Below, in pieces: positions 1 through 38,640 of a DNA stretch of 38,640 nt. This stretch comes from Chloracidobacterium sp. CP2_5A (lineage in GTDB: Bacteria > Acidobacteriota > Blastocatellia > Chloracidobacteriales > Chloracidobacteriaceae). The notes beneath the pieces are model-generated. The model worked only from the letters and a program-made list of their open reading frames with translations, was not told the DNA's origin and searched no databases. The translations under genes and the position numbers were made by a program. How positions within the stretch are numbered: position 1 is the first letter of the stretch; each line of letters opens with the position of its first letter. The stretch is taken from the NCBI GenBank assembly GCA_002254845.1, contig NKPT01000032.1, forward strand, positions 1 to 38,640. Reading direction: 5' to 3'.

Positions 1-17
1 CGCTTCCGCCTTTAGAG

Positions 18-1289
18 CTACGGCGACTTGCCGCTTTCCGCGCTGGGCTTCGCCTCGGCCGGAGAGACAAACTCCAACCCGTAATTCGCGCCTTCCTCCT
101 CCAGCCAGCGTCGTTGGTTACGCTCGTAGGCCACCAGCCCTTCGCGCATTTGCTCGATCAGCGGGCGCGGGGTCGGATGGTCGAGCGCGGCGGCCTGCGC
201 TTCCAGCAGGCTGCTCAACTCATTGACAAGGCGGGTCGCGCCATCATTGAACGGGCGCAGTTGCTTGAGCTGTTGGCGGGCGGCGGCGCTGGCCGCCCGG
301 AGATCGTCCGGCACGGGCTGTTCCGCCTCGAGCTGGCCCAGAATCCGGCGATACACCCGCTCGCCTTCGTTGCAGGCCTCGGCAAAGCGGCTGATGGCTT
401 TATTTTCCGGGAACAGATTCGAGCCGGCGATGAAGCGCGCCAGCGACGGGCGCTCGCCTTGGTAGCGCCAAATCATCGCCCCGAATGACGCCGCGACCAC
501 CGCTATCAACAACGCTTGCCAGACGCGCCAGATGGTCGGCGTCGTCCGCTCGCCGGGGGGCGAATAGGGAATGATGTATGCCAGCCCCATGCCGGTGACC
601 AGCCCGCCGAGATGACCCGCTCGGCTAATGAAGGGAATCGAAAAGGTAATGATCAGGTTGACGGCGAGCGTTAGCCAGATGCCACGCTGCATTGCGCCGC
701 GCACCGCCGGCGGGATTTCCTGGCGGTACTTGTAAACAAACACCAACAGCGCGCCGAACATGCCGAACAGCGCGCCGGACGCGCCCGCGCCAATGCTCGC
801 CGGGTGCGAAAAAAAATAACTCGCCACGAAGCCGCCGATGCCTGAAAGCGTGTAGAGAATCGTGAAGCGCGCCGAGCCATAGAGCGACTCTAGCTGCGGA
901 CCAAGCGCCCAAAGCGCGTACATATTCACCACCAGGTGAACAACGCCAATATGGAGGAACATCGGGACAACCAGCCGCCACACCTCGCCGCTCGCAATCA
1001 GCTTTTGGTGACAAGCGCCAAAAGCTATCAGCACGTCCACATCGGTCGAGCCGCCGGCAAAGGCCGTTAACACAAACATCACGACGTTGATGCCGATGAG
1101 AACATAGCTGAGCGGCGCTCGACGAAAAAACACCGCCTCGACAAAGCTGGCCGCCCGCTGGCGCTCGCGCCGCTCGCGCTCAACTTCAGGCGGCAGCGCG
1201 CCGCACTCCAGGCAGCGCAGCGCGGCGCTGGGCGTGAGAAGCCCGCATTGATGACAAACGCGCACTTGGCGCTCAGTCGTCGTTTCCAT
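18..1289 (-). CDS. Rhomboid family intramembrane serine protease with N-terminal zinc ribbon
   Basis: This protein of 423 aa should cleave membrane proteins within the bilayer. The rhomboid core carries the HxxxN motif (His118, Asn122), the catalytic serine in GASG (Ser171) and the catalytic histidine in AGHLGG (His226). At least six hydrophobic segments run from about residue 58 to 240. The N-terminus has a small zinc ribbon (Cys12, Cys15, Cys26, Cys29), a known architecture for soil-bacterial rhomboids. After a further hydrophobic segment around residue 255-275 comes a charged, probably helical tail of about 140 aa of unknown role. The reading frame stays open 45 codons upstream, but the ATG at 1289 lies just past the stop of the preceding RDD gene and starts directly before the zinc ribbon, so I chose it. 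No good Shine-Dalgarno is visible; translation is probably coupled to the RDD gene 5 bp upstream. The substrate is unknown. Confidence 0.9.
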   Translation of the reverse strand: METTTERQVRVCHQCGLLTPSAALRCLECGALPPEVERERRERQRAASFVEAVFFRRAPLSYVLIGINVVMFVLTAFAGGSTDVDVLIAFGACHQKLIASGEVWRLVVPMFLHIGVVHLVVNMYALWALGPQLESLYGSARFTILYTLSGIGGFVASYFFSHPASIGAGASGALFGMFGALLVFVYKYRQEIPPAVRGAMQRGIWLTLAVNLIITFSIPFISRAGHLGGLVTGMGLAYIIPYSPPGERTTPTIWRVWQALLIAVVAASFGAMIWRYQGERPSLARFIAGSNLFPENKAISRFAEACNEGERVYRRILGQLEAEQPVPDDLRAASAAARQQLKQLRPFNDGATRLVNELSSLLEAQAAALDHPTPRPLIEQMREGLVAYERNQRRWLEEEGANYGLEFVSPAEAKPSAESGKSP

Positions 1290-1294
1290 CAGCG

Positions 1295-2092
1295 CTAATC
1301 CACAAGGTATTTCGCCTGCGCCCGGTACTGCCGATCCACAGCTTCCAAAAACGGCTCCGGGGCGGCGGGCGGCGGCGCGCCCAGCCGCCGGCTGATCGCG
1401 TCCGCAATCCCGGCTGCCATCCACGGGCGCTTCTTTTCCGGCAGGTTGGCGCGGCGCAGCAAAAAGCGTTCAACTGCCGCGATGTCGTCCTTGGTCAGGG
1501 CGCGAATATTGCTCAGGACAGCGTCCTCTGCCGACGGGCGAAGCTGAATATCGGCGGCGTGGCTGCTGAGCACCTTATCCAGGCTGGGCGCTGCGCTGAG
1601 GCGCTCCTTGACAACCGCCGTGCCGGCGACAAGGTCGCCCAGCCGGCGCGACTCCCGATGAAGCATGATGCTCATCACGCCCAGCGCATAGCCGCTCGGC
1701 AGGAAGTCCACGCTACGCAGCGCATTCCGAACCAGCGCCTCGAAGAAGCCAATCGGCCGCCCGTCAATGCGAATGACGCGCAGGCGCATCCATCGCTTGC
1801 CGGGCGTTTGCCCGTTCCACCAAGCTTCAAAGACCGCGAAGTAGCCAAAGTAAATGACGAACGCTGTCAACACGAGGAGCGCGAGCAGCCACAGCTCGAC
1901 CGACCGGCTGATCCCAAGATCGCGTAACACGTCGCTGACCTGAGCCGCGCACAGGCCAAGCGCAAACAGCGTCAGGGCTTGGAGGCCATGGTCGATCAGC
2001 GCGGCGAGGAAGCGGCTGCCAACGTTGGCCAGCGCGAACCTCAGCTCGACGCGCTCCGGGGTTTCGATGATGAGCTGGTTATCAAGTCGCAT
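1295..2092 (-). CDS. RDD family membrane protein
   Basis: A 265-aa protein with the RDD domain: an early SRFLAALID segment, hydrophobic helices at about residues 28-50 and 65-90, the loop with NGQTPGKRWMRLRV, and RRLGDLVAGT after a further helix. RDD proteins are small multi-pass membrane proteins; some have been linked to ion transport, but most have no known function. The C-terminal 90 residues are soluble and include a stretch rich in Ala, Pro and Arg. I chose the ATG at 2092 because the domain begins right after it and the 35 upstream codons are low-complexity Arg/Pro. There is no Shine-Dalgarno before this start; a strong inverted repeat sits there instead. The gene follows rpoD by about 110 bp and is followed by the rhomboid gene after 5 bp, so the last two form a transcription unit. 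Confidence 0.85.
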   Translation of the reverse strand: MRLDNQLIIETPERVELRFALANVGSRFLAALIDHGLQALTLFALGLCAAQVSDVLRDLGISRSVELWLLALLVLTAFVIYFGYFAVFEAWWNGQTPGKRWMRLRVIRIDGRPIGFFEALVRNALRSVDFLPSGYALGVMSIMLHRESRRLGDLVAGTAVVKERLSAAPSLDKVLSSHAADIQLRPSAEDAVLSNIRALTKDDIAAVERFLLRRANLPEKKRPWMAAGIADAISRRLGAPPPAAPEPFLEAVDRQYRAQAKYLVD

Positions 2093-2103
2093 GACAAAGC
2101 GAT

Positions 2104-2148
2104 GCTGCCGCCCGCAGCAGCGGGGTGGCAAGCCGCCCGGGCGGCAGC
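2104..2148 (-). other. Inverted repeat directly upstream of the RDD start codon
   Basis: An 11-bp perfect inverted repeat (arms 2104-2114 and 2138-2148, GCTGCCGCCCG and its complement) with a 23-base loop. On the minus strand it lies between the rpoD stop and the RDD start and ends 11 bases before that ATG. It has no following T-run, so it is a poor intrinsic terminator. It could be an RNA structure that limits readthrough from rpoD or shapes translation of the RDD gene. Confidence 0.5.
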
Positions 2149-2205
2149 CGCTGTGTGACGAGCGAGCAAGGGCCGTCGCCGGCGAACGCGCCCGCACCCC
2201 CGCGG

Positions 2206-3903
2206 CTATTGACCGTCATCGAAAAAGGTCTTGAGCTTGCGACTCCGCGACGGGTGACGGAGCTTGCGCAGGGCCTTAGCCTCGATTTGACGAATGCGCT
2301 CGCGGGTGACGGAGAAGTGCCGCCCGACTTCCTCTAGCGTCCGCTCCTGCCCATCGCCATCCAGACCGAAGCGCATCTTGAGAATTTGCTCCTCCCGCTG
2401 CGTGAGCGTGCCAAGCACCTCCAGCGTCGCCTCGCGCAGCCCCTTGCCAACGATCATCTCGGCCGGGTTGAGGCTGTTCCGGTCCTCGATGAAGCTGCCG
2501 AGGTTGGATTCGCCGTCGTCGCCAATGGGCGTTTCCAGGCTGACCGGCTCCTGAGCGATTTTCAGCGCCTGCCGAACCTTGACCACCGGCAGGTCCGTGC
2601 GCTGCGCGAGCTCCTCGTGCGTTGGCTCGCGCCCCAGCTCTTGCACCATCAAGCGAGCGGTGCGGACGATCTTGTTGATGGTTTCAACCATGTGAACCGG
2701 CACGCGAATGGTTCGCCCCTGATCGGCAATCGCGCGCGTGACGGCCTGGCGAATCCACCAGGTCGCGTAGGTGGAGAATTTGTAACCGCGCCGGTAGTCA
2801 AACTTCTCGACGGCGCGCATCAGGCCGATGTTGCCTTCCTGGATGAGGTCGGAAAACTGCAATCCGCGCGAGCGGTTGATGTAGTTTTTGGCAATCGAGA
2901 CCACTAGCCGCAAGTTGGCTTCGATCATTTCGCGTCGCGCCTTTTCAGCCTCCTGCGCCGCGGCGAAAATCTTCCACAACGAATCCTTGATGCGGCTCGC
3001 CGGCTCCAGATAGCGTTTCTCGATATCGGCAATCACCTTCTGCGCCTGCTCAATCTGCGCCTGCGCCCCGGCTTCGTCCACCCACGCGCGCCGCCGCCTG
3101 TTGGTCAGCGACTTCTGATCTTTCAGCGACTCCTTCGCCTTCTTGATCTTGTGCTCGGCGTCCTGAATCTGGCGCACGACGAGCCGAATGCGGTCATTGA
3201 ACTTCTGCCGTATCTGGTCGGAGAAGAGAATGCCGCGGATGAGCCGCGAGAGCTCAATGCGCTTGCGCAGGTAGGCGCGCTGGCGACGCTGCGCTTTGCG
3301 CGGGCTGCGCTTGCGCTCCTTCTCGATTTTGGCCGCTTCCTCGCGGATGTAAGCCAGCTCCCGCGAGATCGCCCGAAATCGCTCGATGGTGTCCACAAGG
3401 TAGCGCTCTTCGTTTTCGAGCGTGATGTCCTCGGCGTCCGAGTCGGAGGTGTCAATCACCTGACGGATGCCGATTTTGCGCTCGCGGAGCTGCTCCGCGA
3501 AGACTTCCAGGTATTCGGCCACAATCAGCGACCGCGAATGGGCTTTGAAAAGGCGAAGCCGACCGCGCTCGATGCGCTTGGCGATATTGACCTCGTCTTC
3601 GCGCGTCAGCAGGGCTACATTGCTCATCTCGCGAAGGTAGAGCGTCATAGCGTCGAGCGAGCGATCGCTTTCAGAAGCTGATAGGTCGGGCTGCGGCGCG
3701 GCGCTGCCGTTTTCAGCGTCCTCGGCTGGCTCTTCCGCGTCCTCGGTCTCCTCGGTCTCGCTATCCAGAATGAAATCGTCTTCTTCCGAAGCGGTGGAAT
3801 CTATCTCGGCAAGGAACTTTTCAAGGTCAAGGGCTGGCAGCGCGTCTCCCGCGGTCGGATCCGTGTCGCCATCCATCAGGTTTTCTTTGAGGTCGAGTCG
3901 CAT
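2206..3903 (-). CDS. rpoD: RNA polymerase primary sigma factor (sigma-70, RpoD/SigA)
   Basis: About 565 aa. The protein directs core RNA polymerase to housekeeping promoters. In order it shows an acidic N-terminus (about residues 10-75, rich in Glu/Asp), region 1.2 ([12 protein letters not shown]), a long charged non-conserved insert of about 200 aa, region 2 ([53 protein letters not shown]), region 3 (HMVETINKI) and region 4 with the helix-turn-helix ([20 protein letters not shown]). The insert and the full region 2-4 set identify a primary rather than an alternative sigma factor. The frame extends to a TTG at 3924; I prefer the ATG at 3903, and an ATG at 3876 is also possible because no start has a clear Shine-Dalgarno. 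A 345-bp divergent region separates it from rdgB. Confidence 0.95.
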
Positions 3904-4248
3904 GGCTTTGTTTGGGCGGGGCAAAAATTGCTTGCTCTTATCGCCGGGGCGGGTAAATTCGGACTAATCGCCGTCAGGATACGTTGCGCCCGTTGGCGGG
4001 GCAACCCAAGTTTTCTCAGGCGCGAGCGTCTCCCGGCAGCATACTGATTCCGCGCCGCCGACTCTGTGCGTTCGATGACGGAGTCGCCTGTTCAGGCCGG
4101 TCGCCCCGCCATGCATAGACGTTGTCGAACGGCGCGAGGTTTCCTTGCGGCGCAAGCATTCGCCAGCTTCTCTCCGCCTCTTCCTCTGCGCTTCTTCTCG
4201 TTCGCTTCTTCTCGGCTCTTTCGCTTCGGCGCGGAACGGTAATCGCCC
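3904..4248. other. Divergent intergenic region rpoD / rdgB (345 bp)
   Basis: No gene is supported here; open frames in it are shadows. It holds a hairpin at 3983-4005 (GTTGC-G-CCCG, loop TTGG, CGGG-GCAAC) followed on the plus strand by CCAAGTTTTCTC, which resembles an intrinsic terminator although no plus-strand gene precedes it. It also holds a pyrimidine-rich tract (about 4165-4230) with a 12-bp direct repeat CGCTTCTTCTCG at 4189-4200 and 4203-4214. I see no convincing -35/-10 pair for either flanking gene. The hairpin would lie about 80-100 bases upstream of rpoD and could belong to its leader. Confidence 0.4.
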
Positions 4249-4872
4249 ATGCCCGCGCTTCCGCCGCTCATTGTCGCCACCCGCAACGCCGGCAAGCTCC
4301 GGGAGTTTCGCGATCTGCTGGCGGCGGCGAGCGAGGTCGTCGGTCTCGACGCTTTCCCCGCCGTGCCGCCCATCGCCGAAACCGGAACGACGTTTGAAGC
4401 CAACGCGCTCATCAAGGCGCGCGCTGTCCGCGCCGTGACCGGCGGCTGGGTCGTCGCGGACGATTCCGGCCTCTGCGTGGACGCCCTGGACGGCGCGCCC
4501 GGCCTGTATTCGGCGCGCTACGCCGGCGCGCGGGCATCTGACGCTGAAAACATCGCCAAGCTGCTCGCCGCGCTGCGCGACGTTCCGCCCGCCCGGCGAA
4601 CGGCGCGGTTCGTCTGCACGCTGGCGCTGGTCACGGAGACGGAAGAAGCTTGCTTTACCGGCGCGTGCCACGGCGCGCTGGCGCAAGCCCCGCGCGGAAG
4701 CGCGGGTTTCGGGTACGATCCGCTGTTTATTCCTGAGGGCGAGACGCGCGCGTTCGCCGAGATGACCGCGGCGGAAAAGGCCCGGCATAGCCATCGCGCC
4801 CGCGCAGCTGAGGCGTTGGTCAGCTCCTTGCGCGACTCCTTGCGCGACCGGTCGCCCGCGCTTCGCCAATAG
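4249..4872 (+). CDS. rdgB: XTP/dITP diphosphatase (RdgB/HAM1 family)
   Basis: 207 aa, the usual length for the family. The enzyme hydrolyses non-canonical purine nucleoside triphosphates (XTP, dITP, ITP) to monophosphate and pyrophosphate, keeping damaged bases out of DNA and RNA. Family signatures are the N-terminal ATRNAGKLREF substrate loop (residues about 10-20), TFEANALIKA, ADDSGLCVDAL with the catalytic aspartates, and GSAGFGYDPLF near the C-terminus. The C-terminal tail contains an exact 12-bp duplication (4824-4847) giving SLRDSLRD. The nuoI-like gene follows after 93 bp on the same strand. Confidence 0.93.
   Translation: MPALPPLIVATRNAGKLREFRDLLAAASEVVGLDAFPAVPPIAETGTTFEANALIKARAVRAVTGGWVVADDSGLCVDALDGAPGLYSARYAGARASDAENIAKLLAALRDVPPARRTARFVCTLALVTETEEACFTGACHGALAQAPRGSAGFGYDPLFIPEGETRAFAEMTAAEKARHSHRARAAEALVSSLRDSLRDRSPALRQ
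4824..4847 (+). repeat. 12-bp tandem duplication inside rdgB
   Basis: CTCCTTGCGCGA occurs twice back to back and adds four codons (SLRD repeated) to the RdgB tail outside the catalytic core. The reading frame is kept. Confidence 0.8.
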
Positions 4873-4965
4873 GCCTTGAGCCGGGCAAGCGTTCCGGGCA
4901 TGGTTGGGTCACACGGCGCCGAACGCCCCGCCTTCGCGCGGAGGCTGGCGCTCAGGAGCGCGCCA

Positions 4966-5472
4966 ATGTCATCCATCTTGTCTGAAATCTTTGACGCCGC
5001 GAAAACCGTCCGCGCCATCGCCCAAGGCATGGCCGTGACGCTTAGCTACATCCCGAAGCGGAAGCTTACCCGCCAGTACCCGGACGTGCCCGTTGAGCTG
5101 TATCCGCGCTTTCGCGGCGAGCATTACCTAGCGCGAGATGAAAACGGCAAGGAGCGCTGCGTAGCCTGCTTCCTCTGCTCGGCTGCCTGCCCGGCGGACG
5201 CCATTTACATTGAAGCCGATGAAGACCTGCGCGCTTACAACGAGCGCCCGGGGATGGAGAACCGCTACGCCCGCGTCTACAACATTGACTATGGGCGCTG
5301 CATTCTGTGCGGCTACTGCGTTGAGGCTTGCCCGAAGGACGCCATCAAGCATGGCCACAACTTCGAGATGGCCGTGACGAGCTTCGCCGACTTGGTCAAG
5401 GACAAGTCGTACCTGCTGTCCAACCTGGAGCGTGAAAAGACGCGCAACCTAACGCTGCGCAGCGACGCCTAA
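4966..5472 (+). CDS. nuoI: NuoI-type 2[4Fe-4S] ferredoxin subunit of NADH dehydrogenase (complex I)
   Basis: 168 aa. In complex I this subunit carries clusters N6a and N6b that pass electrons from the peripheral arm towards quinone. Both cluster motifs are complete: CVACFLCSAACP and CILCGYCVEACP, spaced as in NuoI, and the N-terminal region TLSYIPKRKLTRQYP and the RFRGEHYLARDE segment are also NuoI-like. The frame is open 30 codons upstream, but AGGAG at 4954-4958, seven bases before the ATG at 4966, decides the start. No other nuo gene is in this window, so the subunit is encoded away from the rest of the complex, or is a second copy serving another oxidoreductase. A duplicated NuoI or a related ferredoxin cannot be excluded. 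Confidence 0.88.
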   Translation: MSSILSEIFDAAKTVRAIAQGMAVTLSYIPKRKLTRQYPDVPVELYPRFRGEHYLARDENGKERCVACFLCSAACPADAIYIEADEDLRAYNERPGMENRYARVYNIDYGRCILCGYCVEACPKDAIKHGHNFEMAVTSFADLVKDKSYLLSNLEREKTRNLTLRSDA

Positions 5473-5511
5473 CCGGCCGCTCGCGGCGGAGCGATAAAAA
5501 ATTCCCGGACC

Positions 5512-5561
5512 GCCTTGCCAGCGGCTTACGCCTTGCCAGCGGCTTACGCCTTGCCAGCGGC
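5512..5561 (-). repeat. 18-bp tandem repeat (2.8 copies) containing in-frame stop codons
   Basis: Unit GCCTTGCCAGCGGCTTAC at 5512-5529 and 5530-5547, then 14 matching bases to 5561. On the minus strand each full unit reads Ala-Gly-Lys-Ala-stop-Ala in the frame of the small gene ending here, so two in-frame TAA codons lie 18 bp apart (5544-5546 and 5526-5528). The repeat therefore spans the 3' end of that gene and its downstream region. Confidence 0.9.
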
Positions 5562-5765
5562 GCTGGCGGCGCTCTCCCGGGAATCTTCTTGCTTTTGCGA
5601 CTGGTAGTGCGCCATCAGGGCCTTGCCTTCGCGGCTGCGCGGATCAATCGTCCGCAGGTGCTTGTTGCCCACCATTTCCCAGATGGCCGTGACGACCCCG
5701 TTTTTCTCAACGGCGCTGTAAGATTTCTGCTCCTGGCTGATTTCCGAATGAGCTACTTCCGACAT
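5544..5765 (-). CDS. Small protein of unknown function (73 aa)
   Basis: I do not recognise the family. The ATG at 5765 gives a charged, soluble 73-aa protein with a folded-looking middle (GVVTAIWEMVGNKHLRTID) and a low-complexity Ala/Ser/Lys tail that is part of the tandem repeat. The longer open frame upstream to 6218 runs through the yacG gene on the other strand and is Arg/Pro-rich, so it is not used. There is no visible Shine-Dalgarno at 5765, so the start is uncertain. The gene converges with nuoI (71 bp) and diverges from yacG (182 bp). That it is a real gene rests on its biased composition and isolated position only. Confidence 0.5.
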   Translation of the reverse strand: MSEVAHSEISQEQKSYSAVEKNGVVTAIWEMVGNKHLRTIDPRSREGKALMAHYQSQKQEDSRESAASAAGKA

Positions 5766-5947
5766 AAGGTAAAAGGCAGTCCAACCCGTTTCGTGTAAGA
5801 TGCCGCGGCTTGCTTTTTCCAAAGCGCGATGCAGTATTTTCTCATGGGAGTCGAAGGCATGTCCAGAACGCCCCAAACTTTTCTCCCGGCCGCGCCCGCG
5901 CGTCGCTCGCTTCGCGCCGTTAGCTAGGCTATGAGGAGGCTGTCGCC

Positions 5948-6127
5948 ATGGCTTTTCGCTGTCCAATCTGCGGCGCTGAGACCGCCTGGGCTGGCAATCC
6001 AACCCGTCCGTTCTGCTCCGAGGCGTGCCAGATGCGCGACCTGGGCAACTGGCTAACGGAGCGATACAGCATCCCGGTCTCCGCGCCGGACGCCGCGCCC
6101 GCGTCCGACAACGCGGATGCCTCGTGA
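5948..6127 (+). CDS. yacG: DNA gyrase inhibitor YacG (zinc-binding)
   Basis: 59 aa. YacG is a small zinc protein that in Escherichia coli binds GyrB and inhibits gyrase. The family pattern is complete: CPIC near the N-terminus (Cys5, Cys8), then NPTRPFCSEAC (Cys23, Cys27), DLGNWLTERYSIP, and a disordered Ala/Asp/Pro tail. GAGGAGG at 5933-5939, eight bases before the ATG, is a strong ribosome binding site. Twelve bases separate it from the Imm70-like gene, so both are probably on one transcript. In many bacteria yacG lies beside coaE; here it lies two genes upstream of panB, also a coenzyme A pathway gene, which may be coincidence. Confidence 0.92.
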   Translation: MAFRCPICGAETAWAGNPTRPFCSEACQMRDLGNWLTERYSIPVSAPDAAPASDNADAS

Positions 6128-6139
6128 GAGGGTCCGCGG

Positions 6140-6562
6140 ATGCTGCGCATTGTTCTCTGGGTGGATACCAAGCGGTATGAAATTGGCTCGCCGGCGTTCT
6201 TCCACTGCTTCTTTTCAACGGTCGCCTATCGGATGGAAAATGACGCCTGGGGCAGCGTCTATCCGCGCATCATGTTGGATTTCTACAAGGGACGACTGCA
6301 TTACGCCGATGCCCCGCAGGCCTTGAGCGAGCTGGAAGCCATTCGGCTCGGCTTCGAGACAATGCCCCCCAGCGACGTGGTGTGGGATTATGACGACCTC
6401 GACCGCCAGCCGCCCTGGGCCGATGGCGCGCTTGACAATGTGACCTGCGCCGCGGAGTGTTTTTTCACCTCCGGCGAAGAGCACTTGTTCGTCGTGCTTC
6501 AGCAGGCTTTTGAGCGCAGCGTAGAAGTTCGCCATGACGCGCGCATCCGCCGCATGGCATAA
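6140..6562 (+). CDS. Immunity protein 70 (Imm70)-like protein
   Basis: 140 aa, cytoplasmic, no signal peptide. The arrangement GSPAFFHCFFSTVAYRMEN, then WGSVYPRIM, LSELEAI and VVWDYDDLDRQPPW matches my memory of the Imm70 family, predicted immunity proteins of polymorphic toxin systems that neutralise a partner toxin. Evidence is recall of the family pattern, not a search. No toxin gene, RHS or secretion-targeted protein is next to it: upstream is yacG, downstream panB. It may be an orphan immunity gene kept against neighbours' toxins, or a housekeeping relative with another job. Base composition resembles the neighbours. Start ATG at 6140 follows GAGAGG at short distance. Confidence 0.65.
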   Translation: MLRIVLWVDTKRYEIGSPAFFHCFFSTVAYRMENDAWGSVYPRIMLDFYKGRLHYADAPQALSELEAIRLGFETMPPSDVVWDYDDLDRQPPWADGALDNVTCAAECFFTSGEEHLFVVLQQAFERSVEVRHDARIRRMA

Positions 6563-6605
6563 CCCGCTTTTTTGATTCCAGCCTAGCCCAAGGATAACCA
6601 AACTC

Positions 6606-7478
6606 ATGCTTCCATCTCGCGTCACGCCAGGGGATCTGCGCGCTATGAAAGCCGAAGGCAAGCGCATTGTCGCCCTGACCGCCTATGACCGCCCGACGGC
6701 GGAGATCTGCGAAGCTGCCGGCGTGGACGTCCTGCTGGTCGGCGACTCACTGGGCAACGTGCTGCTCGGCTATGAAACAACCCTGCCGGTCACCATGGAG
6801 GAGATGCTCCATCACGTCAAAGCCGTCGCGCGCAGCGCGCGGCGCTCGCTTGTCGTGGCCGACCTGCCGTTTCTGTCCTATCAAGCTGATCTGGCGGAGG
6901 CGCTGCGCAACGCCGGGCGCTTTCTCAAGGAAGGCGGCGCGCAGGCGGTCAAGCTCGAAGGCGGCGACCGCAGCGCGGAAGCCATCGAGCGCATGGTCAC
7001 GGCCGGCATTCCCGTGATGGGGCATATCGGCTACACGCCGCAGTCGTCCCATGTCTTCGGAAAAAATGTCGTCCAGGGACGCGACGTTGACGCCGCCCTA
7101 ACCCTGCTCAACGACGCGCTCGCGCTGGAGGAAGCGGGCTGCTTCGCCATCGTGCTCGAATGCGTGCCGCGCGAGGTCGCGCAGGCCGTGTCAGAGCGCC
7201 TCGTCATCCCGACGATTGGCATTGGCGCGGGCGCGGGCTGCGACGGGCAAATTCTGGTCTTCCATGACGTCGTCGGCTGGGGCGCGGGCGCGACGCTGAA
7301 GTTTGTCAAGCCCTACGCGCAAATCGGCGAGACGCTGCGGCAGGCCGTGAGCGACTATGCTCGCGACGTGCGCGAAGGCGCGTTTCCAGCTGCCGAACAT
7401 GCCTTCACGATGCCAGCCGAAGCGCGCGCGCTCTTTGAGCAAGAGCTAGCCGAGCTTGACGCCGGCTGCGGCGAATAG
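6606..7478 (+). CDS. panB: 3-methyl-2-oxobutanoate hydroxymethyltransferase
   Basis: 290 aa. PanB transfers a hydroxymethyl group from 5,10-methylene-tetrahydrofolate to 2-oxoisovalerate to make ketopantoate, the first committed step to pantothenate and coenzyme A. Seen motifs: ALTAYDRPTAEICEAAGVD, VGDSLGNVLLGYETTLPVT (metal-binding Asp), VKLEGG, HIGYTPQS, VLECVP with the catalytic Glu, and PTIGIGAGAGCDGQ. AAGGA at 6590-6594, eleven bases before the ATG, supports the start. The downstream phosphohexomutase gene begins 43 bp after the stop on the same strand. Confidence 0.96.
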   Translation: MLPSRVTPGDLRAMKAEGKRIVALTAYDRPTAEICEAAGVDVLLVGDSLGNVLLGYETTLPVTMEEMLHHVKAVARSARRSLVVADLPFLSYQADLAEALRNAGRFLKEGGAQAVKLEGGDRSAEAIERMVTAGIPVMGHIGYTPQSSHVFGKNVVQGRDVDAALTLLNDALALEEAGCFAIVLECVPREVAQAVSERLVIPTIGIGAGAGCDGQILVFHDVVGWGAGATLKFVKPYAQIGETLRQAVSDYARDVREGAFPAAEHAFTMPAEARALFEQELAELDAGCGE

Positions 7479-7521
7479 CCCGCGCGCAGCGGCTGAAATC
7501 TCTGGGAGAGCTAAGCAACCC

Positions 7522-8943
7522 ATGACCGCCATCAAGTTTGGCACCGACGGCTGGCGCGGGCGCATCGCCCGCGAGTTCACTTTTGCCAATCTCGACCGCG
7601 TCGCGCAGGCGACCGCCGAGCAATTTCTGGCGGATGGCGACGCCACGCAGCCGCTGGTTTACATCGGTTACGACCGCCGCTTTCTGGGCGAGGACTTCGC
7701 CGCGCGGGTCGCGGAAATCATGGTCGGCAATGGGCTTCAGGCGCGTATCTACGACCAGTTCGCGCCGACGCCAATGGTGTCTTACGACTGCTACATTGAG
7801 CAGGCGCGGGGCGGCATCGTCATCACAGCCAGTCACAATCCGCCGCAGTTTTCAGGCTTCAAAATCAAGCTGCCGTTCGGCGGCTCGGCCCCGCCGGAGT
7901 ACACGACGCAGGTTGAAGCGCGGCTTGACGCCAGCCCGCCGCGCGCGCAACCGCTGCGCGCGGCGCTCGCCGACGGACAGGCGGCATATGTCCCGCCATC
8001 GGAGAAATATCTGGCGCGGATGGGCGAGCTGCTTGATCTCGACCGCCTGCGCGCCTTCGATGGCGAGGTCGTGGTGGATTCGATGCATGGCGCGGGCGGG
8101 CGCTATATCGAGCGACTTCTCCAGGGCGGCAAGCTGCGCGTGACAACGCTGCGCGCCGAGCGCGATCCCTACTTTGGCGGCATTCACCCGGAGCCGATGA
8201 TGCCGCAGCTTCAGCCGCTGTGCGACGAGGTCATCCGGCGCAGGGCGCTTTTGGGTCTCGCCACCGACGGCGACGCCGACCGCGTCGGCGCGGTGGACGA
8301 CCAAGGCGGCTACCTCAACACGCACCGGATGCTGGCTATTCTGGCGCTGTATCTCATTCGCAAGCGCGGGCTGACGGGCGGCATCGCCCGGACGGTCTCG
8401 CAAAGCGTCGTGGTCAAGCGCATCGCCGAGCGGCACGGTCTGCCGACCTATGAGACGCCGGTTGGCTTCAAGCATATCGCAGCGCTGATGCGGACGCATG
8501 ACATCCTCTGCGGCGGCGAGGAGTCGAACGGTCTCGGCTGCAAGCTGCACATCCCGGAGCGGGACGGCCTTTTCAGCGGGCTGCTGTTTTTGGAAGCTGT
8601 GCAGGCGTTTGGCAAGCGGCCGTCCGAGCTGGTCGCCGACATCGCCGCCGAGTTTGGCGACTTCGCCTATGACCGGCGCGATTTGGCGCTGGATCACATT
8701 GAGCAGGGCTTGTCGCTCATCGAGCGCCTGACAGCGAATCCGCCGCCGACCATCGCCGGCTACCCGGTGCGCGAAGTCAGGACGCTCGACGGCGTGAAGT
8801 TTATCCTCGCGGATGAAAGCTGGCTGCTGTTTCGCGCATCGGGCACGGAGCCGCTGACGCGCGTCTATAGCGAGGCGACTTCGGTTGAAAAGATGTCCGC
8901 TTTGCTGAATTTCGGCGAACAACTCGCTCGCCAATCGCTCTGA
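7522..8943 (+). CDS. Phosphoglucomutase/phosphomannomutase (alpha-D-phosphohexomutase family)
   Basis: 473 aa. The enzyme moves phosphate between C1 and C6 of hexose phosphates, supplying sugar-1-phosphates for glycogen, envelope polysaccharide or nucleotide sugars. All four family signatures are present: the N-terminal IKFGTDGWRG, the phosphoserine loop TASHNP (Ser104), the magnesium loop DGDADR (Asp249, 251, 253), the sugar loop GGEESNGLG, and the phosphate-binding FRASGTEP. The frame is open 22 codons upstream into panB; ATG 7522 starts exactly at the family's N-terminus. Which sugar it prefers cannot be read from the sequence. Confidence 0.93.
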   Translation: MTAIKFGTDGWRGRIAREFTFANLDRVAQATAEQFLADGDATQPLVYIGYDRRFLGEDFAARVAEIMVGNGLQARIYDQFAPTPMVSYDCYIEQARGGIVITASHNPPQFSGFKIKLPFGGSAPPEYTTQVEARLDASPPRAQPLRAALADGQAAYVPPSEKYLARMGELLDLDRLRAFDGEVVVDSMHGAGGRYIERLLQGGKLRVTTLRAERDPYFGGIHPEPMMPQLQPLCDEVIRRRALLGLATDGDADRVGAVDDQGGYLNTHRMLAILALYLIRKRGLTGGIARTVSQSVVVKRIAERHGLPTYETPVGFKHIAALMRTHDILCGGEESNGLGCKLHIPERDGLFSGLLFLEAVQAFGKRPSELVADIAAEFGDFAYDRRDLALDHIEQGLSLIERLTANPPPTIAGYPVREVRTLDGVKFILADESWLLFRASGTEPLTRVYSEATSVEKMSALLNFGEQLARQSL

Positions 8944-8988
8944 AGGCGCGCTGGGCTTCGGCTGCCGCGCGCTTTTCTCAAGGGGAAA

Positions 8989-10416
8989 ATGGACGCGGTT
9001 TGGCTTGAATGGGCGGCGCTGATTCTCAAGGGAGCCGTGGGGCTGCTCGTTTCAGGTCATGCGTTGCTCTACAAGCGCGAAGCGCGCTCAGCGCTGCTGT
9101 GGCTGCTGGTCGTCTGGTTTCTGCCCGTCGCTGGGGCGCTGCTGTATTTGCTGATCGGCATCAATCGCCTTCAGCGGCGCGCCCAGCGGCTGCGCGCCGT
9201 CGCCGCGCTGCCGCTTCTGACCCGCGACGCTGACAACGACCAGACCGCCGCGCTGGCCACGGACGACCTCGGCGGTCTGGCGCGCTTGGTGGGGCAAGCG
9301 ACCGGACAGCCGCTTTTGGCCGGAAACCGCATCGAGCCACTGGTCAATGGCGAGCAGGCCTATCCGGCGATGCTGGAGGCGATCGCCCAGGCGGAGCGGA
9401 GCATCGCGCTGGCGACCTACATCTTTGACCGCGAAGGGATCGGCGATGCGTTTGTCAAGGCGCTGCTGGCGGCGCAGCGGCGCGGCGTGGCGACGCGCAT
9501 CCTGATTGATGATGTTTATGTCCGGCTGGTGCGCGGATCGGCGTTCAAGTTTCTCAAAGGAGCGGGGCTGCGGGTGGCGTCGTTCAATCCGCCCGTGATT
9601 CCGGCGCGCCTGCATGCGGTCAACCTGCGTAATCATCGCAAGCTGCTCATCATTGACGGTCGCGTAGGCTTTACTGGCGGCATAAACATCCATCAGCCCT
9701 ACTGGCGCCCCGATCAGCCGACGCAAGCCTTCCGCGAGCTGCACTTTCGCGTCGAGGGGCCGGTTGTTCGCCAAATGGCGGAAACCTTTGCCGACGACTG
9801 GCACTTCACCGCCAACGAGCGACTGGGGACTGATTTCTGGGGCGCGACTCCGCTTGAGCCGGTCGGCAGGGCGCTGGCGCGGGGCATCGAGGCTGGGCCC
9901 GACGAAACGCTTGAGCGTCTGCGGTGGGTGTTTTTGGGCGCGCTGAGCGTGGCGCGCCGCCGGGTGAGCATCTGGACGCCCTACTTCGTTCCCGACCAAT
10001 CCTTGCTGGCGGCGTTGAGCGCGGCCGCGCTGCGCGGCGTTGAGGTGGATATTCTCACGCCGGTGGAGAACAACCATCCGCTGGTGCAGTGGGCCGGCCG
10101 AGCGCACTACTGGCAGGTGCTTGAACACGGCGCGCGGATCTGGGAGCGTCCCGGACCCTTTGACCACAGCAAGCTTATGATCGTGGACGGGCGGTGGGCT
10201 TGCCTTGGATCGGCGAACTGGGACCCGCGCAGCTTGCGGCTCAACTTCGAGTTTAACCTGGAAGTCTATGACGACGAGCTGGCGCGCCGCTTGGATGCGC
10301 TTTTTCAAGACGCGCGCCGGGAGGCTTCCCTCGTCACGGCGGAGCAGCTTCGGGCGCAGCCGTTGCCTGCGCGCCTGCGCGATGGCGCGGCGCGACTGCT
10401 TTCGCCGATGCTATAA
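8989..10416 (+). CDS. cls: Cardiolipin synthase-like phospholipase D family protein
   Basis: 475 aa. Likely condenses two phosphatidylglycerols to cardiolipin at the membrane. Two N-terminal transmembrane helices (about residues 7-25 and 34-58) are followed by two phospholipase D HKD sites: HRKLLIID (His216) and HSKLMIVD (His393), each with the downstream GG/GSAN partner (VGFTGGINI, CLGSANWD). Length fits bacterial Cls. AAGGGG ends four bases before the ATG. It is the last gene of the run starting at yacG or panB. Other PLD-family phosphatidyltransferases are possible but less likely. Confidence 0.92.
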   Translation: MDAVWLEWAALILKGAVGLLVSGHALLYKREARSALLWLLVVWFLPVAGALLYLLIGINRLQRRAQRLRAVAALPLLTRDADNDQTAALATDDLGGLARLVGQATGQPLLAGNRIEPLVNGEQAYPAMLEAIAQAERSIALATYIFDREGIGDAFVKALLAAQRRGVATRILIDDVYVRLVRGSAFKFLKGAGLRVASFNPPVIPARLHAVNLRNHRKLLIIDGRVGFTGGINIHQPYWRPDQPTQAFRELHFRVEGPVVRQMAETFADDWHFTANERLGTDFWGATPLEPVGRALARGIEAGPDETLERLRWVFLGALSVARRRVSIWTPYFVPDQSLLAALSAAALRGVEVDILTPVENNHPLVQWAGRAHYWQVLEHGARIWERPGPFDHSKLMIVDGRWACLGSANWDPRSLRLNFEFNLEVYDDELARRLDALFQDARREASLVTAEQLRAQPLPARLRDGAARLLSPML

Positions 10417-10874
10417 GCGGCCATAAGCCGCGAGCCGCTGACCAGGCGGGTAGCGGCTTGGAGATGGCGCGCGGCAGGGCCGCCGTCCTCGGCGACCTCG
10501 CGCCTGCCGCCGCGCCTTGCGGAACGCGCGCTCCCGCGAAAAGCGACGTGAAAAGCGAGCGGATGGCAAAGCGCGCGACCAATCAGGCGTCTAACCGCGA
10601 AGCAGAAGGTCATCGGCTCGAATCCTGTTGGGCGCGCCATGGCTTCCAAAGTCGGCCGGGTCTCGCGGGGCTGACGCTTCGCGGGCTGGCGTCTCCGCGC
10701 GAGTAACGCGACGCCGGCGCGCTCCTCGCAAAAGCCCAGCGATGGCCGTCGGGCGGAAACCCATGAGGCCGCGCGAGGCATCGCCTGGCGGGGCCTCGCC
10801 TGATGGCGGTCTTGCCGCGCACGCGCCGCGTCAAGGCGACTTTTGTCAAGGCGAAGCTTACGGCGACGGTTCGC
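10417..10874. other. Convergent intergenic region cls / PLP enzyme (458 bp)
   Basis: No protein gene is supported. It contains the tRNA remnant at 10571-10639, a hairpin just after cls (AGCCGCT at 10433-10439 with AGCGGCT at 10452-10458, no T-run), and a 7-bp stem (10849-10855 with 10870-10876) that overlaps the stop codon of the minus-strand PLP enzyme. A 10-bp direct repeat GTCAAGGCGA lies around 10830-10854. The stems may act as weak bidirectional terminators. The rest, 10640-10830, shows nothing I can name. Confidence 0.5.
10571..10639 (+). pseudogene. Decayed tRNA (tRNA-Arg-like), 3' half best preserved
   Basis: The 3' end CGAATCCTGTTGGGCGCGCCA resembles bacterial tRNA-Arg 3' ends, with an encoded CCA at 10637-10639. 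T arm 10612-10628 has stem ATCGG/CCTGT with one mismatch and loop CTCGAAT where TTCGAAT is expected. A five-base variable loop AGGTC precedes it. The anticodon arm would be 10590-10606 with loop CCGCGAA (anticodon GCG, Arg), but U33 is C and two stem pairs are broken. The D arm is about eight bases too short, and only part of the acceptor stem pairs. I conclude it is not functional. It may be a decayed gene or a fragment left by recombination at a tRNA gene. Confidence 0.6.
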
Positions 10875-12080
10875 CTAAGGTCGCGCTTCCGGCGAGCGAA
10901 GCAATCGTCCGCCGGGGAAAACCGGCTGCGGCTCGACCGGCGGCGCGTCCCCCAGCGCCTGCGCCAAATCGCCAATCAGGTCGTCCGGGTGCTCCAACCC
11001 AATCGAAAGCCGCACCAAGTTCTGTGGGGCGCGCGTCCCAGGGCCCTCCGCCGAAGCGCGATGCTCAATCAAACTCTCCACCCCGCCGATGCTGGTCGCA
11101 TGGGTGAAAATGCGCGTCCGCGCTGGCAAAGCCTTCGCCGCCGCTGGGCCGTCCTTCAACGTAAACGACAGCACGCCTCCGAAGCCGCTCATCTGCCGCT
11201 TCGCTATCAGGTAGCCGGGGTTTTCCGGCAGACCCGGATACAGCGCCCGCTCAACCTTTTTGTGGGTCGCCAGAAAGCGCGCCACCTTCAGCGCCGTCTC
11301 CGACTGCGCGCGGACGCGGCACGGCAACGTCTTCAAACTGCGCTGTAAAAGCCAGCAGTCGAACGGCGACGGCGTCGCGCCCGCCACGACCTGTACGCGC
11401 CGGATGCGCTCGAAAAACTCGTCCTCCGTCTTCGTCACCACGACGCCGCCCAGCACATCGCTGTGGCCGCCCAAAAACTTCGTCGTCGAATGCACGACCA
11501 AATCCGCCCCAAACTCGAACGGTCGCTGAAGCACTGGCGTCCCCAGGGTGTTCTCCACCAGCAGACGCGCTCCCCGCGCATGGGCAATCTCGGCCACGCG
11601 CGCAATGTCCACCACCGACAACAGCGGATTGGAAGGCGTCTCGACCCACACCAGCGCTGTGGCAGGCCGCATCGCGGCCGCGATGGCTTCCGGGTCGGTG
11701 GCGTCTACAAACGTCGCCTCCAGCGCCCACGCCGCAAAGATATCTTTGAGCAACACCGCCGTGCCGTAGTAGGTGTCCTGCGCGATAACGACCTGCCGCG
11801 CCGGCGTCAGCGCCTGAAACACCGCCGCCGCCGCCGCGTTCCCCGACGCGAAGCAGGCCGCCGCCGCGCCGCCCTCCAGCGCCGCCAAGCTGGCTTCCAG
11901 CATTTGCCGATTCGGGTTGCCCTCGCGGGCGTACTCAAACCCGCGCGGACAAGCGCCCGTCGCGTCGCGCTCGTAGTTGGTCGCTAAATAAATCGGCGGC
12001 ATCACCGCGCCCGTCGCCGGATCAGGCGCCCGGCCGGCGTGGACTGCCAAGGTTTCAATCCGGCGGGCATCCTGGCTCAT
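10875..12080 (-). CDS. Trans-sulfuration enzyme family PLP-dependent protein (cystathionine gamma-synthase/lyase-like)
   Basis: 401 aa. The Cys/Met metabolism family makes or breaks thioether links (cystathionine gamma-synthase, beta- or gamma-lyase, O-acetylhomoserine sulfhydrylase). Seen: TLAVHAG at the N-terminus, YAREGNPNRQMLE, the PLP lysine in HSTTKFLGGHSDVLGG (Lys201), and the C-terminal VRLSIGLEHPDDLIGDL. The residue that normally is Asp in the VDNT motif (it holds the pyridine nitrogen of PLP) reads Glu176 here (VENT). I take the ATG at 12080 because the family N-terminus follows and GAGGAG lies ten bases before it; the longer frame overlaps the upstream gene. It follows the secreted protein gene by 40 bp. 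The exact reaction is not resolved. Confidence 0.88.
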   Translation of the reverse strand: MSQDARRIETLAVHAGRAPDPATGAVMPPIYLATNYERDATGACPRGFEYAREGNPNRQMLEASLAALEGGAAAACFASGNAAAAAVFQALTPARQVVIAQDTYYGTAVLLKDIFAAWALEATFVDATDPEAIAAAMRPATALVWVETPSNPLLSVVDIARVAEIAHARGARLLVENTLGTPVLQRPFEFGADLVVHSTTKFLGGHSDVLGGVVVTKTEDEFFERIRRVQVVAGATPSPFDCWLLQRSLKTLPCRVRAQSETALKVARFLATHKKVERALYPGLPENPGYLIAKRQMSGFGGVLSFTLKDGPAAAKALPARTRIFTHATSIGGVESLIEHRASAEGPGTRAPQNLVRLSIGLEHPDDLIGDLAQALGDAPPVEPQPVFPGGRLLRSPEARP

Positions 12081-12120
12081 CGCTGACCACTCCTCGCGCG
12101 GCTCGCTGAGAATTTTGCGG

Positions 12121-12984
12121 CTAGTTGAGAATTTTGTTGCCGGGGGTGTCTTTTTCAATGCGCGCGCCGCCGTAGTTGCGGTAGCGCACGCCGTCCCGAT
12201 CGGCGAAAAACGAATAGCGCCCATCGTAGTTGTGCCGCTTCGGGACGGCGTAAATTGCAAAATCGCGGCGATCCGGCGTCACCACAATCTCGATGACATG
12301 CCCCAGCGGCTCGCCGCCTTCCACTATCTCCAGCAGCTTGGCGACGTCGTCCCGAAACTGACCGCGCCGCATGACGAGTTCCTGAAGCGTGCCGTACCGC
12401 CCCTGGTTGTTGCGGGCAAAAACCTGCTCGACTTCCAGCAGCTTGACCAGCAAACGAGCCATCGCGTCTTCGTTTTCAGCCATTTTGATGAAAACGCCCT
12501 CTTCGCTCAGCTTGAAGAAGCTTCCGCCGTGCGCCTGCGCCAGCGCTTGCGTCTCGCGGTCGCCAATCAGCCAGCGCCCCTCGCTGCGGATGAGGCCGAC
12601 CGGGGCCGTCACCATCTGCGGGCGGCCGTTGGCGGCGACGCCGGACGGCACGACGACGAACACGGTCGCGTCGTCTCCGGTGACCGTCTCGCCGCTGGCC
12701 GTCAGCGTTTCGGGAATGCCGCCGCTGAGCTTGAGAAACTCCGGCTCTAGCTCCCCCATCTGCTGCGGCGTGAGCTTCTCAACCGCCGGGCCGCAGACGT
12801 GAAGCTGAAAGGCTTCGGCAAACTGTCGCTCGCGCAGCAGGCGGTAAAACGTCTGGACCGTCTCGGTTGGCGAGCGCGGCGCGGCGTCGCTTGGCTTAGC
12901 AGGCGACTGCGCGCCGACCGCGCCGGTCAGCCAGGCCGTCAGCCAAATCGTCAACAAGCCGTTCAGTCGCCACGATTTCGTCAT
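12121..12984 (-). CDS. Secreted protein with NTF2-like region and pilin-type globular C-terminal region
   Basis: 287 aa with a signal peptide (about residues 1-25, hydrophobic LLTIWLTAWLTGAVG then A). The first half (TVQTFYRLLRERQFAEAF, and GRWLIGDRE near residue 150) looks like an NTF2/SnoaL-like fold. The second half has the order seen in soluble parts of acidobacterial type IV pilin-like proteins: a helix with LLEVEQVFARNNQGRYGTLQEL and a beta region ending YSFFADRDGVRYRNYGG. It lacks the GFTLLE leader, so it is not itself a pilin. Function unknown; fold statements are recall, not search. The frame is open 17 codons upstream, but the ATG at 12984 starts the signal peptide. It probably shares an mRNA with asnS (54 bp upstream) and the PLP enzyme (40 bp downstream). 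Confidence 0.6.
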   Translation of the reverse strand: MTKSWRLNGLLTIWLTAWLTGAVGAQSPAKPSDAAPRSPTETVQTFYRLLRERQFAEAFQLHVCGPAVEKLTPQQMGELEPEFLKLSGGIPETLTASGETVTGDDATVFVVVPSGVAANGRPQMVTAPVGLIRSEGRWLIGDRETQALAQAHGGSFFKLSEEGVFIKMAENEDAMARLLVKLLEVEQVFARNNQGRYGTLQELVMRRGQFRDDVAKLLEIVEGGEPLGHVIEIVVTPDRRDFAIYAVPKRHNYDGRYSFFADRDGVRYRNYGGARIEKDTPGNKILN

Positions 12985-13038
12985 CCATCTCACGATTTCG
13001 TCTCCACTCAGGAGTTTCGCCCTCGGGGCCGGCAAAGG

Positions 13039-14361
13039 TTACGGCCGCAGCCGGTAGAGCATGCGCGGAAAGGGAATGGTTTCACGGACGTGCTCCAGTC
13101 CGCACAGCCAGGCGACGCACCGCTCGACGCCCATGCCGAAACCGGCGTGGGGCACCGCGCCGTACTTGCGCAGGTCAAGATACCACTCAAAGGCCTCGCG
13201 GGGCAGGTTGTGCGCGGCGAGGCGCTCCACAAGCTTGTCATACGATTGCATGCGCTGTCCGCCGCCGATGATTTCGCCGTAGCCTTCCGGGGCGAGAACG
13301 TCCATGCAAAGCGCCACCTCCGGGCGCTCTGGGTCCTCCTCCATATAAAACGCCTTCACCTGCCCCGGGTAGCGATGGACGATCACCGGGCGGTCGAACT
13401 GCTGCGCCAGGTAGGTTTCGTCCGGCGCGCCAAAGTCGCCGCCCCACGCGAAATCATGCTCCAGCTTGCCCGCGACATAGCCCTCGCGGAGCATCCTGAC
13501 CGCCTCATCGTAAGGCAGGCGCGGAAACGGCGGCGCGACGGCTTCCAGCTTGCTCGTGTCGCGCTCAAGCAGCTTCAGCTCTTCCTTCCGGCGATCCAGG
13601 ACGCGCGCCACGATAAAGCTCAGAAAACGCTCCGCCAGCGTCATCATGTCGTCCAGCGTGGCGTAGGCGACTTCCGGCTCGACCATCCAAAACTCCGTCA
13701 AGTGCCGGCGCGTCTTGGACTTCTCGGCGCGAAAGGTGGGGCCGAAGCAATAGACCTTTCCAAACGCCGCCGCCGTGGCCTCGTTGTAAAGTTGCCCGGA
13801 TTGCGCGAGATACGCCTTGCCGTCGCCAAAGTAATCCAGCTCGAACAGCGTCGTCGTCCCTTCGCAGGCGGCCGGCGTCAGGATCGGCGTGTCGGCCAAA
13901 ATGAAGCCGTCATCGTCGAGAAAGTCCCGAATGGCGCGGACAACCTCGTGCCGAACGCGCAGAATCGCGTGCTGGCGCCGCGAGCGCAGCCACAGATGGC
14001 GGTGATCCATCAAAAACTCGACCCCGTGCTCCTTGGGCGTGATCGGATAGTCCTGCGCGAGCTGGACAACCTCGATGTCGCGCGCGTCCAGCTCATAGAC
14101 GCCGGGACGCTTGGGGTGCTCGCGCGGCGTCCCCGCGACGATGACGGAAGATTCCTGCGTCAGCGCGGACGCCCGCGACCAAACATCTTCCGAAACGGCG
14201 TTTTTGGCGACGACGACCTGCGCGATGCCAGAGCCGTCCCGAACTTCGAGAAAGAGCAGCTTGCCGCTTGAGCGAGCGTTGTAGAGCCACCCCTTGACGA
14301 CGATTTCCTGTCCAAGCCAGGCGGCGAAGTCAGCAATCCGAACGTGATTCATTGACGTCAT
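13039..14361 (-). CDS. asnS: Asparaginyl-tRNA synthetase
   Basis: About 440 aa. Charges tRNA-Asn with asparagine. The N-terminal OB-fold ([25 protein letters not shown]) binds the anticodon, and the class II core shows motif 2 [16 protein letters not shown] and motif 3 [33 protein letters not shown] and [14 protein letters not shown] are typical of AsnRS rather than AspRS. Start is ATG 14361 (MTSMNHVRI) or nine bases later at 14352; neither has a Shine-Dalgarno. It diverges from folE with 66 bp between. It is first in a minus-strand run with the secreted protein and the PLP enzyme. Confidence 0.94.
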
Positions 14362-14427
14362 CAGAGCGCAACGGGACAAAGTTGTGCTAGCGTGGTCGTT
14401 GCCATACACGCTTGAGCGGGACATAGC

Positions 14428-15045
14428 ATGCCGGACAACACAGAGCAAACCAAGCCTGAGACGCTTGCAGGGGGCGGCGACCTGCTGACGGCGGCGCGCG
14501 CGCTGCGGCGGATGCTGGCGACGCTGCGGCTAACGCCCGACCGCGATCCGCACCTGGAGCGCACGGCGGAAAATGTCGCCGAGTTCTGGGCCGAGTTTTT
14601 TGCGCCGTTCATTGCGGCGCAGCCGCCGCCGCCGATTTCCGCGTTTCCGGCAGGCGAAATGGCGGGGCAATTCGTCGCGGTGGGAAGCCTGCCCTTTCAC
14701 TCGCTATGCGCTCACCATTTGACGCCGTTTTTCGGCGCGGCTCATGTGGCCTACGTCCCCGACAAGCTGGGCATTGGCATTGGCGCGCCGGCCAAGCTGC
14801 TCGAATACGCCGCGCGTCGGCCGCAGCTTCAGGAGCGCCTGGCGGCGGACGTCGCCACGGCGCTCGAAGCAGCCTGTCGCCCGCGCGGGGTCGCGGTGTG
14901 CTTGGTGGCGCGCCAGATGTGTATGGAAATGCGCGGCGCGCGCGCTGAAGGCCGGGTTGAAAGCGTCGTTCTTCGGGGCTGCTTTCAGGAAGCCGCTTGG
15001 CGCGACCAATTTTTCAACTACCTCGCTCGTCAGGCGACCGACTAG
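14428..15045 (+). CDS. folE: GTP cyclohydrolase I family protein (divergent active site)
   Basis: 205 aa. FolE converts GTP to dihydroneopterin triphosphate, entry to folate and pterins. The family fold is clear: [38 protein letters not shown] and QMCMEMRG. Zinc ligands Cys94, His97 and Cys165 and the catalytic His96 are kept. By alignment to the E. coli enzyme from memory, Ser135, Lys136, Arg139 and His179 are replaced by Gly119, Ala120, Lys123 and Gln163. This suggests altered activity or a paralogue with another substrate, so the folE symbol names the family only. An acceptable but weak start region precedes ATG 14428; the next gene follows after 51 bp. Confidence 0.8.
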
Positions 15046-15096
15046 GCCGGACGGGCGTCATCCTTACCTTTACAAGTACAAGGAGTCTTGTTGCCA

Positions 15097-15528
15097 ATGA
15101 TTCGCATGCGTCATCTTTTGACTAGCTTTGTCGCGTTAGCGCTGGCGCTGGGCGCCGCGGGATGGGCGGCGACCGACCGCGCCACGGCGCAGGAACGCGC
15201 CGCCACGCCGAAACCCAAGGCGACGTGGAAAGCGCAGGAAGAGTTTCATTCCGTTTTGGCCGGCACGTTTCACCCAATGGAGGACGGCAACCTAGAGCCG
15301 ACGCGCAAGCGCGCTGACGAAATGGCCCGGAAGGCGCGGATGTGGTCGCGCTCGAAGCCGCCGAAAGGCTACGACGCCGCTAAGCTTCGCCCGCTGCTGG
15401 TCAAGCTGGAGCGCGAAGCGGCGGAGGTGGCTAAGCTCGTCGCTCGGCAGGCCGCCGACGAAGATATCAAGCAGGCGCTCAGCAAGCTCCATGACACCTA
15501 CCATGACATCGCGGGCGAGTGCCGCTAA
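15097..15528 (+). CDS. Small secreted helical protein (cytochrome c'-like bundle without haem motif)
   Basis: 143 aa. Signal peptide about residues 1-32 (LLTSFVALALALGAAGW then ATAQ). The mature part is almost all helix with repeated charged heptads: EEFHSVLAGTFHPMEDGNLEP, TRKRADEMARKARMW, LVKLEREAAEVAKLV and LSKLHDTYHDIAGECR. The order and the closing LHDTYHDIAGEC resemble the four-helix cytochrome c'/b562 type, but there is no CxxCH; only one Cys is left at the end. It may bind metal or nothing. AAGGAG at 15080-15085 with eleven bases to ATG 15097 selects that start over upstream TTG codons. Partner unknown. The carboxyltransferase gene begins 15 bp after its stop. Confidence 0.7.
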   Translation: MIRMRHLLTSFVALALALGAAGWAATDRATAQERAATPKPKATWKAQEEFHSVLAGTFHPMEDGNLEPTRKRADEMARKARMWSRSKPPKGYDAAKLRPLLVKLEREAAEVAKLVARQAADEDIKQALSKLHDTYHDIAGECR

Positions 15529-15543
15529 GTTGACGACCAGCCA

Positions 15544-17148
15544 ATGCCGCAGGACCTTGAAACCCTCGTCGCCGAGCTGAAGGCGCTCGAAGCCCGGCTT
15601 CGGCTGGGCGGCGGCGAAGCCAAAATCGAGCGCCTTCACGCGCAGGGCAAGCTGACCGCCCGCGAGCGCGTCGCCAGGCTGCTGGACCCGGATTCCTTAT
15701 TTCTTGAAATCGGCTTGCTTGTCGCCCACGACCAGTACGACGGGCAAGCCCCGGCGGCCGGCGTCGTGACCGGCATCGGGCGGTGTCACGGGCGCGAAAT
15801 TGTCGTCGTGGCGAACGACCCGACCGTGAAAGCCGGCGCGTGGTTCCCTGAAACCATCACGAAGATGCTGCGGGCGCAGGAAATCGCCATGCGCTGCCGA
15901 ACGCCGATTGTCTATCTGGTGGATTCGGCCGGGGTCAACCTGCCGTACCAGGGCGGCGTGTTTCCGGGACAGTACGGCGCGGCGCGGCTGTTTTACTACA
16001 ACTCGCTCATGCGCCGGCACTTGCGCGTTCCGCAACTAGCGGCCGTCCTGGGGCAGTGCATCGCGGGCGGGGCTTATTTGCCGGCGCTGTCGGATGTCAT
16101 CGTCATGGTCGAGGGGACCAGCTTTATGGGGCTTGGCGGCGTCAACCTTGTGCGCGGCGCGACCGGGCAAACGTCCGATCCCGAAGCCCTGGGCGGGGCG
16201 CGCATGCACACGGAGGTTTCCGGCGTCGCCCACTATCGCGAGCCGGACGACCAGGCCTGCTTGGCGCGCTTGCGGCGACTGGTTGGGGAACTGCCGCCGC
16301 CCCCGCCGCGCGCCGTGGCCGTCGGGACGCCGCGCCCGCCGCGCCGCGATCCGCGCGAGGCCTACCGCATCTTGCCCGCCGATCACCGGCTGCCCTACGA
16401 CGCCGAAGCGTTTCTCGAGACGCTGCTAGACGCTGATACGCTCGATGAGTTTCAGGCCGACTACGCCCGCGAGATGATCTGCGCCCAGGCCCGCGTGGAG
16501 GGCATTCCGGTCGGGCTCATCGCCAACCGGCGCGGTCTCATCAAGTCAGCCGGCGACAAGCCGCCGCGCTTCGGCGGCATCATCTATCGGGAAAGCGCCG
16601 AGAAGGTTGCCTATTTCATCGAAACCTGCAACCGCCACCGGCTGCCGTTGCTCTTTGTGCAGGATGTATCGGGCTTCATGGTCGGCGTCGAGGCCGAGCA
16701 ATCGGGCATCATTCGCGCTGGCGCGCAGTTTGTCGAAGCCATGGCGACCGCGACCGTGCCGAAGCTCGTGCTGACGGTCAACCATGCGTCGGGCGCGGGC
16801 TACTACGCCATGGCTGGGCAGGGCTTTGACCCAAACTTCATCTTTTCGCTCCCGACCGGGCGGATGGGCGTCATGGAAGGCGAATCGGCCGTGATGGCGC
16901 TGTTTTCGGCGCAACTGGAAAAGCTCAAAGCGGAGGGCAAGTCGCCCGACGCGGCGCTCCAGGCTGAAATGAACAGGGTTCGAGCGACGTACGAAGCGCA
17001 GCTTGACGCCCGTTTTGCCGCCGCGCGCGGCTTTTGCGACGCCGTTCTCGCGCCGGAGGACGCGCGCCCAATGCTCAAGCTGGCGCTTGAAACCTGCCTC
17101 AACCAGCCCGGGCCTCACCTCGGGCCGTTTGTGCTGACTGGCGGCTAG
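15544..17148 (+). CDS. Acyl-CoA carboxylase carboxyltransferase subunit (PccB/MccB type)
   Basis: 534 aa, the usual length. This subunit moves carboxyl groups from biotin to an acyl-CoA (propionyl-, methylcrotonyl- or acetyl-CoA). Both crotonase-like halves are present: N-terminal KIERLHAQGKLTARERVARLLD, VVVANDPTVKAGAWFPET, LVDSAGVNLPYQ and QCIAGGAYLPALSD, then C-terminal GLIANRRG, LFVQDVSGFMVG, VNHASGAGYYAMAG and GRMGVMEGESAV. The LPYQGGVFPG loop and the overall pattern lean to methylcrotonyl- or similar branched substrates, but the substrate cannot be fixed. No biotin carboxylase subunit is in the window, so its partner is elsewhere. Confidence 0.92.
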   Translation: MPQDLETLVAELKALEARLRLGGGEAKIERLHAQGKLTARERVARLLDPDSLFLEIGLLVAHDQYDGQAPAAGVVTGIGRCHGREIVVVANDPTVKAGAWFPETITKMLRAQEIAMRCRTPIVYLVDSAGVNLPYQGGVFPGQYGAARLFYYNSLMRRHLRVPQLAAVLGQCIAGGAYLPALSDVIVMVEGTSFMGLGGVNLVRGATGQTSDPEALGGARMHTEVSGVAHYREPDDQACLARLRRLVGELPPPPPRAVAVGTPRPPRRDPREAYRILPADHRLPYDAEAFLETLLDADTLDEFQADYAREMICAQARVEGIPVGLIANRRGLIKSAGDKPPRFGGIIYRESAEKVAYFIETCNRHRLPLLFVQDVSGFMVGVEAEQSGIIRAGAQFVEAMATATVPKLVLTVNHASGAGYYAMAGQGFDPNFIFSLPTGRMGVMEGESAVMALFSAQLEKLKAEGKSPDAALQAEMNRVRATYEAQLDARFAAARGFCDAVLAPEDARPMLKLALETCLNQPGPHLGPFVLTGG

Positions 17149-17176
17149 GGCGCTTACCGGGCTAGCGTAGCGGCAA

Positions 17177-17192
17177 CCCGCCACTTGGCGGG
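17177..17192 (+). terminator. Short GC hairpin after the carboxyltransferase gene
   Basis: CCCGCC, loop ACTT, GGCGGG; a perfect 6-bp stem 29 bp past the stop codon. No T-run follows. A second inverted repeat (CGGAACGG 17226-17233 with CCGTTCCG 17251-17258) lies further on. Together they may end the transcript before the pilus promoter. Confidence 0.35.
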
Positions 17193-17318
17193 CGAGCGGC
17201 GGCGGGCTACTTGCTCACGGCCGGACGGAACGGCGCCCGCCCAAGGCGATCCGTTCCGGCAAGGCTGCCGGCGCGCTAGTCCGGCGCGGAAAACTTCGGA
17301 ACTTTCCTTGCGCGCGGC

Positions 17319-17328
17319 GTGCTATAGT
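17319..17328 (+). promoter_or_regulatory. Extended -10 promoter for the pilus operon
   Basis: TGCTATAGT (TATAGT at 17323-17328 with the upstream TGn extension). No good -35 is visible at 16-18 bp. A start of transcription near 17335 would leave a leader of about 40 bases before the pilC ATG at 17376. Confidence 0.45.
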
Positions 17329-17375
17329 CGCGAGTCTATGACTTGCCTAAGCATCGCTTTTCTTGCGGTTTGACC

Positions 17376-18590
17376 ATGCCTGAGTTTACCTGCCGATTGG
17401 GCACGCCGAGCGGGGACATTGTCACGCGCATCGTCGAGGCGAATGGCGTCGAGGAGCTGCGCCAGCGCCTGCAAAGCGAGGGCTTCCGCATCTTTGCCAT
17501 CGAGCGCCCGATGCGCCGCGCCCTCCAGTCGTCCGCGCTTGGGGGCGTCAAGATCAAGCCGCAGGAGTTTCTGCTCTACAATCAACAGCTTGCCACGCTG
17601 CTCCGGGCGGGGCTGCCGCTGCTGCAAGTGCTGAGCATTCTGATTCGCCGCCAGCCGCCCGGCGCGTTCCGAACCGTGCTGGAAGACGTTGAGCGCAGAA
17701 TTACGCGCGGCGGACTGCTTTCCGAGGCCTACGGCGAGCATCCCGATGTGTTCCCCCGGCTGCTGACGGCGTCAGTGCTGGCCGGCGAGCGCTCCGGCGA
17801 GCTGGACGCCGTGCTGGAGCGATATGTCAACCACGCCAAGGCGACGGCCGCAATCCGGCGCAAGCTCGTCAAAACGCTGACCTATCCGGCGATTCTCACC
17901 GTTGCCTCAATTGCTTTAGTCGCCTTGCTCACGACCTATGTGATTCCAAAGTTCGCCACGCTTTATGAGTCTTCCAACAGCGAGCTGCCGCTGGTGACGG
18001 TCTATGTCGTGGCGGTCTCGAAGGCGATAGAAAGCAATGTGTACTGGCTGGGACCGACGCTCTTGGCGGCGATCATCGCCTTCTTCGCCTGGCGGCGCAC
18101 GACGCAGGGGCGCGCCATCCTGGATGGCTTGTTCCTCAAGGTTCCGGTCGTCGGCGACATCATTCGGCAGTCCACGACCGCGCGGTTCTGCCGCAGCGCC
18201 GCGACGCTGCTCAATGGCGGGCTGCCGCTGCTCGAATCGCTAGACATCGCCTCCGAGGTAATTGGCAATCGGCGCATCGCCAAGACGATGCCGGATGTCA
18301 CGCGGGGGATTCAGGAAGGCCAAACGCTGGTGGACGCGCTGGAGCGGGCGAAGTGGATGCCGGCCCTGGCGACCGACATGATCGGCGTCGGCGAGAAGTC
18401 CGGCTCGCTGGTCACGATGCTGGACGAAGTCGCGCAGTTTTACGAAGCCGAGCTAGACGTGAAAATCGCCTCGCTCACGGCGCTCATCGAGCCGATTGTT
18501 CTGGGCTTTATGGGGACGATTGTGCTCATTGTGGTCCTGGCGCTCTACTTGCCAATTCTGAGCTTTGCGACCGGAGGCGCCGCGCGCTGA
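17376..18590 (+). CDS. pilC: Type II secretion / type IV pilus inner-membrane platform protein (PilC/GspF)
   Basis: 404 aa. The platform protein in the inner membrane links the PilB motor to pilin assembly. Two T2SSF repeats are visible: the first from about residue 65 (FLLYNQQLATLLRAGLPLLQ) and the second from about 265 (FCRSAATLLNGGLPLLESL). Three hydrophobic stretches fit the family topology (TVASIALVALLTTYVIP, LGPTLLAAIIAFFAW, TIVLIVVLALYLPIL). The N-terminal 60 aa (MPEFTCRL onward) matches the usual start; the frame runs up to a TTG at 17343, which I judge less likely. There is no clear Shine-Dalgarno. It is the first gene of a six-gene operon. Confidence 0.93.
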   Translation: MPEFTCRLGTPSGDIVTRIVEANGVEELRQRLQSEGFRIFAIERPMRRALQSSALGGVKIKPQEFLLYNQQLATLLRAGLPLLQVLSILIRRQPPGAFRTVLEDVERRITRGGLLSEAYGEHPDVFPRLLTASVLAGERSGELDAVLERYVNHAKATAAIRRKLVKTLTYPAILTVASIALVALLTTYVIPKFATLYESSNSELPLVTVYVVAVSKAIESNVYWLGPTLLAAIIAFFAWRRTTQGRAILDGLFLKVPVVGDIIRQSTTARFCRSAATLLNGGLPLLESLDIASEVIGNRRIAKTMPDVTRGIQEGQTLVDALERAKWMPALATDMIGVGEKSGSLVTMLDEVAQFYEAELDVKIASLTALIEPIVLGFMGTIVLIVVLALYLPILSFATGGAAR

Positions 18591-18617
18591 CCAGGCGCCT
18601 CCGGCTGACGCTTACCT

Positions 18618-20252
18618 ATGTCTTTGGATACAACGCCCAATCTGCCCTCGATGCTCCCGTCGGCGGAAGAAGCCGACCGCGAGCTGGCGGCCGCGCGCGA
18701 GCTGGCGCGCCGCTACCGGCTGGAGTTCGTGGACCTGACGACCGCCAGCCTTGACTACGATCTGATCCACGCGCATCCGGTGGAGTTGATGACGCGCTAT
18801 AAGTTCGTGCCGCTGCGACAGGAGAACGGCCGGCTTTTCGCGGCGATGGCCGACCCAACCAACCTCGATGCGCTGGATGAGCTGTCGGCGCAGCTGAAAG
18901 CGCGCATCAAGCCCGCCGTGGCGACCCGCTCGGCGATTGAAAACGCGCTGCGGCGCGGGGATTCGGCCCAGCGCGTGCTACAGGACGCGACAGAATCGTT
19001 TCGCATCAAGCTCGTCAAGGAAACCGACCAGGGCGAGCAGGACCTCGACCTCGACCGCCTCGCCGACGAGACCGCGCCGGTCATCAAGCTGGTGGACACC
19101 ATCGTGCTGACGGCGCTTGAGCGGCGCGTGTCAGACATCCACATCGAGGCCCACGAGTCGGAAGTGCACGTGAAATATCGCATTGACGGCGCGCTGTACC
19201 CGGCGATGAATCCGATTGACGCGAGCTATCACCAGATGCTCATCTCGCGCATCAAGGTCATGTCGGAGCTGGATATCGCCGAGCGCCGGACGCCGCAGGA
19301 CGGCCGCTTCCGCGTGCGCGTCAAGGGGCGGACGATTGACTTTCGCGTGTCCATCATTCCGTCCGCCTTCGGCGAAAACTGCGTCATCCGCATCCTCGAC
19401 AAGGAGCAAATCAACGAGTCGTTCCGCGAGCTGACGCTGAACGTCGTCGGCTTTGATCCGAGCGACCTGGCTCGCTTCCGCCGATTTATTCATGAACCCT
19501 ACGGCATGGTGCTTGTAACCGGGCCGACCGGATCGGGCAAAACCACGACGCTTTACGCCGCGCTGAATGAAATCGCCAATCCCGAAGACAAAATCATCAC
19601 GATCGAAGATCCGGTAGAGTACCAGCTGCGCGGCATTATGCAGATTCCGGTCAACGAGAAAAAAGGGCTGACCTTCGCTCGCGGACTGCGCGCCATTTTG
19701 CGGCACGACCCGGACAAGGTGATGGTGGGCGAAATCCGCGATACGGAAACCGCGCAGATCGCCATCAACGCCGCGCTGACCGGGCATTTGGTGTTCACGA
19801 CGGTTCACGCCAACAATGTCATTGACGTCATTGGTCGATTCGTCAACATGGGCGTTGAAGTGTATAACTTTGTCAGCTCGCTCAACTGCGTCCTGGCTCA
19901 GCGCCTGGTGCGGCAGCTGTGTCACCGGTGCAAGCGGCCGTATCAACCGTCGGATCGGGAGCTTGAAGACTCCGGGCTGAATCCGAGCAAGTTTCGCGAC
20001 CACGCGTTTTACGAGGCGACGGGCTGCGCGGAGTGCAACGGCACCGGCTACCGGGGACGGACCGCCATTCACGAGATGCTCGATCTGACTGACCGGATTC
20101 GGGAGCTTATTCTCGACCGCCGTCCCGGCTCGGAGATTCGCCGCGCGGCGCGAGAAGAAGGGCTTGGCTCGCTGCGCGAATCGGCCCTGAAGAAAGTTTT
20201 CGCGGGCATTTCAACCCTGCGCGAGATCAATCGCGTCACCTTTGTCGAGTAG
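18618..20252 (+). CDS. pilB: Type II secretion / type IV pilus assembly ATPase (PilB/GspE)
   Basis: 544 aa. The hexameric cytoplasmic motor powers pilin or pseudopilin extension. The N-terminal GspE domain (about 20-110, ARRYRLEFVDL, YKFVPLRQENGRLFAAMADP) is followed by Walker A GPTGSGKTTTLY (near residue 301), the Asp box IITIEDPVEYQL, Walker B VMVGEIRDTETAQI, the His box TGHLVFTTVHAN, and a four-cysteine zinc site (CHRC and CAEC) typical of PilB/GspE. No PilT-like retraction ATPase is found in the window. It begins 27 bp after pilC, and ATG 18618 lacks an obvious ribosome site. Confidence 0.95.
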   Translation: MSLDTTPNLPSMLPSAEEADRELAAARELARRYRLEFVDLTTASLDYDLIHAHPVELMTRYKFVPLRQENGRLFAAMADPTNLDALDELSAQLKARIKPAVATRSAIENALRRGDSAQRVLQDATESFRIKLVKETDQGEQDLDLDRLADETAPVIKLVDTIVLTALERRVSDIHIEAHESEVHVKYRIDGALYPAMNPIDASYHQMLISRIKVMSELDIAERRTPQDGRFRVRVKGRTIDFRVSIIPSAFGENCVIRILDKEQINESFRELTLNVVGFDPSDLARFRRFIHEPYGMVLVTGPTGSGKTTTLYAALNEIANPEDKIITIEDPVEYQLRGIMQIPVNEKKGLTFARGLRAILRHDPDKVMVGEIRDTETAQIAINAALTGHLVFTTVHANNVIDVIGRFVNMGVEVYNFVSSLNCVLAQRLVRQLCHRCKRPYQPSDRELEDSGLNPSKFRDHAFYEATGCAECNGTGYRGRTAIHEMLDLTDRIRELILDRRPGSEIRRAAREEGLGSLRESALKKVFAGISTLREINRVTFVE

Positions 20253-20291
20253 GCTTTACATTTCACGCTCAACGCCTGTCGAGGTGGGCTT

Positions 20292-22958
20292 ATGTTACAA
20301 CCAACGCTGCGTTCCAATGTTTTGTCTCGCCTGCGGCGGGCGGCGGCCCTGGGGCTTTCCGCCGCGCTGGCGGTCGCCTGGCTGTCGCCGGCGGCCTATG
20401 CCGGAAACGGCAAGAAGTATTTCAAGGAAGGCATAAAATACGAGACCGTCAAGCAGTGGGACAAAGCCGCGGAACTCTTCGCGCAGGCGCTCCAGGAAGA
20501 GCCGGCGAATGTGGAGTATCAGCTGCACCTTCAGCGGGCGCTGTTCAACGCCTCGGTGCTTTGCGCGACGCGCGCGCGTCAGATGGAAGAGCAGGGCGAT
20601 TACGAAGGCGCGTATCACGCCTACCGCGAGGCCTACCGCTACGACCAGACCAACGAGGTCGCCTTCGCCAAGATGAAGGAGATGCTCAAGAAGCAGGGCA
20701 TCGAGGCGACGCCGCAGGGCGAGCCGTCACCCTATCAGCGGACGGCCGCCGAAGCGACCGAGGCCGAGACCCGCAAGGCCGCCGAGGCCGCCGCGCGGCA
20801 GCGCTACGTCGGTCGCTGGCAGGGCTTCGTCAACCAGCCCGTCGAGACCATTGTCAGGACGCTCTGCGACAAGATGCGCCTCAACGTCGTCTTCGAAAGC
20901 ACGACCATCCAGCAAATGGCCAACGCGCGCTTCACGCTCGACATCAAGCAGGATATGACGGCCGGCAAGGCGCTGGAACTCGTCCTCGACGCGAACGGCT
21001 TTCAGTATTTTCGCGTGGACACCCGCACGATTCTCATCGTCAAGCGCGGGCTGGGGCAGTTTCCCAACGGCGGCTCGCTAGCGCAGAAGTACGAAGACTC
21101 GCTCGTCAAGCCGTTCTACATCAAGAACGCCAAGCTTGACGACGTGAAGCAGATGCTGACCCTGCTCGGCCCGGCCATGGCGCAGCAGGTTGTTTCCGTG
21201 CCGCAGTCGAACATGCTGCTGGTTCGGTCATCCGGCGAAAATCTGAAGATCATTGAGCGGATGATCAGCACGGTGGACCGCCCGCAGGCGGAAGTCGTCA
21301 TGGATGTCAACATCTATGAAGTTACGCAGCAGGAGGCGCTCCAACTGGGCAATCAGTTTGCGACGCAGCCGCCGACCATCACGAGTCCCGACGGCGGAAC
21401 GAGCGTGACGCTCAAGCCGCCCAGCGCGACCAACTTGGGCGGCATTGGGCAGGGCCCGCTGCTGCGCCCCGTATCTCCGGCCGGGGTTTTTAGCAATGCG
21501 CTGGGCTTCGGGCTCGGATTGCCGCCGTCAACCATCACAGCGCTCCAGAGCAAGGGGCTGGGACGCCTGATCTCGCAGGTGCAGGTGCGGGCCTTCGAGG
21601 ATAAGGAGGGCAAAGTCAACATCGGGCAGTCCGTGCCGATACAGATTGGCAACCCGTTTCCAGGCATCCCGGGCGGCGGGCAGCCGCCGCCGGGGCAAAT
21701 CTTTTTCCCCGGCTTCAACCAGGTGCAGTACCGGGACGTGGGCTTGAACATTTCGGTCAAGCCGCACATTACGGATGACATTGTCCAGATGGACATCGCC
21801 ATCGAGACCTCGACGGTGCCGCCCGACGCCGGCGGCACCAACCTGACCCCGACGATTTCACAGCGCAAGGTGAGCGGCGTGGCGCGCGTGCGGGATGGCT
21901 ACACGGCGCTGGCGGCAAGCGTCATGCGCGTGGATGACACCGATACGCGGACGGGGCTGCCCGTCATCAGCTTCATCCCGGTCATTGGGCGGCTCTTTTC
22001 CACGCCGTCGCGCAACAAGCAAGCGACGCACATCGTCATCACGGTCACGCCGCATATTGTGCGCGGCGGCGCGGTCACCGAAGAGGAGCTCAAGACCGCT
22101 TTCGGCCCGCTGGATGTCTCGGTGGGCGTTGGCGGGCTGAGCTACGGGCGGTTTCTCACGATTGATGAAATCGTCGCCGATGCCGACCGCGAGGAAATGC
22201 GCGAGGCCAATCAGCTCCGGGAAACGCCGGTGACGACCCAGCCGCCGGACAAGCCGATTGGCGCGCCGGCCGCCGCCCCGCCGGTCAGCGGCGGCGACGG
22301 ACGCTTTGTAATCAGCGCCCCAACCACCCCGGCAGCCACCCCGGGCGCGCTGTCGCGCACCGAGAGCGGCAGCTTCGGCGGCATCATTCAGATGCAGCCG
22401 TTGCCCGAAACAGGCGTCGCGCAGGCGGGCGGTGGCGGGGCCGCGCCGATGAGCGCGCCGCCAGCCCAGCCGCAATTCAACCCGAGCGATCCCAACTCGC
22501 CGGTGCCGTCGCGCCCGTCTTCGGGCGGCTCCGTGCGGTCGGTGCTGATGGTGTCGCCGAGCCTGCGTCCGGCCGTAGGGCAGATGATTTCGGTGGCGGT
22601 GATCCTCAGCAGCGAGGCGACCAGCATTTCAGCGGCTTCCATCTTTCTGCACTACAACCAAGCGGCGCTCAAGCTGGTCGGCATACGGGACGGCGGCGTT
22701 CTCTCTCCGGGCAGCTTCCAGACGGGTGATAACGGCGGACAGGCGTTTGCGACAGCGCTGGTGTCATCGGGGATGACCAGCGGGCGTCCGGCGAACGGAC
22801 CCCTGGCCTTCTTTGATTTTCAGGTGATTGCGCCGGGCAATGGCGACATTCGCCTGGACGTGCTGGATCTGCGCGGGTTGACAAATGAGCTTATCCCGGT
22901 CATTCCAAGTCCCGCGCCGCCCGTGATCGCGGGCGGCGCGCCAAACGGCAAGCAGTGA
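20292..22958 (+). CDS. Secretin with N-terminal TPR-like region and C-terminal cohesin-like domain (GspD/PilQ family)
   Basis: 888 aa. It should form the outer-membrane channel of this pilus/secretion system. Signal peptide 1-37 (ending AYA). Residues about 40-135 form TPR-like helices (KYFKEGIKYETVKQWDKAAE). A ring-building N-domain follows (about 180-255, LDIKQDMTAGKALELVLDANG), then another (about 270-345, VKPFYIKNAKLDDVKQML). The secretin beta-domain covers about 420-610, with VQYRDVGLNISVKPHI and THIVITVTPHIV. A Pro/Ala-rich linker leads to a cohesin-like beta-sandwich at about 747-870 (VSPSLRPAVGQMISVAVIL, IFLHYNQAALKLVGI, PLAFFDFQVIAPG). GAGGTGG just before ATG 20292 fits a ribosome site. 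The pseudopilin gene overlaps its stop codon. Confidence 0.9.
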   Translation: MLQPTLRSNVLSRLRRAAALGLSAALAVAWLSPAAYAGNGKKYFKEGIKYETVKQWDKAAELFAQALQEEPANVEYQLHLQRALFNASVLCATRARQMEEQGDYEGAYHAYREAYRYDQTNEVAFAKMKEMLKKQGIEATPQGEPSPYQRTAAEATEAETRKAAEAAARQRYVGRWQGFVNQPVETIVRTLCDKMRLNVVFESTTIQQMANARFTLDIKQDMTAGKALELVLDANGFQYFRVDTRTILIVKRGLGQFPNGGSLAQKYEDSLVKPFYIKNAKLDDVKQMLTLLGPAMAQQVVSVPQSNMLLVRSSGENLKIIERMISTVDRPQAEVVMDVNIYEVTQQEALQLGNQFATQPPTITSPDGGTSVTLKPPSATNLGGIGQGPLLRPVSPAGVFSNALGFGLGLPPSTITALQSKGLGRLISQVQVRAFEDKEGKVNIGQSVPIQIGNPFPGIPGGGQPPPGQIFFPGFNQVQYRDVGLNISVKPHITDDIVQMDIAIETSTVPPDAGGTNLTPTISQRKVSGVARVRDGYTALAASVMRVDDTDTRTGLPVISFIPVIGRLFSTPSRNKQATHIVITVTPHIVRGGAVTEEELKTAFGPLDVSVGVGGLSYGRFLTIDEIVADADREEMREANQLRETPVTTQPPDKPIGAPAAAPPVSGGDGRFVISAPTTPAATPGALSRTESGSFGGIIQMQPLPETGVAQAGGGGAAPMSAPPAQPQFNPSDPNSPVPSRPSSGGSVRSVLMVSPSLRPAVGQMISVAVILSSEATSISAASIFLHYNQAALKLVGIRDGGVLSPGSFQTGDNGGQAFATALVSSGMTSGRPANGPLAFFDFQVIAPGNGDIRLDVLDLRGLTNELIPVIPSPAPPVIAGGAPNGKQ

Positions 22959-23533
22959 CGAGCAAGCCAGGGCAGACCGCGTGGCCGGAACTCCGGCGGC
23001 GGCGCAGCGAGCGAAACGGAGAGCAAGGCGGGCGGCAAGCCGTCGGGCGGCGCCGGCGCTTCGGCGCGGCGGCGGTTGGCTCCTCGCTGCTGGAAATGAT
23101 CATCACGCTGGCGATTCTAGCTGTGCTGACCAGCGCCGCGCTGCCGCTCGCGCGCACAGCCGCCCGGAGCCGTCAGGAAACCGAGCTGCGCCGGGCGCTG
23201 CGCGAAATCCGCTTCGCCATTGACCGCTACAAGGAGTTCAACGACCAGACCGGCGGGCAGCGGCTTCCCGCCGAGCTGCGCACGCCGAGCGGCTACCCCA
23301 AGAAGCTGGAAATCCTTTACGAGGGCTTTGTTCCGGCCGGCAACGTGGACGGCAAGAAGGTCTTCTTTCTGCGGCGACTCCCAATTGACCCGATGACCGG
23401 CAAGGCCGACTGGCAAATCCGCTCCTCGGCGGACGCTCCTGACTCGTCGCTTTCCTCCGGCGATGATGTGTTTGATGTCCGGTCGCGCTCGACGGCTACG
23501 GCGTTGGATGGGACGCGCTACAACGAATGGTGA
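22955..23533 (+). CDS. Type II secretion-like pseudopilin (GspG-like) with long basic leader
   Basis: 192 aa. Prepilins are cut by a leader peptidase and packed into a pilus by the PilB/PilC motor. The cut site is G42|SSLLEM with Glu at +5, followed by the hydrophobic helix IITLAILAVLTSAALPL. The leader is unusually long (42 aa) and very basic, and Ser replaces the common Phe at +1. The C-terminal part shows LPIDPMTGKADW and ends DGTRYNEW as in GspG-type pilins. The GTG start overlaps the secretin stop by four bases (GTGA), a translational coupling; a later start would shorten the leader, but I see no better one. Confidence 0.85.
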   Translation: MTSKPGQTAWPELRRRRSERNGEQGGRQAVGRRRRFGAAAVGSSLLEMIITLAILAVLTSAALPLARTAARSRQETELRRALREIRFAIDRYKEFNDQTGGQRLPAELRTPSGYPKKLEILYEGFVPAGNVDGKKVFFLRRLPIDPMTGKADWQIRSSADAPDSSLSSGDDVFDVRSRSTATALDGTRYNEW

Positions 23534-23943
23534 CGGATGTGAAAAAGTTTCGCTTGGCGCGAAGAAGCGGCGGCTTCACGCTGCTCGAGCTCGTCATGGT
23601 GATGACCGTCATGGCGATTCTGCTGACCATGAGCATTCCGATTTATCGCAACCTGCTGCTGCGGGCGCGCGAGACGGTGCTCCGGGATAACCTTTTCAAA
23701 ATGCGCGATGCGATTAATCGCTATAGCTACGATAAGAATCGCGCGCCGGAAACGCTCAAGGACCTCGAAAAAGCCAAGTATCTACGCGAAATCCCGATGG
23801 ATCCCATCACGCAGCGCCGCGACACCTGGACGGTGCGCCTGGAGGATGAGCCGGTGATCCCATCAGCGCCGCGCGGCATTGTGGATGTCTTCAGCGGCGC
23901 GGAAGGCGTGGGCAGCGACGGCGTTCCGTACAATGAGTGGTAG
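23527..23943 (+). CDS. Type II secretion-like pseudopilin (GspG-like)
   Basis: 138 aa. Canonical cleavage site SGG|FTLLEL after residue 16, Glu at +5 (Glu21), and helix VMVMTVMAILLTMSIPIYR. The C-terminal domain has IPMDPITQRRDTW and ends GVPYNEW, the same end as its neighbour, suggesting an old duplication and possible co-assembly of both pilins. ATG 23527 overlaps the last codons of the preceding pseudopilin, so translation is likely coupled. Confidence 0.93.
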   Translation: MVTDVKKFRLARRSGGFTLLELVMVMTVMAILLTMSIPIYRNLLLRARETVLRDNLFKMRDAINRYSYDKNRAPETLKDLEKAKYLREIPMDPITQRRDTWTVRLEDEPVIPSAPRGIVDVFSGAEGVGSDGVPYNEW

Positions 23944-23997
23944 CCGTTTTGGAACAGCCGCTTGTCAGGCCTGCGACACGGCTTTGGGTGTGGATGT

Positions 23998-24936
23998 ATG
24001 AGCGTTTTTGAACGATTTTGGCAGCGACTGACGGCTCCGCTCCCATCGCGCGCGATCTGCGCGCTGACCTCCGAGGGCGTAGTCGCGTTTGACCGGCGCA
24101 GCCGGCAGTCGGCGTTTCGCCCCTGGACGGAACAAGCCTTTCAGCCGGGCTTCGATGAGGAAAACGTGCGTCGCCCGGATGTCTTTGCGGCGGTTTTGCG
24201 CGACGCGGCGCGGGCGCTGGGACTGTCCGGCGAGCGGCGATGGTCGGCGCTGGTGCCAGGCGCGACCGCGCGGACGCACGTCATCACGCTGGAGGCCGCG
24301 ACGCCCCGGCAGGATGTGCCGGAAGTGATTTTGTGGAAGGCCGAGCGCCTGACGGGCCTCGCCGGCAGCGACCTCTGGATGACGGTCGCGGAGCTTGGCC
24401 CGGCGTCAACGGCGGCGGGCGGCGCTGGCAAGCGATTTTTGCTGACGGCGATGAATCGGCGGGTCGCCCTTGACCTTCAGGGGCATTTGCAGCGATTGGG
24501 CTGGCAACCGGGTCTAATCCTGCCCCGCATCGTTTGCGAATCGCTGTGGCTACAGCGTAGCCCGGCGCAGCTTGACCAGATGCTCATCAGCGTCGAGGAA
24601 GACACCTTGGCGGTCATGCTGCTTCGGAGAGGCTTTCCGCTGGCCATCCGAACGCTGCCGCTCGCGGGCGAAGCGCCAGCGGAGCAGTTGCTTCGGCTGT
24701 TGCTCTTCTTCCGCGAACACGCGGCCGAGTCAGGGCTGAGCTTGGAAACCACTCAAATTCGGTTTGAGGTTCTGGCGGTCAACGCGCCGCTGAAAACGGC
24801 GGAAATCAGCCAGTGCATCGTCGAAACCTTTGGCGAAGCGCCGCGCATGGTTGAGCCGCGCCAGCTTGGCTTTGCTTCCGCAAGCGAGCTTTCCCAGCTG
24901 GCCGGGGTGGCCGGGCTAGCCTTGGCGACGGACTGA
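23998..24936 (+). CDS. PilM-like actin-fold protein of the pilus/secretion operon
   Basis: 312 aa, soluble. Position after the pilins and the pattern (ICALTSEGVVAFDRRSRQ, ARTHVITLEAATP, then a beta-rich middle with LQRLGWQPGLILPRIV and RFEVLAVNAP) suggest the PilM/GspL cytoplasmic actin-like ATPase that links the motor to inner-membrane partners. The similarity is weak and rests mostly on order. ATG 23998 is preferred over TTG 23962, with a GT-rich stretch before it. PilN and PilO, which normally follow PilM, are absent: the next gene is an M20 peptidase 16 bp downstream. Confidence 0.65.
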   Translation: MSVFERFWQRLTAPLPSRAICALTSEGVVAFDRRSRQSAFRPWTEQAFQPGFDEENVRRPDVFAAVLRDAARALGLSGERRWSALVPGATARTHVITLEAATPRQDVPEVILWKAERLTGLAGSDLWMTVAELGPASTAAGGAGKRFLLTAMNRRVALDLQGHLQRLGWQPGLILPRIVCESLWLQRSPAQLDQMLISVEEDTLAVMLLRRGFPLAIRTLPLAGEAPAEQLLRLLLFFREHAAESGLSLETTQIRFEVLAVNAPLKTAEISQCIVETFGEAPRMVEPRQLGFASASELSQLAGVAGLALATD

Positions 24937-24939
24937 AGA

Positions 24940-24948
24940 GGGGGGGGG
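24940..24948 (+). repeat. Run of nine G in the leader of the M20 peptidase gene
   Basis: GAAGAG followed by further Gs gives G9 at 24940-24948, then CGAG and the ATG at 24953. The run covers the place of the ribosome binding site, so a slippage of one or two bases would change spacing but not the reading frame. Confidence 0.85.
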
Positions 24949-24952
24949 CGAG

Positions 24953-26203
24953 ATGTCCGTGGGGGTCGCTCAGCCGCCGCCGGAGGCGCTTTCCGCGCCG
25001 GAGGCCGTTGTCGAGGCGCTCTTGGAGACGCCGCTCCTGGGACGGCTTCGGGAGTACTTTTTCATAACGGCGGACGCCATCACGAGCGAGCAGGTCGCCA
25101 TCGCGGAGATTCCAGCTCCGCCGTTTCACGAGGCGGCGCGGGCGCAGTTTCTTGCCGAGCGGCTGCGCGACGCCGGGCTGCCCATCGCTCGCCAGGACGC
25201 GGAAGGCAACGTCTGCGGATGGCTGCCGGGCGCGGACCCGACGCGCCCGCCGATTGTCGTCGCCGCCCACCTCGACACCGTCTTTCCGCCTGAAACCGAT
25301 GTGACGGTCAGCGTCCGCGGCGGGCGGCTCTATGCGCCGGGCATTGCCGACAACGCCTGCGGGCTGGCCGGACTGCTGGCGCTCGCGCGGGCCTTTGTCC
25401 TCCATGACGTTCGCCCGGCGGGGCCGATCTGCTTTGTCGGCACGGTTGGCGAGGAAGGGCCGGGCAACCTGCGCGGCGTTCGGGCGCTGATCGGCGGCAT
25501 GCCGAACATACGATTTTTCATTGCGTTAGACGGGCCGGGACTGGAGCGCATTACCTGCCGAGCGATTGGCTCGCGTCGCTTTCGGGTGACGTTTAGCGGA
25601 CTGGGCGGGCATTCCTGGGCGAACTTTGGCGCAGTCAATCCGGCGCACGCGCTGGGCGAGTTTATTCACTTGATTCGTCACCTTCCGTTGCGGCGCGGCA
25701 CGACCTGCACCGTAGCGGCGGTTGGCGGCGGCGGCGTCATTAACGCCATTCCGACGGAAGCCTATGCCGACCTGGATTGTCGGGCCGAGGCCAACGCCGA
25801 CCTTGACCATTTGGAGAACGAGGTGCGCCTGGCGGTCGTCCAGGCGCAGCAGGCGGAAATGCAGGCCGCGACGCGGCGGAGCCGGCTGGCCACGACGGTG
25901 CGGCGCTTGGGCGACCGACCGGCCGGCGAAACGCCGCGCTCGACGGCGCTGGCGCGCTGCGCGGTCGCGGCGACGCGCGCCTGCGGGCAGCGCCCGACGC
26001 TCGACAGCGGCTCGACGGACGCCAATGTGCCAATGGCGCTCGGCATTCCGGCGATTGCGATTGGCGCGGGCGGCGAGTACGGCGGCTGCCACACGCTGGA
26101 AGAGTGGTATGACCCGACGGGACGCCCGCGGAGCTTGACGCGCGCCACCCTGTTACTGCTCGCGCTTGACCGATTGCCGGTTGAGCCGTCAGAGCGATAT
26201 TGA
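24953..26203 (+). CDS. M20 family metallopeptidase (PepT/ArgE-type)
   Basis: 416 aa, cytoplasmic by absence of a signal peptide. The family hydrolyses small peptides or acyl-amino acids with two zinc ions. Visible: AAHLDTVFP (His106, Asp108), GIADNACGLAGLL (Asp133), the catalytic base and ligand in GEEGPGN (Glu167, Glu168), a dimerisation lid (about 200-310, with SGLGGHSWANFG), and the C-terminal His in GGCHTLEEWYDP. The order is normal. Substrate unknown. It starts 16 bp after the pilM-like gene, so it may be on the pilus transcript. A G9 run lies before its ATG. Confidence 0.92.
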   Translation: MSVGVAQPPPEALSAPEAVVEALLETPLLGRLREYFFITADAITSEQVAIAEIPAPPFHEAARAQFLAERLRDAGLPIARQDAEGNVCGWLPGADPTRPPIVVAAHLDTVFPPETDVTVSVRGGRLYAPGIADNACGLAGLLALARAFVLHDVRPAGPICFVGTVGEEGPGNLRGVRALIGGMPNIRFFIALDGPGLERITCRAIGSRRFRVTFSGLGGHSWANFGAVNPAHALGEFIHLIRHLPLRRGTTCTVAAVGGGGVINAIPTEAYADLDCRAEANADLDHLENEVRLAVVQAQQAEMQAATRRSRLATTVRRLGDRPAGETPRSTALARCAVAATRACGQRPTLDSGSTDANVPMALGIPAIAIGAGGEYGGCHTLEEWYDPTGRPRSLTRATLLLLALDRLPVEPSERY

Positions 26204-26233
26204 GCGCGGAGGCCGCCCCCGCCGATATCAGCG

Positions 26234-26698
26234 ATGCCGAGTTACTGGTTGCTCAAATCCGAGCCGAGCGTTTTTTCGATTGACGACCTGCGCGCCGCGC
26301 CAAGCCAGACGACGAGCTGGGAAGGCGTAAGGAACTATCAGGCGCGGAACTTCCTGCGCGACGCGATGCGGGTGGGCGATCTGGCGTTTTTCTACCACAG
26401 CAATGCCGCGCCGCCCGGCATCGCGGGCGTGGTGGAAGTGACCCGGGCCGGCTATCCCGACCATACGGCCTTTGACCCCGCCAGCCGCTACTACGACCCC
26501 AGAAGCGATCCGGCGCAGCCGACTTGGTTTATGGTGGATGTCAAGCTCGTTCGCGCCTTTCCCAGAATCCTACCGCTGGAAGAGCTCAAGCGGACGCCGG
26601 GACTGGAAAACATGCTGGTCACGCGACGGGGGGCGCGCCTCTCCGTGCAGCCCGTGACCGAAGCGGAGTGGCGAGCTGTCTTATCGCTCATTGACTAA
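26234..26698 (+). CDS. EVE domain-containing protein
   Basis: 154 aa, almost all one EVE domain (about 4-150): YWLLKSEPSVFSIDDL, WEGVRNYQARNFLRD, MRVGDLAFFYHS and GIAGVVEVTRAGYPD. The fold is related to PUA and YTH domains and is thought to bind modified bases in DNA or RNA. Lone EVE proteins are common and their bacterial role is not established. It starts 30 bp after the peptidase stop with no clear ribosome site. A good hairpin terminator follows. Confidence 0.93.
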   Translation: MPSYWLLKSEPSVFSIDDLRAAPSQTTSWEGVRNYQARNFLRDAMRVGDLAFFYHSNAAPPGIAGVVEVTRAGYPDHTAFDPASRYYDPRSDPAQPTWFMVDVKLVRAFPRILPLEELKRTPGLENMLVTRRGARLSVQPVTEAEWRAVLSLID

Positions 26699-26719
26699 CG
26701 CGCCCCGGCGAGCGCCTTC

Positions 26720-26751
26720 AGGTCGGCGCCCCTCCCCAAGCGCGCCGACCT
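26720..26751 (+). terminator. Intrinsic terminator after the EVE gene
   Basis: 10-bp perfect stem: AGGTCGGCGC at 26720-26729 and GCGCCGACCT at 26742-26751, 12-base loop, followed by TCCTAAG (weak U-tract). It would end the transcript before the next promoter. Confidence 0.55.
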
Positions 26752-26782
26752 TCCTAAGCTGGCGCGCTTCATCGAGCCGGAC

Positions 26783-26811
26783 TTGTCGCGCCGCGCCCGG
26801 CTTCGCATAAT
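26783..26811 (+). promoter_or_regulatory. Sigma-70 promoter upstream of the unknown gene / lspA
   Basis: -35 TTGTCG at 26783-26788, 17-bp spacer, -10 CATAAT at 26806-26811. Transcription would start near 26818, about 35 bases before the GTG at 26854, with AAGGAG at 26838-26843. Confidence 0.6.
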
Positions 26812-26853
26812 CTGCGGCTGGCTGAAGCGCCTAACCCAAGGAGAGTGTCAACC

Positions 26854-27231
26854 GTGCCGGTTATTGAATCCGCTGCCGCGTGCCGTTTCGGCGGCGAACA
26901 CGCCCAAGTCATCGAGCAACTTTACAAGCTGATTGAGCGCCTGTGGAAAGAGCACCGCACCTCTCCGACCCGCGCCGGGGATGAGCTGGTCTACGCTTTT
27001 GGCAACCTCGACTGCGTGGTTGTGGTCAACCAGGACGTTCTTGGCGCGCTGGTCGAAGTGAAGACCAAGCTGGGCAACGTGGATTGCCAGGCCAATGAGC
27101 AAGGCGACATCACGGCGACGCTCAATGCCGATCCAAAGGAAGGCGGCCGCGAGGATGGCGACGTGGCTACCATTCTAAACTTTACCGTTCGGGCGCTGGA
27201 TGATTACTACTACAAGCGTCGCGTCGCGTGA
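26854..27231 (+). CDS. Protein of unknown function (125 aa), translationally coupled to lspA
   Basis: I do not recognise the family. 125 aa, soluble, no signal peptide; Cys10 and Cys47 plus Cys74 are present but no metal motif is evident. It reads as alpha/beta with HAQVIEQLYKLIERLWKEHR, LVYAFGNLDCVVVVNQD and VATILNFTVRALDDYYYKRR. The GTG at 26854 is ten bases after AAGGAG, better than the GTG at 26845, which is too close. Its TGA overlaps the GTG start of lspA (27228), so both are translated from one message. A good promoter lies just upstream, so it is likely real and expressed. Confidence 0.72.
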   Translation: MPVIESAAACRFGGEHAQVIEQLYKLIERLWKEHRTSPTRAGDELVYAFGNLDCVVVVNQDVLGALVEVKTKLGNVDCQANEQGDITATLNADPKEGGREDGDVATILNFTVRALDDYYYKRRVA

Positions 27232-27746
27232 AATCGGCTGCCCCGGGCGGCAACGAGCCGCCATATCGAGAGCTCCTCGCGGCCGGCGGGCTGATCGCCC
27301 TGGATCAGCTTAGCAAGGCGTGGGCCTATTGGTCGCTGCGCCCGACGGAGATGCCCGTCCGGGTCATTCCAGGCTTTTTTCGCTTGCGGTACGCCGAAAA
27401 CCCCGGCATCGCCTTCAGCCTCTTTGACAGCGGCACGCCCGCCATGCGGATGACCCTGCTGGGCATCGCCGTCTGCGCCGCCCTTGGCGCGAGCTTTTAC
27501 CTCTGGCGGACGCCCGCTGAGCGGCGTCTCTTGCGCGTGACGCTGACGTGCTTGCTGGGCGGCATTCTGGGCAACGCCATTGACCGGGTCGTTCACGGCG
27601 CGGTCATTGACTTTCTCGACTTTTACTGGGGAGCGTGGCACTTCCCGACCTTCAACATCGCTGATAGCTGCATCACCGTCGGCGCGATCTTGCTGGCGCT
27701 GGATACGGCGAGCGACTTGCGGCGCGCGCCAGAGTCGGGCGCGTAA
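27228..27746 (+). CDS. lspA: Lipoprotein signal peptidase (signal peptidase II)
   Basis: 172 aa. The inner-membrane aspartic protease removes the signal peptide of prolipoproteins after lipidation. Catalytic aspartates are in GNAIDR (Asp119) and FNIADS (Asp146); also seen are LDQLSKAWA (about 25-33) and RYAENPGIAFSLF. Four hydrophobic segments fit. The start is GTG 27228, overlapping the previous stop. The flavoprotein gene follows after 6 bp. Confidence 0.95.
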   Translation: MKSAAPGGNEPPYRELLAAGGLIALDQLSKAWAYWSLRPTEMPVRVIPGFFRLRYAENPGIAFSLFDSGTPAMRMTLLGIAVCAALGASFYLWRTPAERRLLRVTLTCLLGGILGNAIDRVVHGAVIDFLDFYWGAWHFPTFNIADSCITVGAILLALDTASDLRRAPESGA

Positions 27747-27752
27747 CGCCCT

Positions 27753-29030
27753 ATGGCGGACTGGGACGCGGACGTGGCGATCATTGGCGCGGGGGCCGCC
27801 GGCCTGATGGCCGGCATCTGGGCGGGACGCGCCGCGCGGGGACTGCGCATCGTCGCGCTCGACGGCGCCGCTCGACTTGGGGCGAAAATCCTGGTCGCGG
27901 GCGGCGGGCGCTGCAACGTCACGCACGAGCGGGTCGCGCCCGCCGACTTCGCCGGCTCGACGCCCAACGCTATTCGGCAAGTTCTGCGCCGGTTTGATGT
28001 CGCCGATACCGTAAGGTTTTTCGCTGAGCTAGGCGTCAAGCTCAAGCGCGAGCCGACCGGCAAGCTCTTTCCCGTCACTGACCGCGCGCGCACGGTGCTG
28101 GACGCCCTGCTGCGGGCGGCAGCGGCGGCGGGCGTGACGCTGCGCCACCCGTGCCGAGTCGAAGCCATCGCGGCGAAGGACGGCGGCTTTATCATTAGCG
28201 GCGCCTGGGGGCGCCTCAGGACGCGGCGGGCGATTCTGGCGACCGGCGGGCGAAGCTTGCCCAAGTCCGGCTCGGACGGCGCGGGCTATCGGCTGGCGGA
28301 AGCGCTAGGGCATAGCGTGGCTGACACCTTTCCGGCGCTTGTGCCGCTGACGCTTGCGCCGGATTGCCTTTTGTTAGGGCTCAGCGGCATTAGCGTCCCG
28401 GCTCGCCTGACCGTTGAAGCCGCCGGGGGCAAACCGCTCGCGCAAACAACGGGCGCGGCGCTCTGTACGCATTTCGGGCTGTCGGGACCGGCGGCGCTCG
28501 ACATCAGCCGTCACTGGCTGGCCGCGCGCCGCCGCGATGCCGGGGCGCGGCTCGTCGTCAACTGGCTGCCGGAAGCGACCGCGGCGGAACTTGACCAAGC
28601 CCTGCAATCGCTGGGGCGCGGGACGGCAGGCGCCTGGCTCGGCGCGCGCCTGCCGGAGCGCCTAGCGCGGACGCTGTTAAACATCGCCGGCGTTGATCCG
28701 GCGCAAACCGGCGCGCAACTGACTCGCGCCGAGCGGCAGGCCATCGCGCGAGCCGTGACGCGACTGCCCGTTCCGGTTACGGGCGACCGAGGCTTTGCCT
28801 ACGCCGAGACGACGGCTGGAGGCGTTCCGCTGCGGGAGCTTTACCTCGCCCGGATGGCGTCGCGACGCTGTCCGGGGCTGTATTTGTGCGGCGAAATCTG
28901 CGATGTGGACGGGCGCATTGGCGGCTTCAACTTCCAGTGGGCCTGGGCGAGCGGCTACGTCGCCGGAATCTCGGCCGCGCGCGCCTCGGCGGAAGAGCGT
29001 CAGCCGCTGGAATCCGCTATGACTCGCTGA
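27753..29030 (+). CDS. NAD(P)/FAD-dependent oxidoreductase of the HI0933/BaiN family
   Basis: 425 aa. Flavoprotein family of mostly unknown substrate; BaiN relatives act on bile acids. The N-terminal FAD fold has [19 protein letters not shown], then the family loop [34 protein letters not shown], the second nucleotide motif [20 protein letters not shown], and the C-terminal [27 protein letters not shown]. The end overlaps the 3' end of obgE on the other strand by 14 bp. It probably shares the lspA transcript. Confidence 0.93.
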
Positions 29031-30015
29031 AAAGCATCCGCGCGATGCGCTGAATCAGCGGCTTGAGCCCCTCGCCGGTGACGGCGGAGACCGGAAAAAA
29101 CGCGACGCCGAGCCGCTCGCAGTGGGCTTTCAGCGCCGCCGCTCGCGTCGGATCGGCGACATCCCGCTTGGTGGCGACAGCCAGGCGCGGGCGCGCGGCG
29201 AGTTCGGAGTCGTAAAGCGCTAGCTCGCGCTCGATGGCGTCGTAGGCCGCGACCGGGTCGCGCTCCGCCAGCGCCGAGACATCCACCAGATGCAGCAGCA
29301 GGCGGGTGCGCTCAACGTGCCGCAAGAACTGAAGCCCCAGCCCGCGCCCCTCGCTTGCGCCCTCGATAATGCCCGGAATGTCGGCCACGACAAAGCTGCG
29401 GTAATCCTCCAGCCCGACGACGCCGAGGCTGGGCGCAAGCGTCGTGAAGGGATAGTCGGCAATCTTGGGACGCGCCGCCGAAACCGCTGAAATCAATGTG
29501 GATTTCCCGGCGTTCGGGTAGCCAAGCAGCCCGACGTCGGCGAGGAGCTTCAGTTCAAGCCGCAGGACGCGCTGCTCGCCCGGCTGCCCAGGCTCGTGCC
29601 GGCGCGGCGCGCGATTGACCGAGGTGGCGAAGCGCGCGTTGCCGCGCCCGCCGCGCCCGCCCTGCGCGACGACGACCGTTTGCCCGGATGTGGCAAGGTC
29701 GGCCAGGCATTCGCCAGTGTTGGCGTCATAGATGAGCGTGCCGACCGGCACATCCACTAGGCAATCCTCGCCGCCGCGCCCGTGGCGGTTGCCGCCTTCG
29801 CCGTGGCCGCCGCGCCCCGCGGCGTAGCGCGGGTTATACCGGAACGCCAGCAGCGTGTTGAGATGATGGCTGGCCCGGAGATACACCGAGCCGCCCTTGC
29901 CGCCGTCGCCGCCCGAAGGGCCGCCGCGCGGGACAAACTTCTCGCGGCGGAAGGCCATGCAGCCGTTGCCGCCGGCGCCGCCAGCGACGTGAATGATGGC
30001 TTCGTCAACAAACAT
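29017..30015 (-). CDS. obgE: GTPase Obg (ribosome assembly / CgtA)
   Basis: 332 aa. Obg binds the 50S subunit and GTP and aids its assembly and stress control. The N-terminal glycine-rich Obg fold is clear ([48 protein letters not shown]). The G domain has G1 [12 protein letters not shown]3 [12 protein letters not shown] and G4 as TKRD in place of the usual NKxD (VATKRDVAD), a variant that also occurs in other Obg proteins. It lacks the C-terminal TGS extension. ATG 30015 has no clear ribosome site. It lies behind rplU and rpmA, the conserved order. Confidence 0.95.
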
Positions 30016-30029
30016 GGCGGGAAAATGCG

Positions 30030-30059
30030 CAGCCCAAGGCCGAGCGAGACCTTGGGCTG
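30030..30059 (-). terminator. Hairpin between rpmA and obgE
   Basis: Perfect 10-bp stem: CAGCCCAAGG at 30030-30039 and CCTTGGGCTG at 30050-30059, 10-base loop. On the minus strand CGCATTTTCCC follows, so it resembles an intrinsic terminator or attenuator that lets only part of transcription run into obgE. Confidence 0.6.
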
Positions 30060-30097
30060 GCGAAAGAAAAACCAGTTGGGAAGCGCTGACGCGCCGC

Positions 30098-30397
30098 TTA
30101 GGCGGCAGCCGCTCCCGGCGTTGCCGGCGCTTCGCCTGGCGCTTCGACCGGAATCACCTCGATGTAGCGCCCAAGCTGTCCGCGATTGCGAAACCGGAGG
30201 CGCCCAGCCGTCAGAGCGAACAGCGTGTGGTCGCGGCCCAGCCCGACGTTTGCGCCGGGCTTGAAGCGCGTGCCGCGCTGCCGGACGAGAATTTCGCCGG
30301 CCTTGACAAGCTGATTGCCGAATCGCTTGACGCCCAATCGCTTGGCATGCGAATCGCGTCCGTTACGAGAGCTTCCTACGCCTTTCTTATGAGCCAT
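30098..30397 (-). CDS. rpmA: 50S ribosomal protein bL27
   Basis: 99 aa. bL27 lies near the peptidyl transferase centre. The family pattern is intact: [41 protein letters not shown] and [17 protein letters not shown]. The C-terminal tail is Ala/Pro-rich and a little longer than in E. coli. The start is close to the mature end, with no extended leader. rplU lies 42 bp upstream on the same strand. Confidence 0.97.
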
Positions 30398-30439
30398 GAC
30401 TCGTTACCTCGCGTATCAACGTCTCCGCGTGAGCGCCCG

Positions 30440-30757
30440 CTAGGCGGCCGCCTCGATTTTCTGAACCAGCAGCGCCGTGAAGTTCTGGCGATGACCGCGC
30501 TTGCGCCGGTATTGCTTCCGCCGCTTGAACTTGAAAACGATGATTTTCTTGGCGCGGCCATGGCCAATGACTGACGCGGTGACGCGCGCGTCCGCCAGGC
30601 GCGGCGCGCCGAGCTTGAGTTCCGCGCCGTTGTGCAGCGCCAGAACGTCAAGCTGCACCGTCTGGCCCGGCTCGGCTTCCAGGCTCGGAACTTGAACGAC
30701 ATCGCCCTCGGCAACCCGAAACTGCTTTCCGCCCGTGGCAATAATGGCGTATAACAT
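30440..30757 (-). CDS. rplU: 50S ribosomal protein bL21
   Basis: 105 aa, usual length. Pattern MLYAIIATGGKQFRVAEGDV, VLALHNG, VIGHGRAKKIIVFKFKRRK and YRRKRGHRQNFTALLV. A GAGGGAG ribosome site precedes ATG 30757. The frame remains open to 31570, but that part is opposite ileS and not real. It is the first gene of the rplU-rpmA-obgE group. Confidence 0.97.
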   Translation of the reverse strand: MLYAIIATGGKQFRVAEGDVVQVPSLEAEPGQTVQLDVLALHNGAELKLGAPRLADARVTASVIGHGRAKKIIVFKFKRRKQYRRKRGHRQNFTALLVQKIEAAA

Positions 30758-30832
30758 ACTCCCTCGCTCCTGCTTTTCCATTCCCCGCGCCCGCTCAAAG
30801 GCGGGCTGCAACGCTTTCGGGCAAAGCCGGGA

Positions 30833-30861
30833 CTCTATGGCTGCCGGGCCGGCTCTGTCAA
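30833..30861 (-). promoter_or_regulatory. Sigma-70 promoter for rplU
   Basis: On the minus strand a perfect -35 TTGACA (30861-30856) and a -10 TAGAGT (about 30837-30832, 18-bp spacer) lie about 75 bp before rplU. The leader holds an 11-bp direct repeat ACGCTTTCGGG (30811-30821, 30872-30882) and an AACGCTT/AAGCGTT inverted pair. Confidence 0.45.
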
Positions 30862-30924
30862 GCGTTGACTTACGCTTTCGGGGCGTGGCGGACAGTCGGT
30901 CGAAGGGGATTCGAGCGAATCGTC

Positions 30925-30954
30925 GTGACGACCGGCGGCGCGTTTGCGCATAAT
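30925..30954 (+). promoter_or_regulatory. Sigma-70 promoter for ileS
   Basis: -35 GTGACG at 30925-30930, 18-bp spacer, -10 CATAAT at 30949-30954, about 28 bp before the ileS ATG at 30983. Confidence 0.5.
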
Positions 30955-30982
30955 GCGCGGGCGCTGATTCACTTTTTCCCCA

Positions 30983-33811
30983 ATGCTTGACCGCCCAATG
31001 ACTGTTGACCTCAAAAAAACCGTTAACCTGCCCTCGAAAGACCTGCCCATGAAGGGCAACCTCGCCCAGACCGAGCCGCAGCGGCTGAAACGCTGGCTGG
31101 AGGCGGATGTTTATGGCGCGTTGCGCGCAGCGCGCGCCGGACGGCCGAAGTTTCGCTTGCACGACGGCCCGCCCTACGCCAACGGCCGCATCCACCTGGG
31201 CACGGCATTCAATAAGATTCTCAAGGATTTCATCGTGAAGTCGCGCAGCATGATGGGCTTCGACACGGCCTACCTGCCTGGCTACGACTGCCACGGCCTG
31301 CCCATTGAAACCAAGGTCGTCAAGGAACTCGAAGGCAAGCTGGCCGCGAAGGGCGTCGCGCTGACGCCGACCATCATTCGCCGCGAGGCCCGCGCCTTCG
31401 CCGAGCGTCATATCGAGCAGATGAACCGCGACTTTCAGCGGCTTGGCATCCTTGGCGACTGGGCGAACGCTTACCGCACGATGAGCTACGACTACGAGGC
31501 CGACATTTTGCGAACGCTGGCCGCCTTTGTCCGACAGGGCAGCGTCTATCGCGGACTGCGTCCGGTGCACTGGTCCATCGGCGCGCAGTCGGCGCTGGCC
31601 GAAGCCGAGCTCGAATACAAGGAAGTCGTCGATCCGTCCGTCTATGTCGCCTTCCCGCTGGCAACCGACCCGGCCGCCATTGCGCCGGAGCTGGGCGGGC
31701 GCGAGGTCGCCGTCGTCATCTGGACGACCACGCCCTGGACGCTGCCCGCCAACCTTGGCATCAGCTTCGGGCCGGACTTTGACTACGTCGCGGTCGAAGC
31801 GCCCGCCGCCAATGGTCAGGGGAAGAAAAGGGCCTACATCGTCGCGGCCAAGCTGCTGCCGGCGCTGGCGCAGAAGTTTGGGTGGACGGACGCGCGCCCG
31901 CTGGCGACCTTCAAAGGCGCCGCTCTAGACGGCAAGGCCGCCCGGCATCCGTGGCTTGACCGCAAGTCACAGCTGATGGTCGGCGACCACGTCACGCTCG
32001 ACGCGGGCACGGGGGCCGTCCACACCGCGCCCGGACACGGCATGGAAGACTTCCTCATCGGCAAGCGATACGGCCTTGAGCCATACTGCCCAGTGGATCA
32101 GCGCGGCGTCTATACCGACGAGGTGGCGAGCTTTGCCGGACGGCAGGTCTTCGACGCCAATCCCGACATCATCCAGTTGCTGCGGGAGCGCGGCGAGCTG
32201 GTGTTCGCCGAGGACTATCCCCACAGCTACCCGCATTGCTGGCGCACCAAAACGCCGACAATTTTCCGCGCCACGCCGCAGTGGTTCATTTCGATGGACG
32301 CCGCCGGTCTGCGCCAACGGGCGCTGGACGAGATTGGAAAAGTTCAGTGGCTGCCGGCCTGGGGCGAGGAGCGCATGCGCAATATGTTCCTCAATCGCGG
32401 CGACTGGTGCATTTCGCGGCAGCGGGCGTGGGGCGTGCCGATTGCCGCGCTGCGCTGCGCGGTCTGCGGGACGGTTCACGCTACGGCCGACTTTATGGAG
32501 CGCGTGGCGGAAGTCTTCGCCACGGAGGGGGCCGACGCTTGGTATGCGCGCCCGGCGGCGGATTTCCTGCCGCCTGATTTCGCCTGCGGGAGCTGCGGCG
32601 CGAAAGAGGTAGAGAAGGAAATGGATATCCTCGACGTCTGGCTTGATTCAGGCGTCAGTTGGCAGGTCATGGAGCGCGCCGGCCTAGCGACCGCCGACGA
32701 GCCGGCGTCGGATGTATATATCGAGGGCTCCGACCAGTATCGCGGCTGGTTCAATTCGTCGCTGATTGTGAGCTTGGGGCTGCGCGGCCACGCGCCGTAC
32801 CGCGCCGTCATCACGCACGGCTACGTTCTCGACAAAGACCGCGAAAAGATGTCGAAGAGCGTCGGCAACGTCATCGAGCCGCAGGCGCTGATCGAGGCGG
32901 GCGGCGCGGACCTGCTGCGGCTCTGGACGGCGAGCGTGGACTACACCGACGACGCGCCGATTTCCGAGGAAATTCTGGCCCGGATTGGCGACGCCTACCG
33001 GAAGATTCGGAATACGCTGTGCTACCTCGTCAACAATCTTTCAGATTTCGACCGCGCCGCGGATGCCGTGCCCGACGCCGAGCTGTTCGAGATTGACCGC
33101 TGGGCGCTGGCGGAAACCAGCGAGCTGGCGCGACGCGTCCGCGCCGCTTACGAGCAGTATGCGTTTCAGGCGGCTTACACAGCCTTGCTCAACTTCTGCT
33201 CGACGCAGCTATCGAGCATTTACTTTGACGTGCTCAAGGATCGGCTGTACACCTCCGCGCCAAAATCCCCTGAGCGGCGGGCGGCGCAGACGGCGCTATA
33301 CGAGATTGCAAGCTCACTGATCCGCCTGCTGGCGCCGATTCTGGCCTTTACGGCCGACGAGGCGTGGGAGAAGCTGACGCGCGGTCAGGCCGGCTCGGTT
33401 CACTTGGCGGAGTTTCCGCCCGGCGACGCGCGCGTGGCGCCGGGCTTGCGGGAGCGCTGGGAAGCCCTCCTCAGCACGCGCTCGACGGCGCTCAAGGAGC
33501 TTGAGCAGGCGCGGGCGGCGGGGCGCATCGGGTCGTCGCTGGAAGCGCAGGTGACGCTGCGCGCTGGCGGCTCGCTTTATGCCACGCTGGCGGATTACGG
33601 CGCGGAGGCGCTGTCGTTTTTGTTCATTGTATCGCAGGTGACGCTGGAGCGCGCGGAAGGCGAGGAGTTGACGGCGCAGGTGAAACCGGCCGCCGGGGTC
33701 AAGTGCGAGCGGTGCTGGCGCTACGAGACCACGGTGGGCGCTGACCCGGAGCTTCCGACCATTTGTCATCGGTGCGCCCGCAGCGTGCGCGCCGGATGGC
33801 TTCCAGCCTAA
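30983..33811 (+). CDS. ileS: Isoleucyl-tRNA synthetase
   Basis: 942 aa. Charges tRNA-Ile and edits mischarged valine. Class I signature 1 is HLGT in [17 protein letters not shown]; signature 2 is KMSKS in [11 protein letters not shown]. The CP1 editing domain carries [14 protein letters not shown] and the C-terminal zinc finger is complete ([23 protein letters not shown]). An ATG at 30998 (MTVDLKKT) is also possible; neither start has a clear Shine-Dalgarno. The closing zinc finger shows that the bacterial-type enzyme is full length. Confidence 0.97.
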
Positions 33812-33887
33812 GCGGTTGGGGAGGGCGGTCGCGCCCGCCCCAACCATCAAGCCGGCTTGCTTTCAGAAGGGTCAGGCAGGCGACGCG

Positions 33888-35276
33888 CTACTGCCGGAGG
33901 CCGCCTTCGGCGAGGGCGCGCGGATCGAGCAGGCGGTCGAGCTCTTCCGGAGAAAGATCGGTCATTTCAGCAGCCACCTCCTTGACCGTACGGTCCTCGG
34001 CATAGGCTCGCTTGGCGATTTTCGCGCCGAGTTCATAGCCAATCACCGGGTTGAGCGCCGTCACGAGAATGGGGTTGCGCCCGACCTGGGCGGCGAGCCG
34101 CTCCTCGTTGACGGTGAAGTTGGCAACGGCCTTATCCGCCAGCAGGCGCGAGGCGTTGGCAAGCAGCGCGAGGCTTTGCAGCAAGTTGTAGGCGATGACG
34201 GGCAGCATGACATTGAGCTGAAAGTTGCCCGATTGCCCGGCGACCGTGATGGTCGCGTCATTGCCAATCGCCTGCGCGCAGACCATCGCCATGGCCTCCG
34301 GGATGACCGGATTGACCTTGCCGGGCATGATGCTGGAGCCGGGCTGGAGGTCCTGGAGCCGGATTTCAGCCAGTCCAGCTTGCGGGCCACTGTTCATCCA
34401 GCGCAAGTCATTGGCGATTTTCATGAGGCTGACGGCCACGGTTTTGAGCTGTCCGCTCAGCTCAACGGCGGCGTCCTGCGAGCTGAGCGACTCAAAGAAG
34501 CTGTCATTGGGGCGGAAGGGCAAGCCGGTTCGCTCGGACAGCAGCGCGGCAAAGCGCGCAGCGAAGTCCGGGTGCGCGTTGATGCCCGTGCCAACAGCCG
34601 TTCCGCCCTGCGCGAGCTTGGCCAGACGCGGCAGCGCGCTCTCGATGCGCTCTATGCCATGGGCGACTTGCCAGGCCCAGCCCGTCAGCTCCTGCGCCAG
34701 CGTGATGGGCATGGCGTCCATAAGGTGGGTGCGCCCCGTTTTGACGATATGGGCCACGCTTGCGGCTTTCGCCGCGAGGGTCTCATGCAGATGGCGCAGG
34801 GCGGGGAGCAAGTCGTGGACGGCGGCCAGGCAGGCGCTCACGTGAATTGCCGTTGGGATGGCGTCGTTGCTGCTCTGCCCCATGTTGACGTGGTCGTTGG
34901 GATGGACGCGCGCGCCAAGCCGCTCGCCGGCCAGCGCGGCGATGACCTCGTTGGCGTTCATATTGGCGCTGGTGCCAGAGCCAGTTTGAAAAATATCGAG
35001 CGGAAAATCGTCGTCATAGCGCCCGGCGGCGACATCGAGGGCGGCGCTGGCAATGGCTTCGGCCATCTCTGGCGCCAGCAAGCCTAGCTCGCGGTTGGCT
35101 TGGGCCGCGGCCCATTTCACCAGCCCCAGCGCCTCGATGAACCGCCGCGGAAAGCGAAGGCCACTGATGGGGAAATTTTCGATAGCGCGCTGCGTTTGCG
35201 CGCCGTAGCGCGCCGTCGCCGGGACGCGCACCTCGCCCATGCTGTCGCGTTCGATACGAAACTGCTCGTCGGTCAC
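33888..35276 (-). CDS. fumC: Class II fumarate hydratase
   Basis: 462 aa. Converts fumarate to malate in the TCA cycle. Family pattern: ERDSMGEVRVPATARYGAQT at the start, FQTGSGTSANMNANEVIA, PNDHVNMGQSSNDAIPTA, KTGRTHLMDAMPITL, and the signature GSSIMPGKVNPVIPEA. The start is GTG 35276 with AAGGAG ten bases upstream. The reverse-strand frame through the same sequence is a shadow. It converges with ileS over 76 bp. Confidence 0.97.
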   Translation of the reverse strand: MTDEQFRIERDSMGEVRVPATARYGAQTQRAIENFPISGLRFPRRFIEALGLVKWAAAQANRELGLLAPEMAEAIASAALDVAAGRYDDDFPLDIFQTGSGTSANMNANEVIAALAGERLGARVHPNDHVNMGQSSNDAIPTAIHVSACLAAVHDLLPALRHLHETLAAKAASVAHIVKTGRTHLMDAMPITLAQELTGWAWQVAHGIERIESALPRLAKLAQGGTAVGTGINAHPDFAARFAALLSERTGLPFRPNDSFFESLSSQDAAVELSGQLKTVAVSLMKIANDLRWMNSGPQAGLAEIRLQDLQPGSSIMPGKVNPVIPEAMAMVCAQAIGNDATITVAGQSGNFQLNVMLPVIAYNLLQSLALLANASRLLADKAVANFTVNEERLAAQVGRNPILVTALNPVIGYELGAKIAKRAYAEDRTVKEVAAEMTDLSPEELDRLLDPRALAEGGLRQ

Positions 35277-35394
35277 GATTACAGACTCCTTGCTAAAAAG
35301 TTATCTAGCGTACAGAGTCGCAAGTATGCGCGTCGGCGCTGGTCGCTTTCAATGCGGTTGTCGGCGACGGAAGCTTACGTCTGCTCGATCCCTC

Positions 35395-35429
35395 AAGAGC
35401 AAAGCCCGCCCCAAAGAGCAAAGCCCGCC
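35395..35429. repeat. 16-bp direct repeat
   Basis: AAGAGCAAAGCCCGCC occurs at 35395-35410 and 35414-35429 (period 19). The second copy forms the left arm of the hairpin at 35420-35446; the first copy looks like a partial duplicate of that arm. Confidence 0.8.
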
Positions 35430-35446
35430 GCGGGGCGGCAGGCTTT
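35420..35446 (-). terminator. Intrinsic terminator of tRNA-Met
   Basis: AAAGCC, one unpaired base, GCCGC, loop GGG, GCGGC, one unpaired base, GGCTTT. On the minus strand it begins about 10 bp after the tRNA end and is followed by GCTCTTTGG. Confidence 0.65.
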
Positions 35447-35456
35447 GCGGAAAGCT

Positions 35457-35533
35457 TGGTAGCGGCGTCCGGGATCGAACCGGAGACCTACGGGTTATGA
35501 ATCCGTCGCTCTAACCATCTGAGCTACGCCGCC
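35457..35533 (-). tRNA. tRNA-Met (anticodon CAT)
   Basis: 77 bases with encoded CCA. On the minus strand: acceptor GGCGGCG pairing with CGCCGCT (one G-U), D arm GCTC...GAGC, anticodon arm ACGGA-TTCATAA-CCCGT with CAT (anticodon at 35497-35499), variable loop AGGTC, T arm TCCGG-TTCGATC-CCGGA. No C1-A72 mismatch and no triple GC anticodon stem, so it is an elongator, not the initiator. A lysidine-modified tRNA-Ile with the same anticodon is possible. Confidence 0.92.
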
Positions 35534-35665
35534 ACATAACTTTCACACTTTACCTTCACGCTCTGGTCGCTCACTGGCGCTTGTAAGCCTTAGAAACAGC
35601 GCGAAAGGCGGCAAAAGGTTGTCCGAAGCGATGGTAAATTGCAAGTCCGAGCGGCAGGCCGCGTC

Positions 35666-35695
35666 TTGACAATGGGCGGGAGCGGTTCCTAGCCT
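35666..35695 (+). promoter_or_regulatory. Possible promoter upstream of the histidine kinase
   Basis: Perfect -35 TTGACA at 35666-35671 and a weak -10 TAGCCT at 35690-35695 (18-bp spacer), about 130 bp before the chosen start. The region 35534-35822 has no gene I can support. Confidence 0.35.
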
Positions 35696-35822
35696 GTCAC
35701 ACGCCAAGAGTTTGCGCGGCGTCGAGCGGCGACGGCGCTCTCGTTCAGGGGTCACTCAAGCGCTTTACAGCGATACAGCGATGGCGGAGCGACTAGCGCG
35801 AAGCGTCTGTCGTCCGAAAGCT

Positions 35823-37331
35823 ATGCCGGAGCGAATTTTGATTGCGGCGGATGACAACTTGCTTGGCGCAAGGGTTGGCGCGTTGCTGACCAGCGCTGGT
35901 TATGAGGTCGAGTTGGCAGAGACCGGCGACGCTGCGCGGTCGCGCCTGGAAGCGCAGCCATTCGACGCGCTCATCCTTGATATCGCGCTGCGCGACCAGA
36001 ACTGCCTCGACTTGACGCAGTGGGTGCGCGGGCAGGCGAGTCTGCGCAACTTGCCGGTGATTGTTTTGAGTCCGGCGGCGACGCGCGACGATGATGTGCC
36101 GTCGGCGCTGCAGGCGGGCGCGGACGAAGCGCTGGCCGTGCCGTTTCGCCATCAGGAGTTGCTTCTCAAGCTGCGGCGCATGCTTGAGCGGCAACGCTGG
36201 GCCATCGAGCGGCAGCGGATGGTGGCGAACCTCTCGGTGGTGGCGGACGGCATCGAGCGTTTAATTCGACCGACCGGCGAGCAGGCGCTGCCGGATTTTT
36301 CAGACGCGGCCGATTTGGAAGAGCAAGCCAAGTGGCAGGAGCTGATGAAATCCCTTAGCGCGGCCATTCAGGCGCTCCAGGACGCCTCAAACAGCGAGGA
36401 AATGCGCATTCTGCGGCGGGCGCTAGAGCAAATTTCAGCCGCGCTGAAGCGCGCCGGGAGCTATGTTCGGGTGCGCACGCAAGCTCAGTTGCTGCGCGAC
36501 GCCAATGAAAAGCTGCGCGAGCTGGAACGGCTGCGCTCCGAGTTCACCAATGCGATTGTGCATGACATCCGCTCGCCGCTTGGAACGATTGTGTCCACAA
36601 TCGAGCTCATAGAGCAGGAGTTGAGCGGCCCGCGCCCCAAAAAATCCGATATCCTTCCGCTGGCGACGGGCGCGCGCGCCATAGCCTTGAAGCTGATCAA
36701 CTTGGTCTCCGAGCTGCTGGATTTCTCGAAGCTTGAAGCCGGCCAGATGACTCTGGCGCTGGGTAAGCTCGACGTGGCTAAGCTCATTGAGCAGGTCGGC
36801 GAGGAGTTTGAGCCGTCTATTCGGCGCAAATCCATCAGGTTCAGCTATGGATGCGAGGATCACCTGCCGGCGATTACTGGAGACGCCGGCAAGCTGCACC
36901 GGGCGCTTTCAAATCTGATGTCAAATGCCGTCAAGTTTACGCCAGATGGCGGGCAGATCTGGCTTGAAGCGCGGCTGATGGAAGGCACGCAGGTGGACGC
37001 CGGCGTGCCTTATGTCGTTTTTAGCGTCGTGGATTCCGGCGAGGGGATTCCGGCGCAAGACCTGCCCTACATCTTTGACGCCTACTACCAAGCGGCGACC
37101 CGCAACAAGGACCTTGGGACAGGGCTCGGCTTGGCCATCGTCAAGCGCATTGCGGCGGCGCACGGCGGCAATGTGGCGGTGCGCAGCCAAGTTGGCGTGG
37201 GAACGGCTTTTTCCATCGTGCTGCCGCTTACGCCGCCAGCGGAAGGTCAGCCGCCGACGCTGCCGGCGGTCGCGCCAGCGCTGGTCACGGACTTGTCGGA
37301 TGTTTTAGCGACGCCGGCCGAGGGCGCCTGA
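35823..37331 (+). CDS. Histidine kinase with N-terminal receiver domain
   Basis: 502 aa, cytoplasmic, no transmembrane segment. It begins with a receiver domain (about 4-125: acidic pair Asp10/Asp11, phosphoacceptor Asp53, Ser83), so the protein can take a phosphate from another kinase. The lysine usually placed before PF is Val106. A coiled linker follows (about 150-230), then the HisKA box NAIVHDIRSPLG (His247), the N box NLMSNAVKFT, G1 DSGEGIP and G2 GTGLGLAIV. The order receiver-kinase is the type that senses through another kinase. ATG 35823 starts the receiver; 37 upstream codons are Arg-rich. Its partner is not in the window. Confidence 0.9.
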   Translation: MPERILIAADDNLLGARVGALLTSAGYEVELAETGDAARSRLEAQPFDALILDIALRDQNCLDLTQWVRGQASLRNLPVIVLSPAATRDDDVPSALQAGADEALAVPFRHQELLLKLRRMLERQRWAIERQRMVANLSVVADGIERLIRPTGEQALPDFSDAADLEEQAKWQELMKSLSAAIQALQDASNSEEMRILRRALEQISAALKRAGSYVRVRTQAQLLRDANEKLRELERLRSEFTNAIVHDIRSPLGTIVSTIELIEQELSGPRPKKSDILPLATGARAIALKLINLVSELLDFSKLEAGQMTLALGKLDVAKLIEQVGEEFEPSIRRKSIRFSYGCEDHLPAITGDAGKLHRALSNLMSNAVKFTPDGGQIWLEARLMEGTQVDAGVPYVVFSVVDSGEGIPAQDLPYIFDAYYQAATRNKDLGTGLGLAIVKRIAAAHGGNVAVRSQVGVGTAFSIVLPLTPPAEGQPPTLPAVAPALVTDLSDVLATPAEGA

Positions 37332-37406
37332 CGGCGCTTCCGTCGCTGGCCTAAGCGGCTCTTTATCCAGCCCGCCGCAGTCTGACCTGCGGCGCAAGAC
37401 GCCAGC

Positions 37407-38288
37407 ATGACTACCTTCGAGACGGTTGGCTTGATCGTCAAGCCACACCTGACGAACATCACGCCGTATTTGACCGAGCTGACCCAGTGGCTCGCGGCGC
37501 GCGGCTGTCGCGTGGCGGGCGAGGCTTCGGTCGCCCATCTGTTGCCGCCGACGGTCAGCCTTTTGACTTCGGCTGAGCTGGCGGCGCAGGTGGATCTCGT
37601 CATCGTGATTGGCGGCGACGGAACGATGATCTATGCCGCGCGCCTGTTGGGCGAGCGCGATGTGCCGGTGCTCGGCGTCAACTATGGCTACCTTGGCTAT
37701 TTGACTGAGTACACGCCGGAAACGGTATACGAGCCGCTGGAGCGCATTTTCGCGGGCGACTTTCGCGCGGGCGCGCGGATGAAGCTGGAGGCGACGGTCG
37801 AGCGCGCGGGCGAGGCTTTGCTGACGGCGCAAGCCGTCAATGACTGCGTGATTACCAAGAGCATGCTGGCGCGACTCGTGCCCATCGAGTGTCGCATTGG
37901 CGGACAGTTCGTTTCGACTTTTCATGCGGACGGTCTCATTATCGCCACGCCGACTGGCTCGACGGCCTATTCGCTTTCAGCCGGCGGCCCGATTGTGCAC
38001 CCGGCGATGCAGGCGATTGTCATTACGCCGATTTGCCCGCACACCCTGACGAATCGCCCGCTGGTCGTTCCCGACGCCAGCGAAATCGAGCTGCGCCTGT
38101 CGACGGAGCGCGGCCCCTTCAACGTCGAGGATGTTTTTCTGACCTTCGATGGGCAAACCGGCTGCGCCGTCGAGCCGGAAGACCGCGTTTTGATTCGCAA
38201 GAGCGTTTCCACGCTGAAGCTTATTGAGCCGGCCGGTAAAAACTACTTCAAGCTCCTCCGCGATAAGCTCAAGTGGGGCAACGGATAA
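37407..38288 (+). CDS. nadK: NAD kinase
   Basis: 293 aa. Phosphorylates NAD to NADP. Motifs: GGDGT in VIVIGGDGTMIYAARLL, NYGYLGYLTE, the nucleotide loop AVNDCVITKS (NE/D type), and the C-terminal FHADGLIIATPTGSTAYSLSAGGPIVHP. Length normal. ATG 37407 starts 75 bp after the kinase stop. Confidence 0.96.
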   Translation: MTTFETVGLIVKPHLTNITPYLTELTQWLAARGCRVAGEASVAHLLPPTVSLLTSAELAAQVDLVIVIGGDGTMIYAARLLGERDVPVLGVNYGYLGYLTEYTPETVYEPLERIFAGDFRAGARMKLEATVERAGEALLTAQAVNDCVITKSMLARLVPIECRIGGQFVSTFHADGLIIATPTGSTAYSLSAGGPIVHPAMQAIVITPICPHTLTNRPLVVPDASEIELRLSTERGPFNVEDVFLTFDGQTGCAVEPEDRVLIRKSVSTLKLIEPAGKNYFKLLRDKLKWGNG

Positions 38289-38415
38289 GGGTCAGCTCAA
38301 AACGGCGGCTTGATTTTTTTAGTCGCCTGTGGAAACTCGCTGGAAGCACTCTGGCCTGGTTCACCCTTCGACAAAGCGTCTTGTAAACAGGAAACAGACG
38401 CGCCCGCTCGCGACC

Positions 38416-38640
38416 ATGTCGCTTCTTGATCCGCTTCCTCGCCCGCCGCTGATTGCCGACCCGTCGCCGGATGTTTGTCCGGTCTGTCAGGGAACCGGGT
38501 TTGAGTATGACCCGGTTAGGCGCCGCTCGCGGCGCTGCCTCAAGTGTCGCGGGGGCGCCGAGAATCTGATTGAGCGGGCGCGGATTCCGGCGCGCTACCG
38601 CGGCAGCAGCTTTGACAACTTTCGCGTGAATCCGAGCGGC
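38416..38640 (+). CDS. DnaC/IstB-like ATP-binding protein, partial (N-terminal 75 aa)
   Basis: Runs off the window end. The first 75 residues show a four-cysteine zinc site (CPVC and CLKC), then ERARIPARYRGSSFDNF, the lead-in seen in DnaC/DnaI-type helicase loaders and IstB-like ATPases before Walker A. The ATPase part is outside the window. Upstream 38289-38415 (127 bp) holds an imperfect stem (GGCGGCT with AGTCGCC, T-rich loop) and no clear ribosome site. Confidence 0.7.
   Translation, partial: MSLLDPLPRPPLIADPSPDVCPVCQGTGFEYDPVRRRSRRCLKCRGGAENLIERARIPARYRGSSFDNFRVNPSG

Follow-up and report, generated by a model that had tools for sequence, protein, structure and literature searches.

Cohesins have been studied mostly as dockerin receptors, and Pfam shows architectures in which a cohesin and a secretin are joined. 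The locus of Chloracidobacterium sp. CP2_5A described here raises the question of what a cohesin could do at the end of a secretion channel, and of the kind of machine to which such a channel belongs. In the literature searched, which includes the covered parts of PMC10066038, PMC6461901, PMC6532946, PMC6668835, PMC3543383, PMC7084401, PMC10499894 and PMC8787282, we found no secretin that is described as carrying a cohesin; the review of non-cellulosomal cohesins by Peer et al. (2009) may list such proteins. The portion covered of a Leptospirillum paper contains the word cohesin only within a reference on RecN, and in the main text of a type IV filament survey (PMC6668835) both 'Acidobacteri' and 'cohesin' are absent.

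The operon and its secretin

The window, i.e., the whole stretch of 38,640 nucleotides that was analysed, encodes at 17343-24936 a GspF/PilC protein, a GspE/PilB ATPase, an 888-aa secretin, two pseudopilins and a PilM homologue in one operon. Profile scans recovered all the genes that the initial annotation had named (pilC, pilB, a secretin, two pseudopilins and a PilM-like gene), as follows:

17343..18590, + strand: GspF/PilC inner-membrane platform protein (T2SSF 191 bits), start probably near 17376
18618..20252, + strand: GspE/PilB assembly ATPase with an MshEN domain (T2SSE 438 bits, MshEN 75 bits)
20292..22958, + strand: secretin, 888 aa, with N-terminal TPR and C-terminal cohesin (Secretin 97, Secretin_N 32, TPR_2 28 bits)
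20397..20711, + strand: TPR helices of the secretin, residues ~36-140 (TPR_2; AF2 helices)
20826..21044, + strand: N0-like domain, residues ~179-251 (FecR_C and STN weak, below cut-off; AF2 model)
21102..21275, + strand: N1 (Secretin_N) domain, residues ~271-328 (Secretin_N 32 bits; AF2 model)
21540..22064, + strand: secretin pore domain, residues 417-591 (PF00263)
22224..22526, + strand: low-complexity linker, residues ~645-745 (from the sequence)
22530..22901, + strand: cohesin module, residues ~747-870 (profile, predicted fold, structural alignment, conservation)
22955..23533, + strand: pseudopilin 1, E5 present after G^SSLLE as read by eye (N_methyl 15.7 bits, below the cut-off of 21.2)
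23527..23943, + strand: pseudopilin 2, GspG-like, E5 present after G^FTLLE as read by eye (N_methyl 27.4 bits, above cut-off)
23962..24936, + strand: PilM homologue, the last gene of the operon (hhalign, PilM structures), start probably near 23998

The revised starts of the GspF and PilM genes were taken from the start sites of relatives. The ATPase is the sole T2SSE match (E ≤ 1e-30) on its contig, and there are eight such matches genome-wide. Taken alone, the PilM-like gene gave zero Pfam matches; the profile of its family matched solved PilM structures with a best E of 8e-06, and the PilM of sister operons with an hhalign probability of 100 (E 3.3e-41). Pseudopilin 1 adjoins the secretin in relatives too. 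A motif scan revealed no third pseudopilin in the window, and Pfam and NCBIfam scans gave two small pseudopilins in the operon, the region within which GspH, I, J and K were sought.

The domains of the secretin follow the order TPR, N0, N1, pore, a linker of about 100 aa and cohesin, and the whole protein is under purifying selection. At the N-terminus, AF2 modelled a block with pLDDT 80-97 across the first 100 model residues; Foldseek matched the TPR helices to designed TPR arrays (best E 7e-04) and the N0-like domain to the N0-N1 of MxiD and InvG. We also considered whether the TPR part is a pilotin by fold; the matches listed by Foldseek were generic and designed TPRs only.

Identity, conservation and possible role of the cohesin tail

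The initial annotation had read the C-terminal domain (residues ~747-870) as cohesin-like, and the profile of its family, the modelled fold and a structural alignment all agree with this. The first 20 matches of the tail family profile against solved structures were all cohesins, and the AF2 model of the tail (pLDDT 90, pTM 0.84) aligned best with the cellulosomal cohesin 1g1k_A (Z 16.1, rmsd 2.2, 134 residues aligned), and with the archaeal non-cellulosomal cohesin 2xdh at Z 15.2, rmsd 3.2 and 130 residues. The cohesin fold is a nine-stranded jelly roll, and the tail model has this fold, with ten strands of at least 3 residues. The best 33 Foldseek chains have entry titles naming a cohesin, a cohesin-dockerin pair or a scaffoldin, with the exception of rank 33, where a clostridial glycoside hydrolase contributes a module for protein-protein interaction. 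Neither the model nor the alignment gave a fold foreign to cohesins, the result that would have spoken against the annotation; another beta-sandwich was considered and discarded, as cohesins hold the top ranks and the first other fold, the CLIPPER domain of an adhesin (9ifr), appears at Foldseek rank 34 with Z 12.6, followed by carbohydrate-binding and integrin domains.

The tail matched PF00963, but below the curated cut-off of 24.1 throughout: it scored 17.9 bits when the whole protein was scanned, 21.9 as a bare tail and 21.4 in the genome search. Since the score is below cut-off and the same search at E ≤ 1 also gives a match in E. coli, Pfam alone is not decisive for the tail. Among bare tails, 23/29 matched PF00963 at E ≤ 0.1, and the 15 whole secretins of relatives were divided equally into five above the cut-off (L208 38.0, L225 35.0, L218 32.6, L219 27.0 and L228 26.3 bits), five below it and five with no match; the last include L101, L205 and L206, and L205 and L206 have no recognisable cohesin. 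Judging from the modelled fold, the secretin tail is a true cohesin.

The tail was present in all 47 genomes searched of the window's class and in 289 of 396 phylum genomes, when the best candidates of a first pass, at most nine per genome, were scored; the expectation that similar architectures exist in Acidobacteria was thus borne out. It was also found in 75/75 named secretins with a reading frame complete to its stop, with a profile partly built from the same genomes. The position of the cohesin was checked in 84 of about 150 cohesin rows, picked by eye as those from genomes with a listed secretin, so that some were possibly missed: 81 lie at the secretin, two on another contig (G350, G366) and one elsewhere on the same contig (G183). 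Loss of the tail from this secretin with the operon kept would have spoken against the annotation; one secretin is tail-less (G056) and stands in a different gene setting, and that of G048 has a different, unclassified tail beside a GspC-like gene. The tail occurs both with and without linked platform genes. Compared with six genus members, the cohesin is 80-90% identical with dN/dS 0.05-0.10, and the linker 52-69% identical with dN/dS 0.13-0.38, dS reaching 1.7, near saturation for some pairs; the cohesin is therefore under purifying selection like the pore, and these dN/dS values and the conservation ruled out a spurious or decaying extension. At the level of sequence, the class thus has a conserved set made up of a channel with the order TPR-N0-N1-secretin-linker-cohesin, an ATPase and a platform protein, together with PilM and two pseudopilins.

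The sequence sets used were A1 and A2, with 19 and 29 of an early collection of 34 secretins, A2 without four close genus members and L028 (internal stop); A3, the window and 63/80 named tails, leaving out five cut by a contig end, the disturbed L093 and eleven by choice; A4, the window and 19/53 suitable PilM; A5, 15/22; A6, the window and 59/78; and A7, 16/20 strong PilO matches.

The C-termini of known secretins face the periplasm at the outer membrane. Each subunit of the channel would carry one cohesin on its linker of about 100 residues, so that the cohesins most likely make up a loose periplasmic ring. This sidedness is taken by analogy from secretins with no such tail, and the part covered of PMC6532946, on the C-terminal region and topology of secretins, is in line with it. 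Such a ring would be a protein-docking site for a substrate, a peptidoglycan or outer-membrane protein, or an assembly factor, the partner being other than a Pfam dockerin. On balance, we favour a streamlined T2SS-like machine which probably has parts in common with the pilus and in which the ring of cohesins would dock a non-dockerin partner.

A less probable reading is that the cohesin has no cargo role and is an assembly or anchoring module, which fixes the secretin ring to a component of the peptidoglycan or the outer membrane and replaces a pilotin or the GspA/GspB complex. Against it, cohesins are not known to bind peptidoglycan. On the other hand, a search of the operon revealed no further gene fit to be a separate pilotin, the selection on the tail and its presence with or without platform genes agree with an anchoring function and, in the covered parts of PMC6532946 and PMC10499894, several known secretins bind pilotins at their C-terminal region.

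Platform genes and the type of machine

The absence of PilN, PilO and a prepilin peptidase from the window, already reported in the initial annotation, was confirmed, and the genome-wide matches lie on other contigs: a PilMNO(P)Q operon distinct from this one, and a single match to a prepilin peptidase. PF04350 matched only contig C174, where PilM, PilN (21.0 bits, below the cut-off of 22.8), PilO and PilQ stand together, with PilP recognised by position only; PF05137 matched C174 (E 0.009) and C14 (E 0.25, probably by chance), and PF01478 only C222, with one A24 peptidase match of 25.8 bits against a cut-off of 26.5.

In other classes, 20 of 23 sister loci, a non-random choice made for diversity and tail status, have PilM-PilN-PilO upstream of the secretin, by PilM/N/O/C models iterated on the same 23 loci; for three of these, the independent matches to Pfam are weak. 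The PilN, PilO and GspC models gave no match above 25 bits in 80 named close-relative loci, 35 of them covering the operon from GspE through PilM; PilM itself stands at the operon 3' end in 62/80. The streamlined operon is also present in Pyrinomonas methylaliphatogenes K22 (L101). The absence of PilN/PilO from the operon is real and looks derived: judged from gene order and not from a tree, PilN, PilO and GspC/PilP would have been lost from it in the window's class and kept there by other classes.

Relocation of the PilN/PilO of this system within the genome was considered and rejected, since a sister-operon PilO profile matched the own genome once (E 1.4e-14), a match which we read as the pilus PilO because the sole PF04350 match of the genome lies in the pilus operon; at E ≤ 1, PF04350 also matches 7/14 control genomes, two of them above cut-off. 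Over the 47 class genomes the best value of the sister-operon profile was 1.9e-25, with one match in 44 and two in three, and genomes with a linked gene reached 1.5e-61. PilO copy number varies in the family (two in G001 and G007, three in G008, five in G009 and one in the other six, the own genome included) and, therefore, some family genomes could possess a dedicated second copy.

Homologues of GspD, GspE, GspF and GspG, expected of a T2SS, are all present at the level of Pfam families, with the NCBIfam equivalogs all below cut-off; of the platform expected in the cluster, GspC with GspL/GspM (or PilM/PilN/PilO), PilM alone is present, nor are the PilM, PilN, PilO, PilP and PilQ of a type IVa pilus united in this operon. 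We named the machine T2SS-like because its platform has only PilM and the 80 named loci gave no PilN, PilO or GspC match above 25 bits. The operon, taken as a whole, is rather likely to encode a compact machine of the type-II-secretion/type-IV-filament superfamily, nearest in gene content to the T2SS in which PilM/PilN/PilO take the place of GspL and GspM.

It is improbable, in our opinion, that the operon is instead a second type IV pilus or a competence apparatus. The ATPase fits PilB slightly better than GspE (567 and 551 bits, both below cut-off), and the resemblance of the pseudopilins extends to ComGC/ComGE besides GspG (ComGE 23.6 and GspG 13.7 bits for pseudopilin 1, GspG 31 bits for pseudopilin 2, all below cut-off). 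By contrast, the secretin fits GspD better than PilQ (134 and 101 bits, both below cut-off), and the top NCBIfam model of the platform protein is GspF (323 bits, curated cut-off 424 not reached), ahead of PilC (288 bits, also below cut-off); moreover, the genome has the separate pilus operon and further T2SSE-type ATPases, and sister operons carry a GspC/PilP-like gene.

In the T2SS-like machine, a short pseudopilus of GspG1 and GspG2, powered by GspE and GspF, would push substrates out by way of the secretin, and PilN/PilO and the prepilin peptidase would be common to the machine and the separate type IV pilus; alternatively, it may work with no PilN/PilO, or be degenerate. The more specific proposal, that the secretin cohesin ring is a phylum-wide receptor for a non-dockerin partner and that the class keeps only PilM for this machine, using PilN/PilO and the peptidase in turns with the pilus, is offered only tentatively. 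If it were true, the cohesin would belong to the working machinery of a secretion apparatus instead of an enzyme scaffold, and the platform would be a naturally hybrid T2SS/T4P one. As PilM is kept without PilN, PilO and GspC, the question whether secretion and pilus machines can share a platform becomes directly testable.

The dockerin question and comparison with known systems

In the own genome (~95% complete), PF00404 gave no dockerin match at E ≤ 1, so that the dockerin-bearing enzymes which define a cellulosome in the same genome were not found; none of the seven genus genomes, own included, exceeded the Pfam cut-off. Since PF00404 at E ≤ 1 also matches in 9/14 control genomes, an E near 1 means little, and the model may miss divergent dockerins. 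With the best candidates of a first pass scored, at most 16 per genome, dockerins at E ≤ 0.001 occurred in 12/47 genomes of the class and 148/396 of the phylum. The co-occurrence of tail and dockerin, which the annotation had looked to, is visible in the phylum as a weak excess (117 genomes with both, 172 with the tail only, 31 with dockerin only and 76 with neither; Fisher p 0.036, relatedness ignored); in the class, 35/47 genomes keep the tail with no dockerin match. Owing to this slight excess, the tail may have a dockerin partner in some lineages. Six of the seven dockerin-rich genomes (at least 12 matches) have no tail match; they come from just two families, their secretin matches are weak or absent, and they may thus lack the operon altogether. 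In four genomes, short cohesin proteins stand beside dockerin genes, away from the secretin. A cellulosome-like role of the cohesin, in which cargo tagged with a dockerin is received or anchored at the outer membrane, as the annotation had suggested, is therefore very unlikely, in spite of its fold, close to that of 1g1k_A, and of the dockerins of the phylum. As the usual cohesin partner was not found in the genome, the cohesin probably serves a different docking job, and a conserved cohesin on a secretion channel in lineages with no detectable dockerin offers a test of other cohesin partners.

The tail shares its fold with cellulosomal and non-cellulosomal cohesins (PF00963), and differs from them in being fused to an outer-membrane secretin in a genome with no PF00404 dockerin. 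The proposed 'planctosome' of Planctomycetes is likewise a case of a Gram-negative phylum that uses cohesins outside a cellulosome; in the covered part of its description (PMC6461901), however, the cohesins are on anchoring or adaptor proteins paired with dockerins, whereas here the cohesin is on the secretin and no dockerin was detected. PilF and TadD, TPR pilotins of secretins described in the part covered of PMC10499894, also work with a secretin through TPR repeats, which here lie inside the secretin chain, with the generic or designed Foldseek matches given above; the N-terminal TPR may replace the separate TPR pilotin of such systems.

The type IVa pilus has PilM homology in common with this operon, and a PilMNOPQ operon of that type lies elsewhere in the own genome; the operon described here, by contrast, has no PilN, PilO or PilP, and its secretin has no AMIN domain like that of the own PilQ. 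Nearest are the T2SS of the PilM/PilN/PilO type, as in sister classes, which cluster GspE, GspF, a GspD-like secretin, PilM/N/O and several GspG-like pseudopilins. The Pul/Oxp system of Geobacteraceae uses PilM, PilN and PilO. In Geobacter and Pelobacter, the Pul system has the pseudopilins PulG, OxpG and TklG and exports OmpB, according to the covered part of PMC3543383. Compared with this system, the window has no third pseudopilin, the operon of the window's class has no PilN, PilO or GspC, and the secretin carries a TPR at one end and a cohesin at the other.

Layout of the operon and the tail of its secretin

The source genome is a 3.41-Mb draft in 385 contigs, estimated to be about 95% complete, and the window is the entire contig C244 of it. 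The operon and the domains of its secretin are listed below; when the later PilM start is taken, the intergenic gaps are 27, 39, -4, -7 and 54 bases, a spacing consistent with one transcription unit. A carboxyltransferase-domain gene (15544-17148) precedes the operon and an M20-type peptidase gene (24953-26203) lies 16 bases after it, in the same place as in the loci L013, L014 and L019.

Operon (window positions) and domains of its secretin (residues)
17343-24936: GspF/PilC, GspE/PilB with MshEN domain, 888-aa secretin, two pseudopilins, PilM homologue
N-terminus, first element: signal peptide, by eye
about 36-140: TPR helices
179-251: N0-like domain
271-328: N1
417-591: pore
645-745: linker
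747-870: predicted cohesin

The model of the N-terminal part (mean pLDDT 79, pTM 0.37) makes the individual domains credible, but not their mutual arrangement; with it, Foldseek retrieved generic TPR arrays and the N0-N1 domains of secretins from type III systems.

The initial annotation had described the C-terminal domain as cohesin-like. Pfam by itself is borderline: the cohesin family PF00963 was matched at E ≤ 0.1 by 23 of 29 orthologous tails (best 3.9e-10), but the window tail scored 21.9 bits, under the cut-off of 24.1, and among 15 whole secretins of relatives five were above the cut-off, five below and five without a match. The structural comparisons upheld the description. A profile of the tail family ranked cohesins and scaffoldins in positions 1 to 20 among solved structures (best E 2.4e-10), unrelated entries following at ranks 21 and 22 (E 0.07 and 0.2). 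The AF2 model of the tail (pLDDT 90, pTM 0.84) has a cohesin fold, not an unrelated one; the top 33 Foldseek ranks were cohesin entries, the last named just interaction module, and the model aligned to 1g1k_A with Z 16.1 and rmsd 2.2 over 134 residues. The tail is thus, as modelled, a cohesin. In comparison with six other members of the genus it is 80-90% identical, with dN/dS of 0.05-0.10, similar to that of the pore (0.04-0.09), the linker giving 0.13-0.38.

At E ≤ 0.001 the tail was found in all 47 genomes of the window's class and in at least 289 of the 396 of the phylum sample that includes them. The latter is a lower bound, because two genomes (G011 and G088) gave no match at this threshold, yet a tail is recognisable when their sequences are read and their secretins match the profile when searched singly. 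The profile, partly built from the same genomes, matched 75/75 named secretins with a reading frame that runs to a stop codon, and 21/23 secretins fetched from other classes; 81 of 84 listed cohesin rows, compared by position, were at the secretin. Of the two exceptions, one (G048) has another kind of tail, and the other (G056) is a 556-aa secretin that stops after the pore, in a different gene setting. In L206/L211 this tail-less secretin, with TPR, adjoins a giant ORF of 3310 aa as well as an Ig-like lipoprotein. The record L065, titled Actinomycetota bacterium, carries the genes of a contig from the window's own family (G007:C891) and is probably mislabelled.

Platform genes and the proposed machine

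In 20 of 23 loci fetched from other classes the secretin is preceded by PilM, PilN and PilO, and 18 of the 20 also have a separate GspC/PilP-like gene, independent Pfam support for these calls being weak for three loci. The absence of PilN and PilO from the window, pointed out initially, was borne out more widely: the four platform models from these sister loci were the best match, above 25 bits, to no coding-strand frame in 80 named loci. The order secretin-GspG1-GspG2-PilM was present in 62 of the 80, the other 18 holding part of the operon only. GspE is upstream in 35 of the 62, absent in 17 in which over 4.5 kb of sequence is available on that side, and 10 are on short contigs. The 17 (for example L074, L105 and L107) keep the four genes together with neither GspF nor GspE upstream; judged from gene order, the operon is split there, PilM staying with the secretin. 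The 3' PilM is of the same family as the PilM that sister operons carry upstream (hhalign E 3.3e-41).

The genome holds one PilO (PF04350), on contig C174, next to PilM_2 (231 bits), a PilN of 21.0 bits (cut-off 22.8), PilQ and a PilP assigned solely from its position, and one A24 prepilin peptidase match, on contig C222 (25.8 bits, cut-off 26.5). It also has eight T2SSE matches at E ≤ 1e-30 and two PF00263 secretins, the operon's and the PilQ of C174. Other genomes of the family have 2, 2, 3 and 5 PilO copies (G001, G007, G008 and G009). The PilO profile of the sister operons had one match in the source genome, and its best value was 1.9e-25 in class genomes versus 1.5e-61 in sister genomes. 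Families f15, f28 and several others gave only weak matches to it, and G229 (f15) has no platform genes close to its secretin; loss or relocation of these genes may therefore have occurred more than once.

Among the sister-class loci, L222, L224, L225, L229 and probably L213 have a third pseudopilin-like gene downstream of GspG2, containing the stretch ELIFRG; a motif scan found none in the window. Lipoprotein-like genes lie beside the secretin or pseudopilins in L211 (12104-13309), L222 (12288-12791) and L229 (2838-3851), two of the three with Ig-like repeats by eye.

Taking together the parts observed, their order, the predicted fold and its conservation, we lean towards a T2SS-like machine for export: its pseudopilus would have two subunits, it would share PilN/PilO and the peptidase with a separate pilus operon, and its cohesins would form a periplasmic ring of docking sites; this and the following likelihoods belong to overlapping readings. 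The periplasmic side is suggested by analogy, since known secretins have most of their mass in the periplasm and a C-terminal S-domain that binds pilotins in several systems (PMC6532946, PMC10499894). A tail used purely for anchoring is a less likely alternative. That the operon is a second pilus seems rather unlikely.

Dockerins

It had been suggested that the cohesin could anchor or receive dockerin-tagged cargo. The dockerin family PF00404 had no match at E ≤ 1 in the source genome and, in the seven genus genomes with that one included, no match above the cut-off. At E ≤ 0.001 it matched 148/396 phylum genomes, 12 of the 47 tail-bearing class genomes, and 2/14 control genomes. Across the phylum genomes, tail and dockerin are weakly and positively associated (odds ratio 1.67; Fisher p 0.036, uncorrected for relatedness): 117 genomes have both, 172 the tail only, 31 a dockerin only and 76 neither. 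Of the seven genomes that have 12 or more dockerin matches, six lack a tail match; these six come from two families (f23 and f39), with weak secretin matches (1e-17 to 1e-20) or, in one, none, so they may be without the operon altogether. By the distribution across genome, class and phylum, retention of the tail does not depend on a dockerin, and a handling of dockerin cargo by the tail is improbable, a dockerin partner being possible in some lineages.

Away from the secretin, short cohesin proteins adjoin a dockerin gene in four genomes, plausibly as true pairs separate from it. In these small clusters (L244, L245, L246 and L247, in G133, G097, G173 and G076, respectively), a protein whose PF00404 dockerin is terminal or nearly so is accompanied by two short cohesin proteins, one of them lipoprotein-like, its cohesin-like module recognised by eye; the clusters are candidate true cohesin-dockerin pairs of the Acidobacteriota families f24 and f35.

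Comparison with known systems

Secretins, cohesins and PilM-type T2SS are each already known, and one clade of Acidobacteria has been noted to carry T2SS genes (PMC8787282). The literature searched, which did not extend to a key review, yielded no paper describing a cohesin-bearing secretin. Among the literature examined, the nearest described relative is the Pul system, known from Geobacter and Pelobacter, which has the pseudopilins PulG, OxpG and TklG and on which the export of OmpB depends (PMC3543383).
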